The position numbers and the translations under genes are program-made. Below, piece by piece: positions 1-41,723 of a stretch of DNA of 41,723 nt. The notes under the pieces were generated by a model. The model had not been told where the DNA came from, did not search any database, and saw nothing but the letters and a program-made list of their open reading frames with translations. How positions within the stretch are numbered: position 1 is the stretch's first letter; the number at the start of each line of letters is the position of its first letter. Source of the DNA: a virus; the IMG/VR virus record IMGVR_UViG_3300037248_000020, positions 1 to 41,723 of that record; one strand, 5' to 3'.

Positions 1-195
1 CGGTGTCGCCCGCGAGCGTCGAGGATCCCCCGCCGCCGGCGCCGGTTCCGCCCTGGATCTGGAAGTTCGTCCCGTCGTAAACGACCGTGATGATCTGTCC
101 GGCCGTGATGTCGCCCGTCACGAGCGCGGTCGTTCCGTTTTTCTTGATCGGGATTGCCGAGCCGCCATTGACCGTGAGCGTGCTCGCTCCGCTGT
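1..195. repeat. Left copy of 195-bp terminal direct repeat
   Basis: Bases 1-195 match 41529-41723, with a single difference (C at 68, T at 41596). Both copies lie inside the same tail-fibre reading frame, and joining base 1 to base 41528 keeps the frame exactly. This is the overlap of a circular or circularly permuted genome rather than a separate repeat element. The one mismatch suggests population variation or a sequencing error. Confidence 0.9.
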
Positions 196-709
196 TCGCG
201 TTGCTCGCTTTGAAGATGACCTCGGCGCCGGCGACGATCGTCGGAACCGGGGAGAGCGTGACGACGTACGCATTCGCCGCGCCGGTGTCCGCGGCGTACA
301 CGTACGAGTTTTGCTCGACGCCCGCTTGCGATGCAGCTCCCGCGCCCGTGACCCCTGTCCACGCCGAGCCGTTCCAGAAATAGACCGTCGTGTCGGCGAC
401 GTTGTAGACGAGGACCCCGTTCGCGGCCGCGTAGAACTCCCACTCGCCCGACAGAGCCGCGGGGTTGTCGGTCGTCCAGATCGCGACCGCGTTGTCGTGT
501 CCCGCCCATGCGCCCGTTCCGGTCGGTTTGACGATGTGAGCGTCGCCGTTTGCCGGCGAGCCTGGGGGAGCTGAGAGAGTTTTGTCGAGGACGCTGCACA
601 TTAAGAGCGCATCGATCGCGCGGAGGAAAGTCCGAAAGTTCGAGTCGAAACCGTCGCCCGTGAGAGCGTTGATCATCAGTCCGCGCCGAGGTCCGTTTGT
701 TACGCTCAT
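1..709 (-). CDS. Tail fibre protein, N-terminal part (continues at right end of window)
   Basis: The gene starts at 709 with ATG, preceded by GGAGG, in a 4-base ATGA overlap with the tail-tip gene. It runs off the left edge without a stop and continues in frame at 41528-40678, giving 519 residues in all. The first 120 or so residues resemble the DUF2793 domain of phage fibres (GDAHIVKPTGTGAWAGHDNA, then WEFYAAANGVLVYN and VYFWNGSAW). This domain commonly attaches short fibres to the tail tip. A Gly/Ser/Thr-rich shaft follows (STLTVNGG, IPIKKNG). It is the last gene of the tail operon, the usual place for a receptor-binding fibre. Attachment to the tail tip is inferred from family and position. 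Confidence 0.85.
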   Translation of the reverse strand, partial: MSVTNGPRRGLMINALTGDGFDSNFRTFLRAIDALLMCSVLDKTLSAPPGSPANGDAHIVKPTGTGAWAGHDNAVAIWTTDNPAALSGEWEFYAAANGVLVYNVADTTVYFWNGSAWTGVTGAGAASQAGVEQNSYVYAADTGAANAYVVTLSPVPTIVAGAEVIFKASNANSGASTLTVNGGSAIPIKKNGTTALVTGDITAGQIITVVYDGTNFQIQGGTGAGGGGSSTLAGDT

Positions 710-3483
710 GCCTGTATCCCTCCGAAAAATTTTCCAAAGTCGAGACCGAATCCCGTCATCTCGAACGTCAAGCTCTGAAACTGAAAACAGTCGAGCGCGT
801 TCGCGTTCGAGTAGATCTCGAGCGTCACGGGTCCGAGTCCGCCGTCCGACATGCGATCGGCGCCGGCGTATGTGAACGGTGAGGTCGCGGGGTTCACGGT
901 CCGGATCGTCACGCTCGCGATCACGACGACGACTTTGAAAACCTGTCCCACTTCGCCCGTGATGTCGCTCTGATCCTGATGCACCATTACAGCCGCGGCC
1001 GCTTGCGTGAGTCGGTTCCGCGAACTCCAGGAGATGATCACGTCGCCGAGCGTCGTCGTGTAGCGGAACGCGTACGCCGCGCCTTGCTCGCGAATGTTTG
1101 CCGGGGGATACGGTCGCATGAAACGGGACCGCGTCGTAACCGAGACGTAGCTCGCCGAAGTGAGCGGGAACGTTCCAGCATTGTTTTCCGGAAGGAGCTT
1201 CGCCTGGACCGTCTGATCGGATCCATACGGCGCCGGTTGAGTGAGCCCGATTCCGTCCGTCACGAACAGGACAATCGCTCCCGACGCGTGATCGGCCGGA
1301 ACCGTGTCCAGGACGCCGCGGAGAACTCCAGCGATCGAGATCGTTCCGTCGGAGTTGAGCGTCGTCGTCTCCCAGGAGACAAACTCTTCATCGATGAGTG
1401 CGAGGTTTGTTCCGAGAACGAGCCCGCCGGCGCCGGTACTCACGAGGACGTCGAGATCGATCCCGGTCGCCTGGAGGACGAACCCCGTCGAGTCGAGAGC
1501 CGGCGTCGAGGCGAGATAGGGTCCCTGGAGGAGACCGATCGGAGTGAACCCCGTGTTCTCGTTCGTCTCGGTGTCGGTCCCGCTCACGGGTTGATACACG
1601 AGATATTTTTGATCCGTCCCCTCGCCGCGCGCGACGAGCGTCATCGCGTAGATCGCCGCGGTCGGTGCGAGCTGAAGCGGAACTTCCTCGAGCCGCTCAA
1701 ATGGGGGCATCGTCGGAGCTCCGGTCGGATTGACCCATCCCGACGCGGGAGGGGGATCGTACACGGTGTAATTGAGTCCGAAGATGTCCTCGACGGCGTC
1801 GATCGTGATCTTTCCGGCCGAGACTTCGCCGTAGCCGATCCGGATGATCCGGAAGACTTCGCTCACGATCCCGAGCGGGACCCAAGTGAGTTTGAACACT
1901 CCGCCGATCCGCCAGCTCCACGCCGCGCGGTTGACCGTGAGCGTGACCTTCGCGATCGGATAAGTGAACCCCATGAGACATCGCGCGGCGACGAGCGCGG
2001 CCGATGATCCGTTCGAGAGCCCGTTGAACGTGAGGTTCTCGGTCCGGACTTCCGCGGTGATCGTGATGTTCCCGTTATCTTCGGCCTTGATGACCCGAAC
2101 GTTAAAATCCTGCGAGCGGTCGATGTACGAGAGCGAGACCTGATTCGAAGTCTCGAGCCAGGACGGCCGAGAAAATTGAATTTTCTCGATGTCGTCGACG
2201 TCGATCTCGTCGAGCGTCGTCGGATCGTAATCGGCGCGCGCGAGCTTGAGCGTCCAGAGTCCGGTCGCCATATCGACATAGACGACGCCGTCGATGTGAC
2301 GAAGGATCTCCCCGATGAGCTGATCGGCCGTTTGCTGCGAGTCGAACAGCATCGAGACGCCGAGCCCCTCGGTCGCGAGAGTCGTCGCCGCGCTCGAGAA
2401 CGACACGGGATCGATCCGTCCCGGGAGTACTCCGAGCCCGTATCGCGCGTTTGTTAGAAGGTCATAGATCGCGAACGCGCCGTTCGCGTCCCCGTTGATG
2501 TTCGCGATCCCCGCTCCCATTGCGAGCGGATCCGGACATCGTCGGACGACGAAGAGAAACGGCCGCGGCGACGCCGAGATCCCGACATAAAACGTGTCCA
2601 GGACGGCGTACGAGATTCCGCGATAGTTCGGCGAGTTGCGCGCGGTGAGCGTCCCGATCGTCCAGAAGTCCCCAGGAGAAAAGTCGATCGAGCCCGTCTG
2701 GATCGTGAAATTGATTTTCGACGAACCGAACGCGAATCCCGCAAACGCGCAAGTATTGCCGAGCGAGTCGGAGATCAGACCGGAGATCGAGCCGACGACG
2801 GTGAACTCGCGCGCCATGAAATACGGTCGCGTGCTGTCGTGCGTGTAAATGATGTTGGTCGCGGTGATCGTGATCGTCTCATTCAAAGCTCCGGACCCTG
2901 GGGAAACGAACGCGAGCCCGCCGTTCCCGACTCCGGTGAAAGCTGGAGGGACTCCGCCTTCCTGGAACGCGGTCGCGGTTTGATATTTCGAGAGGCGCGG
3001 ATCGCCGTTCTGAGTTTGCGTCCCGTGATAGAAGTACAGATTCCCGCGGAGCCCGCCTTGTCCGTTTGGCGTTCCCCCGAAAAAAAAGTTTTGATCGACG
3101 AAGAGATGTCGCGGATCCCGCGCGCCGTCGTCGAAGGAAAACGGGACTTGTCTTCCGTCGCACTCGAGCGAGATAAACGCGTCGATCTCCCCTTGCGAGA
3201 GCGCGTACTGGACGCTGAGAAGATATTTGAACCCGACGGTCGTCTTCGAGAACAGTCCCGAGCTCTGTTTGATCGGGATCGTTTTGAGGTTCCCCCACCA
3301 TACGGTATTTCCTCCGCCGATCTTCACGGTCCCGAACGCGACCGGGATCGCGCGCCCCTGGGTCGCGGTCGGAAGTTGAAAGTCGCCGAGCGACGAGGCG
3401 AGCGGTCCGTTCTGCCGCGGCCGCAAAAGCATTGTGATCACGGTCGTCGCGATCATGACGATGAGCATTATCAGAATGAACAT
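706..3483 (-). CDS. Tail-tip / host-specificity protein (lambda J-like position)
   Basis: This 925-residue protein is the largest in the tail module. It begins with a hydrophobic stretch of about 20 residues, then a region with RAIPVAFGTVKIGG and TVWWGN, a pattern seen at the start of many siphophage tail-tip hub proteins. The rest is predicted beta-rich, with repeated Gly/Asn/Thr segments. The start ATG overlaps the stop of the BR0599-family gene (TAATG), and its stop overlaps the fibre start (ATGA). Lying between the gpL-like and fibre genes, it is the best candidate for the central hub or receptor-contacting baseplate protein. The hydrophobic N terminus is unusual for a structural protein and may be membrane-interacting during DNA entry; that is inference. 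Confidence 0.75.
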   Translation of the reverse strand: MFILIMLIVMIATTVITMLLRPRQNGPLASSLGDFQLPTATQGRAIPVAFGTVKIGGGNTVWWGNLKTIPIKQSSGLFSKTTVGFKYLLSVQYALSQGEIDAFISLECDGRQVPFSFDDGARDPRHLFVDQNFFFGGTPNGQGGLRGNLYFYHGTQTQNGDPRLSKYQTATAFQEGGVPPAFTGVGNGGLAFVSPGSGALNETITITATNIIYTHDSTRPYFMAREFTVVGSISGLISDSLGNTCAFAGFAFGSSKINFTIQTGSIDFSPGDFWTIGTLTARNSPNYRGISYAVLDTFYVGISASPRPFLFVVRRCPDPLAMGAGIANINGDANGAFAIYDLLTNARYGLGVLPGRIDPVSFSSAATTLATEGLGVSMLFDSQQTADQLIGEILRHIDGVVYVDMATGLWTLKLARADYDPTTLDEIDVDDIEKIQFSRPSWLETSNQVSLSYIDRSQDFNVRVIKAEDNGNITITAEVRTENLTFNGLSNGSSAALVAARCLMGFTYPIAKVTLTVNRAAWSWRIGGVFKLTWVPLGIVSEVFRIIRIGYGEVSAGKITIDAVEDIFGLNYTVYDPPPASGWVNPTGAPTMPPFERLEEVPLQLAPTAAIYAMTLVARGEGTDQKYLVYQPVSGTDTETNENTGFTPIGLLQGPYLASTPALDSTGFVLQATGIDLDVLVSTGAGGLVLGTNLALIDEEFVSWETTTLNSDGTISIAGVLRGVLDTVPADHASGAIVLFVTDGIGLTQPAPYGSDQTVQAKLLPENNAGTFPLTSASYVSVTTRSRFMRPYPPANIREQGAAYAFRYTTTLGDVIISWSSRNRLTQAAAAVMVHQDQSDITGEVGQVFKVVVVIASVTIRTVNPATSPFTYAGADRMSDGGLGPVTLEIYSNANALDCFQFQSLTFEMTGFGLDFGKFFGGIQA

Positions 3484-4280
3484 TAGGAGAGACTCGTCGA
3501 CCCATCGAAGGGATTGATTAGCGGGACCAGGTCGAACCCCAAAAAATTCGGGGTGTTGTTATAGCCGGAGCATGCGGGATACGTGTGAGCGCAGCCGGCG
3601 ACGGCCGAGCACGCCGCGCCGACGGTGAGGTTCGCGATCCCCGACATAAGCCGGATCGTATCCCCCGTGTGAGCGAGTATCGCGCGGACCGTGTTCCCCA
3701 GAATGAAATAGCCCGACTTGAGCGAGTCGGGGATCGAGCCGAACGCGGGAACGGTGATCAGCGTTCCAGTCGAATCGATCGCGCTCACGGCGCCGGCGTA
3801 CGTGTGGAGCGCGAGATTGATCCCGCATCCTGGATCCCCGAAGACGTGATTACAAAGTCCCTGATAGAGCTCTTTTGGGATTTTGCGATTGAGGATGTAC
3901 TTGTCCGATCGGCAAGTGAGCTCACACTCGTCGGTGAACAAGCTCGAGGCGACCGAGCCGACATAGAACGTGACGACCTCGGTGTCGCCGAAGTGTCCGG
4001 CGAACGCGGTGAGCTGGACTGGAGCCGGCGGAAGTCCCGGGAGGAAGAGTTGAGCGAGAGGATGCGCGCTCGGGATATAGACCTTGATCATCCCCGAGTC
4101 GACCTCCGCGGTCTCTTCCATCTCTTCGCGCCGGAGCGTCGTCGAGATGTACGTGTCGCCGAGGTACTCGATCGCGACGTCGGCCGATGTGAGCAGAAAA
4201 ACCGCGCCCGTCGTTTCGAAGCGATAGATCTCCCAGGGAATACCGGACGCCTGGGACTTCTCGAGAGAATCGAAACTCAT
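3483..4280 (-). CDS. Phage BR0599-family tail protein (gpL-like, cysteine cluster)
   Basis: The 265-residue protein starts at ATG 4280, one base past the upstream stop. The frame extends upstream into arginine-rich shadow sequence that I exclude. The C-terminal third carries CNHVFGDPGCGINL, CSAVAGC and NTPNFLGFDL, ending near NPFDG, which is the signature of the BR0599/DUF2163 family. Lambda gpL and the gene-transfer-agent relative use a matching four-cysteine set to hold an iron-sulphur cluster in the tail-tip hub. The cysteines here (within CNHVFGDPGC, CSAVAGC and YPACSG) could do the same. Neighbours on both sides are tail-tip genes, consistent with a distal-tail or hub component. Confidence 0.85.
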   Translation of the reverse strand: MSFDSLEKSQASGIPWEIYRFETTGAVFLLTSADVAIEYLGDTYISTTLRREEMEETAEVDSGMIKVYIPSAHPLAQLFLPGLPPAPVQLTAFAGHFGDTEVVTFYVGSVASSLFTDECELTCRSDKYILNRKIPKELYQGLCNHVFGDPGCGINLALHTYAGAVSAIDSTGTLITVPAFGSIPDSLKSGYFILGNTVRAILAHTGDTIRLMSGIANLTVGAACSAVAGCAHTYPACSGYNNTPNFLGFDLVPLINPFDGSTSLS

Positions 4281-4281
4281 T

Positions 4282-5997
4282 TTATGGGACCTCCGTCGGG
4301 ACTTCCTGGAACGTGAGCGAGGTTTGCGCGAGGTCGCTCGAGAACCATTCGATCTCGCTGTCGTCGCTCGCGAGCCGCGCGAGGGTGAGAAACGAGATCT
4401 GGGTCGTAGCCTTCGCGAAGGCTTTTCCCGTCGCGGCCGCGAGCGTGAGCAGCTCGGTCCCGTCGCCGTTATCGGCCGCGGCCGTGACTTGCGCGTAGAC
4501 GTTCCCGCTTCCATCGATCGGGATGAATGCGAGATACTGTCGCGCCTTCGAGGGGAACAAAAATCGCGAGTAGAACTCGGACGCGATCGTGATCCCGGTG
4601 TCGATCGCGCCGACGTCGTTCACGAGGACGAGATCTTGATCCCACGTCGGGATCCAGAAGTCGCGGAGCTGTCCGAACTGTCCGAGGAGAAACGCGCGGA
4701 GCTTCGTCACGGCCGCGTGATTCGCGAGATACCAGGGAAACTCTTGCTCGACGACGGACGTCTGTCCTTTCGGGACGGCCGAGATCGGTCCGATCTTCGG
4801 ATCGAGGATCGCGATCGAGCGGTTATACGTTCGGTTGAGATCCGAGACCCAGTTCGGCATCTGCTCGAGGACGGGGAACCCCTTGAACATCGGGAGAGTG
4901 TTCGTCGGCGTCGGCGCCGGTTGCTGCGCTTCGCCCGTGAACTCGAGCTCGATCGAGTCCGCTCCGCTCCAGAGGCGATCGATTTTTAGCGACGGCGAGA
5001 GCCGCGCGAGAAAACACGGCATCACAAGCGTCGACAGACCGGCGAACCATGAGAACTGAGTCGGCGAGCTCGTCGTGACATGATCCGAGGCGACGGCGTC
5101 GATCGTGAGCGCTTCGAACGTGAACTCGTCGACCCACACGATCACGATCCCGCCGGCCGCAAACTGTCGATCGGTCGTATCACACGGGATCGAGAACGAG
5201 CCCGCCGGCGTGTCGTCGGTGAGCCCTGTCGCATCCTGCCACCAGGGGACCGCGTACGGTTGCGATTGCCATCCCCAAACGAGCGACTCCATGCCGGCCG
5301 CGTTGCGCGCATTGAGCGCGGTCGCGCGAAACTTGAGCCCGCGCCTCGGCATCTGTCGGAGCGCGCGTCGCTGTTCGTTGTCGCTGTACGCTTTGAAAAC
5401 GTCGGTCAGAAACGAGATCGACTCTTTCACGCTCGACGCCCAATCGGGAGCGACGGAGAAAACCGTGATTCTCGAGCCGGTCACTAGGCAATCGGTTCCC
5501 GTGATCCCTGGGAACGTAAAGACGATGTCCTGATTGACTGACACGGGTCCCGCACTCGGGACGGTCGCTTGATAGATGCGCGAGTCGAGAGCGCCAAAGG
5601 CGAGCGGTTCCCCGTAAGGATCCGCGATCGATAAACCGCCGGATCCAGTGATCGCGATCGCGGTGAGTGTCTTCGGAGAGTTGCGAAACGTGTTCCAGAC
5701 CTCGACGGCGAACTGAGTCGCGGTGATCACGTATCCGAGAGCACTCACGCGCGGGATGACGATCACTCGCCCGAAAAGCAGCCCGCCGAATAGCTCTTGA
5801 ACGACTCCCGCGAACGCGTAGTGAACGGCCGCGACGACGGGTTCCGAAGTTCCCGACGACGCATCGATCGCGCTCGAGGCAAGCGAGAGCGGCCAGCTCG
5901 TGAGCTCCTGGGTCGCGCCCGTGACGTCCGCCGAGCGGCCGCTCGGCGAGAGCTCGAGCGGTTGATTCGTGAAGTCGGTCCCCGTGAAGTTCGCCAT
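4282..5997 (-). CDS. Minor tail protein (distal tail / tail assembly)
   Basis: This 571-residue protein begins MANFTGTDF behind a TAGGA ribosome-binding site. The central WGWQSQPYAVPWWQD segment and the C-terminal LRAFLLGQFGQLRDFWIPTWDQDLVLV stretch (quoted parts: FLLGQFGQLRDFWIPTW) are typical of phage tail proteins encoded just before BR0599-family genes. In such modules the protein is thought to build the distal tail around the hub. No catalytic motif is visible. The one-base gap to the next start implies translational coupling. Confidence 0.7.
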   Translation of the reverse strand: MANFTGTDFTNQPLELSPSGRSADVTGATQELTSWPLSLASSAIDASSGTSEPVVAAVHYAFAGVVQELFGGLLFGRVIVIPRVSALGYVITATQFAVEVWNTFRNSPKTLTAIAITGSGGLSIADPYGEPLAFGALDSRIYQATVPSAGPVSVNQDIVFTFPGITGTDCLVTGSRITVFSVAPDWASSVKESISFLTDVFKAYSDNEQRRALRQMPRRGLKFRATALNARNAAGMESLVWGWQSQPYAVPWWQDATGLTDDTPAGSFSIPCDTTDRQFAAGGIVIVWVDEFTFEALTIDAVASDHVTTSSPTQFSWFAGLSTLVMPCFLARLSPSLKIDRLWSGADSIELEFTGEAQQPAPTPTNTLPMFKGFPVLEQMPNWVSDLNRTYNRSIAILDPKIGPISAVPKGQTSVVEQEFPWYLANHAAVTKLRAFLLGQFGQLRDFWIPTWDQDLVLVNDVGAIDTGITIASEFYSRFLFPSKARQYLAFIPIDGSGNVYAQVTAAADNGDGTELLTLAAATGKAFAKATTQISFLTLARLASDDSEIEWFSSDLAQTSLTFQEVPTEVP

Positions 5998-6003
5998 TTT
6001 TTC

Positions 6004-6114
6004 CTATCGCTTGCGGGTTCGGCGCCGACGAGCTCGCAAGTCGGGCTCAACTAGGTCGCGGGACTCCGGAGCTCCGGACCGCATGAACGAAACACACTCC
6101 CAGGTATCACTCAT
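6004..6114 (-). CDS. Possible 36-residue protein filling a tail-module gap
   Basis: An open frame of 36 codons starts with ATG at 6114, four bases after a GAGG motif, and stops with TAG at 6004, just before the next gene's ribosome-binding site. The product starts MSDTWECVSFM and ends in a run of Arg/Lys (RARRRRTRKR). It fills nearly the whole 123-bp gap between two tail genes. I do not recognise it. Its fit to the spacing is the main support, and the basic tail may simply reflect GC-rich sequence. Confidence 0.4.
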   Translation of the reverse strand: MSDTWECVSFMRSGAPESRDLVEPDLRARRRRTRKR

Positions 6115-6120
6115 AAAGCC

Positions 6121-7161
6121 TCAGACCTTGAGGACCGCGAAGTTCGGGAACATCTTGTAAGTACTCGCGCCGAGCGCGTACTCGCCCGCGGGAACGAATC
6201 CGTTTCCGACGCCGTTCGAGAAAAAGATCATCGGGAGTGAGCCGATCAGCGAGAACGGTCCCGTCGATCCGCTCGAGCCGTCGCGACCGACCCACCATAA
6301 AACCGGGAGCAAGTTCACGCGGCCGTCGAGTTGGCTCGTCTGTTGGTACTGGAACTGATGAGGATCGGCGCCGAGGGTGTCGGGACCGATCGCGTATCTC
6401 GGGATCGACGAGCTCGGAGTCGTTCCGCCTCGAATCCCGTCCGACGCGACGACGGAGCTCGTTCCGGTTCGTCCCGTGAATCCCAAGTTCGCCCCGGCGT
6501 TGTCGCTGATCGCGATCCATTTTCCGGTGAACGAGTCGGAGTTGCATAACACGAACGCCGCGGGAGATGCGTTCGCATCATTGAGAGATCCAGGACACGG
6601 CGAAGTCTCCGTCGACCCTGGAGTGTTCAAGGGGTTTGATCGGGAGCTCGCATAGTAGCCGCTCGAGCTCGCTCCGAAGTACATCCCGCCCGTCCAGCTC
6701 CCGACCTTCGCGAGCGAGATCCCCCAGAAGAGATATTCGAACAGACCGGGGGTTTTCTCGAGGACGAGCGCGACGTTATCGCCCGCGGTGTCGGCGAAAA
6801 AATAGTAGTTCGAGAACGGGCCCGCGGAGAGGTTCATCCCGCATCCGACGACGTTCGAGGTCGCACTCCCGACCGGGGGGTTCCCCGGTTGAGCGTCCCA
6901 GGCGCCGGACCCGCTGAAACTCGTCGAGAGAAAAAGAGAGAGAGCCGTTCCGAGCGCGTCGTTTTCATTAGTCGAGCTCCAGGTCCGCTCCCCGACGGCC
7001 GCGCGAAAATGAACATAGACGCCGTTTTTGTGAAGATGCGACTCCCATCCGAGCCCCGCGGCCGCGCTCTTGTCGCTCGTCCAGCCGATCGAGACGAGCC
7101 ACGTCGCGAAGGTTTGCAGTAGATTGACCGGAGACGTCGGAACTCCCGTTGCATAGCTCAT
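6121..7161 (-). CDS. Virion structural protein A
   Basis: The 346-residue protein begins MSYATGVPTSPVNLLQTFAT and is rich in Gly, Ser, Tyr and Trp with no catalytic motif. It resembles the tail-associated proteins found between tape measure and tail tip in YuA-like and D3112-like siphophages. Its start region (NLLQTFATWLVSIGW) parallels that of the next upstream gene (DLLNQLDTFLTSQGM), and both contain gel-like aromatic strands such as NLLPVLWWVGRDG. The two may therefore be diverged paralogues. It lies 10 bp downstream of that gene, in the same operon. Confidence 0.65.
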   Translation of the reverse strand: MSYATGVPTSPVNLLQTFATWLVSIGWTSDKSAAAGLGWESHLHKNGVYVHFRAAVGERTWSSTNENDALGTALSLFLSTSFSGSGAWDAQPGNPPVGSATSNVVGCGMNLSAGPFSNYYFFADTAGDNVALVLEKTPGLFEYLFWGISLAKVGSWTGGMYFGASSSGYYASSRSNPLNTPGSTETSPCPGSLNDANASPAAFVLCNSDSFTGKWIAISDNAGANLGFTGRTGTSSVVASDGIRGGTTPSSSIPRYAIGPDTLGADPHQFQYQQTSQLDGRVNLLPVLWWVGRDGSSGSTGPFSLIGSLPMIFFSNGVGNGFVPAGEYALGASTYKMFPNFAVLKV

Positions 7162-7171
7162 GCTTCCCCCT

Positions 7172-8356
7172 TTACTGAAGTCGAACGGCGAAGTAATCGA
7201 TCTGAGTCGTCCGGTTCACGTTTTGCACGACGAGCCATAGAGCGAGCCCGCTCGTGATCGTGTTCTCGACCGCTTGCCCGAATCCCGTCACGGCGCCGAT
7301 TCCCTCGAGCTCGCCGTACGTGTTCACGGTGTCGTGCAAGATGACCGGGAGAATCGGATACCCACCGTCGAGACTCGGCCTCCAGTTCGTCATTCCCCCG
7401 TTGTTCGCGTCGGTGTAAGGCCAGAGCCGGCCGAAGTTCGGCTCGCCCCATCCGGAATCGAATCCGCGCCAAACGCCCGTAGCGAGCCGCACGCGGAGTT
7501 GACATCCCGCGTCGGTCGATTTTGCCGGTAGTCCGATCCCCAGGTTCCGGAGCTGATCGCCGACGTAGGACCATCTCCAGGACACGGTTCCGACCCCGGG
7601 CTCGAATCCGATCCCACCGTCCCAGGCCATCGAGCCGGCGACCGCGAGCGGATAAGGGAAGCTCCCAGGAGACGCGTACGGCGCAATGAATCCGAGATAG
7701 CCGACGACGTACACGGTCGAGATCTTCGCGACGACGATCACACGCCGGCCGTTCCCCACAAACCAGTAAGGGATCGTCGAGTTCCAGAGATTCAAAACAG
7801 GCGACGGCGAGCTCTGTCCAGGACCGCCGACGTATCCGGCCTGCTGCTCGAAGACGAGCGAGGGATCGAACGCGGTGAATCCGCCGAGTCTCCAGTTGTA
7901 ATAGTCGCCGCCGACGTTCGAGAACAGCTTCGCGCCGACCAGGATCGCGTCGAGTCCTCCGTTCCCTGGAGCTTGCCAGATCATTTGATCCCCAGAGCTT
8001 CGTCGCTTCGAGGTCCAGGACGGAGTCGTCGCGACGGTAAAAGCGTCGGTCGCGACGAACGCGGTTCCGCCGGCCGTGATCGTGAATTTAATGCGAGTCG
8101 TCACGTACGGCGTCCCGACGACTCCGCTCGCGAGAGCTCCCGAGACCGAGCCCGTGACCGTGAAGTGAGTCGCGTCGGTGAATGCGATCGTGAAGACTTC
8201 CGCGACCGACGCGGATCCGCCGAGCAGTCCGGCGATCGTTCCGTTTCCCGTACCGGCGAACGACGGCGCGAGCGTCATCCCCTGGGACGTCAGAAACGTG
8301 TCGAGCTGATTCAGCAAGTCGGAATAGTCGGTCGCGGTTCCAGTTTGAAAGCTCAT
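7172..8356 (-). CDS. Virion structural protein B
   Basis: The 394-residue protein starts at ATG 8356 in a 4-base overlap with the tape-measure stop. Residues about 200-250 contain IPYWFVGNGRRVIVVAKIST followed by GYLGFIAPYASPGSFPYP, a stretch I recognise from tail proteins of several unrelated siphophages, where it is encoded just after the tape measure. Function is unproven; the position suggests a tail-tip or decoration component. It is probably a distant paralogue of the following gene. Confidence 0.7.
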   Translation of the reverse strand: MSFQTGTATDYSDLLNQLDTFLTSQGMTLAPSFAGTGNGTIAGLLGGSASVAEVFTIAFTDATHFTVTGSVSGALASGVVGTPYVTTRIKFTITAGGTAFVATDAFTVATTPSWTSKRRSSGDQMIWQAPGNGGLDAILVGAKLFSNVGGDYYNWRLGGFTAFDPSLVFEQQAGYVGGPGQSSPSPVLNLWNSTIPYWFVGNGRRVIVVAKISTVYVVGYLGFIAPYASPGSFPYPLAVAGSMAWDGGIGFEPGVGTVSWRWSYVGDQLRNLGIGLPAKSTDAGCQLRVRLATGVWRGFDSGWGEPNFGRLWPYTDANNGGMTNWRPSLDGGYPILPVILHDTVNTYGELEGIGAVTGFGQAVENTITSGLALWLVVQNVNRTTQIDYFAVRLQ

Positions 8357-10539
8357 TGTGATCCCCCTCGAGAGATTGCTCTCGTGACCGCTTTCGGATT
8401 GTTCGAGACGTGTGAGAGGACGATCTTCTCGGCCGCTTTGCTCGAGAGATGTTTCAACACTAGGCCTTCTTCGAGCCCCAAGTTCATGTTCAAGTCGACG
8501 CCGTTCGATCCGGATCCGTGCGTGACCAGTCCGCCCTCGGCGAACCCGGGAGCATACATCCCGCGGATCGCGGGGACATTCAAACCGCGGTTCATCATCG
8601 CCAGCGTAGGCACGCCGATCTCCTGGACCGATCTCGCGCTCATGACGAACTCGCCAGCCGAGAGTCGCGCCGGGATCGAGTCGGACGTTCCCGTTCCCGG
8701 ACCGGAGATGAGACCGCCCGCGGCGTGTCCTGGGACGAGCCCGCCGGCCGAGAATCCTCCCTCCTCCGCTGCTTTGACGAGCTTCTGCACCAGGAGCTGT
8801 ACGAGCAATTGCGCGACGATCCGCTGGATCGAGCTCACGGCTGAGTTCGCGAGCTGCCCGAACGCATCTCCCACGCTATGAACGTGATCGATGGTCGAGC
8901 CGAGGAAGTTCGTCAGATCCCCCTGGAGCGCTTGCGATGCCTGATCCCCGAAGCTCTTCATGCTCCCTTGGGATTTCTGAGCGGCGAGCGCGATCCGATC
9001 GACGGACTTCGCGAAGTCGTCGGCCTCTCTGACCTGATCGGGACCGACCGCGGCCGCTTTTAGTTGAGTCGCGAGAGCCTGGAGGACCGGGATCCGCGCG
9101 CGCTCGAGCTCGGCGATCTTTGCGTCGGCGACGATCGCGATATTTTTGAGCCGGATGTCCGCTTCGTCATCGGAGAGAGCCGCGGTCGCATCCTGTCCGC
9201 TGCTCTTGATCCCGGCGAATTGCGCCTTCTGAGTCTCGGCCGATTTGAACTTCGCGACCATCGCGTCGATCTGATCGGGAGCGATTCCCGCTTCGCGGAG
9301 TGTCCGAGCCATCTCGAGAGCCTCGGCCTCGATCCGCGCCTTCGCCTCGTCGAACTTGAGCCCCTGGGCCTGGGCGATCTTCGATTGATAGTCGAGAGTT
9401 TTTTTGTCGAGCTCTTCCTGTTTTTGAGCTTGCTCGTTTGTGAGCTGCTGCGCGGTTTTCGCCGCGTTGACCTTCGCGATCGCGATCTGATTCGCGAGCC
9501 CCGCGGCCTTCGTTTGATTCGCGATCTCCTCGGCCTTGTCCTTCGTCGGAGCGGAGAGAACTCGCGATCGTTCGCCCGTGAGCGCGTCAATATCTTTCTG
9601 GGACGACTCGGCCGCGAGCTGTTTCTTGCGCGCGTAGTACGCCGCGAGGGACTCGATTCCCTTCACGTAATCGGCTTCGTTATCCTGATCGAGCTTCGCG
9701 TGCTGCGCTTTGTAGAGACTGAGCTCGTTCGCGAATCCCGCCTCGAGCTGCGCGAGCTTCGCTTTGTTGACCGCGTCGCGCTCGGTTTTTGCTTTCTCCG
9801 CGGCGTCGGCCATCGCTTGCTTTTCGGCGTTGTATTGCTCTTGCTCGAGCTCTTTCTTTTTCGACTGAGCATCTCCGAGCTTCGCCGCGTCGTCGTCGGT
9901 CCAGGAGATCTCAGTCCCGCCGGTTCCGAGGATCCCCAGGCGAGCCGCGCCGCGCTTGCTGTCGAAGTCGTCGATCGTCTTCTGGACCTTTTCGAGCTCG
10001 GTCCCGAGCTGTCGGAGTTCGGCGACCTGTTTGTCGGCGCCTTTGAGTCCGATCAGCTCGAACGCTTTACCGAGCTCCTTGATGTGCTCCGCGCGCTTCG
10101 CGATCTCGGTGTTTATCTGGACCTCGGTTTTGTAGCTCTCCTTCATCGCGTCCGTGTAGATGTACGCGTCCGCGATCATCGTCGAGACCTTTTCCGCGAC
10201 GTGTGCGATCACTTCGCCGAACCCGATCGCCGCGGCGACGGGGAACGCGGCGTTGAGAAGCGGTCCGAGGAGTTCCGATCGCGAGAGGATCCCCGTGAGT
10301 CCGCGACTGAGATGAACTCCCGTCTCTTCGGAGAGGAGCTTTGCGCCTTCGCGCGCCTCGCGCATCGATCGGCCGGCGCCGGCCTCGGCCGCTCCGAGTT
10401 TTTGCGCGGAGGTTCCCGCGTCGTCCTGGGTTCGCTTGAGTTGCTGGAGTTGGAGCGAGAGCTCTTTGATTGCCGCGGAGACGCCCGTGTCTTCGCCCGT
10501 GATCTTTACTTTGATTTCTGGAGCTGGAGCGCTTCCCAT
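8353..10539 (-). CDS. Tape measure protein
   Basis: This 728-residue protein sets tail length and is carried inside the tail tube. A hydrophobic patch (LLGPLLNAAFPVAAAIGFGE) lies near residues 90-112. A very long Lys/Glu/Ala/Gln-rich coiled coil runs from about 130 to 530. The C terminus has the lambda-type Gly-rich motif GGLISGPGTGTSDSIPARLS followed by AGEFVM. It begins directly at the stop of the frameshifted chaperone (TAAATG) and overlaps the next gene by ATGA. At 728 residues it is shorter than lambda gpH (853), predicting a tail of roughly 110 nm at 1.5 angstrom per residue. Confidence 0.92.
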   Translation of the reverse strand: MGSAPAPEIKVKITGEDTGVSAAIKELSLQLQQLKRTQDDAGTSAQKLGAAEAGAGRSMREAREGAKLLSEETGVHLSRGLTGILSRSELLGPLLNAAFPVAAAIGFGEVIAHVAEKVSTMIADAYIYTDAMKESYKTEVQINTEIAKRAEHIKELGKAFELIGLKGADKQVAELRQLGTELEKVQKTIDDFDSKRGAARLGILGTGGTEISWTDDDAAKLGDAQSKKKELEQEQYNAEKQAMADAAEKAKTERDAVNKAKLAQLEAGFANELSLYKAQHAKLDQDNEADYVKGIESLAAYYARKKQLAAESSQKDIDALTGERSRVLSAPTKDKAEEIANQTKAAGLANQIAIAKVNAAKTAQQLTNEQAQKQEELDKKTLDYQSKIAQAQGLKFDEAKARIEAEALEMARTLREAGIAPDQIDAMVAKFKSAETQKAQFAGIKSSGQDATAALSDDEADIRLKNIAIVADAKIAELERARIPVLQALATQLKAAAVGPDQVREADDFAKSVDRIALAAQKSQGSMKSFGDQASQALQGDLTNFLGSTIDHVHSVGDAFGQLANSAVSSIQRIVAQLLVQLLVQKLVKAAEEGGFSAGGLVPGHAAGGLISGPGTGTSDSIPARLSAGEFVMSARSVQEIGVPTLAMMNRGLNVPAIRGMYAPGFAEGGLVTHGSGSNGVDLNMNLGLEEGLVLKHLSSKAAEKIVLSHVSNNPKAVTRAISRGGSQ

Positions 10540-11225
10540 TTATCCCCCGATCACGATTTTCGGACCCCTGAGAATGCTCGGGGGATCCGGAGGTTTTACT
10601 TTTGCTCCGCCGGCCGCGAGAGTCGCCCACACGAGAAGATCGACCTCGTACGCCTTCCGCGCCGATTCTTTCAGTCGTTCCACGTACGCGACGAAGAGAT
10701 CTCGGAGAGCCCACGTCATCACATCGTCGAATCGCGCGGGGTCCTGATCCGCGAGCTCCCGAATTATTGAACCGAACTCGCCGAGGTCGCGGGATCCGCG
10801 CTCTTTGTACCTGGGACCTCGCCGCTCGGGTTCGAAGATTTCGGGAAACTCCGCAAGGATCTCCCCGCGGATAGAAAAAAAACGATCACGATCTCCGCGA
10901 TGAGTTTTCCCATTAGACCGATTTCCTCGAGGTCGACGACCTGATCGAACCTCGCCGCGTTGCGATCGGCCTCGGCGCGCGTCCAAGTTTTCCCGACCTG
11001 GGTGAGTAGCCCCGCGAGGATGAAGGATTTCCGGCCGGTGAGATAGATCCGCGTCACAAAGTCGGCCGCGGGTTTATCGATCGTTGTCGCGTCTCTTTGG
11101 TTGGGATCCAGTCCGGCGAGAGCTTCGAGAGCGCCGGCCGCGCGGAGATGACCGACGATGTAATCGTTCTGAGCGGCCGTGATCGAGTGATCGACTTCTG
11201 AAAAGTCCCGTCCGTCGAGCTTCAT
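10540..11225 (-). CDS. Tail assembly chaperone GT-like, made by -1 frameshift
   Basis: Two overlapping frames lie directly before the tape measure. The upstream frame (from 11225) reaches GTT TTT TTT CTA at 10883-10872. A -1 slip on the eight Ts moves ribosomes into a frame reading FFSIRGEILAEFPEIFEP that stays open to TAA at 10540. The fusion would be 228 residues. The second frame lacks a convincing start of its own, and its only long extension upstream of the slip site is arginine-rich shadow. This is the architecture of lambda G/GT, whose minor product brings the tube protein to the tape measure. The frameshift is read from sequence, not measured. Confidence 0.85.
10764..11225 (-). CDS. 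Tail assembly chaperone G-like (unshifted product)
   Basis: The 153-residue product of normal decoding starts MKLDGRDFSE with ATG overlapping the previous stop (ATGA). It has a helical body (DYIVGHLRAAGALEALAGL, FILAGLLTQVGKTW) and ends 37 codons past the slippery site in a Ser/Pro-rich tail. In lambda the G product coats the tape measure during assembly and is absent from the mature virion. The same role is inferred here from position between tube and tape-measure genes and from the overlapping frames. Confidence 0.85.
   Translation of the reverse strand: MKLDGRDFSEVDHSITAAQNDYIVGHLRAAGALEALAGLDPNQRDATTIDKPAADFVTRIYLTGRKSFILAGLLTQVGKTWTRAEADRNAARFDQVVDLEEIGLMGKLIAEIVIVFFLSAGRSLRSFPKSSNPSGEVPGTKSADPATSASSVQ
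10875..10883 (-). promoter_or_regulatory. Programmed -1 frameshift (slippery) site
   Basis: On the minus strand the sequence reads G followed by eight Ts, decoded GTT TTT TTT before a CTA codon. Slippage of both TTT-bound tRNAs by one base keeps full pairing. The downstream -1 frame encodes the second half of the GT chaperone. I did not identify a clear downstream stimulatory stem, although the next 40 bases are GC-rich. Confidence 0.85.
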
Positions 11226-11464
11226 TTTTTCTCGTTTCTTGTTTCGAGTGTCGCGTCATCTTGACGCGCCTCGCTGTTTTCGACCGTGACGACGGTCTGA
11301 TCTCTAACGAGCTTCGCCAGGACTAGAGCCGCGGCCTTTGCCTTTTCGAGCGCGACTGTCACGGCCTTCGGTTTGCCGATTTCGCCGAGCGCGAGATCGA
11401 GATAGCCGACGACGACCTGGAGCCCGTTCGCGATCGCGTGAGCGAGCTTGATTGTGACCTTCAC
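11222..11464 (-). CDS. Small tail-module protein, unknown
   Basis: This 80-residue protein starts with GTG at 11464, seven bases after GGAGG. It is Ala/Val/Leu/Lys-rich and probably helical (LAHAIANGLQVVVGYLDLAL). It lies between the tail tube and chaperone genes and overlaps the chaperone start by ATGA. I recognise no family. Its ribosome-binding region is nearly identical to that of the gene starting at 13385 (CCTCGGAGG, then TTTCACTGTG or TCTCACTGTG), suggesting a duplicated leader. Confidence 0.6.
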   Translation of the reverse strand: MKVTIKLAHAIANGLQVVVGYLDLALGEIGKPKAVTVALEKAKAAALVLAKLVRDQTVVTVENSEARQDDATLETRNEKK

Positions 11465-11518
11465 AGTGAGACCTCCGAGGGAAGGACGAGAACGAGATCC
11501 GCTCTCGCCCCCGTCGGT

Positions 11519-12316
11519 TTAGCTGTAGAAGGTTTGCAGGTAGTACGGCGAGAGCGGGTGATTCGACGTGTCGTCGAGCAGCTCGCCGTCGAGCGTCCAG
11601 TTCCCATAGTCGTCGGCGATCAGTCCGAGTTGACCCGCGGGATAGAGGTTCACTCGCCATGCCTCGAGACCGAGCTTCTGTCCGTCGGTCGGATCCGGAA
11701 CAAACCGGAGTCGCCCTTGTACCTGGGGGACGACGGCGCCGGCGACCTGATCGTTCGAAGCGACGAGCGTGTGATACGTCGCCGTGACCGCATGACCCGA
11801 AGCGGCCGAGGTCGTCGTCGGAAAATAGATCAGTCCCTCGATCGGATCGACGACGATGTAATCGGTCCCGGCGACCAAGGTAACGGCGTTGCAAGTGAGG
11901 ACCGGAGGGGTCGTCACGTTATCGATGTTGCGATTCAGGAGCGCGAAGTAACGCCCCGCAAGGGTCGGGACCGTCGCCGAGGCGAGGACCTCGGCCGTGA
12001 TCGTTGCGACGGCGCCGACGAGCGTCGTCTTCCCGCTGGACATCATCGAGATCGAGAGCATGTCGGAGCGGAAGTCGGTCCCGACGATCGAGACCGAGAT
12101 CGTCCGCTTTTTCAGTCCGGACGCGATCAGCGACGCCGACTTGTTGAGAGATTGAAACAGGTTCGCGCGCTCGTCTTTATGCGCGAGCTCGAGCTTCGTT
12201 GCGTTTCCAAACGGCATATAGCCCGTCAGAAGTCCGTTGACGTCGAAGCGATCGAACAGGATCGATCCCTTTCCGAGCATCGGGACGTGAGGTAGTGGGT
12301 ACTTGATTCCAGGCAT
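11519..12316 (-). CDS. Major tail tube protein
   Basis: The 265-residue protein sits where lambda V sits: after the tail terminator and before the chaperones. It begins MPGIKYPLPHVPMLGKGSI and continues with GNATKLELAHKDER, a pattern found in tail-tube proteins with the beta-sandwich fold shared with Hcp. Residues about 145-230 form an Ig-like insertion (AVTLVAGTDYIVVDPIEG), comparable to the extra C-terminal domain of gpV. Many copies would stack as hexameric rings to form the tail tube. Evidence is context plus sequence character; I see no diagnostic motif. Confidence 0.75.
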   Translation of the reverse strand: MPGIKYPLPHVPMLGKGSILFDRFDVNGLLTGYMPFGNATKLELAHKDERANLFQSLNKSASLIASGLKKRTISVSIVGTDFRSDMLSISMMSSGKTTLVGAVATITAEVLASATVPTLAGRYFALLNRNIDNVTTPPVLTCNAVTLVAGTDYIVVDPIEGLIYFPTTTSAASGHAVTATYHTLVASNDQVAGAVVPQVQGRLRFVPDPTDGQKLGLEAWRVNLYPAGQLGLIADDYGNWTLDGELLDDTSNHPLSPYYLQTFYS

Positions 12317-12326
12317 TTAAGCCCTC

Positions 12327-12803
12327 CTAAGTTCTCGAAGTCGGATCGAGGCGACTCGTCCGGTATTTCACGATCCATTGCGTCGAAGCGGCCGCGATGA
12401 TGCTGTCGCCCTCTTTGCTCATCCACGCGGTTTTTCCTTCGACGACGCCCATTCCGAGCCCGTCGGGGAAAGCTATCGTCACAAACTTTTCATTCGCGGT
12501 CATCGTCTGAGTCCCCCACACGATCAGGGGATCGAGCGCTTCATCCGGCGACACTGTCGTCGAGCCGGCCGCGCGATACTCGAGAAAGATCACGAGCTGT
12601 CGCTGGACGAGCGGAGCCTGGAACGTTTGTCCCGCGAGCGGGATCGGCTCGTCGTCCTCGCTGTAGACCAAAATTGCCGGGAGCTGATCGTCCTCGATCG
12701 GCCGCGTCCGCATGCGGTGAACCGTCACGCCCGCGGGAACGCCCGTCGCCGCAAGGTTCGCGACGATCGCGGAGAGAATCTGTTCTCGAATGCTGCTCGG
12801 CAT
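12327..12803 (-). CDS. Tail terminator protein (gpU-like)
   Basis: This 158-residue protein starts MPSSIREQILSAIVANLA. Its N-terminal helix followed by VTVHRMRTRPIEDDQLPAIL and YSEDDEPIPL matches the style of lambda gpU-like tail terminators, which cap the growing tube and join it to the head. It lies between the head-tail joining gene and the tube gene, the standard position. Confidence 0.8.
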   Translation of the reverse strand: MPSSIREQILSAIVANLAATGVPAGVTVHRMRTRPIEDDQLPAILVYSEDDEPIPLAGQTFQAPLVQRQLVIFLEYRAAGSTTVSPDEALDPLIVWGTQTMTANEKFVTIAFPDGLGMGVVEGKTAWMSKEGDSIIAAASTQWIVKYRTSRLDPTSRT

Positions 12804-12807
12804 CCCG

Positions 12808-13107
12808 TTACACGCTTCCGAGGAGAATTTTTGTGAGAGCGGCGTCGCCCTCTTTGAGTTTTTGCCGGACCGTATAGTTCACGCCGTCGACGACGATCGA
12901 TTGCCCGTTCGTAATCGGGGGGAACTTCGAAGTCTGGACTGTGACCGTGTGAACGCCCGCGACGACCTCGCCGCGGCCGGCGTTCGTCACGACGATCTGA
13001 TCGTTCTCGTCGACGAGTCCGAGACCGGGGGTCCCGTTGATATTGATCGTGACCCCCGTATCCGCGAACAGAGCCGCGACGTCGCCGTCTCTGAAGGCGA
13101 TCGTCAT
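12808..13107 (-). CDS. Head-tail joining protein (gpFII-like)
   Basis: The 99-residue protein ends with an IVVDGVNYTVRQKLKEGDAA segment, the C-terminal pattern of FII-type head-tail attachment proteins that plug the connector and accept the tail. It overlaps the upstream gene by ATGA and stops four bases before the tail terminator start. Its position between capsid and terminator genes supports the call. Confidence 0.75.
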   Translation of the reverse strand: MTIAFRDGDVAALFADTGVTININGTPGLGLVDENDQIVVTNAGRGEVVAGVHTVTVQTSKFPPITNGQSIVVDGVNYTVRQKLKEGDAALTKILLGSV

Positions 13108-13385
13108 GCGTGCTTTTTAACCTTGCCCTTCACGGGTTCGACCTCTTGAGGACCTGGGTCCCCATGTGTCGGCTTCTCGATGCGGACGCCGTATTGCTCT
13201 GACTCTTCGACGTCGCGCTCGTCGTCTTTGTCGTCTTCGTTGACAAACTCCGCTTGTCCGGCGGAGACGAGCTCGGTCGCTTTGTGGCGATCCATCTCGA
13301 TCGTTTTGCCGGCGTCGGTATGTTTGCCTTCGATGATCACGTTTTTCACGAGCTTGATTCTTGCGCGCTTCGTTTTCGCTGCCAC
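13104..13385 (-). CDS. Small head-module protein (DUF7210-like)
   Basis: This 93-residue protein starts with GTG at 13385 behind GGAGG. The N-terminal half reads IKLVKNVIIEGKHTDAGKTI, then ATELVSAGQAEFVNE, resembling a small family encoded just after capsid genes in many phages. The C-terminal half is acidic, then Lys-rich, and probably disordered. It may be a packaging accessory in the place of lambda FI; that is inference from position. Confidence 0.6.
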   Translation of the reverse strand: MAAKTKRARIKLVKNVIIEGKHTDAGKTIEMDRHKATELVSAGQAEFVNEDDKDDERDVEESEQYGVRIEKPTHGDPGPQEVEPVKGKVKKHA

Positions 13386-13411
13386 AGTGAAACCTCCGAG
13401 GAGTTGAGATT

Positions 13412-13456
13412 CTCGATCCCGGCCGCGCGCGAGGGGTCACACGGCCGGGAGTCGAG
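13412..13456 (-). terminator. Long hairpin between capsid gene and next gene
   Basis: Arms CTCGATCCCGGCCG (13412-13425) and CGGCCGGGAGTCGAG (13442-13456) pair with one bulged base around a 16-base loop. The hairpin lies directly after the capsid stop. There is no T-run, so it is more likely a partial terminator or an mRNA-stabilising and processing structure than a full intrinsic terminator. Confidence 0.55.
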
Positions 13457-13463
13457 TCGAGCT

Positions 13464-15548
13464 TTACTTCAGGGACTGACAGACGACGAACGCCTGGGGA
13501 TATTTCAGGCAGACGTCCATTAGCATGAACGTGGTGAGTTCGATCATGCCTTGTTTCTTCAGGCGATACGGATCGACGACGAGCTCGAATCCGCTTCCCC
13601 ACATCCCGATCACGAGCGTCGAGAAGACGCCGAGGATCACAGCATGACAAACGGCGCCGGACGATCCGCGGACTCCGGTTTTCGGAACCTGATTCGAGGA
13701 TCTCGCCTTGTAACCTCCGACGGTGTCGGCGTCGGTCCAGACGGGGAGCGCGATCGTGTTCGCGAGTCGAGACGTGTTTTTGAGCAGCGTCTTGATCGAG
13801 GGAGTCGTGAGCCAAGCCGGATCGCCGAGCTGATCCGCGTTCGTGTCCTCGAGGTCCTCGATCATTTTGAGGACGTCGATATATGCCATCTCGCCGCCGT
13901 TGCCGCTGTCGGCCGCGTCGATGAAGGACTGGACGCCTGTCGTGTTCATGATCCCGACCGGAGAGCTCCCGCCCGTCGGTCCGGCGATCGCCGCGAAGTC
14001 GGCCGCGAGCGCCATATCGCGCGCGAGGTCCTGTCGGACGAGTGTGTCGACATCGATCACGGCCTGAGCAAGTAATTGCCGTGAGTAGCTCGATGAGGAC
14101 TGATAAGTGTGAGGAGAGCTCGGGACCTGTCCGAGCGTGAGGTTCGAGTCCGCGACGTCGGAGCCGGGATTTTCAGCGACCCAGGATCCGGTCGCCTTTC
14201 CGGTTTGTTTCGGGAAAGCGACGTTGTCTCGGAGTCCCGAGATCGTCGTCGCGCCGAGTTCCTTCACGCGCATCGTGTTATACAGAAAATCGATGAACGC
14301 CCCGGGCTCGGTGAACTTGAGCTCGGTTCCGGTCGTCGACGTCTTCGAGTCGAGTCCCGCGCGTTTCGAGATCGCCTGTACGTTTTTGATGCTCCAGGGG
14401 ACGAACAGTCCGCCGTGAGTTCCGCCTTTGTGCGATCGCTCGATCGTCTGAGAGATCTCGAGCTCGAGACAGTTCTCGCGCTTGTCTTCGCCCGCTTCAT
14501 CGTTCTGGATGAGCGTCATGATCCCGCGCGCGAGGTTATATTCGCGTTGCTCTTTCTCGGTGAGCGCGAGTTGCTCCGGCGTTTCTGCCGCGCCTGGGGT
14601 TGTGTTGGGATTCGCCGATCGGGAAGCGACCTCTTCGAGAATCAGAGCGGAAACGGCATCGACCGACCGTCCCTCACTGATCCACGTCGCGACGCGCTCC
14701 TGATCGATCTTGTGACGCTTGGCGAGTTTGATGATCTCGACCGAGACGACACGAGAATCGATTACAGCTTGAGCTGCACTCTGTTCTGCCATTGGATTGT
14801 TCTCCGTGGAGTGCTCGGCCGATCGTTCGACCGAGGTTTTCAGATGTACGGGGAAACCGCGCTCCCCCGCTTTTCGGTTGTGCCCGACGGAAGGATCCGC
14901 GGGAACCGCGACCGAACTAGCTTCGAGCGGCGTCCATGACGTCGCCCTATAAGTGTCGCCCTCGTCCTTCGAGGACTTCTCGAGCGTGTACTCGTTCACG
15001 CCATACCCGACCGAGATATATTTTCGGATCCCGTCGACGACGTCGCGCTTCACTTCCTGCGCTTTCGGGTTCCGCGAAAACTGGACGACGCCGCGAAGTT
15101 TCTTGTCTTTCTTGTCGACGCGGACGTCGCTCACGATCCCGACGATCGACGCCGCGTCGTGCGAGTCCAGAAACGAGAGCCCGCCCTTCGCGCGCGAAAG
15201 ATCGACCGAGTCCGGCGAGTGATCGAGGATCTCTTTTCCGAACCATCGGCGAACGGGAAACTCGGAAGAGATCGCGATCTCGAAACGATCGCCGTCGGCG
15301 CCGGCGTCGGCGCCGTCATCCTCTTCGTCTTCCTCCGGATCGTCGTCGACGTTTGAGCCCCCGACGACTCCGGCCGCTTTCTTCGCGCGCCTCTCGAGGT
15401 TCGCGGCGATCTTTTGTTCCTTCGTCCGCTTCGCTTGTTTCGGGAGTTTTTTTAGTTCGGTGATCTGAAATTCCCGCGTTTGCATCGGAAGGACTTCGCC
15501 GTCTGTGACTGGGGTCGTCCGGATAAGCTCTTCTGCTGTCGTCGCCAT
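13464..15548 (-). CDS. Fused prohead protease and HK97-type major capsid protein
   Basis: A single 694-residue frame carries both activities. Residues about 85-235 form an S78-type prohead protease, with His130 in LSFLDSHD, Ser179 in IRKYISVGYG and Glu209 in TPLEASSVAVPADP as the likely catalytic set. Residues about 235-345 are a helical linker or scaffold-like delta region. From about 350 to the end is an HK97-fold capsid protein (GGLFVPW, FPKQTGKATGSWVAE, YSRQLLAQAVIDV, LARDMALAADFAAI). Most HK97-type phages encode these as two genes. The fusion implies self-cleavage to release mature capsid. The N terminus has an acidic low-complexity stretch at 68-86. The start at 15548 follows AGGAG. Confidence 0.9.
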   Translation of the reverse strand: MATTAEELIRTTPVTDGEVLPMQTREFQITELKKLPKQAKRTKEQKIAANLERRAKKAAGVVGGSNVDDDPEEDEEDDGADAGADGDRFEIAISSEFPVRRWFGKEILDHSPDSVDLSRAKGGLSFLDSHDAASIVGIVSDVRVDKKDKKLRGVVQFSRNPKAQEVKRDVVDGIRKYISVGYGVNEYTLEKSSKDEGDTYRATSWTPLEASSVAVPADPSVGHNRKAGERGFPVHLKTSVERSAEHSTENNPMAEQSAAQAVIDSRVVSVEIIKLAKRHKIDQERVATWISEGRSVDAVSALILEEVASRSANPNTTPGAAETPEQLALTEKEQREYNLARGIMTLIQNDEAGEDKRENCLELEISQTIERSHKGGTHGGLFVPWSIKNVQAISKRAGLDSKTSTTGTELKFTEPGAFIDFLYNTMRVKELGATTISGLRDNVAFPKQTGKATGSWVAENPGSDVADSNLTLGQVPSSPHTYQSSSSYSRQLLAQAVIDVDTLVRQDLARDMALAADFAAIAGPTGGSSPVGIMNTTGVQSFIDAADSGNGGEMAYIDVLKMIEDLEDTNADQLGDPAWLTTPSIKTLLKNTSRLANTIALPVWTDADTVGGYKARSSNQVPKTGVRGSSGAVCHAVILGVFSTLVIGMWGSGFELVVDPYRLKKQGMIELTTFMLMDVCLKYPQAFVVCQSLK

Positions 15549-15575
15549 TGCTTTGCTCCTGAAAAAAAGATTGTT

Positions 15576-17276
15576 TTACGCGGCCGCGTCGTCCTTGCTG
15601 GATCCGCTTCCGTCGCCGCTTCCGCTTCCGCCGTCTCCCTTGTCGTCCTCGGTCGACTGATCCGCCGGAGCTCCCAGGGGTTTCGACGCCGCGGGGAGAG
15701 TGAGATCGAGGTCGAGCGTCTCGGCGAGCGTCTCTTCCGCGGAGATCTGCTCGAAGACTTCCTCGATGTCCTCGCCCGTTTCAGACACGATCGAGTCTCG
15801 AGACTTGAGTCGCGCGCCGATCGCGAGGACGGCCGCTTGAACGTCTTTCAGCGGGTCGACCCATTGCCAGCCGCGCGGTTCCCACTTGCCCGCTTTGAAC
15901 TTTTCCGGATCGCGCGAGTCGAGAACGAGCGTGCCGGCGAGAAGCGAGAGATCGAGGAAGTCTTCGAAGACGGGCTCGCAAAGACTCTCGATCATCCAGG
16001 ACTGATCGCGCTTCCACTGATCGCGCTCGATCAGGAGTCCGGATCTCATCGAGGAGTAATTGACTCCGACGAGGTCCGAGGCGAGCGCGTTATACGAGAC
16101 GCCGAGTCCCGTCGCGATCTGTCGGAGGATCGTGATCACAAAATTCGGAAACGCGTTCGCGGGGTGATCGGGGTTCCACTCTTTGAACGTCATCCCAGGG
16201 GGGAGCGTCTCGATCGTTCCGGGACTCGCTTCGAACGTGTACTTCTTATCTGGGTTCGGCTCTTCGAACGCCGACGCGTCGGTGTATTCGAGCCATCCCA
16301 TTTTTGCCGCTCCAGTTCGCGCGGCGACGAGCTCGGCCTCGACGTAGCCCTCGAGCATGCGGAGCTGGAGCATGACTGCATGGAACCAAGTAACGCCGCG
16401 CGTCTGGGACACGCGCTCGACGTCGTACAAATGAATTATGTCCTCGGCCGGGATCCGGATCCGCTCGAGCGAGCCGCCGAGGTCGCTCGGATGTCCTGGG
16501 TTGATCCAATAGGCGACCGGCCGAGCCCACTTGTCGACCTCGATCCCGCATCGGATCTCGTTCCCGTCCCTCGAGGGGGGGATCGAATACAGGTGATCAC
16601 ACTGATCGGAGTCGATGAGCTGGAGAGCGAAACGGAACTTGTTTCCCGCGAACCCGCGGACCTTGCGAATGAAAACCTCGCCGTCGACCGCGGTGTTTTT
16701 TAGTGCGACTTCCTGGACTCCGCGGAATGAGAGTCGCCCGTCGACGGTGCAGTTTTTTTTCTTGCACCATTCCGCCCACGCCTCGGAGATCTTGTCGTTA
16801 ATCGGACCCGCGAGGACGTCCTTCACCTTGCCGGAGCCCTTACAGGTTTTGCAGTCGTCCGGAGGGGGAGGGGTCGCGGCCGCGGCCTTCTTTCCCTTTC
16901 CGATCGGCGTCGCCGCCGGGATCTTCCCCGAGCCGTCGCATTTCGGACACTTCCCCGCGCTGTTTCGGACCTGGGGTCGATAGCCGATCCCCTTGTGACC
17001 GAGGACGTTCGCGAGCAGAAGGTTTAGAAAGTTTTTCGCGATCGGATTGTTTCGCGAGAGCTCACGGCCGCGAGCTCGTAAGAGTCGAAGGTTCCCGCGG
17101 ATTTCCTGATCGGCCGAGAGGATCGTCGCGATCCAGTCCAGTGTGAGACGGGTCCCCGATGCTCCAGAGTAGATCGTCGCGTTCGAACGCTTGAGCGAGA
17201 GCCCGACGCTCGAGCCGACGCTTAGGACGATCGAACGAAAAGCGCGACCGACCCAGGAAGATTTTTCTTTTTTCAT
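15576..17276 (-). CDS. Portal protein (lambda gpB family) with zinc-finger insertion
   Basis: This 566-residue protein forms the dodecameric ring through which DNA enters and leaves the head. Family features include RARGRELSRNNPIAKNFLNL near residue 70, VDGEVFIRK, VERVSQTRGVTWFHAVM and GVSYNALASDLVGVNYSSMR. Residues about 107-152 hold an insertion with CPKCDGSG (Cys110, Cys113) and CKTCKGSG (Cys142, Cys145) around an Ala/Pro/Lys linker. This is a pair of the CxxCxGxG motifs typical of the DnaJ zinc domain. The C-terminal 35 residues are Gly/Ser/Asp-rich and probably disordered. The start overlaps the previous stop by ATGA. Confidence 0.9.
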   Translation of the reverse strand: MKKEKSSWVGRAFRSIVLSVGSSVGLSLKRSNATIYSGASGTRLTLDWIATILSADQEIRGNLRLLRARGRELSRNNPIAKNFLNLLLANVLGHKGIGYRPQVRNSAGKCPKCDGSGKIPAATPIGKGKKAAAATPPPPDDCKTCKGSGKVKDVLAGPINDKISEAWAEWCKKKNCTVDGRLSFRGVQEVALKNTAVDGEVFIRKVRGFAGNKFRFALQLIDSDQCDHLYSIPPSRDGNEIRCGIEVDKWARPVAYWINPGHPSDLGGSLERIRIPAEDIIHLYDVERVSQTRGVTWFHAVMLQLRMLEGYVEAELVAARTGAAKMGWLEYTDASAFEEPNPDKKYTFEASPGTIETLPPGMTFKEWNPDHPANAFPNFVITILRQIATGLGVSYNALASDLVGVNYSSMRSGLLIERDQWKRDQSWMIESLCEPVFEDFLDLSLLAGTLVLDSRDPEKFKAGKWEPRGWQWVDPLKDVQAAVLAIGARLKSRDSIVSETGEDIEEVFEQISAEETLAETLDLDLTLPAASKPLGAPADQSTEDDKGDGGSGSGDGSGSSKDDAAA

Positions 17277-17887
17277 CGATCGAGTCCCGTCACGTCGACC
17301 CAGGTCGGGGGATAGGTCGGTTCCTCGGGTTCATTCGTGAACGCGATCACGGCCGTCGACCCCAGGCGCCCGGGATTTTTGAGCTGGAAGAGCTTCGAGC
17401 GATAGTGTCCGCGAAACCAGAGAAGATCCCTCGGAGGGATCTTCACGACCGCGCGTCCGGCGATCTGATAGCTCATCAAGTCGGCCGCGAGTCGTCCCTC
17501 GAGCGCGGCCTCGATCACGACGAGCATTCGCTCAATGTGCGAGATGTAGGCGCCGGCCGCGGCCGTCGAGACGTCGGACTCGATCGTGAGCTCGAGCACG
17601 TCGTTCGAGGGATCGTAGACTTCGCCCGTCCCTGTGTTCACGAGACGCTCGGCGCATTGATAGCGGCCGGCCGGGACCTCCGTCTTCGATGCTGGGATGA
17701 CGATGTCGAAGGACTGTCCGTCGGGGTTGGTCGTCGCGACCTGATTAAAGATCGCGGTCGCGCCGTTCGCGTAAAACGTGTACGTCCAGCCAGCCGAGGC
17801 GAGGTAGTCGTCGAAGGACCGATGAAACTTCACCGTCGTCCCGGCCGCGAAGCGACTCGGAACCTCGTCGGAGATTGTCGGGGGCAT
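17273..17887 (-). CDS. gpW-like head-tail connector protein with Ig-like N terminus
   Basis: The protein is 204 residues from ATG 17887 (a GTG at 17905 is possible; neither has a strong ribosome-binding site). Residues 1-110 look like an Ig-like beta domain (FHRSFDDYLASAGWTYTFY). The C-terminal part reads MLVVIEAALEGRLAADLMSY, then AGRAVVKIPPRDLLWFRGHY. That pattern matches small connector or gpW-like proteins encoded just before portals. It lies directly before the portal with ATGA overlap and is the first gene after the terminator at 17957. Confidence 0.65.
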   Translation of the reverse strand: MPPTISDEVPSRFAAGTTVKFHRSFDDYLASAGWTYTFYANGATAIFNQVATTNPDGQSFDIVIPASKTEVPAGRYQCAERLVNTGTGEVYDPSNDVLELTIESDVSTAAAGAYISHIERMLVVIEAALEGRLAADLMSYQIAGRAVVKIPPRDLLWFRGHYRSKLFQLKNPGRLGSTAVIAFTNEPEEPTYPPTWVDVTGLDR

Positions 17888-17956
17888 CTGTTCGGACGGT
17901 AGCACCTTGCAGGGAAACGATTTAGGCGTCGCGCGCCGAAAATGACCGAGGTAATG

Positions 17957-17980
17957 AAAAAGCCCCCGAGAGCCGGGGGC
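17957..17980 (-). terminator. Intrinsic terminator after accessory gene block
   Basis: On the minus strand a perfect 7-bp stem (GCCCCCG and CGGGGGC, 5-base loop) is followed by five Ts. It lies 37 bp after the stop of the 85-residue gene and 70 bp before the connector gene. It separates terminase and accessory transcription from the head operon. I see no strong promoter between it and 17887, so read-through, antitermination or an unrecognised late promoter must drive the head genes. Confidence 0.85.
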
Positions 17981-18016
17981 CGAAGTCTAGCAGGTTTTTC
18001 CGACGAGGAGCTTCGA

Positions 18017-18274
18017 TTATGGCACGTTTGACGCGGGTTTGAGCGACTTCCTCGGCCGGCCGCCGAGCTTGCCGTTCTCGCGGACTGCCTCGGCCTTCGC
18101 TTCCGACTTCGCTCGACCGCCTTTTCGACCGATCATCTTGAAATAGTCCGACATGACCGATTGCACTTCGAGAACAGGGATCGAGCGCATCCGCGCGCTC
18201 CCGATCGACTTCGCGAACCCGCCGCGACGCCCGATCTTCGCCATGTACTTCGATAGGACCGAGTTCGGTTTCAT
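18017..18274 (-). CDS. Small basic protein with repeated IGRxGGxAKS motif
   Basis: The 85-residue protein starts MKPNSVLSKYM; the longer upstream frame is excluded as shadow because this start overlaps the previous stop by ATGA. It contains AKIGRRGGFAKS, KMIGRKGGRAKS and a degenerate NGKLGGRPRKS. The two full copies are 43 residues apart. Such Lys/Arg-Gly-Gly repeats occur in small bacterial KGG-type proteins and in AT-hook-like DNA binders. Nucleic-acid binding is plausible but unproven. It is the last gene before the terminator. Confidence 0.6.
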   Translation of the reverse strand: MKPNSVLSKYMAKIGRRGGFAKSIGSARMRSIPVLEVQSVMSDYFKMIGRKGGRAKSEAKAEAVRENGKLGGRPRKSLKPASNVP

Positions 18275-18609
18275 CGCGCGACCGCCTCCCTCGCCTTCGC
18301 CAATTCGGGGTACTGGAGCGCCCACTCCTCCCAATCGCTGAGACGCAAACCGTGACAGAACTCGTGAGCGTCCGATGCGGTTGTTTTTCCGATCAGATCG
18401 CCCTCGCATTTCAATTCCTTGAGATGGATCTCGCTTTCTCTAGTCCGCCCTTGAGCGCGTAGAACAGCCGCGGTCGGAGCGGTCGGAGCCGTGATCGCTT
18501 GAGGCGATCTAACCGACGACGAGCGCGATCGGCTCGCCGTGACCGTGAACCCGATAATTGCGATCGCTGCCAGAGCTAAAACGAAAACTGTGATGACGAC
18601 TTGCCTCAT
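18271..18609 (-). CDS. Small membrane-anchored periplasmic protein, unknown
   Basis: The start at ATG 18609 is set by GGAGG eight bases upstream. The 112-residue product has an N-terminal transmembrane segment (VVITVFVLALAAIAIIGFTV), a Ser/Thr/Ala/Pro spacer, then a charged domain with two cysteines (KCEGD and EFCHGL) that could form a disulphide. Residues LRLSDWEEWALQYPELAKA form a terminal helix. I do not recognise the family. A membrane-anchored accessory protein between terminase and portal could act in superinfection exclusion; that is a guess from topology. Confidence 0.6.
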   Translation of the reverse strand: MRQVVITVFVLALAAIAIIGFTVTASRSRSSSVRSPQAITAPTAPTAAVLRAQGRTRESEIHLKELKCEGDLIGKTTASDAHEFCHGLRLSDWEEWALQYPELAKAREAVAR

Positions 18610-18670
18610 GTGATTTTCCTCCAAAACCTAAGCCTATTAAAGTATCTCGCCTGAACCGGCCGTTCCCAAG

Positions 18671-18943
18671 TTACCGATGAGCGCCTCGATCTCGGTCCGC
18701 ACCCCATTCGGTTAGATAGCTGCCTTCCCAGCCCTTGATTTCCTCGCCCGACAAACCGCAACAAACTAGGATCGCCATCCGGTGATCGCCGAAAACGGTG
18801 ATTTCGACGGCGAGCTCGAGCAGCTCCCCACGAGAAGCACTAGACAAAACCAAGCCGGAAAACTGCTTCCCGTGATACATCCCCGTTACCTTGTCGCCCG
18901 CCTTGAGTCCGATCGCTGCGTTTGTTTTCATGGGTTCGCTCAT
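18671..18943 (-). CDS. Hypothetical 90-residue protein
   Basis: The start at ATG 18943 follows AGGAGAG and overlaps the previous stop by ATGA. The product has a small beta-barrel-like N terminus (GLKAGDKVTGMYHGKQFSGL) and then ELAVEITVFGDHRMAILV with a CC pair. A fold resembling small SH3-like adaptor domains is possible. Function unknown; it is a member of the accessory block between terminase and portal. Confidence 0.55.
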   Translation of the reverse strand: MSEPMKTNAAIGLKAGDKVTGMYHGKQFSGLVLSSASRGELLELAVEITVFGDHRMAILVCCGLSGEEIKGWEGSYLTEWGADRDRGAHR

Positions 18944-19209
18944 AAAATCTCTCCTGGGCATCCGACGACGACCGATCCGACGATCGCGAACCCCGCGGTC
19001 GTACTGCCCCTCTGTCGGAGCTTCGTCGCTTTGATGTTCACGGGACCGCGCGCGAGGTTCGCCGTGACCATTAGCCGGCCGTCCTCGAGGGACATAATCT
19101 CGACGAGTCCCTCGAGGAGCTTCTCGAGCTCTCCCCGCGAGAACCCCTGTTCGGCGTGTTTCGGCCGGATGTCGGTCTCTTTGCCGTTCCACTCGATGAG
19201 CGTCGCCAT
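18940..19209 (-). CDS. DUF3846-like small protein
   Basis: The 89-residue protein reads DIRPKHAEQGFSRGELEKLL, then VEIMSLEDGRLMVTANLA, ending in AGFAIVGSVVVGCPGEIL. This order (a GFSxxELxxxLEG helix, a DGRxMVxN strand and a final G-x-VVV strand) matches DUF3846, a small protein common in phages and plasmids. Its biochemical role is unknown to me. It overlaps genes on both sides by one and four bases, in the accessory operon. Confidence 0.65.
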   Translation of the reverse strand: MATLIEWNGKETDIRPKHAEQGFSRGELEKLLEGLVEIMSLEDGRLMVTANLARGPVNIKATKLRQRGSTTAGFAIVGSVVVGCPGEIL

Positions 19210-19388
19210 TATTGCGACCTCCGCGATCCGTCCAGGACCTCGTCGATCGTGAGCGCTTTTTTCTTGAGGTCCTGAGCGTCGCGCATGATCTCGCCGCGCT
19301 GCTCCTGGGTGAGTCGCTCGTAGGTCCGGAAAACTTGCTTGCGTTGCTGCCAGATCCGGAGAGCTTCGTAGAAGAATTTCGTGTCCAT
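19209..19388 (-). CDS. Hypothetical 59-residue helical protein
   Basis: This short gene begins MDTKFFYEALRIWQQRKQVF at ATG 19388, with AGGGA upstream, and ends in TAATG overlapping the next start. It is nearly all helical and charged. The overlap and codon use support it as real although short. No family recognised. It is the first gene of the accessory block downstream of terminase. Confidence 0.6.
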   Translation of the reverse strand: MDTKFFYEALRIWQQRKQVFRTYERLTQEQRGEIMRDAQDLKKKALTIDEVLDGSRRSQ

Positions 19389-19568
19389 TTTGTCCCTGTC
19401 TCGGGTCGACCGCGTCGGTCGCCCGCTTTCTTGCTGATCAAAGACTAAAACCTAAGCCTGTAGATTGAAAGAGAAAAACGAAGTGAGCACTTACTAACGT
19501 TCATAGTGACTACTGTGATAATGCGGGAGTGACAGAGGTAACGCGGTTTTGCCGGTTTTCCCGGGTTT
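19389..19568. promoter_or_regulatory. AT-rich intergenic region after terminase
   Basis: This 180-bp gap between terminase and the accessory block is clearly poorer in GC than its surroundings. It holds a small inverted repeat (AAGTG and CACTT, 19481-19492) and the 18-base promoter-like element at 19505-19522. It also has the 13-base sequence AAAACCTAAGCCT (19447-19459), repeated at 18623-18635 before another accessory gene. On the minus strand a TTCAAT or TTTAAT lies just upstream of each copy, so the repeats may mark promoters for the accessory genes. Confidence 0.45.
19505..19522 (+). promoter_or_regulatory. Promoter/operator-like element, copy 1
   Basis: AGTGACTACTGTGATAAT on the plus strand matches 17 of 18 bases of the minus-strand element at 37352-37369. 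Both contain TGN-GATAAT, an extended -10 form. Read as a promoter, this copy would point into the terminase gene in antisense. Read as an operator, orientation may not matter. There is no good -35 hexamer. Confidence 0.45.
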
Positions 19569-21566
19569 TTACCAGTTTTTGACCCAGGAAGAGCCCCCCG
19601 ATTGGGGTCGGAGGACCGGCCGATCGGGTGCCTGATCCTGGGGTTTCGCTTGCGGTTTGACCTCATCCGAGGGGATCGAGAGCTCGATCGCCTTCTCGCC
19701 GAGTTTGTCGAGTTGCCATTTTCCGATCGTGTAGAGCGCGGCGAGGTTATAAACCTCGAGATCGAGAGCCTCGTTCCGAGCTCGAGTTTTGATGTACTCG
19801 CGGACGAACTGTCCGCCCTTCTTCACCCGCCGAACCCGCTTCTCGCTCGTGAGCTGATCGAGATATTCATCGTCGACGAAGTGAGGGAGATGCATATAAC
19901 CGGGACCTGGAGCGGGGATCTTCATCCTCGCGAAGATCCGATCCTTCGCCGTGTCGGTCCCGATCGTGTAGAGCTTCACGCGATACGAATTGTTGAGCGA
20001 GAACTTGCCGAGGATCGGTTGAGCGCTCTCGCTCGAGCCCTTGAGCGCGAAGATCCGTCGACGTTGCCGCGCCTTCACGAATCGATACACGTCGTCGGAG
20101 TTGTGACCGCCGGAGTCGACCATCGCGCAATGTATCCGGATCTTCCGGCCGGACTCGTGCTCGAACTCGGTGAGGAGAAACTCGTCGACGTCGTTCCAGA
20201 CATCGGTCTGTCCTGGATCCCCGAAAAATGCTTGATAGGCGATCAGCCAGGACTCCTCTTTCGCTCCCCAGCCCTTGACGACGACCTCGAGTCGATCGCC
20301 CTGGACGTCGACCGCGGCCGTGAGGATCGCGACGCCCTTCGGAACGTCCGCGGCGAAGTCCTCGCATCGGCGCCGGAGCGTGTGCGGTTCGAGTGAGTCC
20401 CCTTGCTCTTCCCAGGTCTCGCCGAGTCGGAGGTTAATGAACGCCTTCATTTTTTCGGGATTCTTTTCCTCGTTCGCTTCGTGCCATTCTTGCGCGAGCG
20501 CTTTCCAGTTCTGCCGCCAGGGGGAATAGAGCGCGTTAATGTAGAACCCGACGATCGGCCGGCCGGGGAACGCGGCGATCCAGGTCCCCGCGTCGAGCAT
20601 AGATTGTTTTCGGTATTCGGGGATCTTCGCTTTGCAGCTCACGCAAACGTAAAAGACGGATCCGGCGACGACCTGTCCGTCGGCGTCGACCGCGTACGTG
20701 AGCCGATAGTCCCGCGGTTGATTGTCTCCCAGATCCGGATCTCTCCAGAGAAGCGGTTGCATAAAACTGCACACGGGACACGGGACGTGGAACGTTCGTT
20801 GATCGCTCCGCTCGTAACCTTTCTCGATCGCGGAGATCCCCTTCGGCTTTGCCGGCGTCGAGCCCTTGACGATCTTGTAGTTCGCGAACGCGTCGGTCCG
20901 GCGTGTCCCGATCATGATCGGATCGCCCTCGCCCTCGACGTCCAGGGGATAGCCGTCGATCTCATCGAACAGGACGACGGGGACCGGATCCGATCGGAGA
21001 CCCGAGCCGGCGTTCGCTCCGGTGAGTTTCAGAAAACCCCCGGGGAACTCTTTGAGCGAGAGAGTGTTTCCGGACTTGCGCGAGACGCGATCGCGGACTT
21101 TGATCTTGAGGACCGCGGTCGACTCGATCATCGGCGTGATCCGCTTTTTTCCGTAGTCCTTCGCGTTGTCGATCGTCGGTTGCACGAGCATGATCGGTTT
21201 CGGATCGATGTCCATGAAGTAGCCGACGATGTTATTCAGGACCGCGTCGGAGTAGCCGATCTGGGTCGACTTCTGGACGACGACTTCGTGAACGAGCGGA
21301 TCGAGAACCGCGTTCATCATTTCTACCTGGAACTTCTCGGCGCGAAACGGTCCCGGCCGATCGGTCGATCCCTTCGGCATGACGCGATGTTTCTCCGCCC
21401 ACTCCGCGACCGTGATGTCTTCCGGCGGAGCGAACAGAGCGAGCGCGTCCTGTCGCCGCGCGCGGTAGACCTGGAGAGCGCGCGGATCGTCCTCGAGCCT
21501 AAACGACTCGGGGAGCTTGAACGACCCGATCGTCGTCGTCGGGGTCGTATTGGCTAAGACACTCAA
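19569..21566 (-). CDS. Terminase large subunit (GpA family)
   Basis: This 665-residue packaging motor compares with 641 in lambda gpA. The ATPase domain has the variant Walker A VVQKSTQIGYSD near residue 100 and Walker B VPVVLFDEIDGYP near 200. A zinc-ribbon-like part has CPVCSFMQPL and FYVCVSCKAKIPEYRKQ. The nuclease domain contains AAVDVQGDRLEVVVKGWG, CAMVDSGGHNSDD and RNEALDLEVYNLAALYTIGK, as in the family. The start is TTG at 21566 with AAAGG upstream, inside the small subunit's end (68-bp overlap). GpA-type terminases usually cut at cos sites, but I could not place cos. Confidence 0.95.
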   Translation of the reverse strand: MSVLANTTPTTTIGSFKLPESFRLEDDPRALQVYRARRQDALALFAPPEDITVAEWAEKHRVMPKGSTDRPGPFRAEKFQVEMMNAVLDPLVHEVVVQKSTQIGYSDAVLNNIVGYFMDIDPKPIMLVQPTIDNAKDYGKKRITPMIESTAVLKIKVRDRVSRKSGNTLSLKEFPGGFLKLTGANAGSGLRSDPVPVVLFDEIDGYPLDVEGEGDPIMIGTRRTDAFANYKIVKGSTPAKPKGISAIEKGYERSDQRTFHVPCPVCSFMQPLLWRDPDLGDNQPRDYRLTYAVDADGQVVAGSVFYVCVSCKAKIPEYRKQSMLDAGTWIAAFPGRPIVGFYINALYSPWRQNWKALAQEWHEANEEKNPEKMKAFINLRLGETWEEQGDSLEPHTLRRRCEDFAADVPKGVAILTAAVDVQGDRLEVVVKGWGAKEESWLIAYQAFFGDPGQTDVWNDVDEFLLTEFEHESGRKIRIHCAMVDSGGHNSDDVYRFVKARQRRRIFALKGSSESAQPILGKFSLNNSYRVKLYTIGTDTAKDRIFARMKIPAPGPGYMHLPHFVDDEYLDQLTSEKRVRRVKKGGQFVREYIKTRARNEALDLEVYNLAALYTIGKWQLDKLGEKAIELSIPSDEVKPQAKPQDQAPDRPVLRPQSGGSSWVKNW

Positions 21567-22125
21567 GGGCGCCTTTCAGCGATCGATCGATTTTCACTTG
21601 CGAGACCGCGAGATCGGTTTCGCCGAGGACCTCGGCCGCGAGCCTGGGGGGAAGCGCGAGGATCCGCGTCCGGATCTCGACGACGATCGCCTGGAGGTCC
21701 TTCGTTACCTTCTCGATCGAGACGAGCTGCTCGCGCTTCTCGGCGAGCTCGATCTGTTTCAGCTCCGACTCGATCGACAACATCTTGTGACGCGTCGCCG
21801 ACGCCGAGGTCGCGGGTCCGCCGGCGTCGCCGTCTCCGTCTTCCGGAAGCGCGCGCTCGACGAGCTTTTTCTGGAGATAGCGAACGTACCAGCGAAAACA
21901 GGCGACGACGTCATACACGCCGCGCTCCGACCGCGGGAGTCCTTCCTTCGCGAGCTGCTGGACACGCCTCGAGCCGAGGTTGAGTTCGTGAGCACACTCC
22001 TCGATCCGGCCGACCCAGGTCGGGACGCGACGACTCAAACTCTTTGCGGGTTTCGGCGCCGGCGTCGCCTTCGACTTTTTCTTCGACTTTTTCTTCGACA
22101 TTTTTTTCGACATTTTTTTCGACAC
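21499..22125 (-). CDS. Terminase small subunit (Nu1-like)
   Basis: The 208-residue protein would recognise the packaging site and recruit the large subunit. Residues about 40-75 form a winged-helix-like DNA-binding domain (ECAHELNLGSRRVQQLAKEG). The C-terminal half is helical (IELAEKREQLVSIEKVTKDL) and ends in an acidic segment. The N terminus is a tandem repeat of MSKK then KSKK units encoded by a 12-base repeat, giving three possible ATG starts (22125, 22113, 22101). It overlaps the large-subunit gene by 68 bp. Confidence 0.85.
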   Translation of the reverse strand: MSKKMSKKMSKKKSKKKSKATPAPKPAKSLSRRVPTWVGRIEECAHELNLGSRRVQQLAKEGLPRSERGVYDVVACFRWYVRYLQKKLVERALPEDGDGDAGGPATSASATRHKMLSIESELKQIELAEKREQLVSIEKVTKDLQAIVVEIRTRILALPPRLAAEVLGETDLAVSQVKIDRSLKGALECLSQYDPDDDDRVVQAPRVV

Positions 22126-22166
22126 GAGTTCGAGTGTAGTCCGGAGAGGGGAAGCGGTCGCGGAAC

Positions 22167-22520
22167 TTAGGACGCGCGACGACCGGAAACGAGCGGCGTC
22201 CCGTAGATCTGTCGCTCGCGCGCGTAATCGATCAGAAGCGGGACCTTCTGGATCGGGACGCGCTTCACGAGCTCGAGGATCTCGTCGTCTCCGAGCGTGT
22301 ACGAGAGATCCGGTTCGACGCGGACGCCGCCGTGCGTGACGACCGGCCGTCGTTCCTGGATCTCGATCGTGAGGGTGATCGTCGCCGTTCGCGCGAGCTC
22401 GAGGAGCGCACGCGCGTAGAGATATAGTCGGCCGAGGGGTCGAAGTCCGACGACCAAGTCGATCGAGCCATCAGGTTTTACTCTGCTCTGAGTTTTGAAC
22501 GCCCACGTCGGAAGCTCCAT
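22167..22520 (-). CDS. Hypothetical 117-residue protein
   Basis: The start at ATG 22520 follows AAAGG and lies 50 bp inside the previous gene. The product begins MELPTWAFKTQSRVKPDGSI and ends with LVKRVPIQKVPLLIDYARER. A beta-rich first part is followed by helices. Its place just before terminase recalls accessory packaging proteins, but I recognise no family. Confidence 0.5.
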   Translation of the reverse strand: MELPTWAFKTQSRVKPDGSIDLVVGLRPLGRLYLYARALLELARTATITLTIEIQERRPVVTHGGVRVEPDLSYTLGDDEILELVKRVPIQKVPLLIDYARERQIYGTPLVSGRRAS

Positions 22521-22794
22521 CGTTGAGCCTTTCGGTCGGAACCGTGCGCGTCCCGATAAACACAAAATTGAAAGCGAGCGGCGAGACCTGGACCCGTTTG
22601 TATTCATACGCGGGAAACCTCAGTCGCAAGTCCGCGGCGATCTCCTCGAGAATCGCCTCGACGCCCGCGGCGTCCCAGCCCTTCCCCGGGTTCGGCTTGA
22701 GGAGTCGGAGCGTGCAGCTCTTGTTTCCGAGCGCAAAGACTTTCACGCGAAGATGCGTCACGATCGGAACGTCGCGCTCGCCGAAGTGTCTCAC
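22471..22794 (-). CDS. Hypothetical 107-residue protein
   Basis: The GTG start at 22794 lacks a strong ribosome-binding site. The product is compact and mixed alpha/beta (GWDAAGVEAILEEIAADLRL, VQVSPLAFNFVFIGTRTV) with a Ser/Asp-rich tail. It may bind RNA or DNA weakly, as it is basic in the first half. It shows no recognised domain, and its 3' end overlaps the next gene by 50 bp. Confidence 0.5.
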   Translation of the reverse strand: MRHFGERDVPIVTHLRVKVFALGNKSCTLRLLKPNPGKGWDAAGVEAILEEIAADLRLRFPAYEYKRVQVSPLAFNFVFIGTRTVPTERLNDGASDVGVQNSEQSKT

Positions 22795-22806
22795 GAGCTT
22801 TGTATA

Positions 22807-22968
22807 TCACGAGAGCCCGCCGTCGTCTTCCCACTTCTCGAGAGCGAGAGAGCGCGAGCGGAGTACTCCGTCGACCAGGCGAACACAGAACTCGATCAAG
22901 CTCTCGGGCTCGTTCTCGCGCAGTACTCGGTCGACGACCCGAACACAGAACTCAATGAAGCTCTCCAT
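22807..22968 (-). CDS. Microprotein with two tandem 20-residue repeats
   Basis: The 53-residue frame starts with ATG at 22968 in a TGATG overlap with the zinc-finger gene stop. It encodes ESFIEFCVRVVDRVLR and ESLIEFCVRLVDGVLR, followed by a short tail. The DNA repeat has an exact 60-base period (22861-22920 against 22921-22980). Each unit is one amphipathic helix with a single cysteine, so the protein could be a two-helix hairpin or a disulphide-linked dimer. No family recognised. The stop-start coupling and the conservative differences between repeats (F/L, V/L, R/G) support translation. Confidence 0.6.
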   Translation of the reverse strand: MESFIEFCVRVVDRVLRENEPESLIEFCVRLVDGVLRSRSLALEKWEDDGGLS

Positions 22969-22980
22969 CAGTCGCCCGCT
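22861..22980. repeat. Two-copy 60-bp tandem repeat
   Basis: Units at 22861-22920 and 22921-22980 align without gaps over their first 45 bases. The identical core includes GAACACAGAACTC at 22881 and 22941, and AGTACTC, GTCGAC and AGCTCTC blocks are shared. The repeat lies in the coding region of the 53-residue microprotein, covers 20 codons per unit and keeps the frame. Confidence 0.85.
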
Positions 22981-23768
22981 TTGGCGAGCTGGATCACTCC
23001 CAGGCATCCACACGAGGACGTGTTTCCGCTCGTGAGATGGAACCCCCTCACGGTCTTTTTGTTCCCACAGTCGCATTGGCAATGCCAGTGAGTCGCCCTT
23101 CTCTCGATGTGCGAGAACCCGAGGACGGTGAGCTGTCCGAAACGCTTCCCGGTGAGCCGGAGTCGGTTGAACTTGTTCGGGTCCAGACCGATCGAGGCGA
23201 GAGCTTTCATGTACGGCATACCGAAAACGCTCACAATCGTTTTGTCCATGATCCCCGCCCGCTTGAGCTCGATCGCTGTCGGTGTCCGATCGAGCTCGAC
23301 CGCGAGCCGGGTTATTCGCTCGGTGAGTTGTGCTTTGCATCGCGCGTGTAGGTTCCTCGTTTCCGTATTCATGCGGTAGGGGAGAGCCCTTGCTCGAGTC
23401 GCCGCGTGAGCGGCCGCGATCGCTTTCTGTAAATATCTCTTCATCGTCTCGGGGTCGATCGAGGTCCGCCATCGTCGAAGATTTTCGGCGCCGGGGCGAG
23501 CTGCTCCGGGATTGTAGAGCTTCGTCGTTTGCCGCAGACCTCGATCGCGTTTGTATTCCCGCGGCGTGAGTCCCTCATGAGTCGAGAGATGTCCGCTCAA
23601 ACTTTTGAACCATCTCCCGCACTCGTGACACTTCACTTTCTCCGTCGCGGGATCGTACTCGAGAGCGCCGAGGATCGAGTGTCCCGATTCCACGTACGGC
23701 GCCTTTGCTTCCCGCGGGAAAACTGATCCCGCGATGACGACGTGTGTCGCGACTGCTTTTTCTTTCAT
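22968..23768 (-). CDS. Ros/MucR zinc-finger protein with homing-endonuclease-type zinc domain
   Basis: The 266-residue protein starts at ATG 23768 behind GAGGAG. Residues 47-75 are a prokaryotic Ros/MucR-type finger: Cys47, Cys50, His60, His64 and the conserved FKSL...HxxxH...TPREYK pattern. The middle is helical and basic. Residues about 205-260 (LTGKRFGQLTVLGF, then CQCDCGNKKTVRGFHLTSGN and SCGCLG) match the small domain often attached to HNH or AP2-type homing endonucleases. No nuclease active site is visible. It is probably a DNA-binding regulator or a relic of a mobile endonuclease. It opens a short operon after a palindrome-rich gap. Confidence 0.75.
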   Translation of the reverse strand: MKEKAVATHVVIAGSVFPREAKAPYVESGHSILGALEYDPATEKVKCHECGRWFKSLSGHLSTHEGLTPREYKRDRGLRQTTKLYNPGAARPGAENLRRWRTSIDPETMKRYLQKAIAAAHAATRARALPYRMNTETRNLHARCKAQLTERITRLAVELDRTPTAIELKRAGIMDKTIVSVFGMPYMKALASIGLDPNKFNRLRLTGKRFGQLTVLGFSHIERRATHWHCQCDCGNKKTVRGFHLTSGNTSSCGCLGVIQLAKAGD

Positions 23769-23996
23769 GAAGTTCTCCTCGTGAAGTGGGAAAGTCCAGC
23801 GAAACGAAACCTAGAAAAGAAAGGTGATAGCTGCAATTTCTTCGCGGTCGCCGTCACCCGCGCGCGGGGGGGGTGTGGGGTAGTACCTTGAGCCAAGTGG
23901 GACAAAGTAACCTCCATCCTTTCCGAAGTGGGACTTCGACTCAAGTCGCGCGCGCGACACGACTTAGACGTGATGCACACGATTCGTGTGCATTGC
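23769..23996. promoter_or_regulatory. Palindrome-rich intergenic region (candidate control region or origin)
   Basis: This is the longest non-coding stretch in the window (228 bp). From right to left it holds four signals. One is a 21-bp perfect palindrome at 23973-23993. Another is a 14-bp palindrome GTCGCGCGCGCGAC at 23945-23958. A third is an inverted repeat CGAAGT-GGG-ACTTCG at 23924-23938. The fourth is three copies of AAGTGGGA at 23784, 23895 and 23926. A G-rich run lies near 23868-23881. The region follows the long early operon and precedes the Ros/MucR gene. It could be a terminator plus promoter/operator, or an origin with iterons. Confidence 0.55.
23973..23993. promoter_or_regulatory. 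21-bp perfect palindrome
   Basis: Arms ATGCACACGA and TCGTGTGCAT flank a single central T. It starts four bases beyond the stop codon of the early operon's last gene. In RNA the inner bases would form a loop, leaving a stem of about nine pairs, but no T-run follows, so an operator or rho-assisted terminator is as likely as an intrinsic terminator. Confidence 0.7.
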
Positions 23997-24239
23997 TCAT
24001 GCGCTTCCCGTTGCTTGGATCGGAGCTCTGAGCACGACGGGGATCGAGTAGATGTCGACGCGCGCGATCGCGTGGACCTCGTTTCGCTTCTGATCGACGA
24101 TTACGATCTCGATGTGCGGTGGTGCGCCCGTCGGATTGGTGAAGTGGACGCCGATCGGTCCAGTGAACTCGACGTCGCAATCGACGCATCGAGCGGTGAT
24201 GATCACATCGTCGAACGTGCGGACGCGTTCGGTCATCAT
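23997..24239 (-). CDS. Hypothetical protein with CxxC motif
   Basis: The start is ATG 24239 (or 24236) in an ATGATGA junction with the previous gene. The 80-residue product has ARCVDCDVEFTGPIGVHFTN near its N terminus and then hydrophobic beta strands (IEIVIVD, VDIYSIPVV). A single CxxC could bind metal in a dimer. It is the last gene of the early operon and its stop abuts the 21-bp palindrome. No family recognised. Confidence 0.5.
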   Translation of the reverse strand: MMTERVRTFDDVIITARCVDCDVEFTGPIGVHFTNPTGAPPHIEIVIVDQKRNEVHAIARVDIYSIPVVLRAPIQATGSA

Positions 24240-24436
24240 TTGACCTCGCGGATTTGTTTCAAGCAAGCAATACAAGCGACGACGTCGTTTTCATCGATCG
24301 CCTGTTCGCTTCGTCGAACTAAAGCGCGTAACCATAAAGCAGCAAACGTGATCGTCGGCGTTGAGTCGCAATGTTCGATGATCAGTTTCGCGCGTTTCAC
24401 TTCTGCCTCGAGTTCGGTGAAGATCGCCGTCGTCAT
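24236..24436 (-). CDS. Hypothetical 66-residue helical protein
   Basis: This short helical protein (FTELEAEVKRAKLIIEHCDS, AIDENDVVACIACLKQIREV) is coupled by ATGA to genes on both sides. The pattern resembles small phage proteins of unknown role. A CxxC occurs near the C terminus without a partner pair. Confidence 0.5.
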   Translation of the reverse strand: MTTAIFTELEAEVKRAKLIIEHCDSTPTITFAALWLRALVRRSEQAIDENDVVACIACLKQIREVK

Positions 24437-24627
24437 CGTGCGAATATATCCGCTTTTTTGACGACGCCTGGATGTTCTCTCGCGATGTGTTTTCCCATTT
24501 CAGCCGCGCCGAGAGTTCGCGATCGCGGTCGACTGCTGGAGAGCTGCTCGAGCTCGATCCGGTACTTACAAAGATCACACGCAAAAACGAGACCGCTCGA
24601 TCGTCGGATGACCTTGTAGCCGTTCAC
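24433..24627 (-). CDS. Small C2H2-like zinc protein
   Basis: The 64-residue protein has FACDLCKYRIELEQL and then GKHIAREHPG, a Cys-x2-Cys ... His-x4-His arrangement that suggests one zinc site. The stretch between, Ser/Arg-rich (SSSRPRSRTLGAA), is encoded by the left arm of the 48-bp inverted repeat and may be an insertion that lengthened the loop. It is ATGA-coupled at both ends. Confidence 0.5.
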   Translation of the reverse strand: MNGYKVIRRSSGLVFACDLCKYRIELEQLSSSRPRSRTLGAAEMGKHIAREHPGVVKKADIFAR

Positions 24628-24691
24628 TTTTCGACCTCGCGGAAGCAGTTCTCGAGCAATCGACCGCGATCGCGAACTCTCGGCGCGGCTG
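24501..24691. repeat. 48-bp inverted repeat across two genes
   Basis: Arms 24501-24548 and 24644-24691 are reverse complements at 45 of 48 positions. Both begin with AGCCGCGCCGAGAGTTCGCG read inward from either side, separated by 95 bp. One arm lies in the 64-residue zinc gene and the other in the 3' end of the upstream gene. The intervening segment holds the start and ribosome-binding site of the zinc gene, so pairing in mRNA could sequester them. Confidence 0.85.
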
Positions 24692-24932
24692 CGCGAAACG
24701 CTAACGGAGTGTGCGCCGTTTTGAGCTTTTCAGAAGCCCGTTGCAGCGCATCCTTCAGTATGGGATTGTCGGTTAAATTGACAGCGATCCTCACTGCTCG
24801 CCACAGTTCAGAATCAGGAGTCTTTCGCGGCTTCTTCCGCCTCTGTCTTTGGTACGCAGCATTGGCGTTGCGACACAGTGCACACCGGCATCGATAATTC
24901 GTATAACGCGTAACCTTTCCATGCGGGATCAC
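24624..24932 (-). CDS. Small cysteine-rich phage protein (HGxxxxYxxxCRCxxC motif)
   Basis: The 102-residue protein starts MIPHGKVTRYTNYRCRCALC followed by RNANAAYQRQRR. This N-terminal motif recurs in many phage proteins and probably binds zinc. The middle is helical. The last 25 residues (AAAPRVRDRGRLLEN...) come from the right arm of the inverted repeat, so the C terminus may be newly acquired. It is ATGA-coupled on both sides. Confidence 0.55.
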   Translation of the reverse strand: MIPHGKVTRYTNYRCRCALCRNANAAYQRQRRKKPRKTPDSELWRAVRIAVNLTDNPILKDALQRASEKLKTAHTPLAFRAAAPRVRDRGRLLENCFREVEK

Positions 24933-25561
24933 GACTGGATTTCCTCGACGAAGTTTTTGTTAAAAATGCGAGCGAACTGTTCGCGGATCACGACTTGAGC
25001 AAGCTCGATCATGTGAGTTCGCGGTCGAAGCGGAGCGGACGGTTTGAACGAATAGATCAGCTCCGAGGATTTTCCGGATCGCTGGAAAATGCCGACGCCT
25101 TCGACGAGATACGTGTTTTGCTGACCTGGGAAGATCGCCGTTTTCCCTTTGACCTTCATCGAGATCTGAAGGTTCTTATAGAGAAGCGCGGTCGGAACCG
25201 GCGACGCAAACGACGGCCGAGCAGCTCCGCCGGTGATCGGGATCGCGAGCTCGGGTCCGGTTGTCGGTTCTTTCATTCCGCCCTCTTCGAAAAAACCGAG
25301 CAAGAGCGGAGCGCCTTGAACGTGCGAATCGATCCCGACGATCGCCGTGAGATCCGAGGTTCTCGAGTACTGGAGAACTTTGAATCGGCCGGTTAGGAAG
25401 TTTTTGCGGATCGTGAAGTCGCGCGCGAGCTGCTCGCGTTCGACGTCGACGACGAGCTTCGCGATCTCGGTGATCGAGTCGTTCAAAATGTAGGGAAGTT
25501 TCTTGATCACTTTCGCCGTGAGCGTCACGACTTGCGAGATGTCAACGTCGACCGTGTACAT
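24929..25561 (-). CDS. Minor tail protein Z-like / tail completion protein
   Basis: The 210-residue protein has a helical N terminus (YILNDSITEIAKLVVDVERE), a central GFFEEGG and Gly/Pro segment, VFPGQ-type beta strands, and a C-terminal FKPSAPLRPRTHMIEL helix leading to VIREQFARIFNKN. This resembles lambda gpZ and HK97-gp10-like proteins, which finish the tail and connect it to the head. It is encoded inside the early operon rather than next to the terminator gene at 12.8 kb. The assignment rests on sequence character only. Confidence 0.6.
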   Translation of the reverse strand: MYTVDVDISQVVTLTAKVIKKLPYILNDSITEIAKLVVDVEREQLARDFTIRKNFLTGRFKVLQYSRTSDLTAIVGIDSHVQGAPLLLGFFEEGGMKEPTTGPELAIPITGGAARPSFASPVPTALLYKNLQISMKVKGKTAIFPGQQNTYLVEGVGIFQRSGKSSELIYSFKPSAPLRPRTHMIELAQVVIREQFARIFNKNFVEEIQS

Positions 25562-25762
25562 TTAAGCCGCTACCGATCCCGATAGTCGCTTCGGCAGAAG
25601 ACGAAGATCGCGAAGATATTGAATCCCCTTCTGTGTGATCAGGTTGTAACCGCCCTCGATCCGACACGCGAGTCCCGCTTTCACGAGCTCATCGCGATCG
25701 CTCTTCGAGATCAGGTTTCCATCCCAGGTTAAAAGACAGAGGTTTTGGAGTTGCTCGATCAT
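25562..25762 (-). CDS. Small winged-helix-like protein
   Basis: The start at ATG 25762 overlaps the previous stop (TGATG). The 66-residue product contains DELVKAGLACRIEGGYNLIT then KGIQYLRDL, the recognition-helix and wing pattern of tiny winged-helix proteins found in phages. It could bind DNA as a dimer. Function unknown. Confidence 0.5.
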   Translation of the reverse strand: MIEQLQNLCLLTWDGNLISKSDRDELVKAGLACRIEGGYNLITQKGIQYLRDLRLLPKRLSGSVAA

Positions 25763-25929
25763 CAGCGAACCCCGTGGAACGTGAGGAGCCAGATCACGAG
25801 GAAGATCCCACACGACGCGATGACGAGCCCGACTCGAGCTTGTTTCGCGCGATCGTTTGAGCATCCGAAGTAAACGAGCAGACCGAGCGCGATCGCGATG
25901 ATCGGAACGATCAGAAGTGAAAAGTTCAT
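25762..25929 (-). CDS. Small membrane protein with two transmembrane segments
   Basis: The start at ATG 25929 follows AAAGG. The 55-residue product begins MNFSLLIVPIIAIALGLLVY, then a short charged loop (SNDRAKQAR), then VGLVIASCGIFLVIWLL. It is almost certainly a two-pass inner-membrane protein. In the early operon it might act in superinfection exclusion or anchor another product; neither can be shown from sequence. Confidence 0.6.
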   Translation of the reverse strand: MNFSLLIVPIIAIALGLLVYFGCSNDRAKQARVGLVIASCGIFLVIWLLTFHGVR

Positions 25930-26189
25930 ATAGTCGCCGCCTTTGATTCGAACGTCGTCCGGCGTTTCGGTTCGACGCGCGTGAGTGTGACTTTCTTTTG
26001 AAACGCGACGAGATCCGCGGTCTCGTAAAAAACCATCCCGCCTTTCCCCTTGTAGTACGCGGGTCCCATTCCATACGATCGCCACTTCGCGAGCGCGGCC
26101 TTCGAGTAGTTGAGAAACTTCGCGGCCTGGGTCGGGTTGAGCATCCCCTTCTCTTTCGAGATTTTTTTCGATTCGTCTTTGAGCTTCAC
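25926..26189 (-). CDS. Excisionase-like HTH protein (AlpA/MerR fold)
   Basis: The GTG start at 26189 has GGAGG upstream and overlaps the RNase H stop (GTGA). Residues 18-68 of 87 form a MerR/HTH_17-type domain: LNPTQAAKFLNYSKAALAKW, then MVFYETADLVAFQKK. Such small proteins are often excisionases or transcription activators. Because the phage uses a serine integrase, this is a possible recombination directionality factor, but it could equally be a regulator. Confidence 0.65.
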   Translation of the reverse strand: MKLKDESKKISKEKGMLNPTQAAKFLNYSKAALAKWRSYGMGPAYYKGKGGMVFYETADLVAFQKKVTLTRVEPKRRTTFESKAATI

Positions 26190-26863
26190 TTGGCTGTCCT
26201 CCGGAATTGTTCCGACGCTGGACACGAGATCCAGTGAGGTTTGAATGTCCCGTGATCGACCGGGATCTTTTTGTCGTGAGGCGTCGTCCAGAAGTCGATC
26301 ATCGCTGGACATCCGCGACAAACGACGTTCTCGTGACGCATCGTGTAGCCGGCCGCGAGAGCTGCCTCGACGGTCGGAGGAAACGGAGATTTTCGATCGC
26401 GCGATCTGGATCCGACCCAGGAGCCGGCCGCATCGGGTTGAATGCGAAGACGGATCCCGCGCTCTTTGAGAACCCCTTTCGAGAGCTTGTCACACTCGTC
26501 GTTTTCTCCTCGGCCGATCCATTCGAGACCTATCCGCTCGCGCTCGGGTTCGTACGCTTGCCGCGCGTTGAGAAAATACGGGATATAGAGCCCTTGCTTT
26601 GCTTTGTACTTCCCGGTGAGCGTGTAGATGACGAGCTTCGAATCGCCGCGGACGATCGCGGGTCCCTGGAGCTTTGCGATCTCTTTCATGAGCGCGATAA
26701 ACCCCGAGAACTCGGCGACGTTGTTCGACATCTTGGGACCGTAATCGACGTACTCGCCGCGCGCGACGATCGTCTTCCCGTCGACTTTGACCAGGATCCC
26801 GAACGCGGCGTGTCCGCCTGGGTTCCGAGGTTCACAAACGCCGTCAAACCATCCCTCGATCAT
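26186..26863 (-). CDS. RNase H-like protein with C-terminal extension
   Basis: The first 130 of 225 residues are an RNase H fold. Asp7 lies in GWFDGVCEPRNPGG, Glu51 in MSNNVAEFSGF, Asp74 in VRGDSKLVI, and Asp125 in the final ENDECDKLS motif. The enzyme would cleave RNA in RNA-DNA hybrids, for example primers or R-loops during replication. Residues 135-225 form an unrecognised extension with CRGCP, TTPHDKKIPVDHGTFKPHW and a further CPA that might bind zinc. It is ATGA-coupled with genes on both sides. Confidence 0.8.
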   Translation of the reverse strand: MIEGWFDGVCEPRNPGGHAAFGILVKVDGKTIVARGEYVDYGPKMSNNVAEFSGFIALMKEIAKLQGPAIVRGDSKLVIYTLTGKYKAKQGLYIPYFLNARQAYEPERERIGLEWIGRGENDECDKLSKGVLKERGIRLRIQPDAAGSWVGSRSRDRKSPFPPTVEAALAAGYTMRHENVVCRGCPAMIDFWTTPHDKKIPVDHGTFKPHWISCPASEQFRRTAK

Positions 26864-27087
26864 GCGGCGAGCCCTTTCTCTTTGAGTTGGTGGAGGTTCA
26901 CGAGCCGGATGTACGTCGTCCCGGGACAGTCCGGCGAGGCGAGTTTGTGAGCGTCGCGGATCTGTGCGACCGCATCCTTCACGGTCACATCGGGAACGAA
27001 CGCCGCCTTTCCGTGAGCTTTGCAGAGATCGCAGAACCAGCGGTTCGCGGGTCCCAGGTAGAAAATGGGTTCAGGTTCTTTGCTCAT
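26860..27087 (-). CDS. Small zinc-ribbon-like protein
   Basis: The start at ATG 27087 follows AAAGGCGG. The 75-residue product reads RWFCDLCKAHGKAAF, then ASPDCPG, a Cys-x2-Cys plus a later His/Cys, suggesting one metal site. No known family. It belongs to the chain of small metal-binding proteins in this operon. Confidence 0.5.
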   Translation of the reverse strand: MSKEPEPIFYLGPANRWFCDLCKAHGKAAFVPDVTVKDAVAQIRDAHKLASPDCPGTTYIRLVNLHQLKEKGLAA

Positions 27088-27455
27088 GCTGCCGCCTTTA
27101 CTGCGGAGACAACGGCCTTCTTCACGTCCTCCGGAATGCGTTTGGCAAATCGGGCGAAATCCTTCGGTCGCTTCATCTGCCAGGGAACCGCTTTTATGCT
27201 CTCCATCATCCGCGCGCATTCAAACGCCTTTCTCCGCGCGCGAACACTGCGGACAATGGCGTATCCGGTCGGGACGTGAGTCACGGTGTAGCCGCTTTCG
27301 TTGAATACGTGCCGCGAATAATCGCAATCACCGTTCGTTTTGCGCCTCCACCGAATGTCCCGATGAACAGCAAAAAAGCGGCCGACCTTCCTCGCGACAA
27401 TCGCGATAGGGACGGTTTTGTTGTTCTCGTCTGGCAACTTCACTTTGATCGTCAT
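27084..27455 (-). CDS. Hypothetical 123-residue protein of atypical composition
   Basis: The protein starts MTIKVKLPDENNKTVPIAIV and is basic, with SRHVFNESGYTVTHVPTGYA in the middle and a Lys/Ala-rich helical end. No family recognised. Its DNA contains no GATC between 27091 and 27420, whereas the rest of the genome has about one per 34 bases, so it may be a recent arrival. ATGA coupling on both sides shows it is integrated in the operon. Confidence 0.55.
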   Translation of the reverse strand: MTIKVKLPDENNKTVPIAIVARKVGRFFAVHRDIRWRRKTNGDCDYSRHVFNESGYTVTHVPTGYAIVRSVRARRKAFECARMMESIKAVPWQMKRPKDFARFAKRIPEDVKKAVVSAVKAAA

Positions 27456-28762
27456 GCGGTTTTCTCCTCGACCGCTCTCACGCTCCCGTCTTCCATGACG
27501 ACGCCGACTTTTCCGCTCGTATCGACGCGCTCGATCCAGATCTGATAATCGGCCGCTTCCGCCATTTCCGAGAGGAGCTTCATGTTCGTCTCGTCCAGGA
27601 GCGAGCCGTCCTGGATCCGGAGAACTTTGAGCTTGGGGTTTGCTGCCATCGCGACCGCGACCGAGATCCGGAGCTGCTCGGCCGAGCTCGCTTGTGCGAA
27701 CGGTAGCCCGTTGTAAACGACTTCACCGTCGCCGAAGGACAGTCCCTCGATCGGCATCTTCGCCGCGGCGATCGCGTCGCGCTTTGCCGTGACCCGCGCG
27801 GCCATCGCGTCGGTCAGAGCGTCCGCGGCCGCGCGCTTCTGCTTCGCGTCGGCGAAGATCGCGAGCTGCTGCTTTTTCCGGATCACGGCCGCGTTGATCC
27901 CGCGCGCGGAGTTGATCAGCTCGCGGACTTCGGACGTGTCGATCGGCGGCGGGATCGTCATCGCGTCGACCTGAGTTTCTAAATAGTGCGACTCCGCGAT
28001 GTGATTCTCGGCCGCGGTGTCGGCCGCAGTCGCTTGCTCCAGGATCTTCTCGGCCTGGGATCGCATGCTCCGCGCGCGCTCTCTCGCGTCGTATGCGAGT
28101 TGCTTTTGTGACTCGATCTTCGACTCGAGCGACTGTTTGTCGCTCTTCACGCGCTCGATCCCGGCGTTTGTCTGTCCGGCCGCTTCGAGCTCCTGAGCGA
28201 GTTTCGAGATGTCGATCTCTTCGTCTGGAGTGTCGTCGGGGAACGTGAACCCGAACCCGCGCGCGTCGAGCGATTTGATCTCGCGGTTCAAGTCGGTCCG
28301 CTTCTCGAAGTCGCTCGCATTGAGCGCGTCGAGCTTGTCCAGGTCGAGATCGATCTTCACCATCGAGCGGAGCTGATCGAGTTGCTTTTTCGGATCCATT
28401 CTCGAGAACTCGAGCGGATCGAATGTTAGTTTCCCGAGCATCTCGTCGAGGAGACGTTGAGGAGTTGGGAAGCGCGCGCCGTTTTTTGCCTCGGCGACGA
28501 GCGAGGTCCCGGTGTCCTTCGAGAACTTCCGGATCACGGTGATCTCGCCCAATTCAAGTTTGACGTGTGCTTTGAGTTGCCCGCGGCGAATCGGTTGAGA
28601 CGGGATGTCCTTCGCGCCGGCGAGCGCGTAGAAGATCGCGTCGAGCACGCTCGACTTTCCGGATCCGTTCGGTCCGGTGATCTCGACGATGTGACCGGCC
28701 GGCGTGATCGCGACGACCTTGAGCTTCTTGATATTCTCGGCTTCCAAACGAAGTATTTTCAT
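27452..28762 (-). CDS. SMC/Rad50-like AAA ATPase
   Basis: The start at ATG 28762 follows AGAGAGG. The 436-residue protein has a Walker A GPNGSGKSS at residues 30-38, a short coiled-coil centre from about 150 to 290, a signature-like SSAEQLRIS, and a Walker B-like LKVLRIQDGSLLDE near 375. It is much shorter than Rad50 (over 800), with an abbreviated coiled coil, as in phage SbcC/RecF-like ATPases. It likely acts in phage recombination or replication with the nuclease genes upstream. No SbcD-type nuclease partner is visible. Confidence 0.8.
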   Translation of the reverse strand: MKILRLEAENIKKLKVVAITPAGHIVEITGPNGSGKSSVLDAIFYALAGAKDIPSQPIRRGQLKAHVKLELGEITVIRKFSKDTGTSLVAEAKNGARFPTPQRLLDEMLGKLTFDPLEFSRMDPKKQLDQLRSMVKIDLDLDKLDALNASDFEKRTDLNREIKSLDARGFGFTFPDDTPDEEIDISKLAQELEAAGQTNAGIERVKSDKQSLESKIESQKQLAYDARERARSMRSQAEKILEQATAADTAAENHIAESHYLETQVDAMTIPPPIDTSEVRELINSARGINAAVIRKKQQLAIFADAKQKRAAADALTDAMAARVTAKRDAIAAAKMPIEGLSFGDGEVVYNGLPFAQASSAEQLRISVAVAMAANPKLKVLRIQDGSLLDETNMKLLSEMAEAADYQIWIERVDTSGKVGVVMEDGSVRAVEEKTA

Positions 28763-28983
28763 GCTTGCCTCTCTTTCCACTCGCGGACCTTTGCGCCGGC
28801 CGCGGTTGCTTTCGCTTCCGTGACGAGCTTGAGGAGATCCGTCACGCTTGTCTCGACGCTCGGCGTCTTCGAGCAGTCGACGAACGTTTGTGTCGTCCCA
28901 GGAGTCCGGATCAGCTCGAGAAGAGCGTCGACGAACGCCATTTTCTGAGAGCCCGTGAGTTGCATCGTGTAGACGACGCTCAT
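28759..28983 (-). CDS. Hypothetical 74-residue helical protein
   Basis: The start at ATG 28983 overlaps the previous stop by ATGA. The product is MSVVYTMQLTGSQKMAFVDA, then a central CSKTPSVETSV and a helical Lys/Glu-rich C terminus. No family recognised. Being directly upstream of the ATPase and translationally coupled, it might be a small partner. Confidence 0.5.
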   Translation of the reverse strand: MSVVYTMQLTGSQKMAFVDALLELIRTPGTTQTFVDCSKTPSVETSVTDLLKLVTEAKATAAGAKVREWKERQA

Positions 28984-29339
28984 ATCGCGGACCTCGGTCC
29001 CTCGCCGATCCGATACCGATTGAACTCGCGCTCGGCGATCGGCTTTTTGAACTCCTCGACGAGCGCGGGAATAAATTCCGCGTGAACGAACGGGATCTCG
29101 AGCTCGTCGTCGACCTGGAGCGACGTCTTCATCGGGTCGGTCACTTTCAGCCGGACCGACTGAAAGCGCGACTCGCAGCATTTCGCGCGGAAGTCGCCCG
29201 TGTAATAGCGGCGAACGAGATAGATCCTTCCGACCGCGAGAACGAGTTTCGGTTTTTGTGGAGTCTTCCCCTTGTACGGTCTGCTTTTCACGGTTGTCCT
29301 CCCACAGATGAATCCGCCGGCGATCCGCTCGCACTTCAT
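28980..29339 (-). CDS. Hypothetical 119-residue protein
   Basis: I choose ATG 29339 because it overlaps the HNH stop by ATGA and has GGGA upstream; ATGs at 29354 and 29345 are alternatives. The product begins MKCERIAGGFICGRTTVKSR and contains a beta-rich YLVRRYYTGDFRAKCCESRF stretch with several cysteines. It may bind zinc. No known family. Confidence 0.55.
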   Translation of the reverse strand: MKCERIAGGFICGRTTVKSRPYKGKTPQKPKLVLAVGRIYLVRRYYTGDFRAKCCESRFQSVRLKVTDPMKTSLQVDDELEIPFVHAEFIPALVEEFKKPIAEREFNRYRIGEGPRSAI

Positions 29340-29755
29340 GAGCATTCCCGGCATAAGGTGTCGATCGTCGCCAGTTCGTCAAAGTTGTATATAGGCGAGT
29401 GACGTATCGGTTTGCCGCAATTCACACAAACAAAGTGTGTCTCGATAGGCGCGACCGCCGGCATTGCAAAGCGTGCGGCGATCGCTTTCCAGCTCACCGT
29501 CGGGTCGTCGCTGTCGTGCTCATCCGCGAGATGGCAGCTAAAGCACAAAACCTCGACATCGTCCGGCAACTCTCGGCCGATCCGCTCGTAAGTTTTGTGG
29601 TGAACGTGGAGCCCTTGCTTGAAACGAGCGAGGGAGTTTTTTCGATCGCATCCGCACCGCTCACAGCATGGACGCTGCGCTTTGATCTCCTGAGAAAAGT
29701 CGATCCAGTGATCGGTCTGGAGATACTCCTGATACTCGTTTTTAGTGAGCAGCAT
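29336..29755 (-). CDS. HNH endonuclease
   Basis: The 139-residue protein has CCERCGCDRKNSL near residue 29, the core LHVHHKTYERIGRELPDDV and a closing LCFSCH, which together form a zinc-supported HNH motif. A second small zinc ribbon (CVNCGKPIRHSP ... LCRECS) occupies the C terminus. Metal-dependent DNA nicking or cutting is expected. HNH proteins near terminase often help packaging, but this one sits in the replication block 8 kb away and could be a homing or recombination nuclease. The start at 29755 has GGAGGG upstream and overlaps the replication gene by 14 bp. Confidence 0.85.
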   Translation of the reverse strand: MLLTKNEYQEYLQTDHWIDFSQEIKAQRPCCERCGCDRKNSLARFKQGLHVHHKTYERIGRELPDDVEVLCFSCHLADEHDSDDPTVSWKAIAARFAMPAVAPIETHFVCVNCGKPIRHSPIYNFDELATIDTLCRECS

Positions 29756-30566
29756 TCATCCCTCCACTGTCCGGCCATTTTCGTTGCAGAGCTTCCAGTT
29801 CGATCCCGCGAACGACCGTGATGCCGGAGCGCTGGCAAACCCACTCGAAGACTTGCTTCTCCGAAAGACTGTCGCCGCGGCCTCCCACACCCGCCGACTG
29901 CAATCGGGCGAGCTCCTGATAGGCCTCGTTCATTTTTCGCAGGTCGCGCGCGTCGAAGTCTGACTGCGTAAATCGAGGTTTCTTTTTTGGCTCGTCGTCG
30001 TATTGAGCCGAGACGAATTTGGGGGGGGGTTGTTTCACTTGCGACGCATGCTCGGACACTTGTGCGTGTTCGGACGCGTTCCCTTCCCCTTCAGTTCCAG
30101 TTCCAGTTCCAGTTCCAGTTCCTGCAAAGGGACCGGGAGCGATTTCGTTCACGCGTGGGGCACGCGTCGAAGTCTCTGAAACTGCTGAAAATTCGATCTG
30201 AGAGCTCGCGACCTGGACCGATGCCGGCGGAGCGGGGAGTTTCGACGCGTACTCGCGATTGTTGATGACTTGATGCTTCGTCCAGGTCGGAATATAGCCG
30301 TAGGTCTTCCCGCGGACCTCGTACCGTACGATTAAACCTTGTTCGGTCCAGAGCTCGAGGATCCTCTCGAAGTCGATCCCCTCGTCATAGGGAAGGATCA
30401 GCGTCTTGAGGATCCGCGGGCGCCACTCGAACCGTCCCTCGCGATCACAGCATGTGAACAGCATCGTCCAGGCGAACCGGATCGGGAGACCCGTTTCTCG
30501 TTCGAGATCAAACAAAAGTTCGTGTTGAGCGATCTCGGGTTTTATTGTGCGTATTCTCGTCTGCAT
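29742..30566 (-). CDS. Replication initiator-like protein (winged helix)
   Basis: The 274-residue protein starts MQTRIRTIKPEIAQHELLFD and continues with CDREGRFEWRPRILKTLILP and YGYIPTWTKHQVINNREY. This N-terminal domain is common in phage replication proteins and resembles DnaD/O-type winged helices that bind the origin. A disordered Gly-Thr repeat (residues about 148-158) links to a helical C terminus that may contact host helicase machinery. Origins of lambdoid phages often lie inside such a linker; the hexanucleotide repeat at 30092-30122 is a candidate. No polymerase or helicase gene is visible, so host enzymes must be used. Confidence 0.7.
   Translation of the reverse strand: MQTRIRTIKPEIAQHELLFDLERETGLPIRFAWTMLFTCCDREGRFEWRPRILKTLILPYDEGIDFERILELWTEQGLIVRYEVRGKTYGYIPTWTKHQVINNREYASKLPAPPASVQVASSQIEFSAVSETSTRAPRVNEIAPGPFAGTGTGTGTGTEGEGNASEHAQVSEHASQVKQPPPKFVSAQYDDEPKKKPRFTQSDFDARDLRKMNEAYQELARLQSAGVGGRGDSLSEKQVFEWVCQRSGITVVRGIELEALQRKWPDSGGMNAAH
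30092..30122. repeat. Five-copy CAGTTC hexanucleotide repeat
   Basis: Five perfect head-to-tail copies of CAGTTC (GAACTG on the coding strand) encode a Gly-Thr dipeptide repeat in the linker of the replication protein. Such arrays are prone to slippage by whole units, changing linker length without frame loss. They can also serve as iteron-like protein-binding sites. Confidence 0.85.
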
Positions 30567-31127
30567 CTAACCTTTCCTCGTCTCGAGTCCTGTCCCCGCG
30601 AACGCGTGAAGAGCTCGACGGTTGCGATCCGCGAGATCCCCAAGTCTTCGTGTGACATCGTCGACGCTCCAGGCGACCATGACGATCGCCCCTCGTGAAT
30701 GTTTCGAGTCCAGGAAAGAGAGCTGCTCGAGTGTCGGCTTTCCTGCCTCGCTGATAATTCGGGAAGGTTTGTCGGGGTCGATCCAGGCCGGCGCCTTGAC
30801 CTCGATGTAGAGACTCACGCCGCTCGGCGCGAGCGTGGCGTGAAGATCGGGGAATCCGGCCGGGAGTCCTCCAGATTTGAAAGCGACGAGCTCGCGAGCA
30901 TCGATCCCGCGGGTCCTCGCCGCGGCGATCACGCGGCCGCGCGCGCGCTTCATGCCGGCGTCGATCGCGATCACGTCGACGTCGAAAAACTCGAGACACA
31001 CGACGATCGCGTCCTGGACTTGCTCTTCGCTCACACGCTGGACGAGATACGCGTCCGAGTAGAGCGAGCGGTCGAACTGCCAGGGGAACGGATAGGACTG
31101 AGCGATCTTCGCGACTCGAGTCGGCAT
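30567..31127 (-). CDS. VRR-NUC family nuclease
   Basis: The 186-residue protein has SEEQVQDAIVVCLEFF, then LPAGFPDLHATL and LYIEVKAP, which is the PD-x(n)-ExK core of VRR-NUC enzymes (Asp in FPDL, Glu and Lys in IEVK). Family members resolve branched DNA or trim flaps. It starts in a TGATG overlap with the annealing-protein candidate and ends one base before the replication gene, placing it in the recombination and replication block. Confidence 0.85.
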   Translation of the reverse strand: MPTRVAKIAQSYPFPWQFDRSLYSDAYLVQRVSEEQVQDAIVVCLEFFDVDVIAIDAGMKRARGRVIAAARTRGIDARELVAFKSGGLPAGFPDLHATLAPSGVSLYIEVKAPAWIDPDKPSRIISEAGKPTLEQLSFLDSKHSRGAIVMVAWSVDDVTRRLGDLADRNRRALHAFAGTGLETRKG

Positions 31128-32143
31128 CAGCCGCGCTCCGGAGAGCTGCTCGAACCGTCGACGGCCGGAGCCTTCGTTTTACTTTCGCGGTTCAAGATTT
31201 TGTCCTTGACGGACTGAGTCGTCGAGCCGGCGCCGGCGACGACCGTTCCCTCGGGTCCCTTGGTCGCGGCCGCGTCCTTCTCGCGGTTGCGTTCCCGCTC
31301 GCGATCGAGCGCGGTCAGGACCTCGTACATCGTCGTATTCCCTTCGCGGATCTCCATGTACAGCCCGCGAAGCGTCTGGAGTTCTTTCGGCGTGAGGACC
31401 TGGGCATCGTGACCGAGAAACTTTTTCAGCGAAGCGACGTCGACGCCGAGCTCGCCGAATGCGTCCAGGACCTCGCGCTTCGCGGCGTCGGGGTCCTTCT
31501 CGTCCGCATTTTTGACCGTCGCTTTGATCTCCTGATGCGCCTCTTCGACGAGCCATCCCGGGATCAGCCGGAGACCGGAGTTCCGGATCGACTTCGACTT
31601 CGCGGCGTTCACTTTGTTGAGGAGATCGTCTTCGGTCGCGCGGAGGATATACAGGAGATCGCCGCTTTTGTTTTTGCGGGTCCGGACGACCTCGGCGCCG
31701 TCGGGGATCGATCGCCGCTCGATCGTCTTCTCGATCGTGACCTCGTCGGCGTACGAGACGCCCTCTTGAGCGTCCCAGACCTTGACGAGTATCTTTCGCT
31801 GCTCGTCGTCTTCCCAGATCGTGCGGGTCGTCGTGTGTACGTGCTTCGCGCATTGAATCGCGGCCTCGGCGAAGCGGATCGAGAACCCCTGGACGCCCTT
31901 CCCGACGGGTTTGTTATAGCGAGCGGCCTTCGCGAAGGACTGTCGCTTGCACTCGCGGAGGAGCTTCTCGCGGACCTGATCCCAATCCCGCGGCGATCGC
32001 TCGGCCTGGATCACGGCCGCTTGTACCTCGGCCTGGAGCTGCGCGGCGAGGATCATCGCCATTTGATTGTTTTGAGTGGACTCGAGCGCGGTCCCGGTTT
32101 TGTCGCTGATCACGCCGTATTCGCTGCTAGTGAGCGTTGCCAT
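31127..32143 (-). CDS. Candidate single-strand annealing recombinase
   Basis: The start at ATG 32143 follows GGAG. The 338-residue protein has a conserved-looking core, VQGFSIRFAEAAIQCAKHVH, then TIWEDDEQRKILVKVWDAQE and TIEKTIERR, a pattern I have seen in phage proteins beside YqaJ-type exonucleases. The C terminus is Lys/Glu-rich and disordered. Phage lambda and relatives pair a 5'-3' exonuclease with an annealing protein (Red beta, RecT, Erf), so the adjacency to YqaJ suggests this role. It is not obviously any named family. Confidence 0.6.
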   Translation of the reverse strand: MATLTSSEYGVISDKTGTALESTQNNQMAMILAAQLQAEVQAAVIQAERSPRDWDQVREKLLRECKRQSFAKAARYNKPVGKGVQGFSIRFAEAAIQCAKHVHTTTRTIWEDDEQRKILVKVWDAQEGVSYADEVTIEKTIERRSIPDGAEVVRTRKNKSGDLLYILRATEDDLLNKVNAAKSKSIRNSGLRLIPGWLVEEAHQEIKATVKNADEKDPDAAKREVLDAFGELGVDVASLKKFLGHDAQVLTPKELQTLRGLYMEIREGNTTMYEVLTALDRERERNREKDAAATKGPEGTVVAGAGSTTQSVKDKILNRESKTKAPAVDGSSSSPERG

Positions 32144-32399
32144 TTTTCTCCTTTTCGTTTTCCCCTCGACTCGCCGCGCGTGTGAGCGCGCGACACTGAT
32201 CGACGATCTGTTCTCGCGTTGCATCGGAGCGGAACCCGATCGCGAGCGCGATTTGTTGCCAGTCCCGGGAGTCCGCCTCTCGGTCGTTCACGGCGTCGAC
32301 GATGAGCTTCGCGTCGATCGCCGTGTGACACTGAGCGATCGGCCGATCGTCCTCTCCGTAAACATTGATCGGAACGTTTTTGCCGACTCTCCAGGTCAT
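32127..32399 (-). CDS. Hypothetical 90-residue phage protein
   Basis: The protein begins MTWRVGKNVPINVYGEDDRP and has AIDAKLIVDAVNDREADSRD, a pattern common in small phage proteins of unknown role that track intracellular nucleotide or DNA metabolism genes. It lies between exonuclease and annealing protein, overlapping the first by ATGA and the second by 17 bp. A possible accessory of that pair. Confidence 0.6.
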   Translation of the reverse strand: MTWRVGKNVPINVYGEDDRPIAQCHTAIDAKLIVDAVNDREADSRDWQQIALAIGFRSDATREQIVDQCRALTRAASRGENEKEKNGNAH

Positions 32400-33430
32400 T
32401 CGAAGAGTGCCTCCTGGAGCTCGGGAGCCGTTTGTTCGGCGAGCTCTTTCGCGCGTTTCGCGACGAACCGACGCCCGCCTTTTTTGGTGATGACGCTCTC
32501 CATGTGCGTCTCGCGGAGAGACGTAATGACGGCCTCGGGAATCGAGTACGCCTTCGCGAGATGCGCGAGGAGCTTCTCGAAATTGATCACGGTCGCGGTC
32601 GAGTCCTTGCAGAGTCTCCAGGTCACTTTCCCCCAGGGACCGACGAGCCCGTCGTTCTCCGCGAGAAACGCCTTGATCACGTTTTTCGCTTCCTCGATCC
32701 GCTTCTCGGTCGTTTTCTTTATCTCGCTGTAATTGAGGACGTTAAAGACGTGACGCATGAGATCGGGGTTCGAGTTCTCGTCGACCTTGACCATCGGTCC
32801 GCGGTTGAACGGATATTTCGTCGCGAGATAGTTCCCCCAGGACTCGGACGCGTCGAGCGGGGGTTCGACTTTCTTGACGACGTACGCGTGCCACCATTCG
32901 CGGAGCTGCTCGAGCATCGATCGCTCCATCTCCAGATCGCGCCGGAGTTGATAGATCGCGAACTTGAATCCGCCGTGAAGGACCGCGATGTCGCATCGAT
33001 CGAGGTCCGCGACGGCCATATAATGCGCGGCCTGGAGGATGTAGTGATCGGGGACCTGATCGCTCCCAGGATCCCCGAACTTGTCCGCGAACTGATGTTC
33101 GCTCTTCAGTTCGATCACGCGGCCGTCGGCCGGCGCGAGGCGATCAGGCGAACCGATGATCTCGGGGAACTTGAGATGCTGGATGATCTCCGGTTCCGGG
33201 ATGATGACTTCTCGAGAAGTCTGTTCGGAGTAGAGACCCGCGATCACGGGCTCGAGGAGATGTCCGAGCTTGAACAAAAACTTCTCGTCATCGCTCGGGG
33301 GTTGAGGTTGAACCTTCGATCTCCAGATGTCGAGCGGAGATCTCCAGGGATCGAGACCCAGGACGGCCGGCGAGTCGGATCCGCCGAGTCCCAGGCGCCG
33401 AGCTTCGAGCCACTGCGCGCGCGTGCTCAT
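32396..33430 (-). CDS. YqaJ-family recombination exonuclease
   Basis: The 344-residue protein begins MSTRAQWLEARRLGLGGSDS, with GGSDSPAVLGLDPWRSPLDI matching the YqaJ/lambda-exonuclease fold. GSPDRLAPADGRVIELKSEH supplies the Asp and the ExK-type metal ligands, and DHYILQAAHYMAVADLDRCD follows as in the family. It degrades one strand of duplex DNA to expose single strands for annealing. It is ATGA-coupled at both ends and paired with a candidate annealing protein downstream. Confidence 0.9.
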   Translation of the reverse strand: MSTRAQWLEARRLGLGGSDSPAVLGLDPWRSPLDIWRSKVQPQPPSDDEKFLFKLGHLLEPVIAGLYSEQTSREVIIPEPEIIQHLKFPEIIGSPDRLAPADGRVIELKSEHQFADKFGDPGSDQVPDHYILQAAHYMAVADLDRCDIAVLHGGFKFAIYQLRRDLEMERSMLEQLREWWHAYVVKKVEPPLDASESWGNYLATKYPFNRGPMVKVDENSNPDLMRHVFNVLNYSEIKKTTEKRIEEAKNVIKAFLAENDGLVGPWGKVTWRLCKDSTATVINFEKLLAHLAKAYSIPEAVITSLRETHMESVITKKGGRRFVAKRAKELAEQTAPELQEALFE

Positions 33431-33669
33431 GCGGTCGCCTCGCTTTCTCCGTCCGCTTCCTCTTTGCAGGGAAACCAGTCCTCGGAGAGCAGTTCGTTCC
33501 AGCGAGGTTTGCGAACGACCGTCGGGTCCGTGTAGCTCGAGACGATCCGGATCCCGCCGATCGTGTCGGCGATTCTTCTCGCGTAGATGAATCCGTGTCG
33601 CGGATCTCGAGGATTGACTCGCTCGGCCATCCCGACATCGCTCGCGTTGATTGCTTTGTCGACTGTCAT
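33427..33669 (-). CDS. Hypothetical 80-residue protein
   Basis: The start at ATG 33669 overlaps the previous stop by ATGA. The product starts MTVDKAINASDVGMAERVNP and has YARRIADTIGGIRIVSSYTD, then a Trp/acid-rich tail. A small alpha/beta protein with no recognised family, coupled directly to the exonuclease. Confidence 0.5.
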   Translation of the reverse strand: MTVDKAINASDVGMAERVNPRDPRHGFIYARRIADTIGGIRIVSSYTDPTVVRKPRWNELLSEDWFPCKEEADGESEATA

Positions 33670-33911
33670 GCGACGACCTCCATCGGCTTCGCGAAGGGAC
33701 AAGTCTCTTTGTGTTGACCTTCCGGAGCGTGACAAAACGTGCATCGCATCCACTCGCGATGCAGCTCGAGAGCTGCTCTCATGGTTGCGTCCATCGGTTG
33801 CGCGTCCGAGACCAGGATCCGTTTCACTTTGTGCTTATGACAGCTACAACAGATTCCGCCGGGACCGCGTTTTTGACATCGGCAGTTCGCCCCACAGATC
33901 GGACAGCTCAT
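33666..33911 (-). CDS. Double zinc-ribbon small protein
   Basis: The 81-residue protein has CPICGANCRCQKRGPGGICC with SCHK at the N terminus and RCTFCHAPEGQHKETCPF near the C terminus, giving two probable zinc sites. Such small zinc proteins are common in phage early regions. No function can be read from sequence. It is coupled to both neighbours. Confidence 0.55.
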   Translation of the reverse strand: MSCPICGANCRCQKRGPGGICCSCHKHKVKRILVSDAQPMDATMRAALELHREWMRCTFCHAPEGQHKETCPFAKPMEVVA

Positions 33912-34123
33912 CGCGACCTCCGTTCTCTCGGAAAGTGAATCCGAGCTTTCCCGATGCGGAAGACGAGGTTGTCGTAGTGGCGAACCGCGTTAGACATTCC
34001 GCATTCGACGGCGCCTTGACGATCGACGCCCTCGAGCAAACTGAGCAGATCGCGAGCTTCCGCTTCCGTCATGCGGAGACTTAAAAAAGGCGCGCGAGGA
34101 TGAATCCCGTGAGGTTTTTTCAT
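33908..34123 (-). CDS. Hypothetical 71-residue protein
   Basis: The start at ATG 34123 overlaps the previous gene's stop (34120); upstream arginine-rich codons are a shadow of that gene. The product begins MKKPHGIHPRAPFLSLRMTE, followed by a helix (ARDLLSLLEGVDR) and a short basic end. Unknown. Confidence 0.5.
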   Translation of the reverse strand: MKKPHGIHPRAPFLSLRMTEAEARDLLSLLEGVDRQGAVECGMSNAVRHYDNLVFRIGKARIHFPRERRSR

Positions 34124-34347
34124 TTCGTCCTCTGTTCTCGCTTGTCCATTTCCGCCTGGATCTCCTCGATCGCGGCGACGAGTCGAGCGGGTTCGAGTTT
34201 TTCGTTGAGTGTGGCGAGCTGCTCGGCGATCAGAAAGAGCGCCTCGATCTTCGCGCATTCGATCGAGACGCTCGAGGCGCGACCCCCCATGACGAGGACG
34301 CCTTTCAATGCGCCTTTGCGCCGTTCATTGACCTCCGCGGCCGTCAT
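34120..34347 (-). CDS. Hypothetical 75-residue coiled-coil protein
   Basis: The start at ATG 34347 overlaps the previous stop by ATGA. The product begins MTAAEVNERRKGALKGVLVM and then is mostly helical with heptad-like leucines (LFLIAEQLATLNEKL, LVAAIEEIQAEMDKRE). It probably forms a coiled coil. Unknown role. Confidence 0.5.
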   Translation of the reverse strand: MTAAEVNERRKGALKGVLVMGGRASSVSIECAKIEALFLIAEQLATLNEKLEPARLVAAIEEIQAEMDKREQRTK

Positions 34348-35042
34348 TGGAGTCGCTCCGCGGTGAGCTTGTTCCCGAGCGCGTCCTCGTGATCGCCGTC
34401 GTGTTTCAGATCGCCGACGCAAAGCGGGAAGGGACATCGCTCACGCTTCTCGAAGGTCTTCGCGGGTGTCTTCTCGGCGCCGGCGACGAGCTCGGAGCCC
34501 GATAGCTTGAGCTCGGCTTGAGGGATCGTCGCTTGTCCTGGGGAGGGGTCGATCGAGAACTCACACCATAGGGTTTTGCCGTTGTATTCGTGAGCCCACG
34601 CCGCGAGCCCGCGGGTCGACCGCGTCGTGACCGAGAACTTCACGGCGACGAGCGCGTCCTCGCCGCGCTTCACGCGGACGAGCTTGAAATTCCGGAGTGT
34701 GCATCGGGTGAGGAGTAGCTTCCGCTTGCGATCGCGCTGCTCGGCTTCCGCCTCGTCGAGCCCGATCCCCCAATCGACCTCGAGCGGTCCGCTCTGATCG
34801 GTCGCGTAGAGCTCGAGCGTGACGTCCTCGATCTGGGTGAGGATGTCGGTGTCTTTGATCGCCGAGCTCTCGATCTCCATCTGTTCATAAGCTGGAGCGA
34901 GAAACGTCGGCATTGCGAGGTAGGGTTGACCCGTGAGGGGCATCAGGAGATCGAAGCGGATCCGCTTCTCGTCCTGTTCATTCCTGAGCGGTTGCCAGTC
35001 GGCGATCTCGAGCTTCCGCCGTTGACCTTGAAAGAACTCCAT
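34344..35042 (-). CDS. Hypothetical 232-residue protein
   Basis: The start at ATG 35042 follows GAGGAG and lies 65 bp inside the HTH gene. The protein contains FDLLMPLTGQPYLAMPTFLA, DVTLELYATDQSGPLEVDWG and VAVKFSVTTRSTRGLAAWAH, with a final CPFPLCVGDLKHDGDHE that may bind zinc. It looks mainly beta-stranded. I do not recognise a family. It lies just downstream of the putative repressor at the head of the early operon. Confidence 0.55.
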   Translation of the reverse strand: MEFFQGQRRKLEIADWQPLRNEQDEKRIRFDLLMPLTGQPYLAMPTFLAPAYEQMEIESSAIKDTDILTQIEDVTLELYATDQSGPLEVDWGIGLDEAEAEQRDRKRKLLLTRCTLRNFKLVRVKRGEDALVAVKFSVTTRSTRGLAAWAHEYNGKTLWCEFSIDPSPGQATIPQAELKLSGSELVAGAEKTPAKTFEKRERCPFPLCVGDLKHDGDHEDALGNKLTAERLQ

Positions 35043-35334
35043 CGTGTTTCTCCTCGTCGTGTGTATTCGGCCGGCGTCGCGGATTCAAAATGTCTTCGAG
35101 CGAGAGTTTCCGGCCGGAGCCGGACCTCCGCGCGATTTCCGCGATCGCTTTAGCTGTCGTGAGTGTGGGGTTCTGCTCGCCTCGAAACCAGCGATAGACG
35201 GTCGAGTGATTGACCCCGAGCCGATCCGCGAGGTCCTCCGCGCGGATCCCGCTCGCGATCATCCAAGCGGCGAGCGGGATCTCCGCCCACTTCCGCGGAC
35301 GGCCGCGGCGTTCGACTTCCTGATGGTTGGGCAT
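34978..35334 (-). CDS. Cro/CI-type HTH regulator
   Basis: The 118-residue protein starts at ATG 35334 with AGGGGG upstream. Residues about 30-70 form an XRE HTH: IRAEDLADRLGVNHSTVYRW, then TTAKAIAEIARR. It lacks a LexA-like cleavage domain and the C terminus is Arg-rich and probably disordered. It sits nine bases after the integrase stop at the head of the early operon, the position of a lysogeny or Cro-like regulator. The candidate operators are at 37335-37360 and 19505-19522. Confidence 0.75.
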   Translation of the reverse strand: MPNHQEVERRGRPRKWAEIPLAAWMIASGIRAEDLADRLGVNHSTVYRWFRGEQNPTLTTAKAIAEIARRSGSGRKLSLEDILNPRRRPNTHDEEKHDGVLSRSTAEARDRRLATAQE

Positions 35335-35343
35335 GCGCGCCCC

Positions 35344-37023
35344 CTAGAGATTCAACGGGATATAAACGCGCGACGGGGTTTCTGCTATGAAGTGAGCCGT
35401 TGTGCGATGGCTCGCATAATAGCCGAAACTTTGTCGCGGAAGAACTCGCCCCCGATCGCTGATCGGAGGTTTGCGGTTTTCGCCTCCAGGTCCCGGCGGG
35501 ACGAGGAGACTCATTCCGTCGACGACATAGTTCGCGACCTTGATCTCGGGAACGAGCGAGAACAGGATCCGACGCTTTGAGTCGACGTGCATCGTCCGCC
35601 AAGTGAAGAGCGGCCGAAAGAGTGCGACGAGCTGCTGGACTCCGATCCCCGGGTGGGAGGGAACTTCTTCCTCGAGTGCCGCGACGACGAGCGCGCGATC
35701 GCGCTCGACGGCCGAGACCCGACCGTCTCGGTCATCGCGGGGGATCATCCCCTCGAAGTACCCGTCCAGGATCCGCTGTCGCTTCTCTTCCAGCCGGCCG
35801 AGTTGCGCCTGGAGCCGAGCGATTTTCTTCTCGGACCCCTTGCCCTTCACGCGCGCCTCGAACTGCTCGACGATCGCCTCGAGAAAACCGCGGTCAGTGA
35901 GTCGAGTCGCGAAGATCCCGTCGAGATGCTCCTCGAGTCGATCCCGCCTCATGTAGACCGTCGCGCATCGGTCCTCGAAGGGAATCGGGTTTCGCTTGTT
36001 CGAGATGTATGAGCCCTTCGCGGAACACACGTAATAGTCCGAGACGAGCCCCGATTTTTGCGACGTGTACGTCTTCGGATATTCCGCGGACCCACACGCC
36101 GAGCATGCGAGAAAACCGTGATAGGTAAAGCGCGAGTCGGTCGAGTGTCGCGCGCGCAAGTGACGATCACGCTTCTGCGAGAGCATCTCCTGGACGCGTG
36201 CGAAGTCGGCCTCGGAGACGATCGGCTCGGCGATCACTTTGATCCGGATCACGTCCTCGGCCGCTCGATCCATTTTTCGCCGATCGGATTGTCGGCCGTC
36301 GACCTGGGCATATCTCGCCTCACGCGAGGGATCGCGCTTTTTGTCGTAAACGCGCCATCCCGTATAGATCGGGTTGGAGAGGATCCCGCGAATGTTCCAT
36401 TTGAGGATCCCCGTCGCGCGCTCGATCTCGTTCCAGCTACTCACGCCCGAGAGGAAGAGCTCGAAACACTTTTGAACCTTCGTGATCTCGGGAAGGTAGT
36501 ACCAGCCGCGCTCGTCGTCGTACGCGACGGCCGTCGGCCAAGTTGCCGGCGCCGAGGGACACTTCCCGAGCTTCCGCATCTCCTCGCGCGCGCCTTGAGA
36601 CTTCTCGAGAAACTCGGTTTTTTCGTTGCCGGCCATCAGAGCGCGGATCGCGCCGATCAGCTTTCCGCCTTTCGTCGAGAAGTCGATCGGACCGTCGGGG
36701 AGGACGAGCAGCGTCTTCGAGTCGGCGAACGCCTGGAGGAGATAGAAGTCGCCGAGGTTCTCGGGACGCATGAGGCGAGAGAACTCGCGCGCGACGACCG
36801 CGTGAACTTCCGGATTCTGGATCAGGTTCATGAGTCCCTGGATCTCCGGCGAGGCGAGCACGTCGGAACCGCCGACGTCGGTGATCTCGATCGTCTTCGT
36901 GATCGTGAGCCCGTTCGCCGCCGCCGTCTTTCGGTTGATGGTACGTTGCGCGGGAATCGAAAAACGGTCGTCGCCCGCTTGCTGGATCGTGGAAACGCGG
37001 ATCAGTTCGATAGCTTTTTTCAC
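35344..37023 (-). CDS. int: Large serine recombinase (integrase)
   Basis: The 559-residue protein has the resolvase catalytic domain with Ser11 in ELIRVSTIQQAG, followed by VVAREFSRLMRPENLGDF. The Recombinase domain spans about 155-270 (LKWNIRGILSNPIYTGWRVY), then a zinc ribbon (FLACSACGSAEYPKT ... YYVCSAKG) and a coiled coil near 370-400 (IARLQAQLGRLEEKRQRIL). It would integrate phage DNA at attP/attB without a host factor, which defines the phage as temperate. In this family attP often lies beside the integrase gene, pointing to the AT-rich gap at 37289-37435. Confidence 0.92.
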   Translation of the reverse strand: MKKAIELIRVSTIQQAGDDRFSIPAQRTINRKTAAANGLTITKTIEITDVGGSDVLASPEIQGLMNLIQNPEVHAVVAREFSRLMRPENLGDFYLLQAFADSKTLLVLPDGPIDFSTKGGKLIGAIRALMAGNEKTEFLEKSQGAREEMRKLGKCPSAPATWPTAVAYDDERGWYYLPEITKVQKCFELFLSGVSSWNEIERATGILKWNIRGILSNPIYTGWRVYDKKRDPSREARYAQVDGRQSDRRKMDRAAEDVIRIKVIAEPIVSEADFARVQEMLSQKRDRHLRARHSTDSRFTYHGFLACSACGSAEYPKTYTSQKSGLVSDYYVCSAKGSYISNKRNPIPFEDRCATVYMRRDRLEEHLDGIFATRLTDRGFLEAIVEQFEARVKGKGSEKKIARLQAQLGRLEEKRQRILDGYFEGMIPRDDRDGRVSAVERDRALVVAALEEEVPSHPGIGVQQLVALFRPLFTWRTMHVDSKRRILFSLVPEIKVANYVVDGMSLLVPPGPGGENRKPPISDRGRVLPRQSFGYYASHRTTAHFIAETPSRVYIPLNL

Positions 37024-37066
37024 TGTCCGACCTCTTCTCTTTGGGGGAGAAGTGAAATTGTTTTGG

Positions 37067-37249
37067 TTAGTGGGTTGAGGCTTTGCGCGCGAGCGGTTTC
37101 AGACCGGCAATGGCCTTCGCCTCTTCGAGCGCCTGTTCGTTGTCTCCGTTCTCGAGCGCGGTTCGCATTGCCGAGATAGTCGCCGCTTGCTGCCTGGACA
37201 CGTCGATCACGGCGTCGAGCATTCCTTCACTCCCTTTTCCTGTGTACAT
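37067..37249 (-). CDS. Hypothetical 60-residue protein upstream of integrase
   Basis: The start at ATG 37249 follows GGAAAGG; a GTG at 37288 is possible but lacks a ribosome-binding site. The product starts MYTGKGSEGMLDAVIDVSRQ and has a helical QAATISAMRTALENGDNEQA segment. Unknown role. It is the first gene downstream of the promoter/operator at 37335-37369, and its stop lies 43 bp before the integrase start. Confidence 0.5.
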   Translation of the reverse strand: MYTGKGSEGMLDAVIDVSRQQAATISAMRTALENGDNEQALEEAKAIAGLKPLARKASTH

Positions 37250-37334
37250 CTCCCCGATCCCTTTCCTGCTGGATTTTCGGGTTTGCACCCTGCGCGACTT
37301 CTTTGTCCGATGTCGTACAGAAACCTCGATTGCG

Positions 37335-37360
37335 TGAGATAGTACGCCTAAATTATCTCA
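37335..37360. promoter_or_regulatory. Inverted repeat, candidate repressor operator
   Basis: Perfect 7-base arms TGAGATA (37335-37341) and TATCTCA (37354-37360) flank a 12-base centre. The repeat overlaps the extended -10 of the element at 37352-37369 on the minus strand, so a bound repressor would block transcription of the integrase unit. The region is markedly AT-rich (a run of six As at 37375). Confidence 0.65.
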
Positions 37361-37369
37361 GTAGTCACT
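37352..37369 (-). promoter_or_regulatory. Promoter/operator-like element, copy 2 (integrase unit)
   Basis: The minus strand reads AGTGACTACTGAGATAAT, 17 of 18 identical to the plus-strand copy at 19505. TGA-GATAAT has the extended -10 form. An alternative arrangement is GTGACT and TACTAT hexamers separated by 18 bases. It lies 100 bases upstream of the 60-residue gene and the integrase. The gap (37289-37435) is also the best place to look for attP. Confidence 0.5.
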
Positions 37370-37435
37370 GCTATAAAAAAGAATTATTTTCGGCTGTTTT
37401 GGTAGCAGAACCGAAGTCCGCGTCTCTTATGGGTT

Positions 37436-38059
37436 CTAGCCGGTTTTTCGGGGGGTTCTGGAGGGAGACTTTTGCACACCGTGGAACCAGATTTCCACAA
37501 AGTTTTTCACAGCCCCGCGTCTCGCTTCCTTCGAATGAACCTTGAAAGCGGGGGTCGCGATCGGGGAGATGAACGCGAGATGCCAGAGCGAGCCCCAGAT
37601 CTGGAGCGCGGCCGGGATCGGGTCCAGGTCCTTCCGCAAGGTCCCCCGAAGGACCTCGAGCTCGATCGTCCGCGCGATCACGCGCGTCACAGTCGCGGGA
37701 AGGTCGAACAGTAGCTCGCGAGCGATCTCCGGCCGCTCCAGCATCGCGAAGATCGCGATCCGAACATATCGGTCGTCAAGCCGGTCGAAAAACTCGAGCA
37801 TCGCTTTCCGGAGCCCGCGCTCGAAATTGGGATCGTTCTCGAGGATCCGGCCGAGTTCGTCGTTTGTCATCCGGAGGTCCAGCGACTTGCGAAGCGCGGA
37901 CTCGAAGAGCTTCTCCTTCGATCCAAAGAGTCGGAAGAGCGAGCCCTCGGTACAGTCGGCGCGAGTGCAGATCTCTTTCGTCGTGCTCCCGTGGAAGCCG
38001 GACTCGGCGAAAGACTCTATCGCGGCCGCGAGGATTCTCTCCGCGACTTTTGATGCCAT
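37436..38059 (-). CDS. TetR/AcrR-family transcriptional regulator
   Basis: The 207-residue protein has a classic TetR N-terminal domain: ILAAAIESFAESGFHGSTTK, then EICTRADCTEGSLFRLFGSK with the recognition helix around residues 38-47. The C-terminal helical domain would bind a ligand and dimerise (VIARTIELEVLRGTLRKDL). TetR regulators are uncommon in phages; this could be an acquired bacterial gene or a phage regulator that senses a host metabolite. Its start region and three upstream inverted repeats suggest autoregulation. It is followed by the attP-candidate gap. Confidence 0.9.
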   Translation of the reverse strand: MASKVAERILAAAIESFAESGFHGSTTKEICTRADCTEGSLFRLFGSKEKLFESALRKSLDLRMTNDELGRILENDPNFERGLRKAMLEFFDRLDDRYVRIAIFAMLERPEIARELLFDLPATVTRVIARTIELEVLRGTLRKDLDPIPAALQIWGSLWHLAFISPIATPAFKVHSKEARRGAVKNFVEIWFHGVQKSPSRTPRKTG

Positions 38060-38104
38060 GCAGGGACCCCGTTTTTGGGTTGGGAATCGACTGTTTTCTT
38101 GGAC

Positions 38105-38118
38105 TTCGGAAATCCGAA
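38105..38118. promoter_or_regulatory. Inverted repeat upstream of TetR gene (1 of 3)
   Basis: Arms TTCGGA and TCCGAA are separated by two bases. The site lies just downstream of a possible minus-strand -10 (TACAAT, 38132-38137), where bound repressor would block elongation. It shares the TTCGG/CCGAA core with the other two repeats in this gap. Confidence 0.6.
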
Positions 38119-38167
38119 CAAAGGTAGGAAGATTGTAACGGAGAATATCGGAGTGTACGCGCTAATA

Positions 38168-38187
38168 ATTCGGAACGCGTCCCGAAT
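38168..38187. promoter_or_regulatory. Inverted repeat upstream of TetR gene (2 of 3)
   Basis: A near-perfect 20-bp palindrome with arms ATTCGG and CCGAAT around an ACGCGT centre; only one pair is mismatched. It lies about 30 bp upstream of the possible -10 at 38132-38137, in the position of a -35 or upstream operator. Confidence 0.65.
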
Positions 38188-38213
38188 GACGGGCACGGGC
38201 CTTTACTCGAGGA

Positions 38214-38235
38214 CGTGTTCCGAAAACGGAACACG
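38214..38235. promoter_or_regulatory. Inverted repeat upstream of TetR gene (3 of 3)
   Basis: Perfect 9-base arms CGTGTTCCG and CGGAACACG are separated by AAAA, about 155 bp upstream of the TetR start and 36 bp after the previous stop. No T-run follows, so it is more likely an operator than a terminator. It contains the same CCGAA-type half as the other two. Confidence 0.7.
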
Positions 38236-38270
38236 GCGACGAAAAGCGCTGTTACGAAAACCGAAAAAGC

Positions 38271-38561
38271 TCACTCGCTCGGCTCGACCGGAGGGAGTAC
38301 TCGCTTCGAGGGAATCGTCTCTGTCACTTTGTCGAACTTGGGAGCGGCGACGGGACCGCCGGCCGCGCTCATGTGATGAGCGGTCGCTTCGAAGTAAGTC
38401 TCGGGGTCGTTTTTCTGTGGAGGTTCGGTGATCCTCATTGCTCGACGGATGAAGATCCGCTCGCCGTACACGATCGCGTCGGGTTCACCGTTTGCGGGGA
38501 GCTGGACCTCGGCGACGAGGGATCCGTCCTTCGTCTCGAGTCTCATCGTTTGCATGCTCAC
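38271..38561 (-). CDS. Hypothetical 96-residue protein
   Basis: The GTG start at 38561 has GGAGG six bases upstream. The product begins MSMQTMRLETKDGSLVAEVQ and contains PDAIVYGERIFIRR, followed by a Pro-rich tail. It looks like a small beta-sheet protein. No family recognised. It lies between the lysis cassette and TetR. Confidence 0.55.
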   Translation of the reverse strand: MSMQTMRLETKDGSLVAEVQLPANGEPDAIVYGERIFIRRAMRITEPPQKNDPETYFEATAHHMSAAGGPVAAPKFDKVTETIPSKRVLPPVEPSE

Positions 38562-38597
38562 GGGAAACCTCCGGTGTAAAGGTGTAAAGAGAATCCT

Positions 38598-38614
38598 TAC
38601 ACTCGAGGAGTGTA
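38598..38614. promoter_or_regulatory. Short perfect inverted repeat before the 96-residue gene
   Basis: Arms TACACTC and GAGTGTA flank GAG. Two direct GTGTAAAG copies lie next to it at 38575 and 38583. It is in the short gap between the anchored spanin candidate and the next gene. Without a T-run it is more likely a binding site or weak attenuator. Confidence 0.5.
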
Positions 38615-38616
38615 GC

Positions 38617-39273
38617 TCAGAACTTGATCCCCGCTCCGACGAATGCGGTTCCGCCGATCACGCCCGCGGACACGACGACGGGTCCTCGAGAGTAGGAAAC
38701 CTGCCCGCCGAACACGTTCAAGCCGGCGTGAGTGTCGTAGCCGACGAGTCCGGCCGCGGTCCATCGCTGGATCCTGGGGAGCGGTTGATCGAGGACCGGG
38801 ACATCGATCCCCCCGACGACTTCCCCGTTCGGACTCGAGGCGAGTACTCGCTGAGTTTTATCGGGCATCCGGACGAGGGTGAGGTCGACCGTTACAGGGG
38901 GGCATGCTCTCGCCCCGCTTGCGCCTGGGAGAGCGAGAGCATCTCCTGGGTGCGTGAGGATCCCCCCCGAAACGCCCTCGGCAAATCGACTGCTAGGGGG
39001 TTTTATGGCGGGATCGACCGTAAGCTCGACGATCCGCTCGACTTTCGCCCCTTTTGGGAGGACTTGAGCCGGTTTGACGGGTTTCGAGCCGGCCGGCGCC
39101 CCCGGGAGGATCCCCGAGGGGACCCGCTGGAGCTCGAGGGATCCGTCCTTCTCGCGAGCGGCCGGCGCCGCGGTTTCCGCCTTTGCAGGTTTCGGCCGGT
39201 AGATCCCCCAGGCGACGACGAACCCGATTCCGATCAGAGCGACCGCTAAGATCGCGACGATGTGTGTCTTCAT
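38617..39273 (-). CDS. Anchored periplasmic protein in lysis cassette (spanin candidate)
   Basis: The start at ATG 39273 overlaps the holin-candidate stop by ATGA. The 218-residue product has one N-terminal transmembrane segment (THIVAILAVALIGIGFVVAW), a long Pro/Ala/Lys-rich extended region and a C-terminal beta-rich end (LNVFGGQVSYSRGPVVVSAG). An inner-membrane anchor, an envelope-spanning linker and position after holin and endolysin suit a one-piece spanin that would fuse the membranes in the last step of lysis. It lacks a lipoprotein signal, and the beta-rich end is not typical, so a different role is possible. Confidence 0.5.
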   Translation of the reverse strand: MKTHIVAILAVALIGIGFVVAWGIYRPKPAKAETAAPAAREKDGSLELQRVPSGILPGAPAGSKPVKPAQVLPKGAKVERIVELTVDPAIKPPSSRFAEGVSGGILTHPGDALALPGASGARACPPVTVDLTLVRMPDKTQRVLASSPNGEVVGGIDVPVLDQPLPRIQRWTAAGLVGYDTHAGLNVFGGQVSYSRGPVVVSAGVIGGTAFVGAGIKF

Positions 39274-39470
39274 TGCTTCACGTCTTCTTTCTGAGGAAAA
39301 ATATCTTCCTTCACGCTGTGACCGATCACGGCGCCGAGGAGCGCGACCATAAATCCGATATAAGTCGCGTCGAGTCGGTGCAGCCACGCGAGGACGTGAC
39401 CCGTGAGGAAAAAGGCGCTACAGAATGCAGTCGTGCGGCCGGAGAGCTTGGCGAACACTTTGGAGAGCAT
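39270..39470 (-). CDS. Holin candidate (two transmembrane segments)
   Basis: The 66-residue protein has RTTAFCSAFFLTGHVLAWLH, then DATYIGFMVALLGAVIGHSV and a charged C terminus (KEDIFPQKEDVKQ). Two membrane spans with a short linker and charged end match class II holins and related small phage membrane proteins. It follows the endolysin in the operon and would release it through the inner membrane. Confidence 0.65.
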   Translation of the reverse strand: MLSKVFAKLSGRTTAFCSAFFLTGHVLAWLHRLDATYIGFMVALLGAVIGHSVKEDIFPQKEDVKQ

Positions 39471-39516
39471 TGAGCCCGAAAAACCTTCTGGGGGAGGGTT
39501 GCTCGAGTGCGATTTT

Positions 39517-39684
39517 TTAGATGACCTTGATCTTCGCGAGCTCGGTCTCGATCGCTTTTTTGATCGAGCCGACTTCGTTCGTTACGTGAGTTTTGATCGA
39601 AGCGACGTCCGCGAGAACGAACTTCCCATAGATCGAGCCGAGAACGAGTCCGCCGACGGCGCCGATTACGATTCCCTGAAACAT
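39517..39684 (-). CDS. Small membrane protein with helical tail
   Basis: The start at ATG 39684 follows GGAGG. The 55-residue product has one transmembrane segment (FQGIVIGAVGGLVLGSIYGK) and an amphipathic helix with Lys/Glu heptads. It lies between the endolysin and the holin candidate and could be a holin accessory or antiholin. The longer upstream frame is a shadow of endolysin sequence. Confidence 0.55.
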   Translation of the reverse strand: MFQGIVIGAVGGLVLGSIYGKFVLADVASIKTHVTNEVGSIKKAIETELAKIKVI

Positions 39685-39700
39685 GAGTTTTTCCTCCGTT

Positions 39701-40291
39701 CTAAGTTTGAACATCTCCGATAACGCCCGCGGCCGCGGCCGGGACTGTGACCAGAAGTTTTGAGAGCCCGTCGACGTACGCCGAGAAGCGGTCCCAACCA
39801 TTGAGCCCACCGTTCACGCGTCGCCGAACCGCTTCCCACTTGCCGGCGTCGGCGAGTCCGGAGATCTTTTTGTCGCGGAAAAACAGAGCGAAGACGTTCG
39901 CTCCGACCGTCGGATCGAGCGCGAGGTCTGGAGTCCCGACGAGGTCGACGCCGAGCTCGCGACCGTACGCCTGATAATTCCCGCGGCCGGTGATCTGGAT
40001 GTATCCGCGACCGAAAAACCGCGCGCCGTCCCCGGTCTCGGTGTTCCCCAGGTCCGCGCGTCCCTCATAGAGTTTGGTGAAATAGGTCGGACCCCCGCGC
40101 TCGCGGATCGGCGCGAACCTTCCGGTTTCGACGGCGACGGTCGCGATCGCGGCGATCTTCGTCGGGAGCGAGCAGAGCTCGAGCCGATCGAGTGCGCCTT
40201 CGATGAGCGGCCAATTCGCGCGAACGTTGTCGAGGGGACCGAAGGGTCCGAGGATCGTGGAGATCGTTTCGGGTTGGATTGAGTCGGTCAC
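39701..40291 (-). CDS. Endolysin, glycoside hydrolase family 19
   Basis: The 196-residue enzyme has AIATVAVETGRFAPIRERGG with the catalytic Glu, then LYEGRADLGNTETGDGARF, FFGRGYIQITGRGNYQAYG and a C-terminal VNGGLNGWDRF as in GH19 chitinase-like lysozymes. It cleaves the glycan chains of peptidoglycan. There is no signal peptide, so holin-dependent release is expected. The GTG start overlaps the coiled-coil membrane gene by GTGA. Confidence 0.93.
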   Translation of the reverse strand: MTDSIQPETISTILGPFGPLDNVRANWPLIEGALDRLELCSLPTKIAAIATVAVETGRFAPIRERGGPTYFTKLYEGRADLGNTETGDGARFFGRGYIQITGRGNYQAYGRELGVDLVGTPDLALDPTVGANVFALFFRDKKISGLADAGKWEAVRRRVNGGLNGWDRFSAYVDGLSKLLVTVPAAAAGVIGDVQT

Positions 40292-40650
40292 TTCGCGAGA
40301 TAACGAAAAATGAACTCGATCGCGCCGGCCGTGACAATCCCGACGACGCTCGCGATGAGTCCAGATCTCATTTCCATCCGGAGGAGTCGCTGCTCGATCT
40401 TGTCCTTCGCGCTCGTCAGTGTGCGGCCGCGATCGCCGACGCCGTTCAAGTCCGTTCGGAACTTCACGAGATCGGCCTTCGAGACCGCGAGCTGTTCGAG
40501 TGTCGCGTCTAGCTTTTTTTCAAGCCGCTTCACTGTCTCCAGGAGATAGAGACGTTCGTCTCTGTACTCTCCCGTCGATATAACCTCGAGGACTGCGCCG
40601 GCGACCATCCCCCCACGATCAAGCCTCGAGAGCGGCCGCGTCGACGTCAC
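40288..40650 (-). CDS. XhlA-like coiled-coil membrane protein (holin accessory)
   Basis: The 120-residue frame (a later ATG at 40608 is possible; neither start has a clear ribosome-binding site) has a long coiled coil (LLETVKRLEKKLDATLEQLA) and a C-terminal transmembrane segment (LIASVVGIVTAGAIEFIFRY). This soluble-coil-then-membrane layout matches XhlA-type proteins that act with holins. It is the first gene of the lysis cassette, right after the fibre gene. Confidence 0.65.
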   Translation of the reverse strand: MTSTRPLSRLDRGGMVAGAVLEVISTGEYRDERLYLLETVKRLEKKLDATLEQLAVSKADLVKFRTDLNGVGDRGRTLTSAKDKIEQRLLRMEMRSGLIASVVGIVTAGAIEFIFRYLAK

Positions 40651-40677
40651 GAACGGTCCGTGTTCTCCCGAGCGCTT

Positions 40678-41723
40678 TTACAAGGTCGCGTTTGCCGCCA
40701 CTGTCCAACTTAGGAGATTGGCGACGACGTTCGGGTTCGCTCCGCTAGTGAGACTCAGTCCCCCGACTCCAATTTTGGTCGGAGTGATGAAGGTTCCGAC
40801 CGCCTCGCTGAAAAAGTTGATGAAGTTTGCCCCGTCGATGCTGTAGTCGAAATAGATCGTCGTCCCGTCGTTTCTGAGTTGCAGCCAGTAAGACGAGATT
40901 CCTAAGAGCATCGCAATTCCATTCGTAAGTACGGCGCCACTGTTCGCAGCGCCGGAATGCGCCGTACCACTGTCGGTTGTGACGTTCGCGATTTTTTCGA
41001 CCCGCGACCCCACCGTTCCGCCCGTTTGGAGCAAAATTTCGAATCCTTCGAGCTTCGTCCCGTCGTAGAAGTACAGGCCAAAAAGCCCGGTGCTCGCAGC
41101 GCTCGCCTGATAGCCTCTGATGTTGGCTGTCACTTTGTACGGCGTTGATGGTGCAGCGATAAACAGTCCGCTCCAATTCAAGCCGCGATCGGGAATCACG
41201 ATCTCGATCGGCCCGCTGGACACGGTTTGCCGCGCGGATCCGGAGCCTTGGTTGACCCATGCAAACGACGACAAAGCGGGAACGGACGCCCCTCCGCCTC
41301 CGCCGGCCGGCGTCGCCCATCCAGGCGAACCGCTCACGACGCCCACGAATTGACCCGCGGATCCGACCCCGAGACGAGCTGGAGCTCCCGACGCTCCGCC
41401 GATGATCAGGTCCCCGAGCGTCGTCATCGGGTTCGCGAATCCCGACGCCGCGGGTTTGTTTTTCCATTTCGTCGACGCCGTGTCGTACGTGAGGACATCC
41501 AGGTTCGCGGGAGACGCGAGAAGGACGTCGGTGTCGCCCGCGAGCGTCGAGGATCCCCCGCCGCCGGCGCCGGTTCCGCCCTGGATCTGGAAGTTTGTCC
41601 CGTCGTAAACGACCGTGATGATCTGTCCGGCCGTGATGTCGCCCGTCACGAGCGCGGTCGTTCCGTTTTTCTTGATCGGGATTGCCGAGCCGCCATTGAC
41701 CGTGAGCGTGCTCGCTCCGCTGT
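40678..41723 (-). CDS. Tail fibre protein, C-terminal part (starts at 709 across the contig join)
   Basis: This is the continuation of the frame that runs off base 1. Residues just after the join contain TLAGDTDVLLASPANLDVLT and MTTLGDLIIGGASGAPARLG, short shaft repeats common in many phage fibres. The last 220 residues form an apparent beta-sandwich (WSGLFIAAPSTPYKVTANIR, GISSYWLQLRNDG, IYFDYSIDGANFINF), resembling a laminin-G or concanavalin-like receptor-binding tip. The DNA of the tip (40741-41160) has only one GATC and lower GC, a sign of exchange. A GTG at 41649 could be mistaken for a start but lies inside the open frame. Confidence 0.85.
   Translation of the reverse strand, partial: SGASTLTVNGGSAIPIKKNGTTALVTGDITAGQIITVVYDGTNFQIQGGTGAGGGGSSTLAGDTDVLLASPANLDVLTYDTASTKWKNKPAASGFANPMTTLGDLIIGGASGAPARLGVGSAGQFVGVVSGSPGWATPAGGGGGASVPALSSFAWVNQGSGSARQTVSSGPIEIVIPDRGLNWSGLFIAAPSTPYKVTANIRGYQASAASTGLFGLYFYDGTKLEGFEILLQTGGTVGSRVEKIANVTTDSGTAHSGAANSGAVLTNGIAMLLGISSYWLQLRNDGTTIYFDYSIDGANFINFFSEAVGTFITPTKIGVGGLSLTSGANPNVVANLLSWTVAANATL
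41529..41723. repeat. Right copy of 195-bp terminal direct repeat
   Basis: Identical to bases 1-195 apart from T at 41596 where the left copy has C. It is the overlap that closes the genome; removing one copy gives a circle of about 41,528 bp. Confidence 0.9.

Follow-up and report, generated by a model that had tools for sequence, protein, structure and literature searches.

The window, i.e., the whole stretch of 41,723 nucleotides of viral DNA that was analysed (positions 1 to 41,723 of IMG/VR record IMGVR_UViG_3300037248_000020), carries a portal gene at 15576..17276. The gene lies on the minus strand, like every other gene and feature placed below, and the plus strand is not open there. 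Its 566-aa product is a lambda-family portal by family profile, fold, and gene place alike. A Pfam scan of the protein matches the whole PF05136 (Phage_portal_2) profile over residues 43-425 with an E of 7.2e-94, and phrog_21 matches with an E of 7.5e-100. The portal fold is borne by an AlphaFold model built from a 134-sequence alignment (mean pLDDT 85.8), whose top matches among solved structures are the R4C, lambda, and Chi portals. The R4C portal (PDB 8gtd) is the best of these, with a TM of 0.85 by target.

Genes around the portal

The portal gene sits between the terminase and capsid genes. The order is terminase small subunit (21499..22125; phrog_57, E 8.4e-29), gpA-type terminase large subunit (19569..21566; PF05876 and PF20454), head-tail joining protein (17273..17905; phrog_5774, E 1.5e-17), portal, and a capsid protein fused to the head protease (13464..15548; phrog_617, phrog_4523, and PF05065). 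This last gene holds the major capsid protein and the head maturation protease in a single frame of 694 aa, which relatives retain whether or not they have the portal insert described below. The terminase large subunit has a CxxC...CxxC pair of its own at residues 263-311, and at least two CxxC motifs occur in 46 of the 53 terminase homologues that cover these residues. Between the terminase and head-tail joining genes, 18017-18409 encodes a small protein in which an IGRxGG...GKLGGRPRK motif is repeated; the motif recurs in relatives. This small gene was considered as one that tracks the insert and was dropped, as a weaker homologue is present in the insert-less contig L013.

Several other genes of the window have recognizable products. 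The protein at 22968-23768 combines a Ros/MucR zinc-finger match with matches to HNH domains of the homing-endonuclease type. An SMC/RecF-like AAA protein is encoded at 27452-28780, a YqaJ-type viral recombinase at 32396-33430, and a serine recombinase with Resolvase and Recombinase domains at 35344-37023. The serine recombinase suggests a temperate phage.

Composition of the portal insert

The first-pass annotation placed CPKCDGSG at residues 110-117 and CKTCKGSG at residues 142-149 of the portal, joined by an Ala/Pro/Lys linker, and these positions are exact, with the coding strand being the minus strand. The whole insertion comprises residues 110-154 (45 aa; 16815..16949) and is missing from the sister portals L012/L130, L013/L156, and L022. 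In the first knuckle (16926..16949), C110, P111, C113, and G115 are invariant among the insert-bearing portals, as are C142, C145, G147, and G149 in the second (16830..16853). The linker between them, residues 118-141 (16854..16925), reads KIPAATPIGKGKKAAAATPPPPDD in the window portal. It is hypervariable, with a length of 13-36 aa among relatives and no invariant column, in contrast to the eight invariant residues of the knuckles. The cysteine positions are encoded by TGT in some portals and by TGC in others, and the amino acid never changes. Out of 200,000 shuffled versions of the portal, 212 contained at least one CxxCxGxG motif and none contained two. C171 and C176 were considered as additional metal ligands and dropped, since both are present in insert-less portals too.

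The insert shares its CxxCxGxG knuckles with the central cysteine-rich domain of DnaJ (PF00684). All ten of the insert-bearing portals that were scanned match the DnaJ_CXXCXGXG model, with a best E of 2e-4, and these matches take in the profile positions of one motif pair. In the window portal the match has an E of 0.005 and 17.5 bits, which is below the curated cut-off of 32.7. The portal has only two CxxCxGxG motifs, whereas DnaJ (Hsp40) needs four, forming two zinc sites, and the Pfam scan gave no match in the portal to a J domain with its HPD motif. The portal is not a member of the DnaJ family. The insert nevertheless resembles a DnaJ-type knuckle pair, and as a module it is real and conserved. 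The RNase E/G and Anti-TRAP models also match weakly, each in eight of the ten insert-bearing portals.

The net charge of the insert is +1 to +7 in every insert-bearing portal, while the charge over all other residues totals -3 to -19. The window insert has a net charge of +6, a value reached by 11% of the 46-residue segments of the same protein, mostly within its N-terminal 110 residues, and its charge is not exceptional within its protein. The insert of L024 has a net charge of only +1, and its first knuckle reads CxxCxGxA. In the 134-sequence model, the pLDDT of the insert is 53-61. A shallow prediction from 12 sequences gave a poor model of the portal (pLDDT 38), with both knuckles at about 70.

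Distribution and history of the insert

Scans of viral contigs found the insert in 14 further contigs, whose portals are 72-84% identical. The earlier proposal of a DnaJ-type paired insertion in a lambda-type portal is borne out by the alignment of related portals, in which all four cysteines are kept at both knuckles wherever the insert occurs (14/14). Two complete CxxCxGxG motifs accompany these cysteines in the insert-bearing relatives, with L024 as the exception. The three sister contigs, whose portals are 74-77% identical, lack the entire insert at the same point and in frame. A set of 250 portal ORF records was drawn from bacterial genomes and viral contigs, with some contigs fetched more than once, and in this set a CxxC pair in the wing loop is restricted to the insert clade. 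The CxxC screen misplaced the loop anchor in L007, L008, and L019, and these were counted separately. Portals in general do not have the insert; nearly all of the family, close sisters included, is without it.

A tree computed without the insert columns places the 13 insert-bearing sequences that it covers together with the three sisters in a single clade (support 100/99). Within it, L131, L143, and L024 (100/97) split from the remaining members (100/97). The presence and absence of the insert take three changes on this tree, at least two of which are required by the starred branches. A single gain with two losses is the simplest history. The module is thus clade-specific and dispensable in some members; it is not essential, because sister phages lack it.

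The closest portal in a cellular genome comes from a Terriglobia (Acidobacteriota) assembly, has about 60% identity, and is without the insert. It is only a hint of the host. Related portals occur in 6 of the 396 Acidobacteriota genomes surveyed. The best of them, L095, has no insert, and the automated CxxC screen found no CxxC pair in the loop of the other five (L174-L178). The insert with its flanks gave no match at E 1 as a query against the phage collection.

Wing-loop position and possible roles

The segment VRNSAGK just ahead of the insert (residues 103-109; 16950..16970) is the counterpart of the DNA-contacting wing loop of the portal of the marine phage vB_DshS-R4C, the nearest solved fold. 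In R4C, the wing loop spans 10 residues (99-108), and two of them, R100 and K105, reach and touch the layered genomic DNA (PMC10276861). The R4C sequence aligns to the window portal here with no gap, R100 falling on R104 and K105 on K109, and a profile alignment confirms both pairs. The insert follows directly after K109, so that it extends the wing loop, and by alignment it occupies the place of the R4C genome-contacting loop. The R4C loop itself has no cysteines and only 10 residues, and zinc is not mentioned in PMC10276861. The lambda portal gpB (PDB 8k38 and 8xow) has the same family and fold, and its loop has neither an insert nor a CxxC pair.

Zinc binding by the insert is highly probable from the conserved motif, in which the knuckles keep all four cysteines and their Pro and Gly residues while the linker varies in length. 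The two knuckles of one portal chain would clamp a single zinc through their four cysteines and close the base of the wing-loop extension. Pairing within one chain is likely. The Lys-rich knuckles and linker would then form a basic projection on each of the 12 subunits, and the twelve projections would contact the layered DNA that surrounds the portal. In phages 812 (PMC12886913) and JBD30, the wing also uses basic residues to hold DNA wound about the portal. Position and charge make contact of the insert with packaged DNA plausible, at a little under an even chance, and this reading is carried over from a homologue (R4C) of about 28% identity that itself has no insert. The points in its favour are the R4C-equivalent loop, the matching residue identities and numbering, and a basic insert in otherwise acidic portals. 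Overall, the best, though still tentative, explanation is a structural pair of zinc knuckles stapling a long, Lys-rich extension of a genome-contacting loop inside the capsid. The low pLDDT of the insert, the insert-less sisters, the unexceptional charge of +6, and the charge of +1 in L024 count against it.

The wing of the portal faces the procapsid lumen, where the scaffold sits, and DnaJ-type knuckles can bind proteins. The knuckle pair could thus be a docking site in head assembly, where an internal head protein or the part of the protease-capsid fusion that resembles a scaffold might bind, and DNA contact would be incidental. The fusion is encoded beside the portal, but the syntenic capsid-protease gene is also present in the insert-less sisters, where it is 71-78% identical to that of the window. 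A comparison of neighbouring genes across relatives revealed no gene that clearly tracks the insert, and no partner was found, which leaves a docking site unlikely. The insert could otherwise be a self-folding module of little function, nearly neutral and tolerated at a permissive loop. Its lack in nearly all portals, its apparent loss inside the clade, and its unconstrained linker are consistent with this. However, the knuckle residues are invariant across portals of 72-84% identity and the cysteines change only synonymously, which suggests that selection keeps the fold of the insert, even though selection against misfolding alone could suffice. A nearly neutral module is therefore distinctly unlikely.

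In RNase E, a zinc link joins two protomers. A zinc shared between adjacent portal subunits, held by the first knuckle of one chain and the second knuckle of the next, would staple the dodecamer. A ring of 12 identical loops permits this, and the weak RNase E/G and Anti-TRAP matches show the same knuckle type. Both knuckles are nevertheless on one chain, the shortest linkers of 13-15 aa make closure within the chain simplest, and in phage 812 the distance from one wing to the next along the anchor DNA is 34 angstrom (PMC12886913). This arrangement is improbable. Even less probable, and by some way, is a redox or metal switch, the recruitment of a host chaperone, or a terminase clamp, all raised in the first-pass annotation. 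Zinc sites formed by cysteines can have redox activity, and the motif is similar to that of DnaJ, yet a J domain is missing and the portal has two motifs where DnaJ has four. The terminase docks at the outward-facing clip of the portal. A clamp on it is unlikely because the insert lies in the lumen-side wing, whereas the clip crosses the capsid and faces out; in R4C it is the clip domain that lies open to the outside of the head (PMC10276861). Among the roles offered earlier, DNA contact is thus favoured by the wing-loop location and terminase binding is disfavoured with the wing inside the capsid, while nothing was found in support of a chaperone-binding or redox-switch role.

Zinc-stapled loops and DnaJ-type knuckle pairs occur in other phage proteins. 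In the HMO-2011-type DNA polymerase, a partial DnaJ domain with two CXXCXGXG motifs is likewise inserted between the protein's own domains (PMC9038755), but this carrier is an unrelated replication enzyme and not a virion portal. CXXCXGXG pairs are also found in the Q-like protein of phage Loki and the DnaJ-like protein of phage Riggi. The stopper of phage 812, a head-tail connector protein, has a four-cysteine loop that is restricted to one phage family and is stapled by zinc, the metal being seen in a crystal (PMC12886913). It differs from the insert in being another protein with a CPC...CxxC motif and a role in gating (PMC12886913), instead of the proposed DNA contact. The searched portions of the literature on zinc and portals gave no portal with zinc or a DnaJ-type insert. 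The portal family, the knuckle pairs in other phage proteins, and the zinc-stapled connector loop are known, and the knuckle pair in a portal is new to the portions of the literature searched.

With this insert, the phage proteins known to contain DnaJ-type knuckle pairs include a virion protein. Structural work has yet to settle how a portal retains its genome and lets it go, and in several phages loops of the wing have begun to stand out as DNA anchors. The insert might strengthen genome anchoring or spooling, although such a benefit is speculative. A zinc-dependent genome anchor, in which a metal-stapled basic loop extension evolved in one phage clade and is repeated twelve times around the portal, is possible but rather doubtful. 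If true, it would be a role undescribed for portals in the portions of the literature searched. Since closely related sister portals differ in whether they carry this compact, putative metal-binding module at the wing loop, its effect on assembly, packaging, and DNA retention is open to direct comparison.
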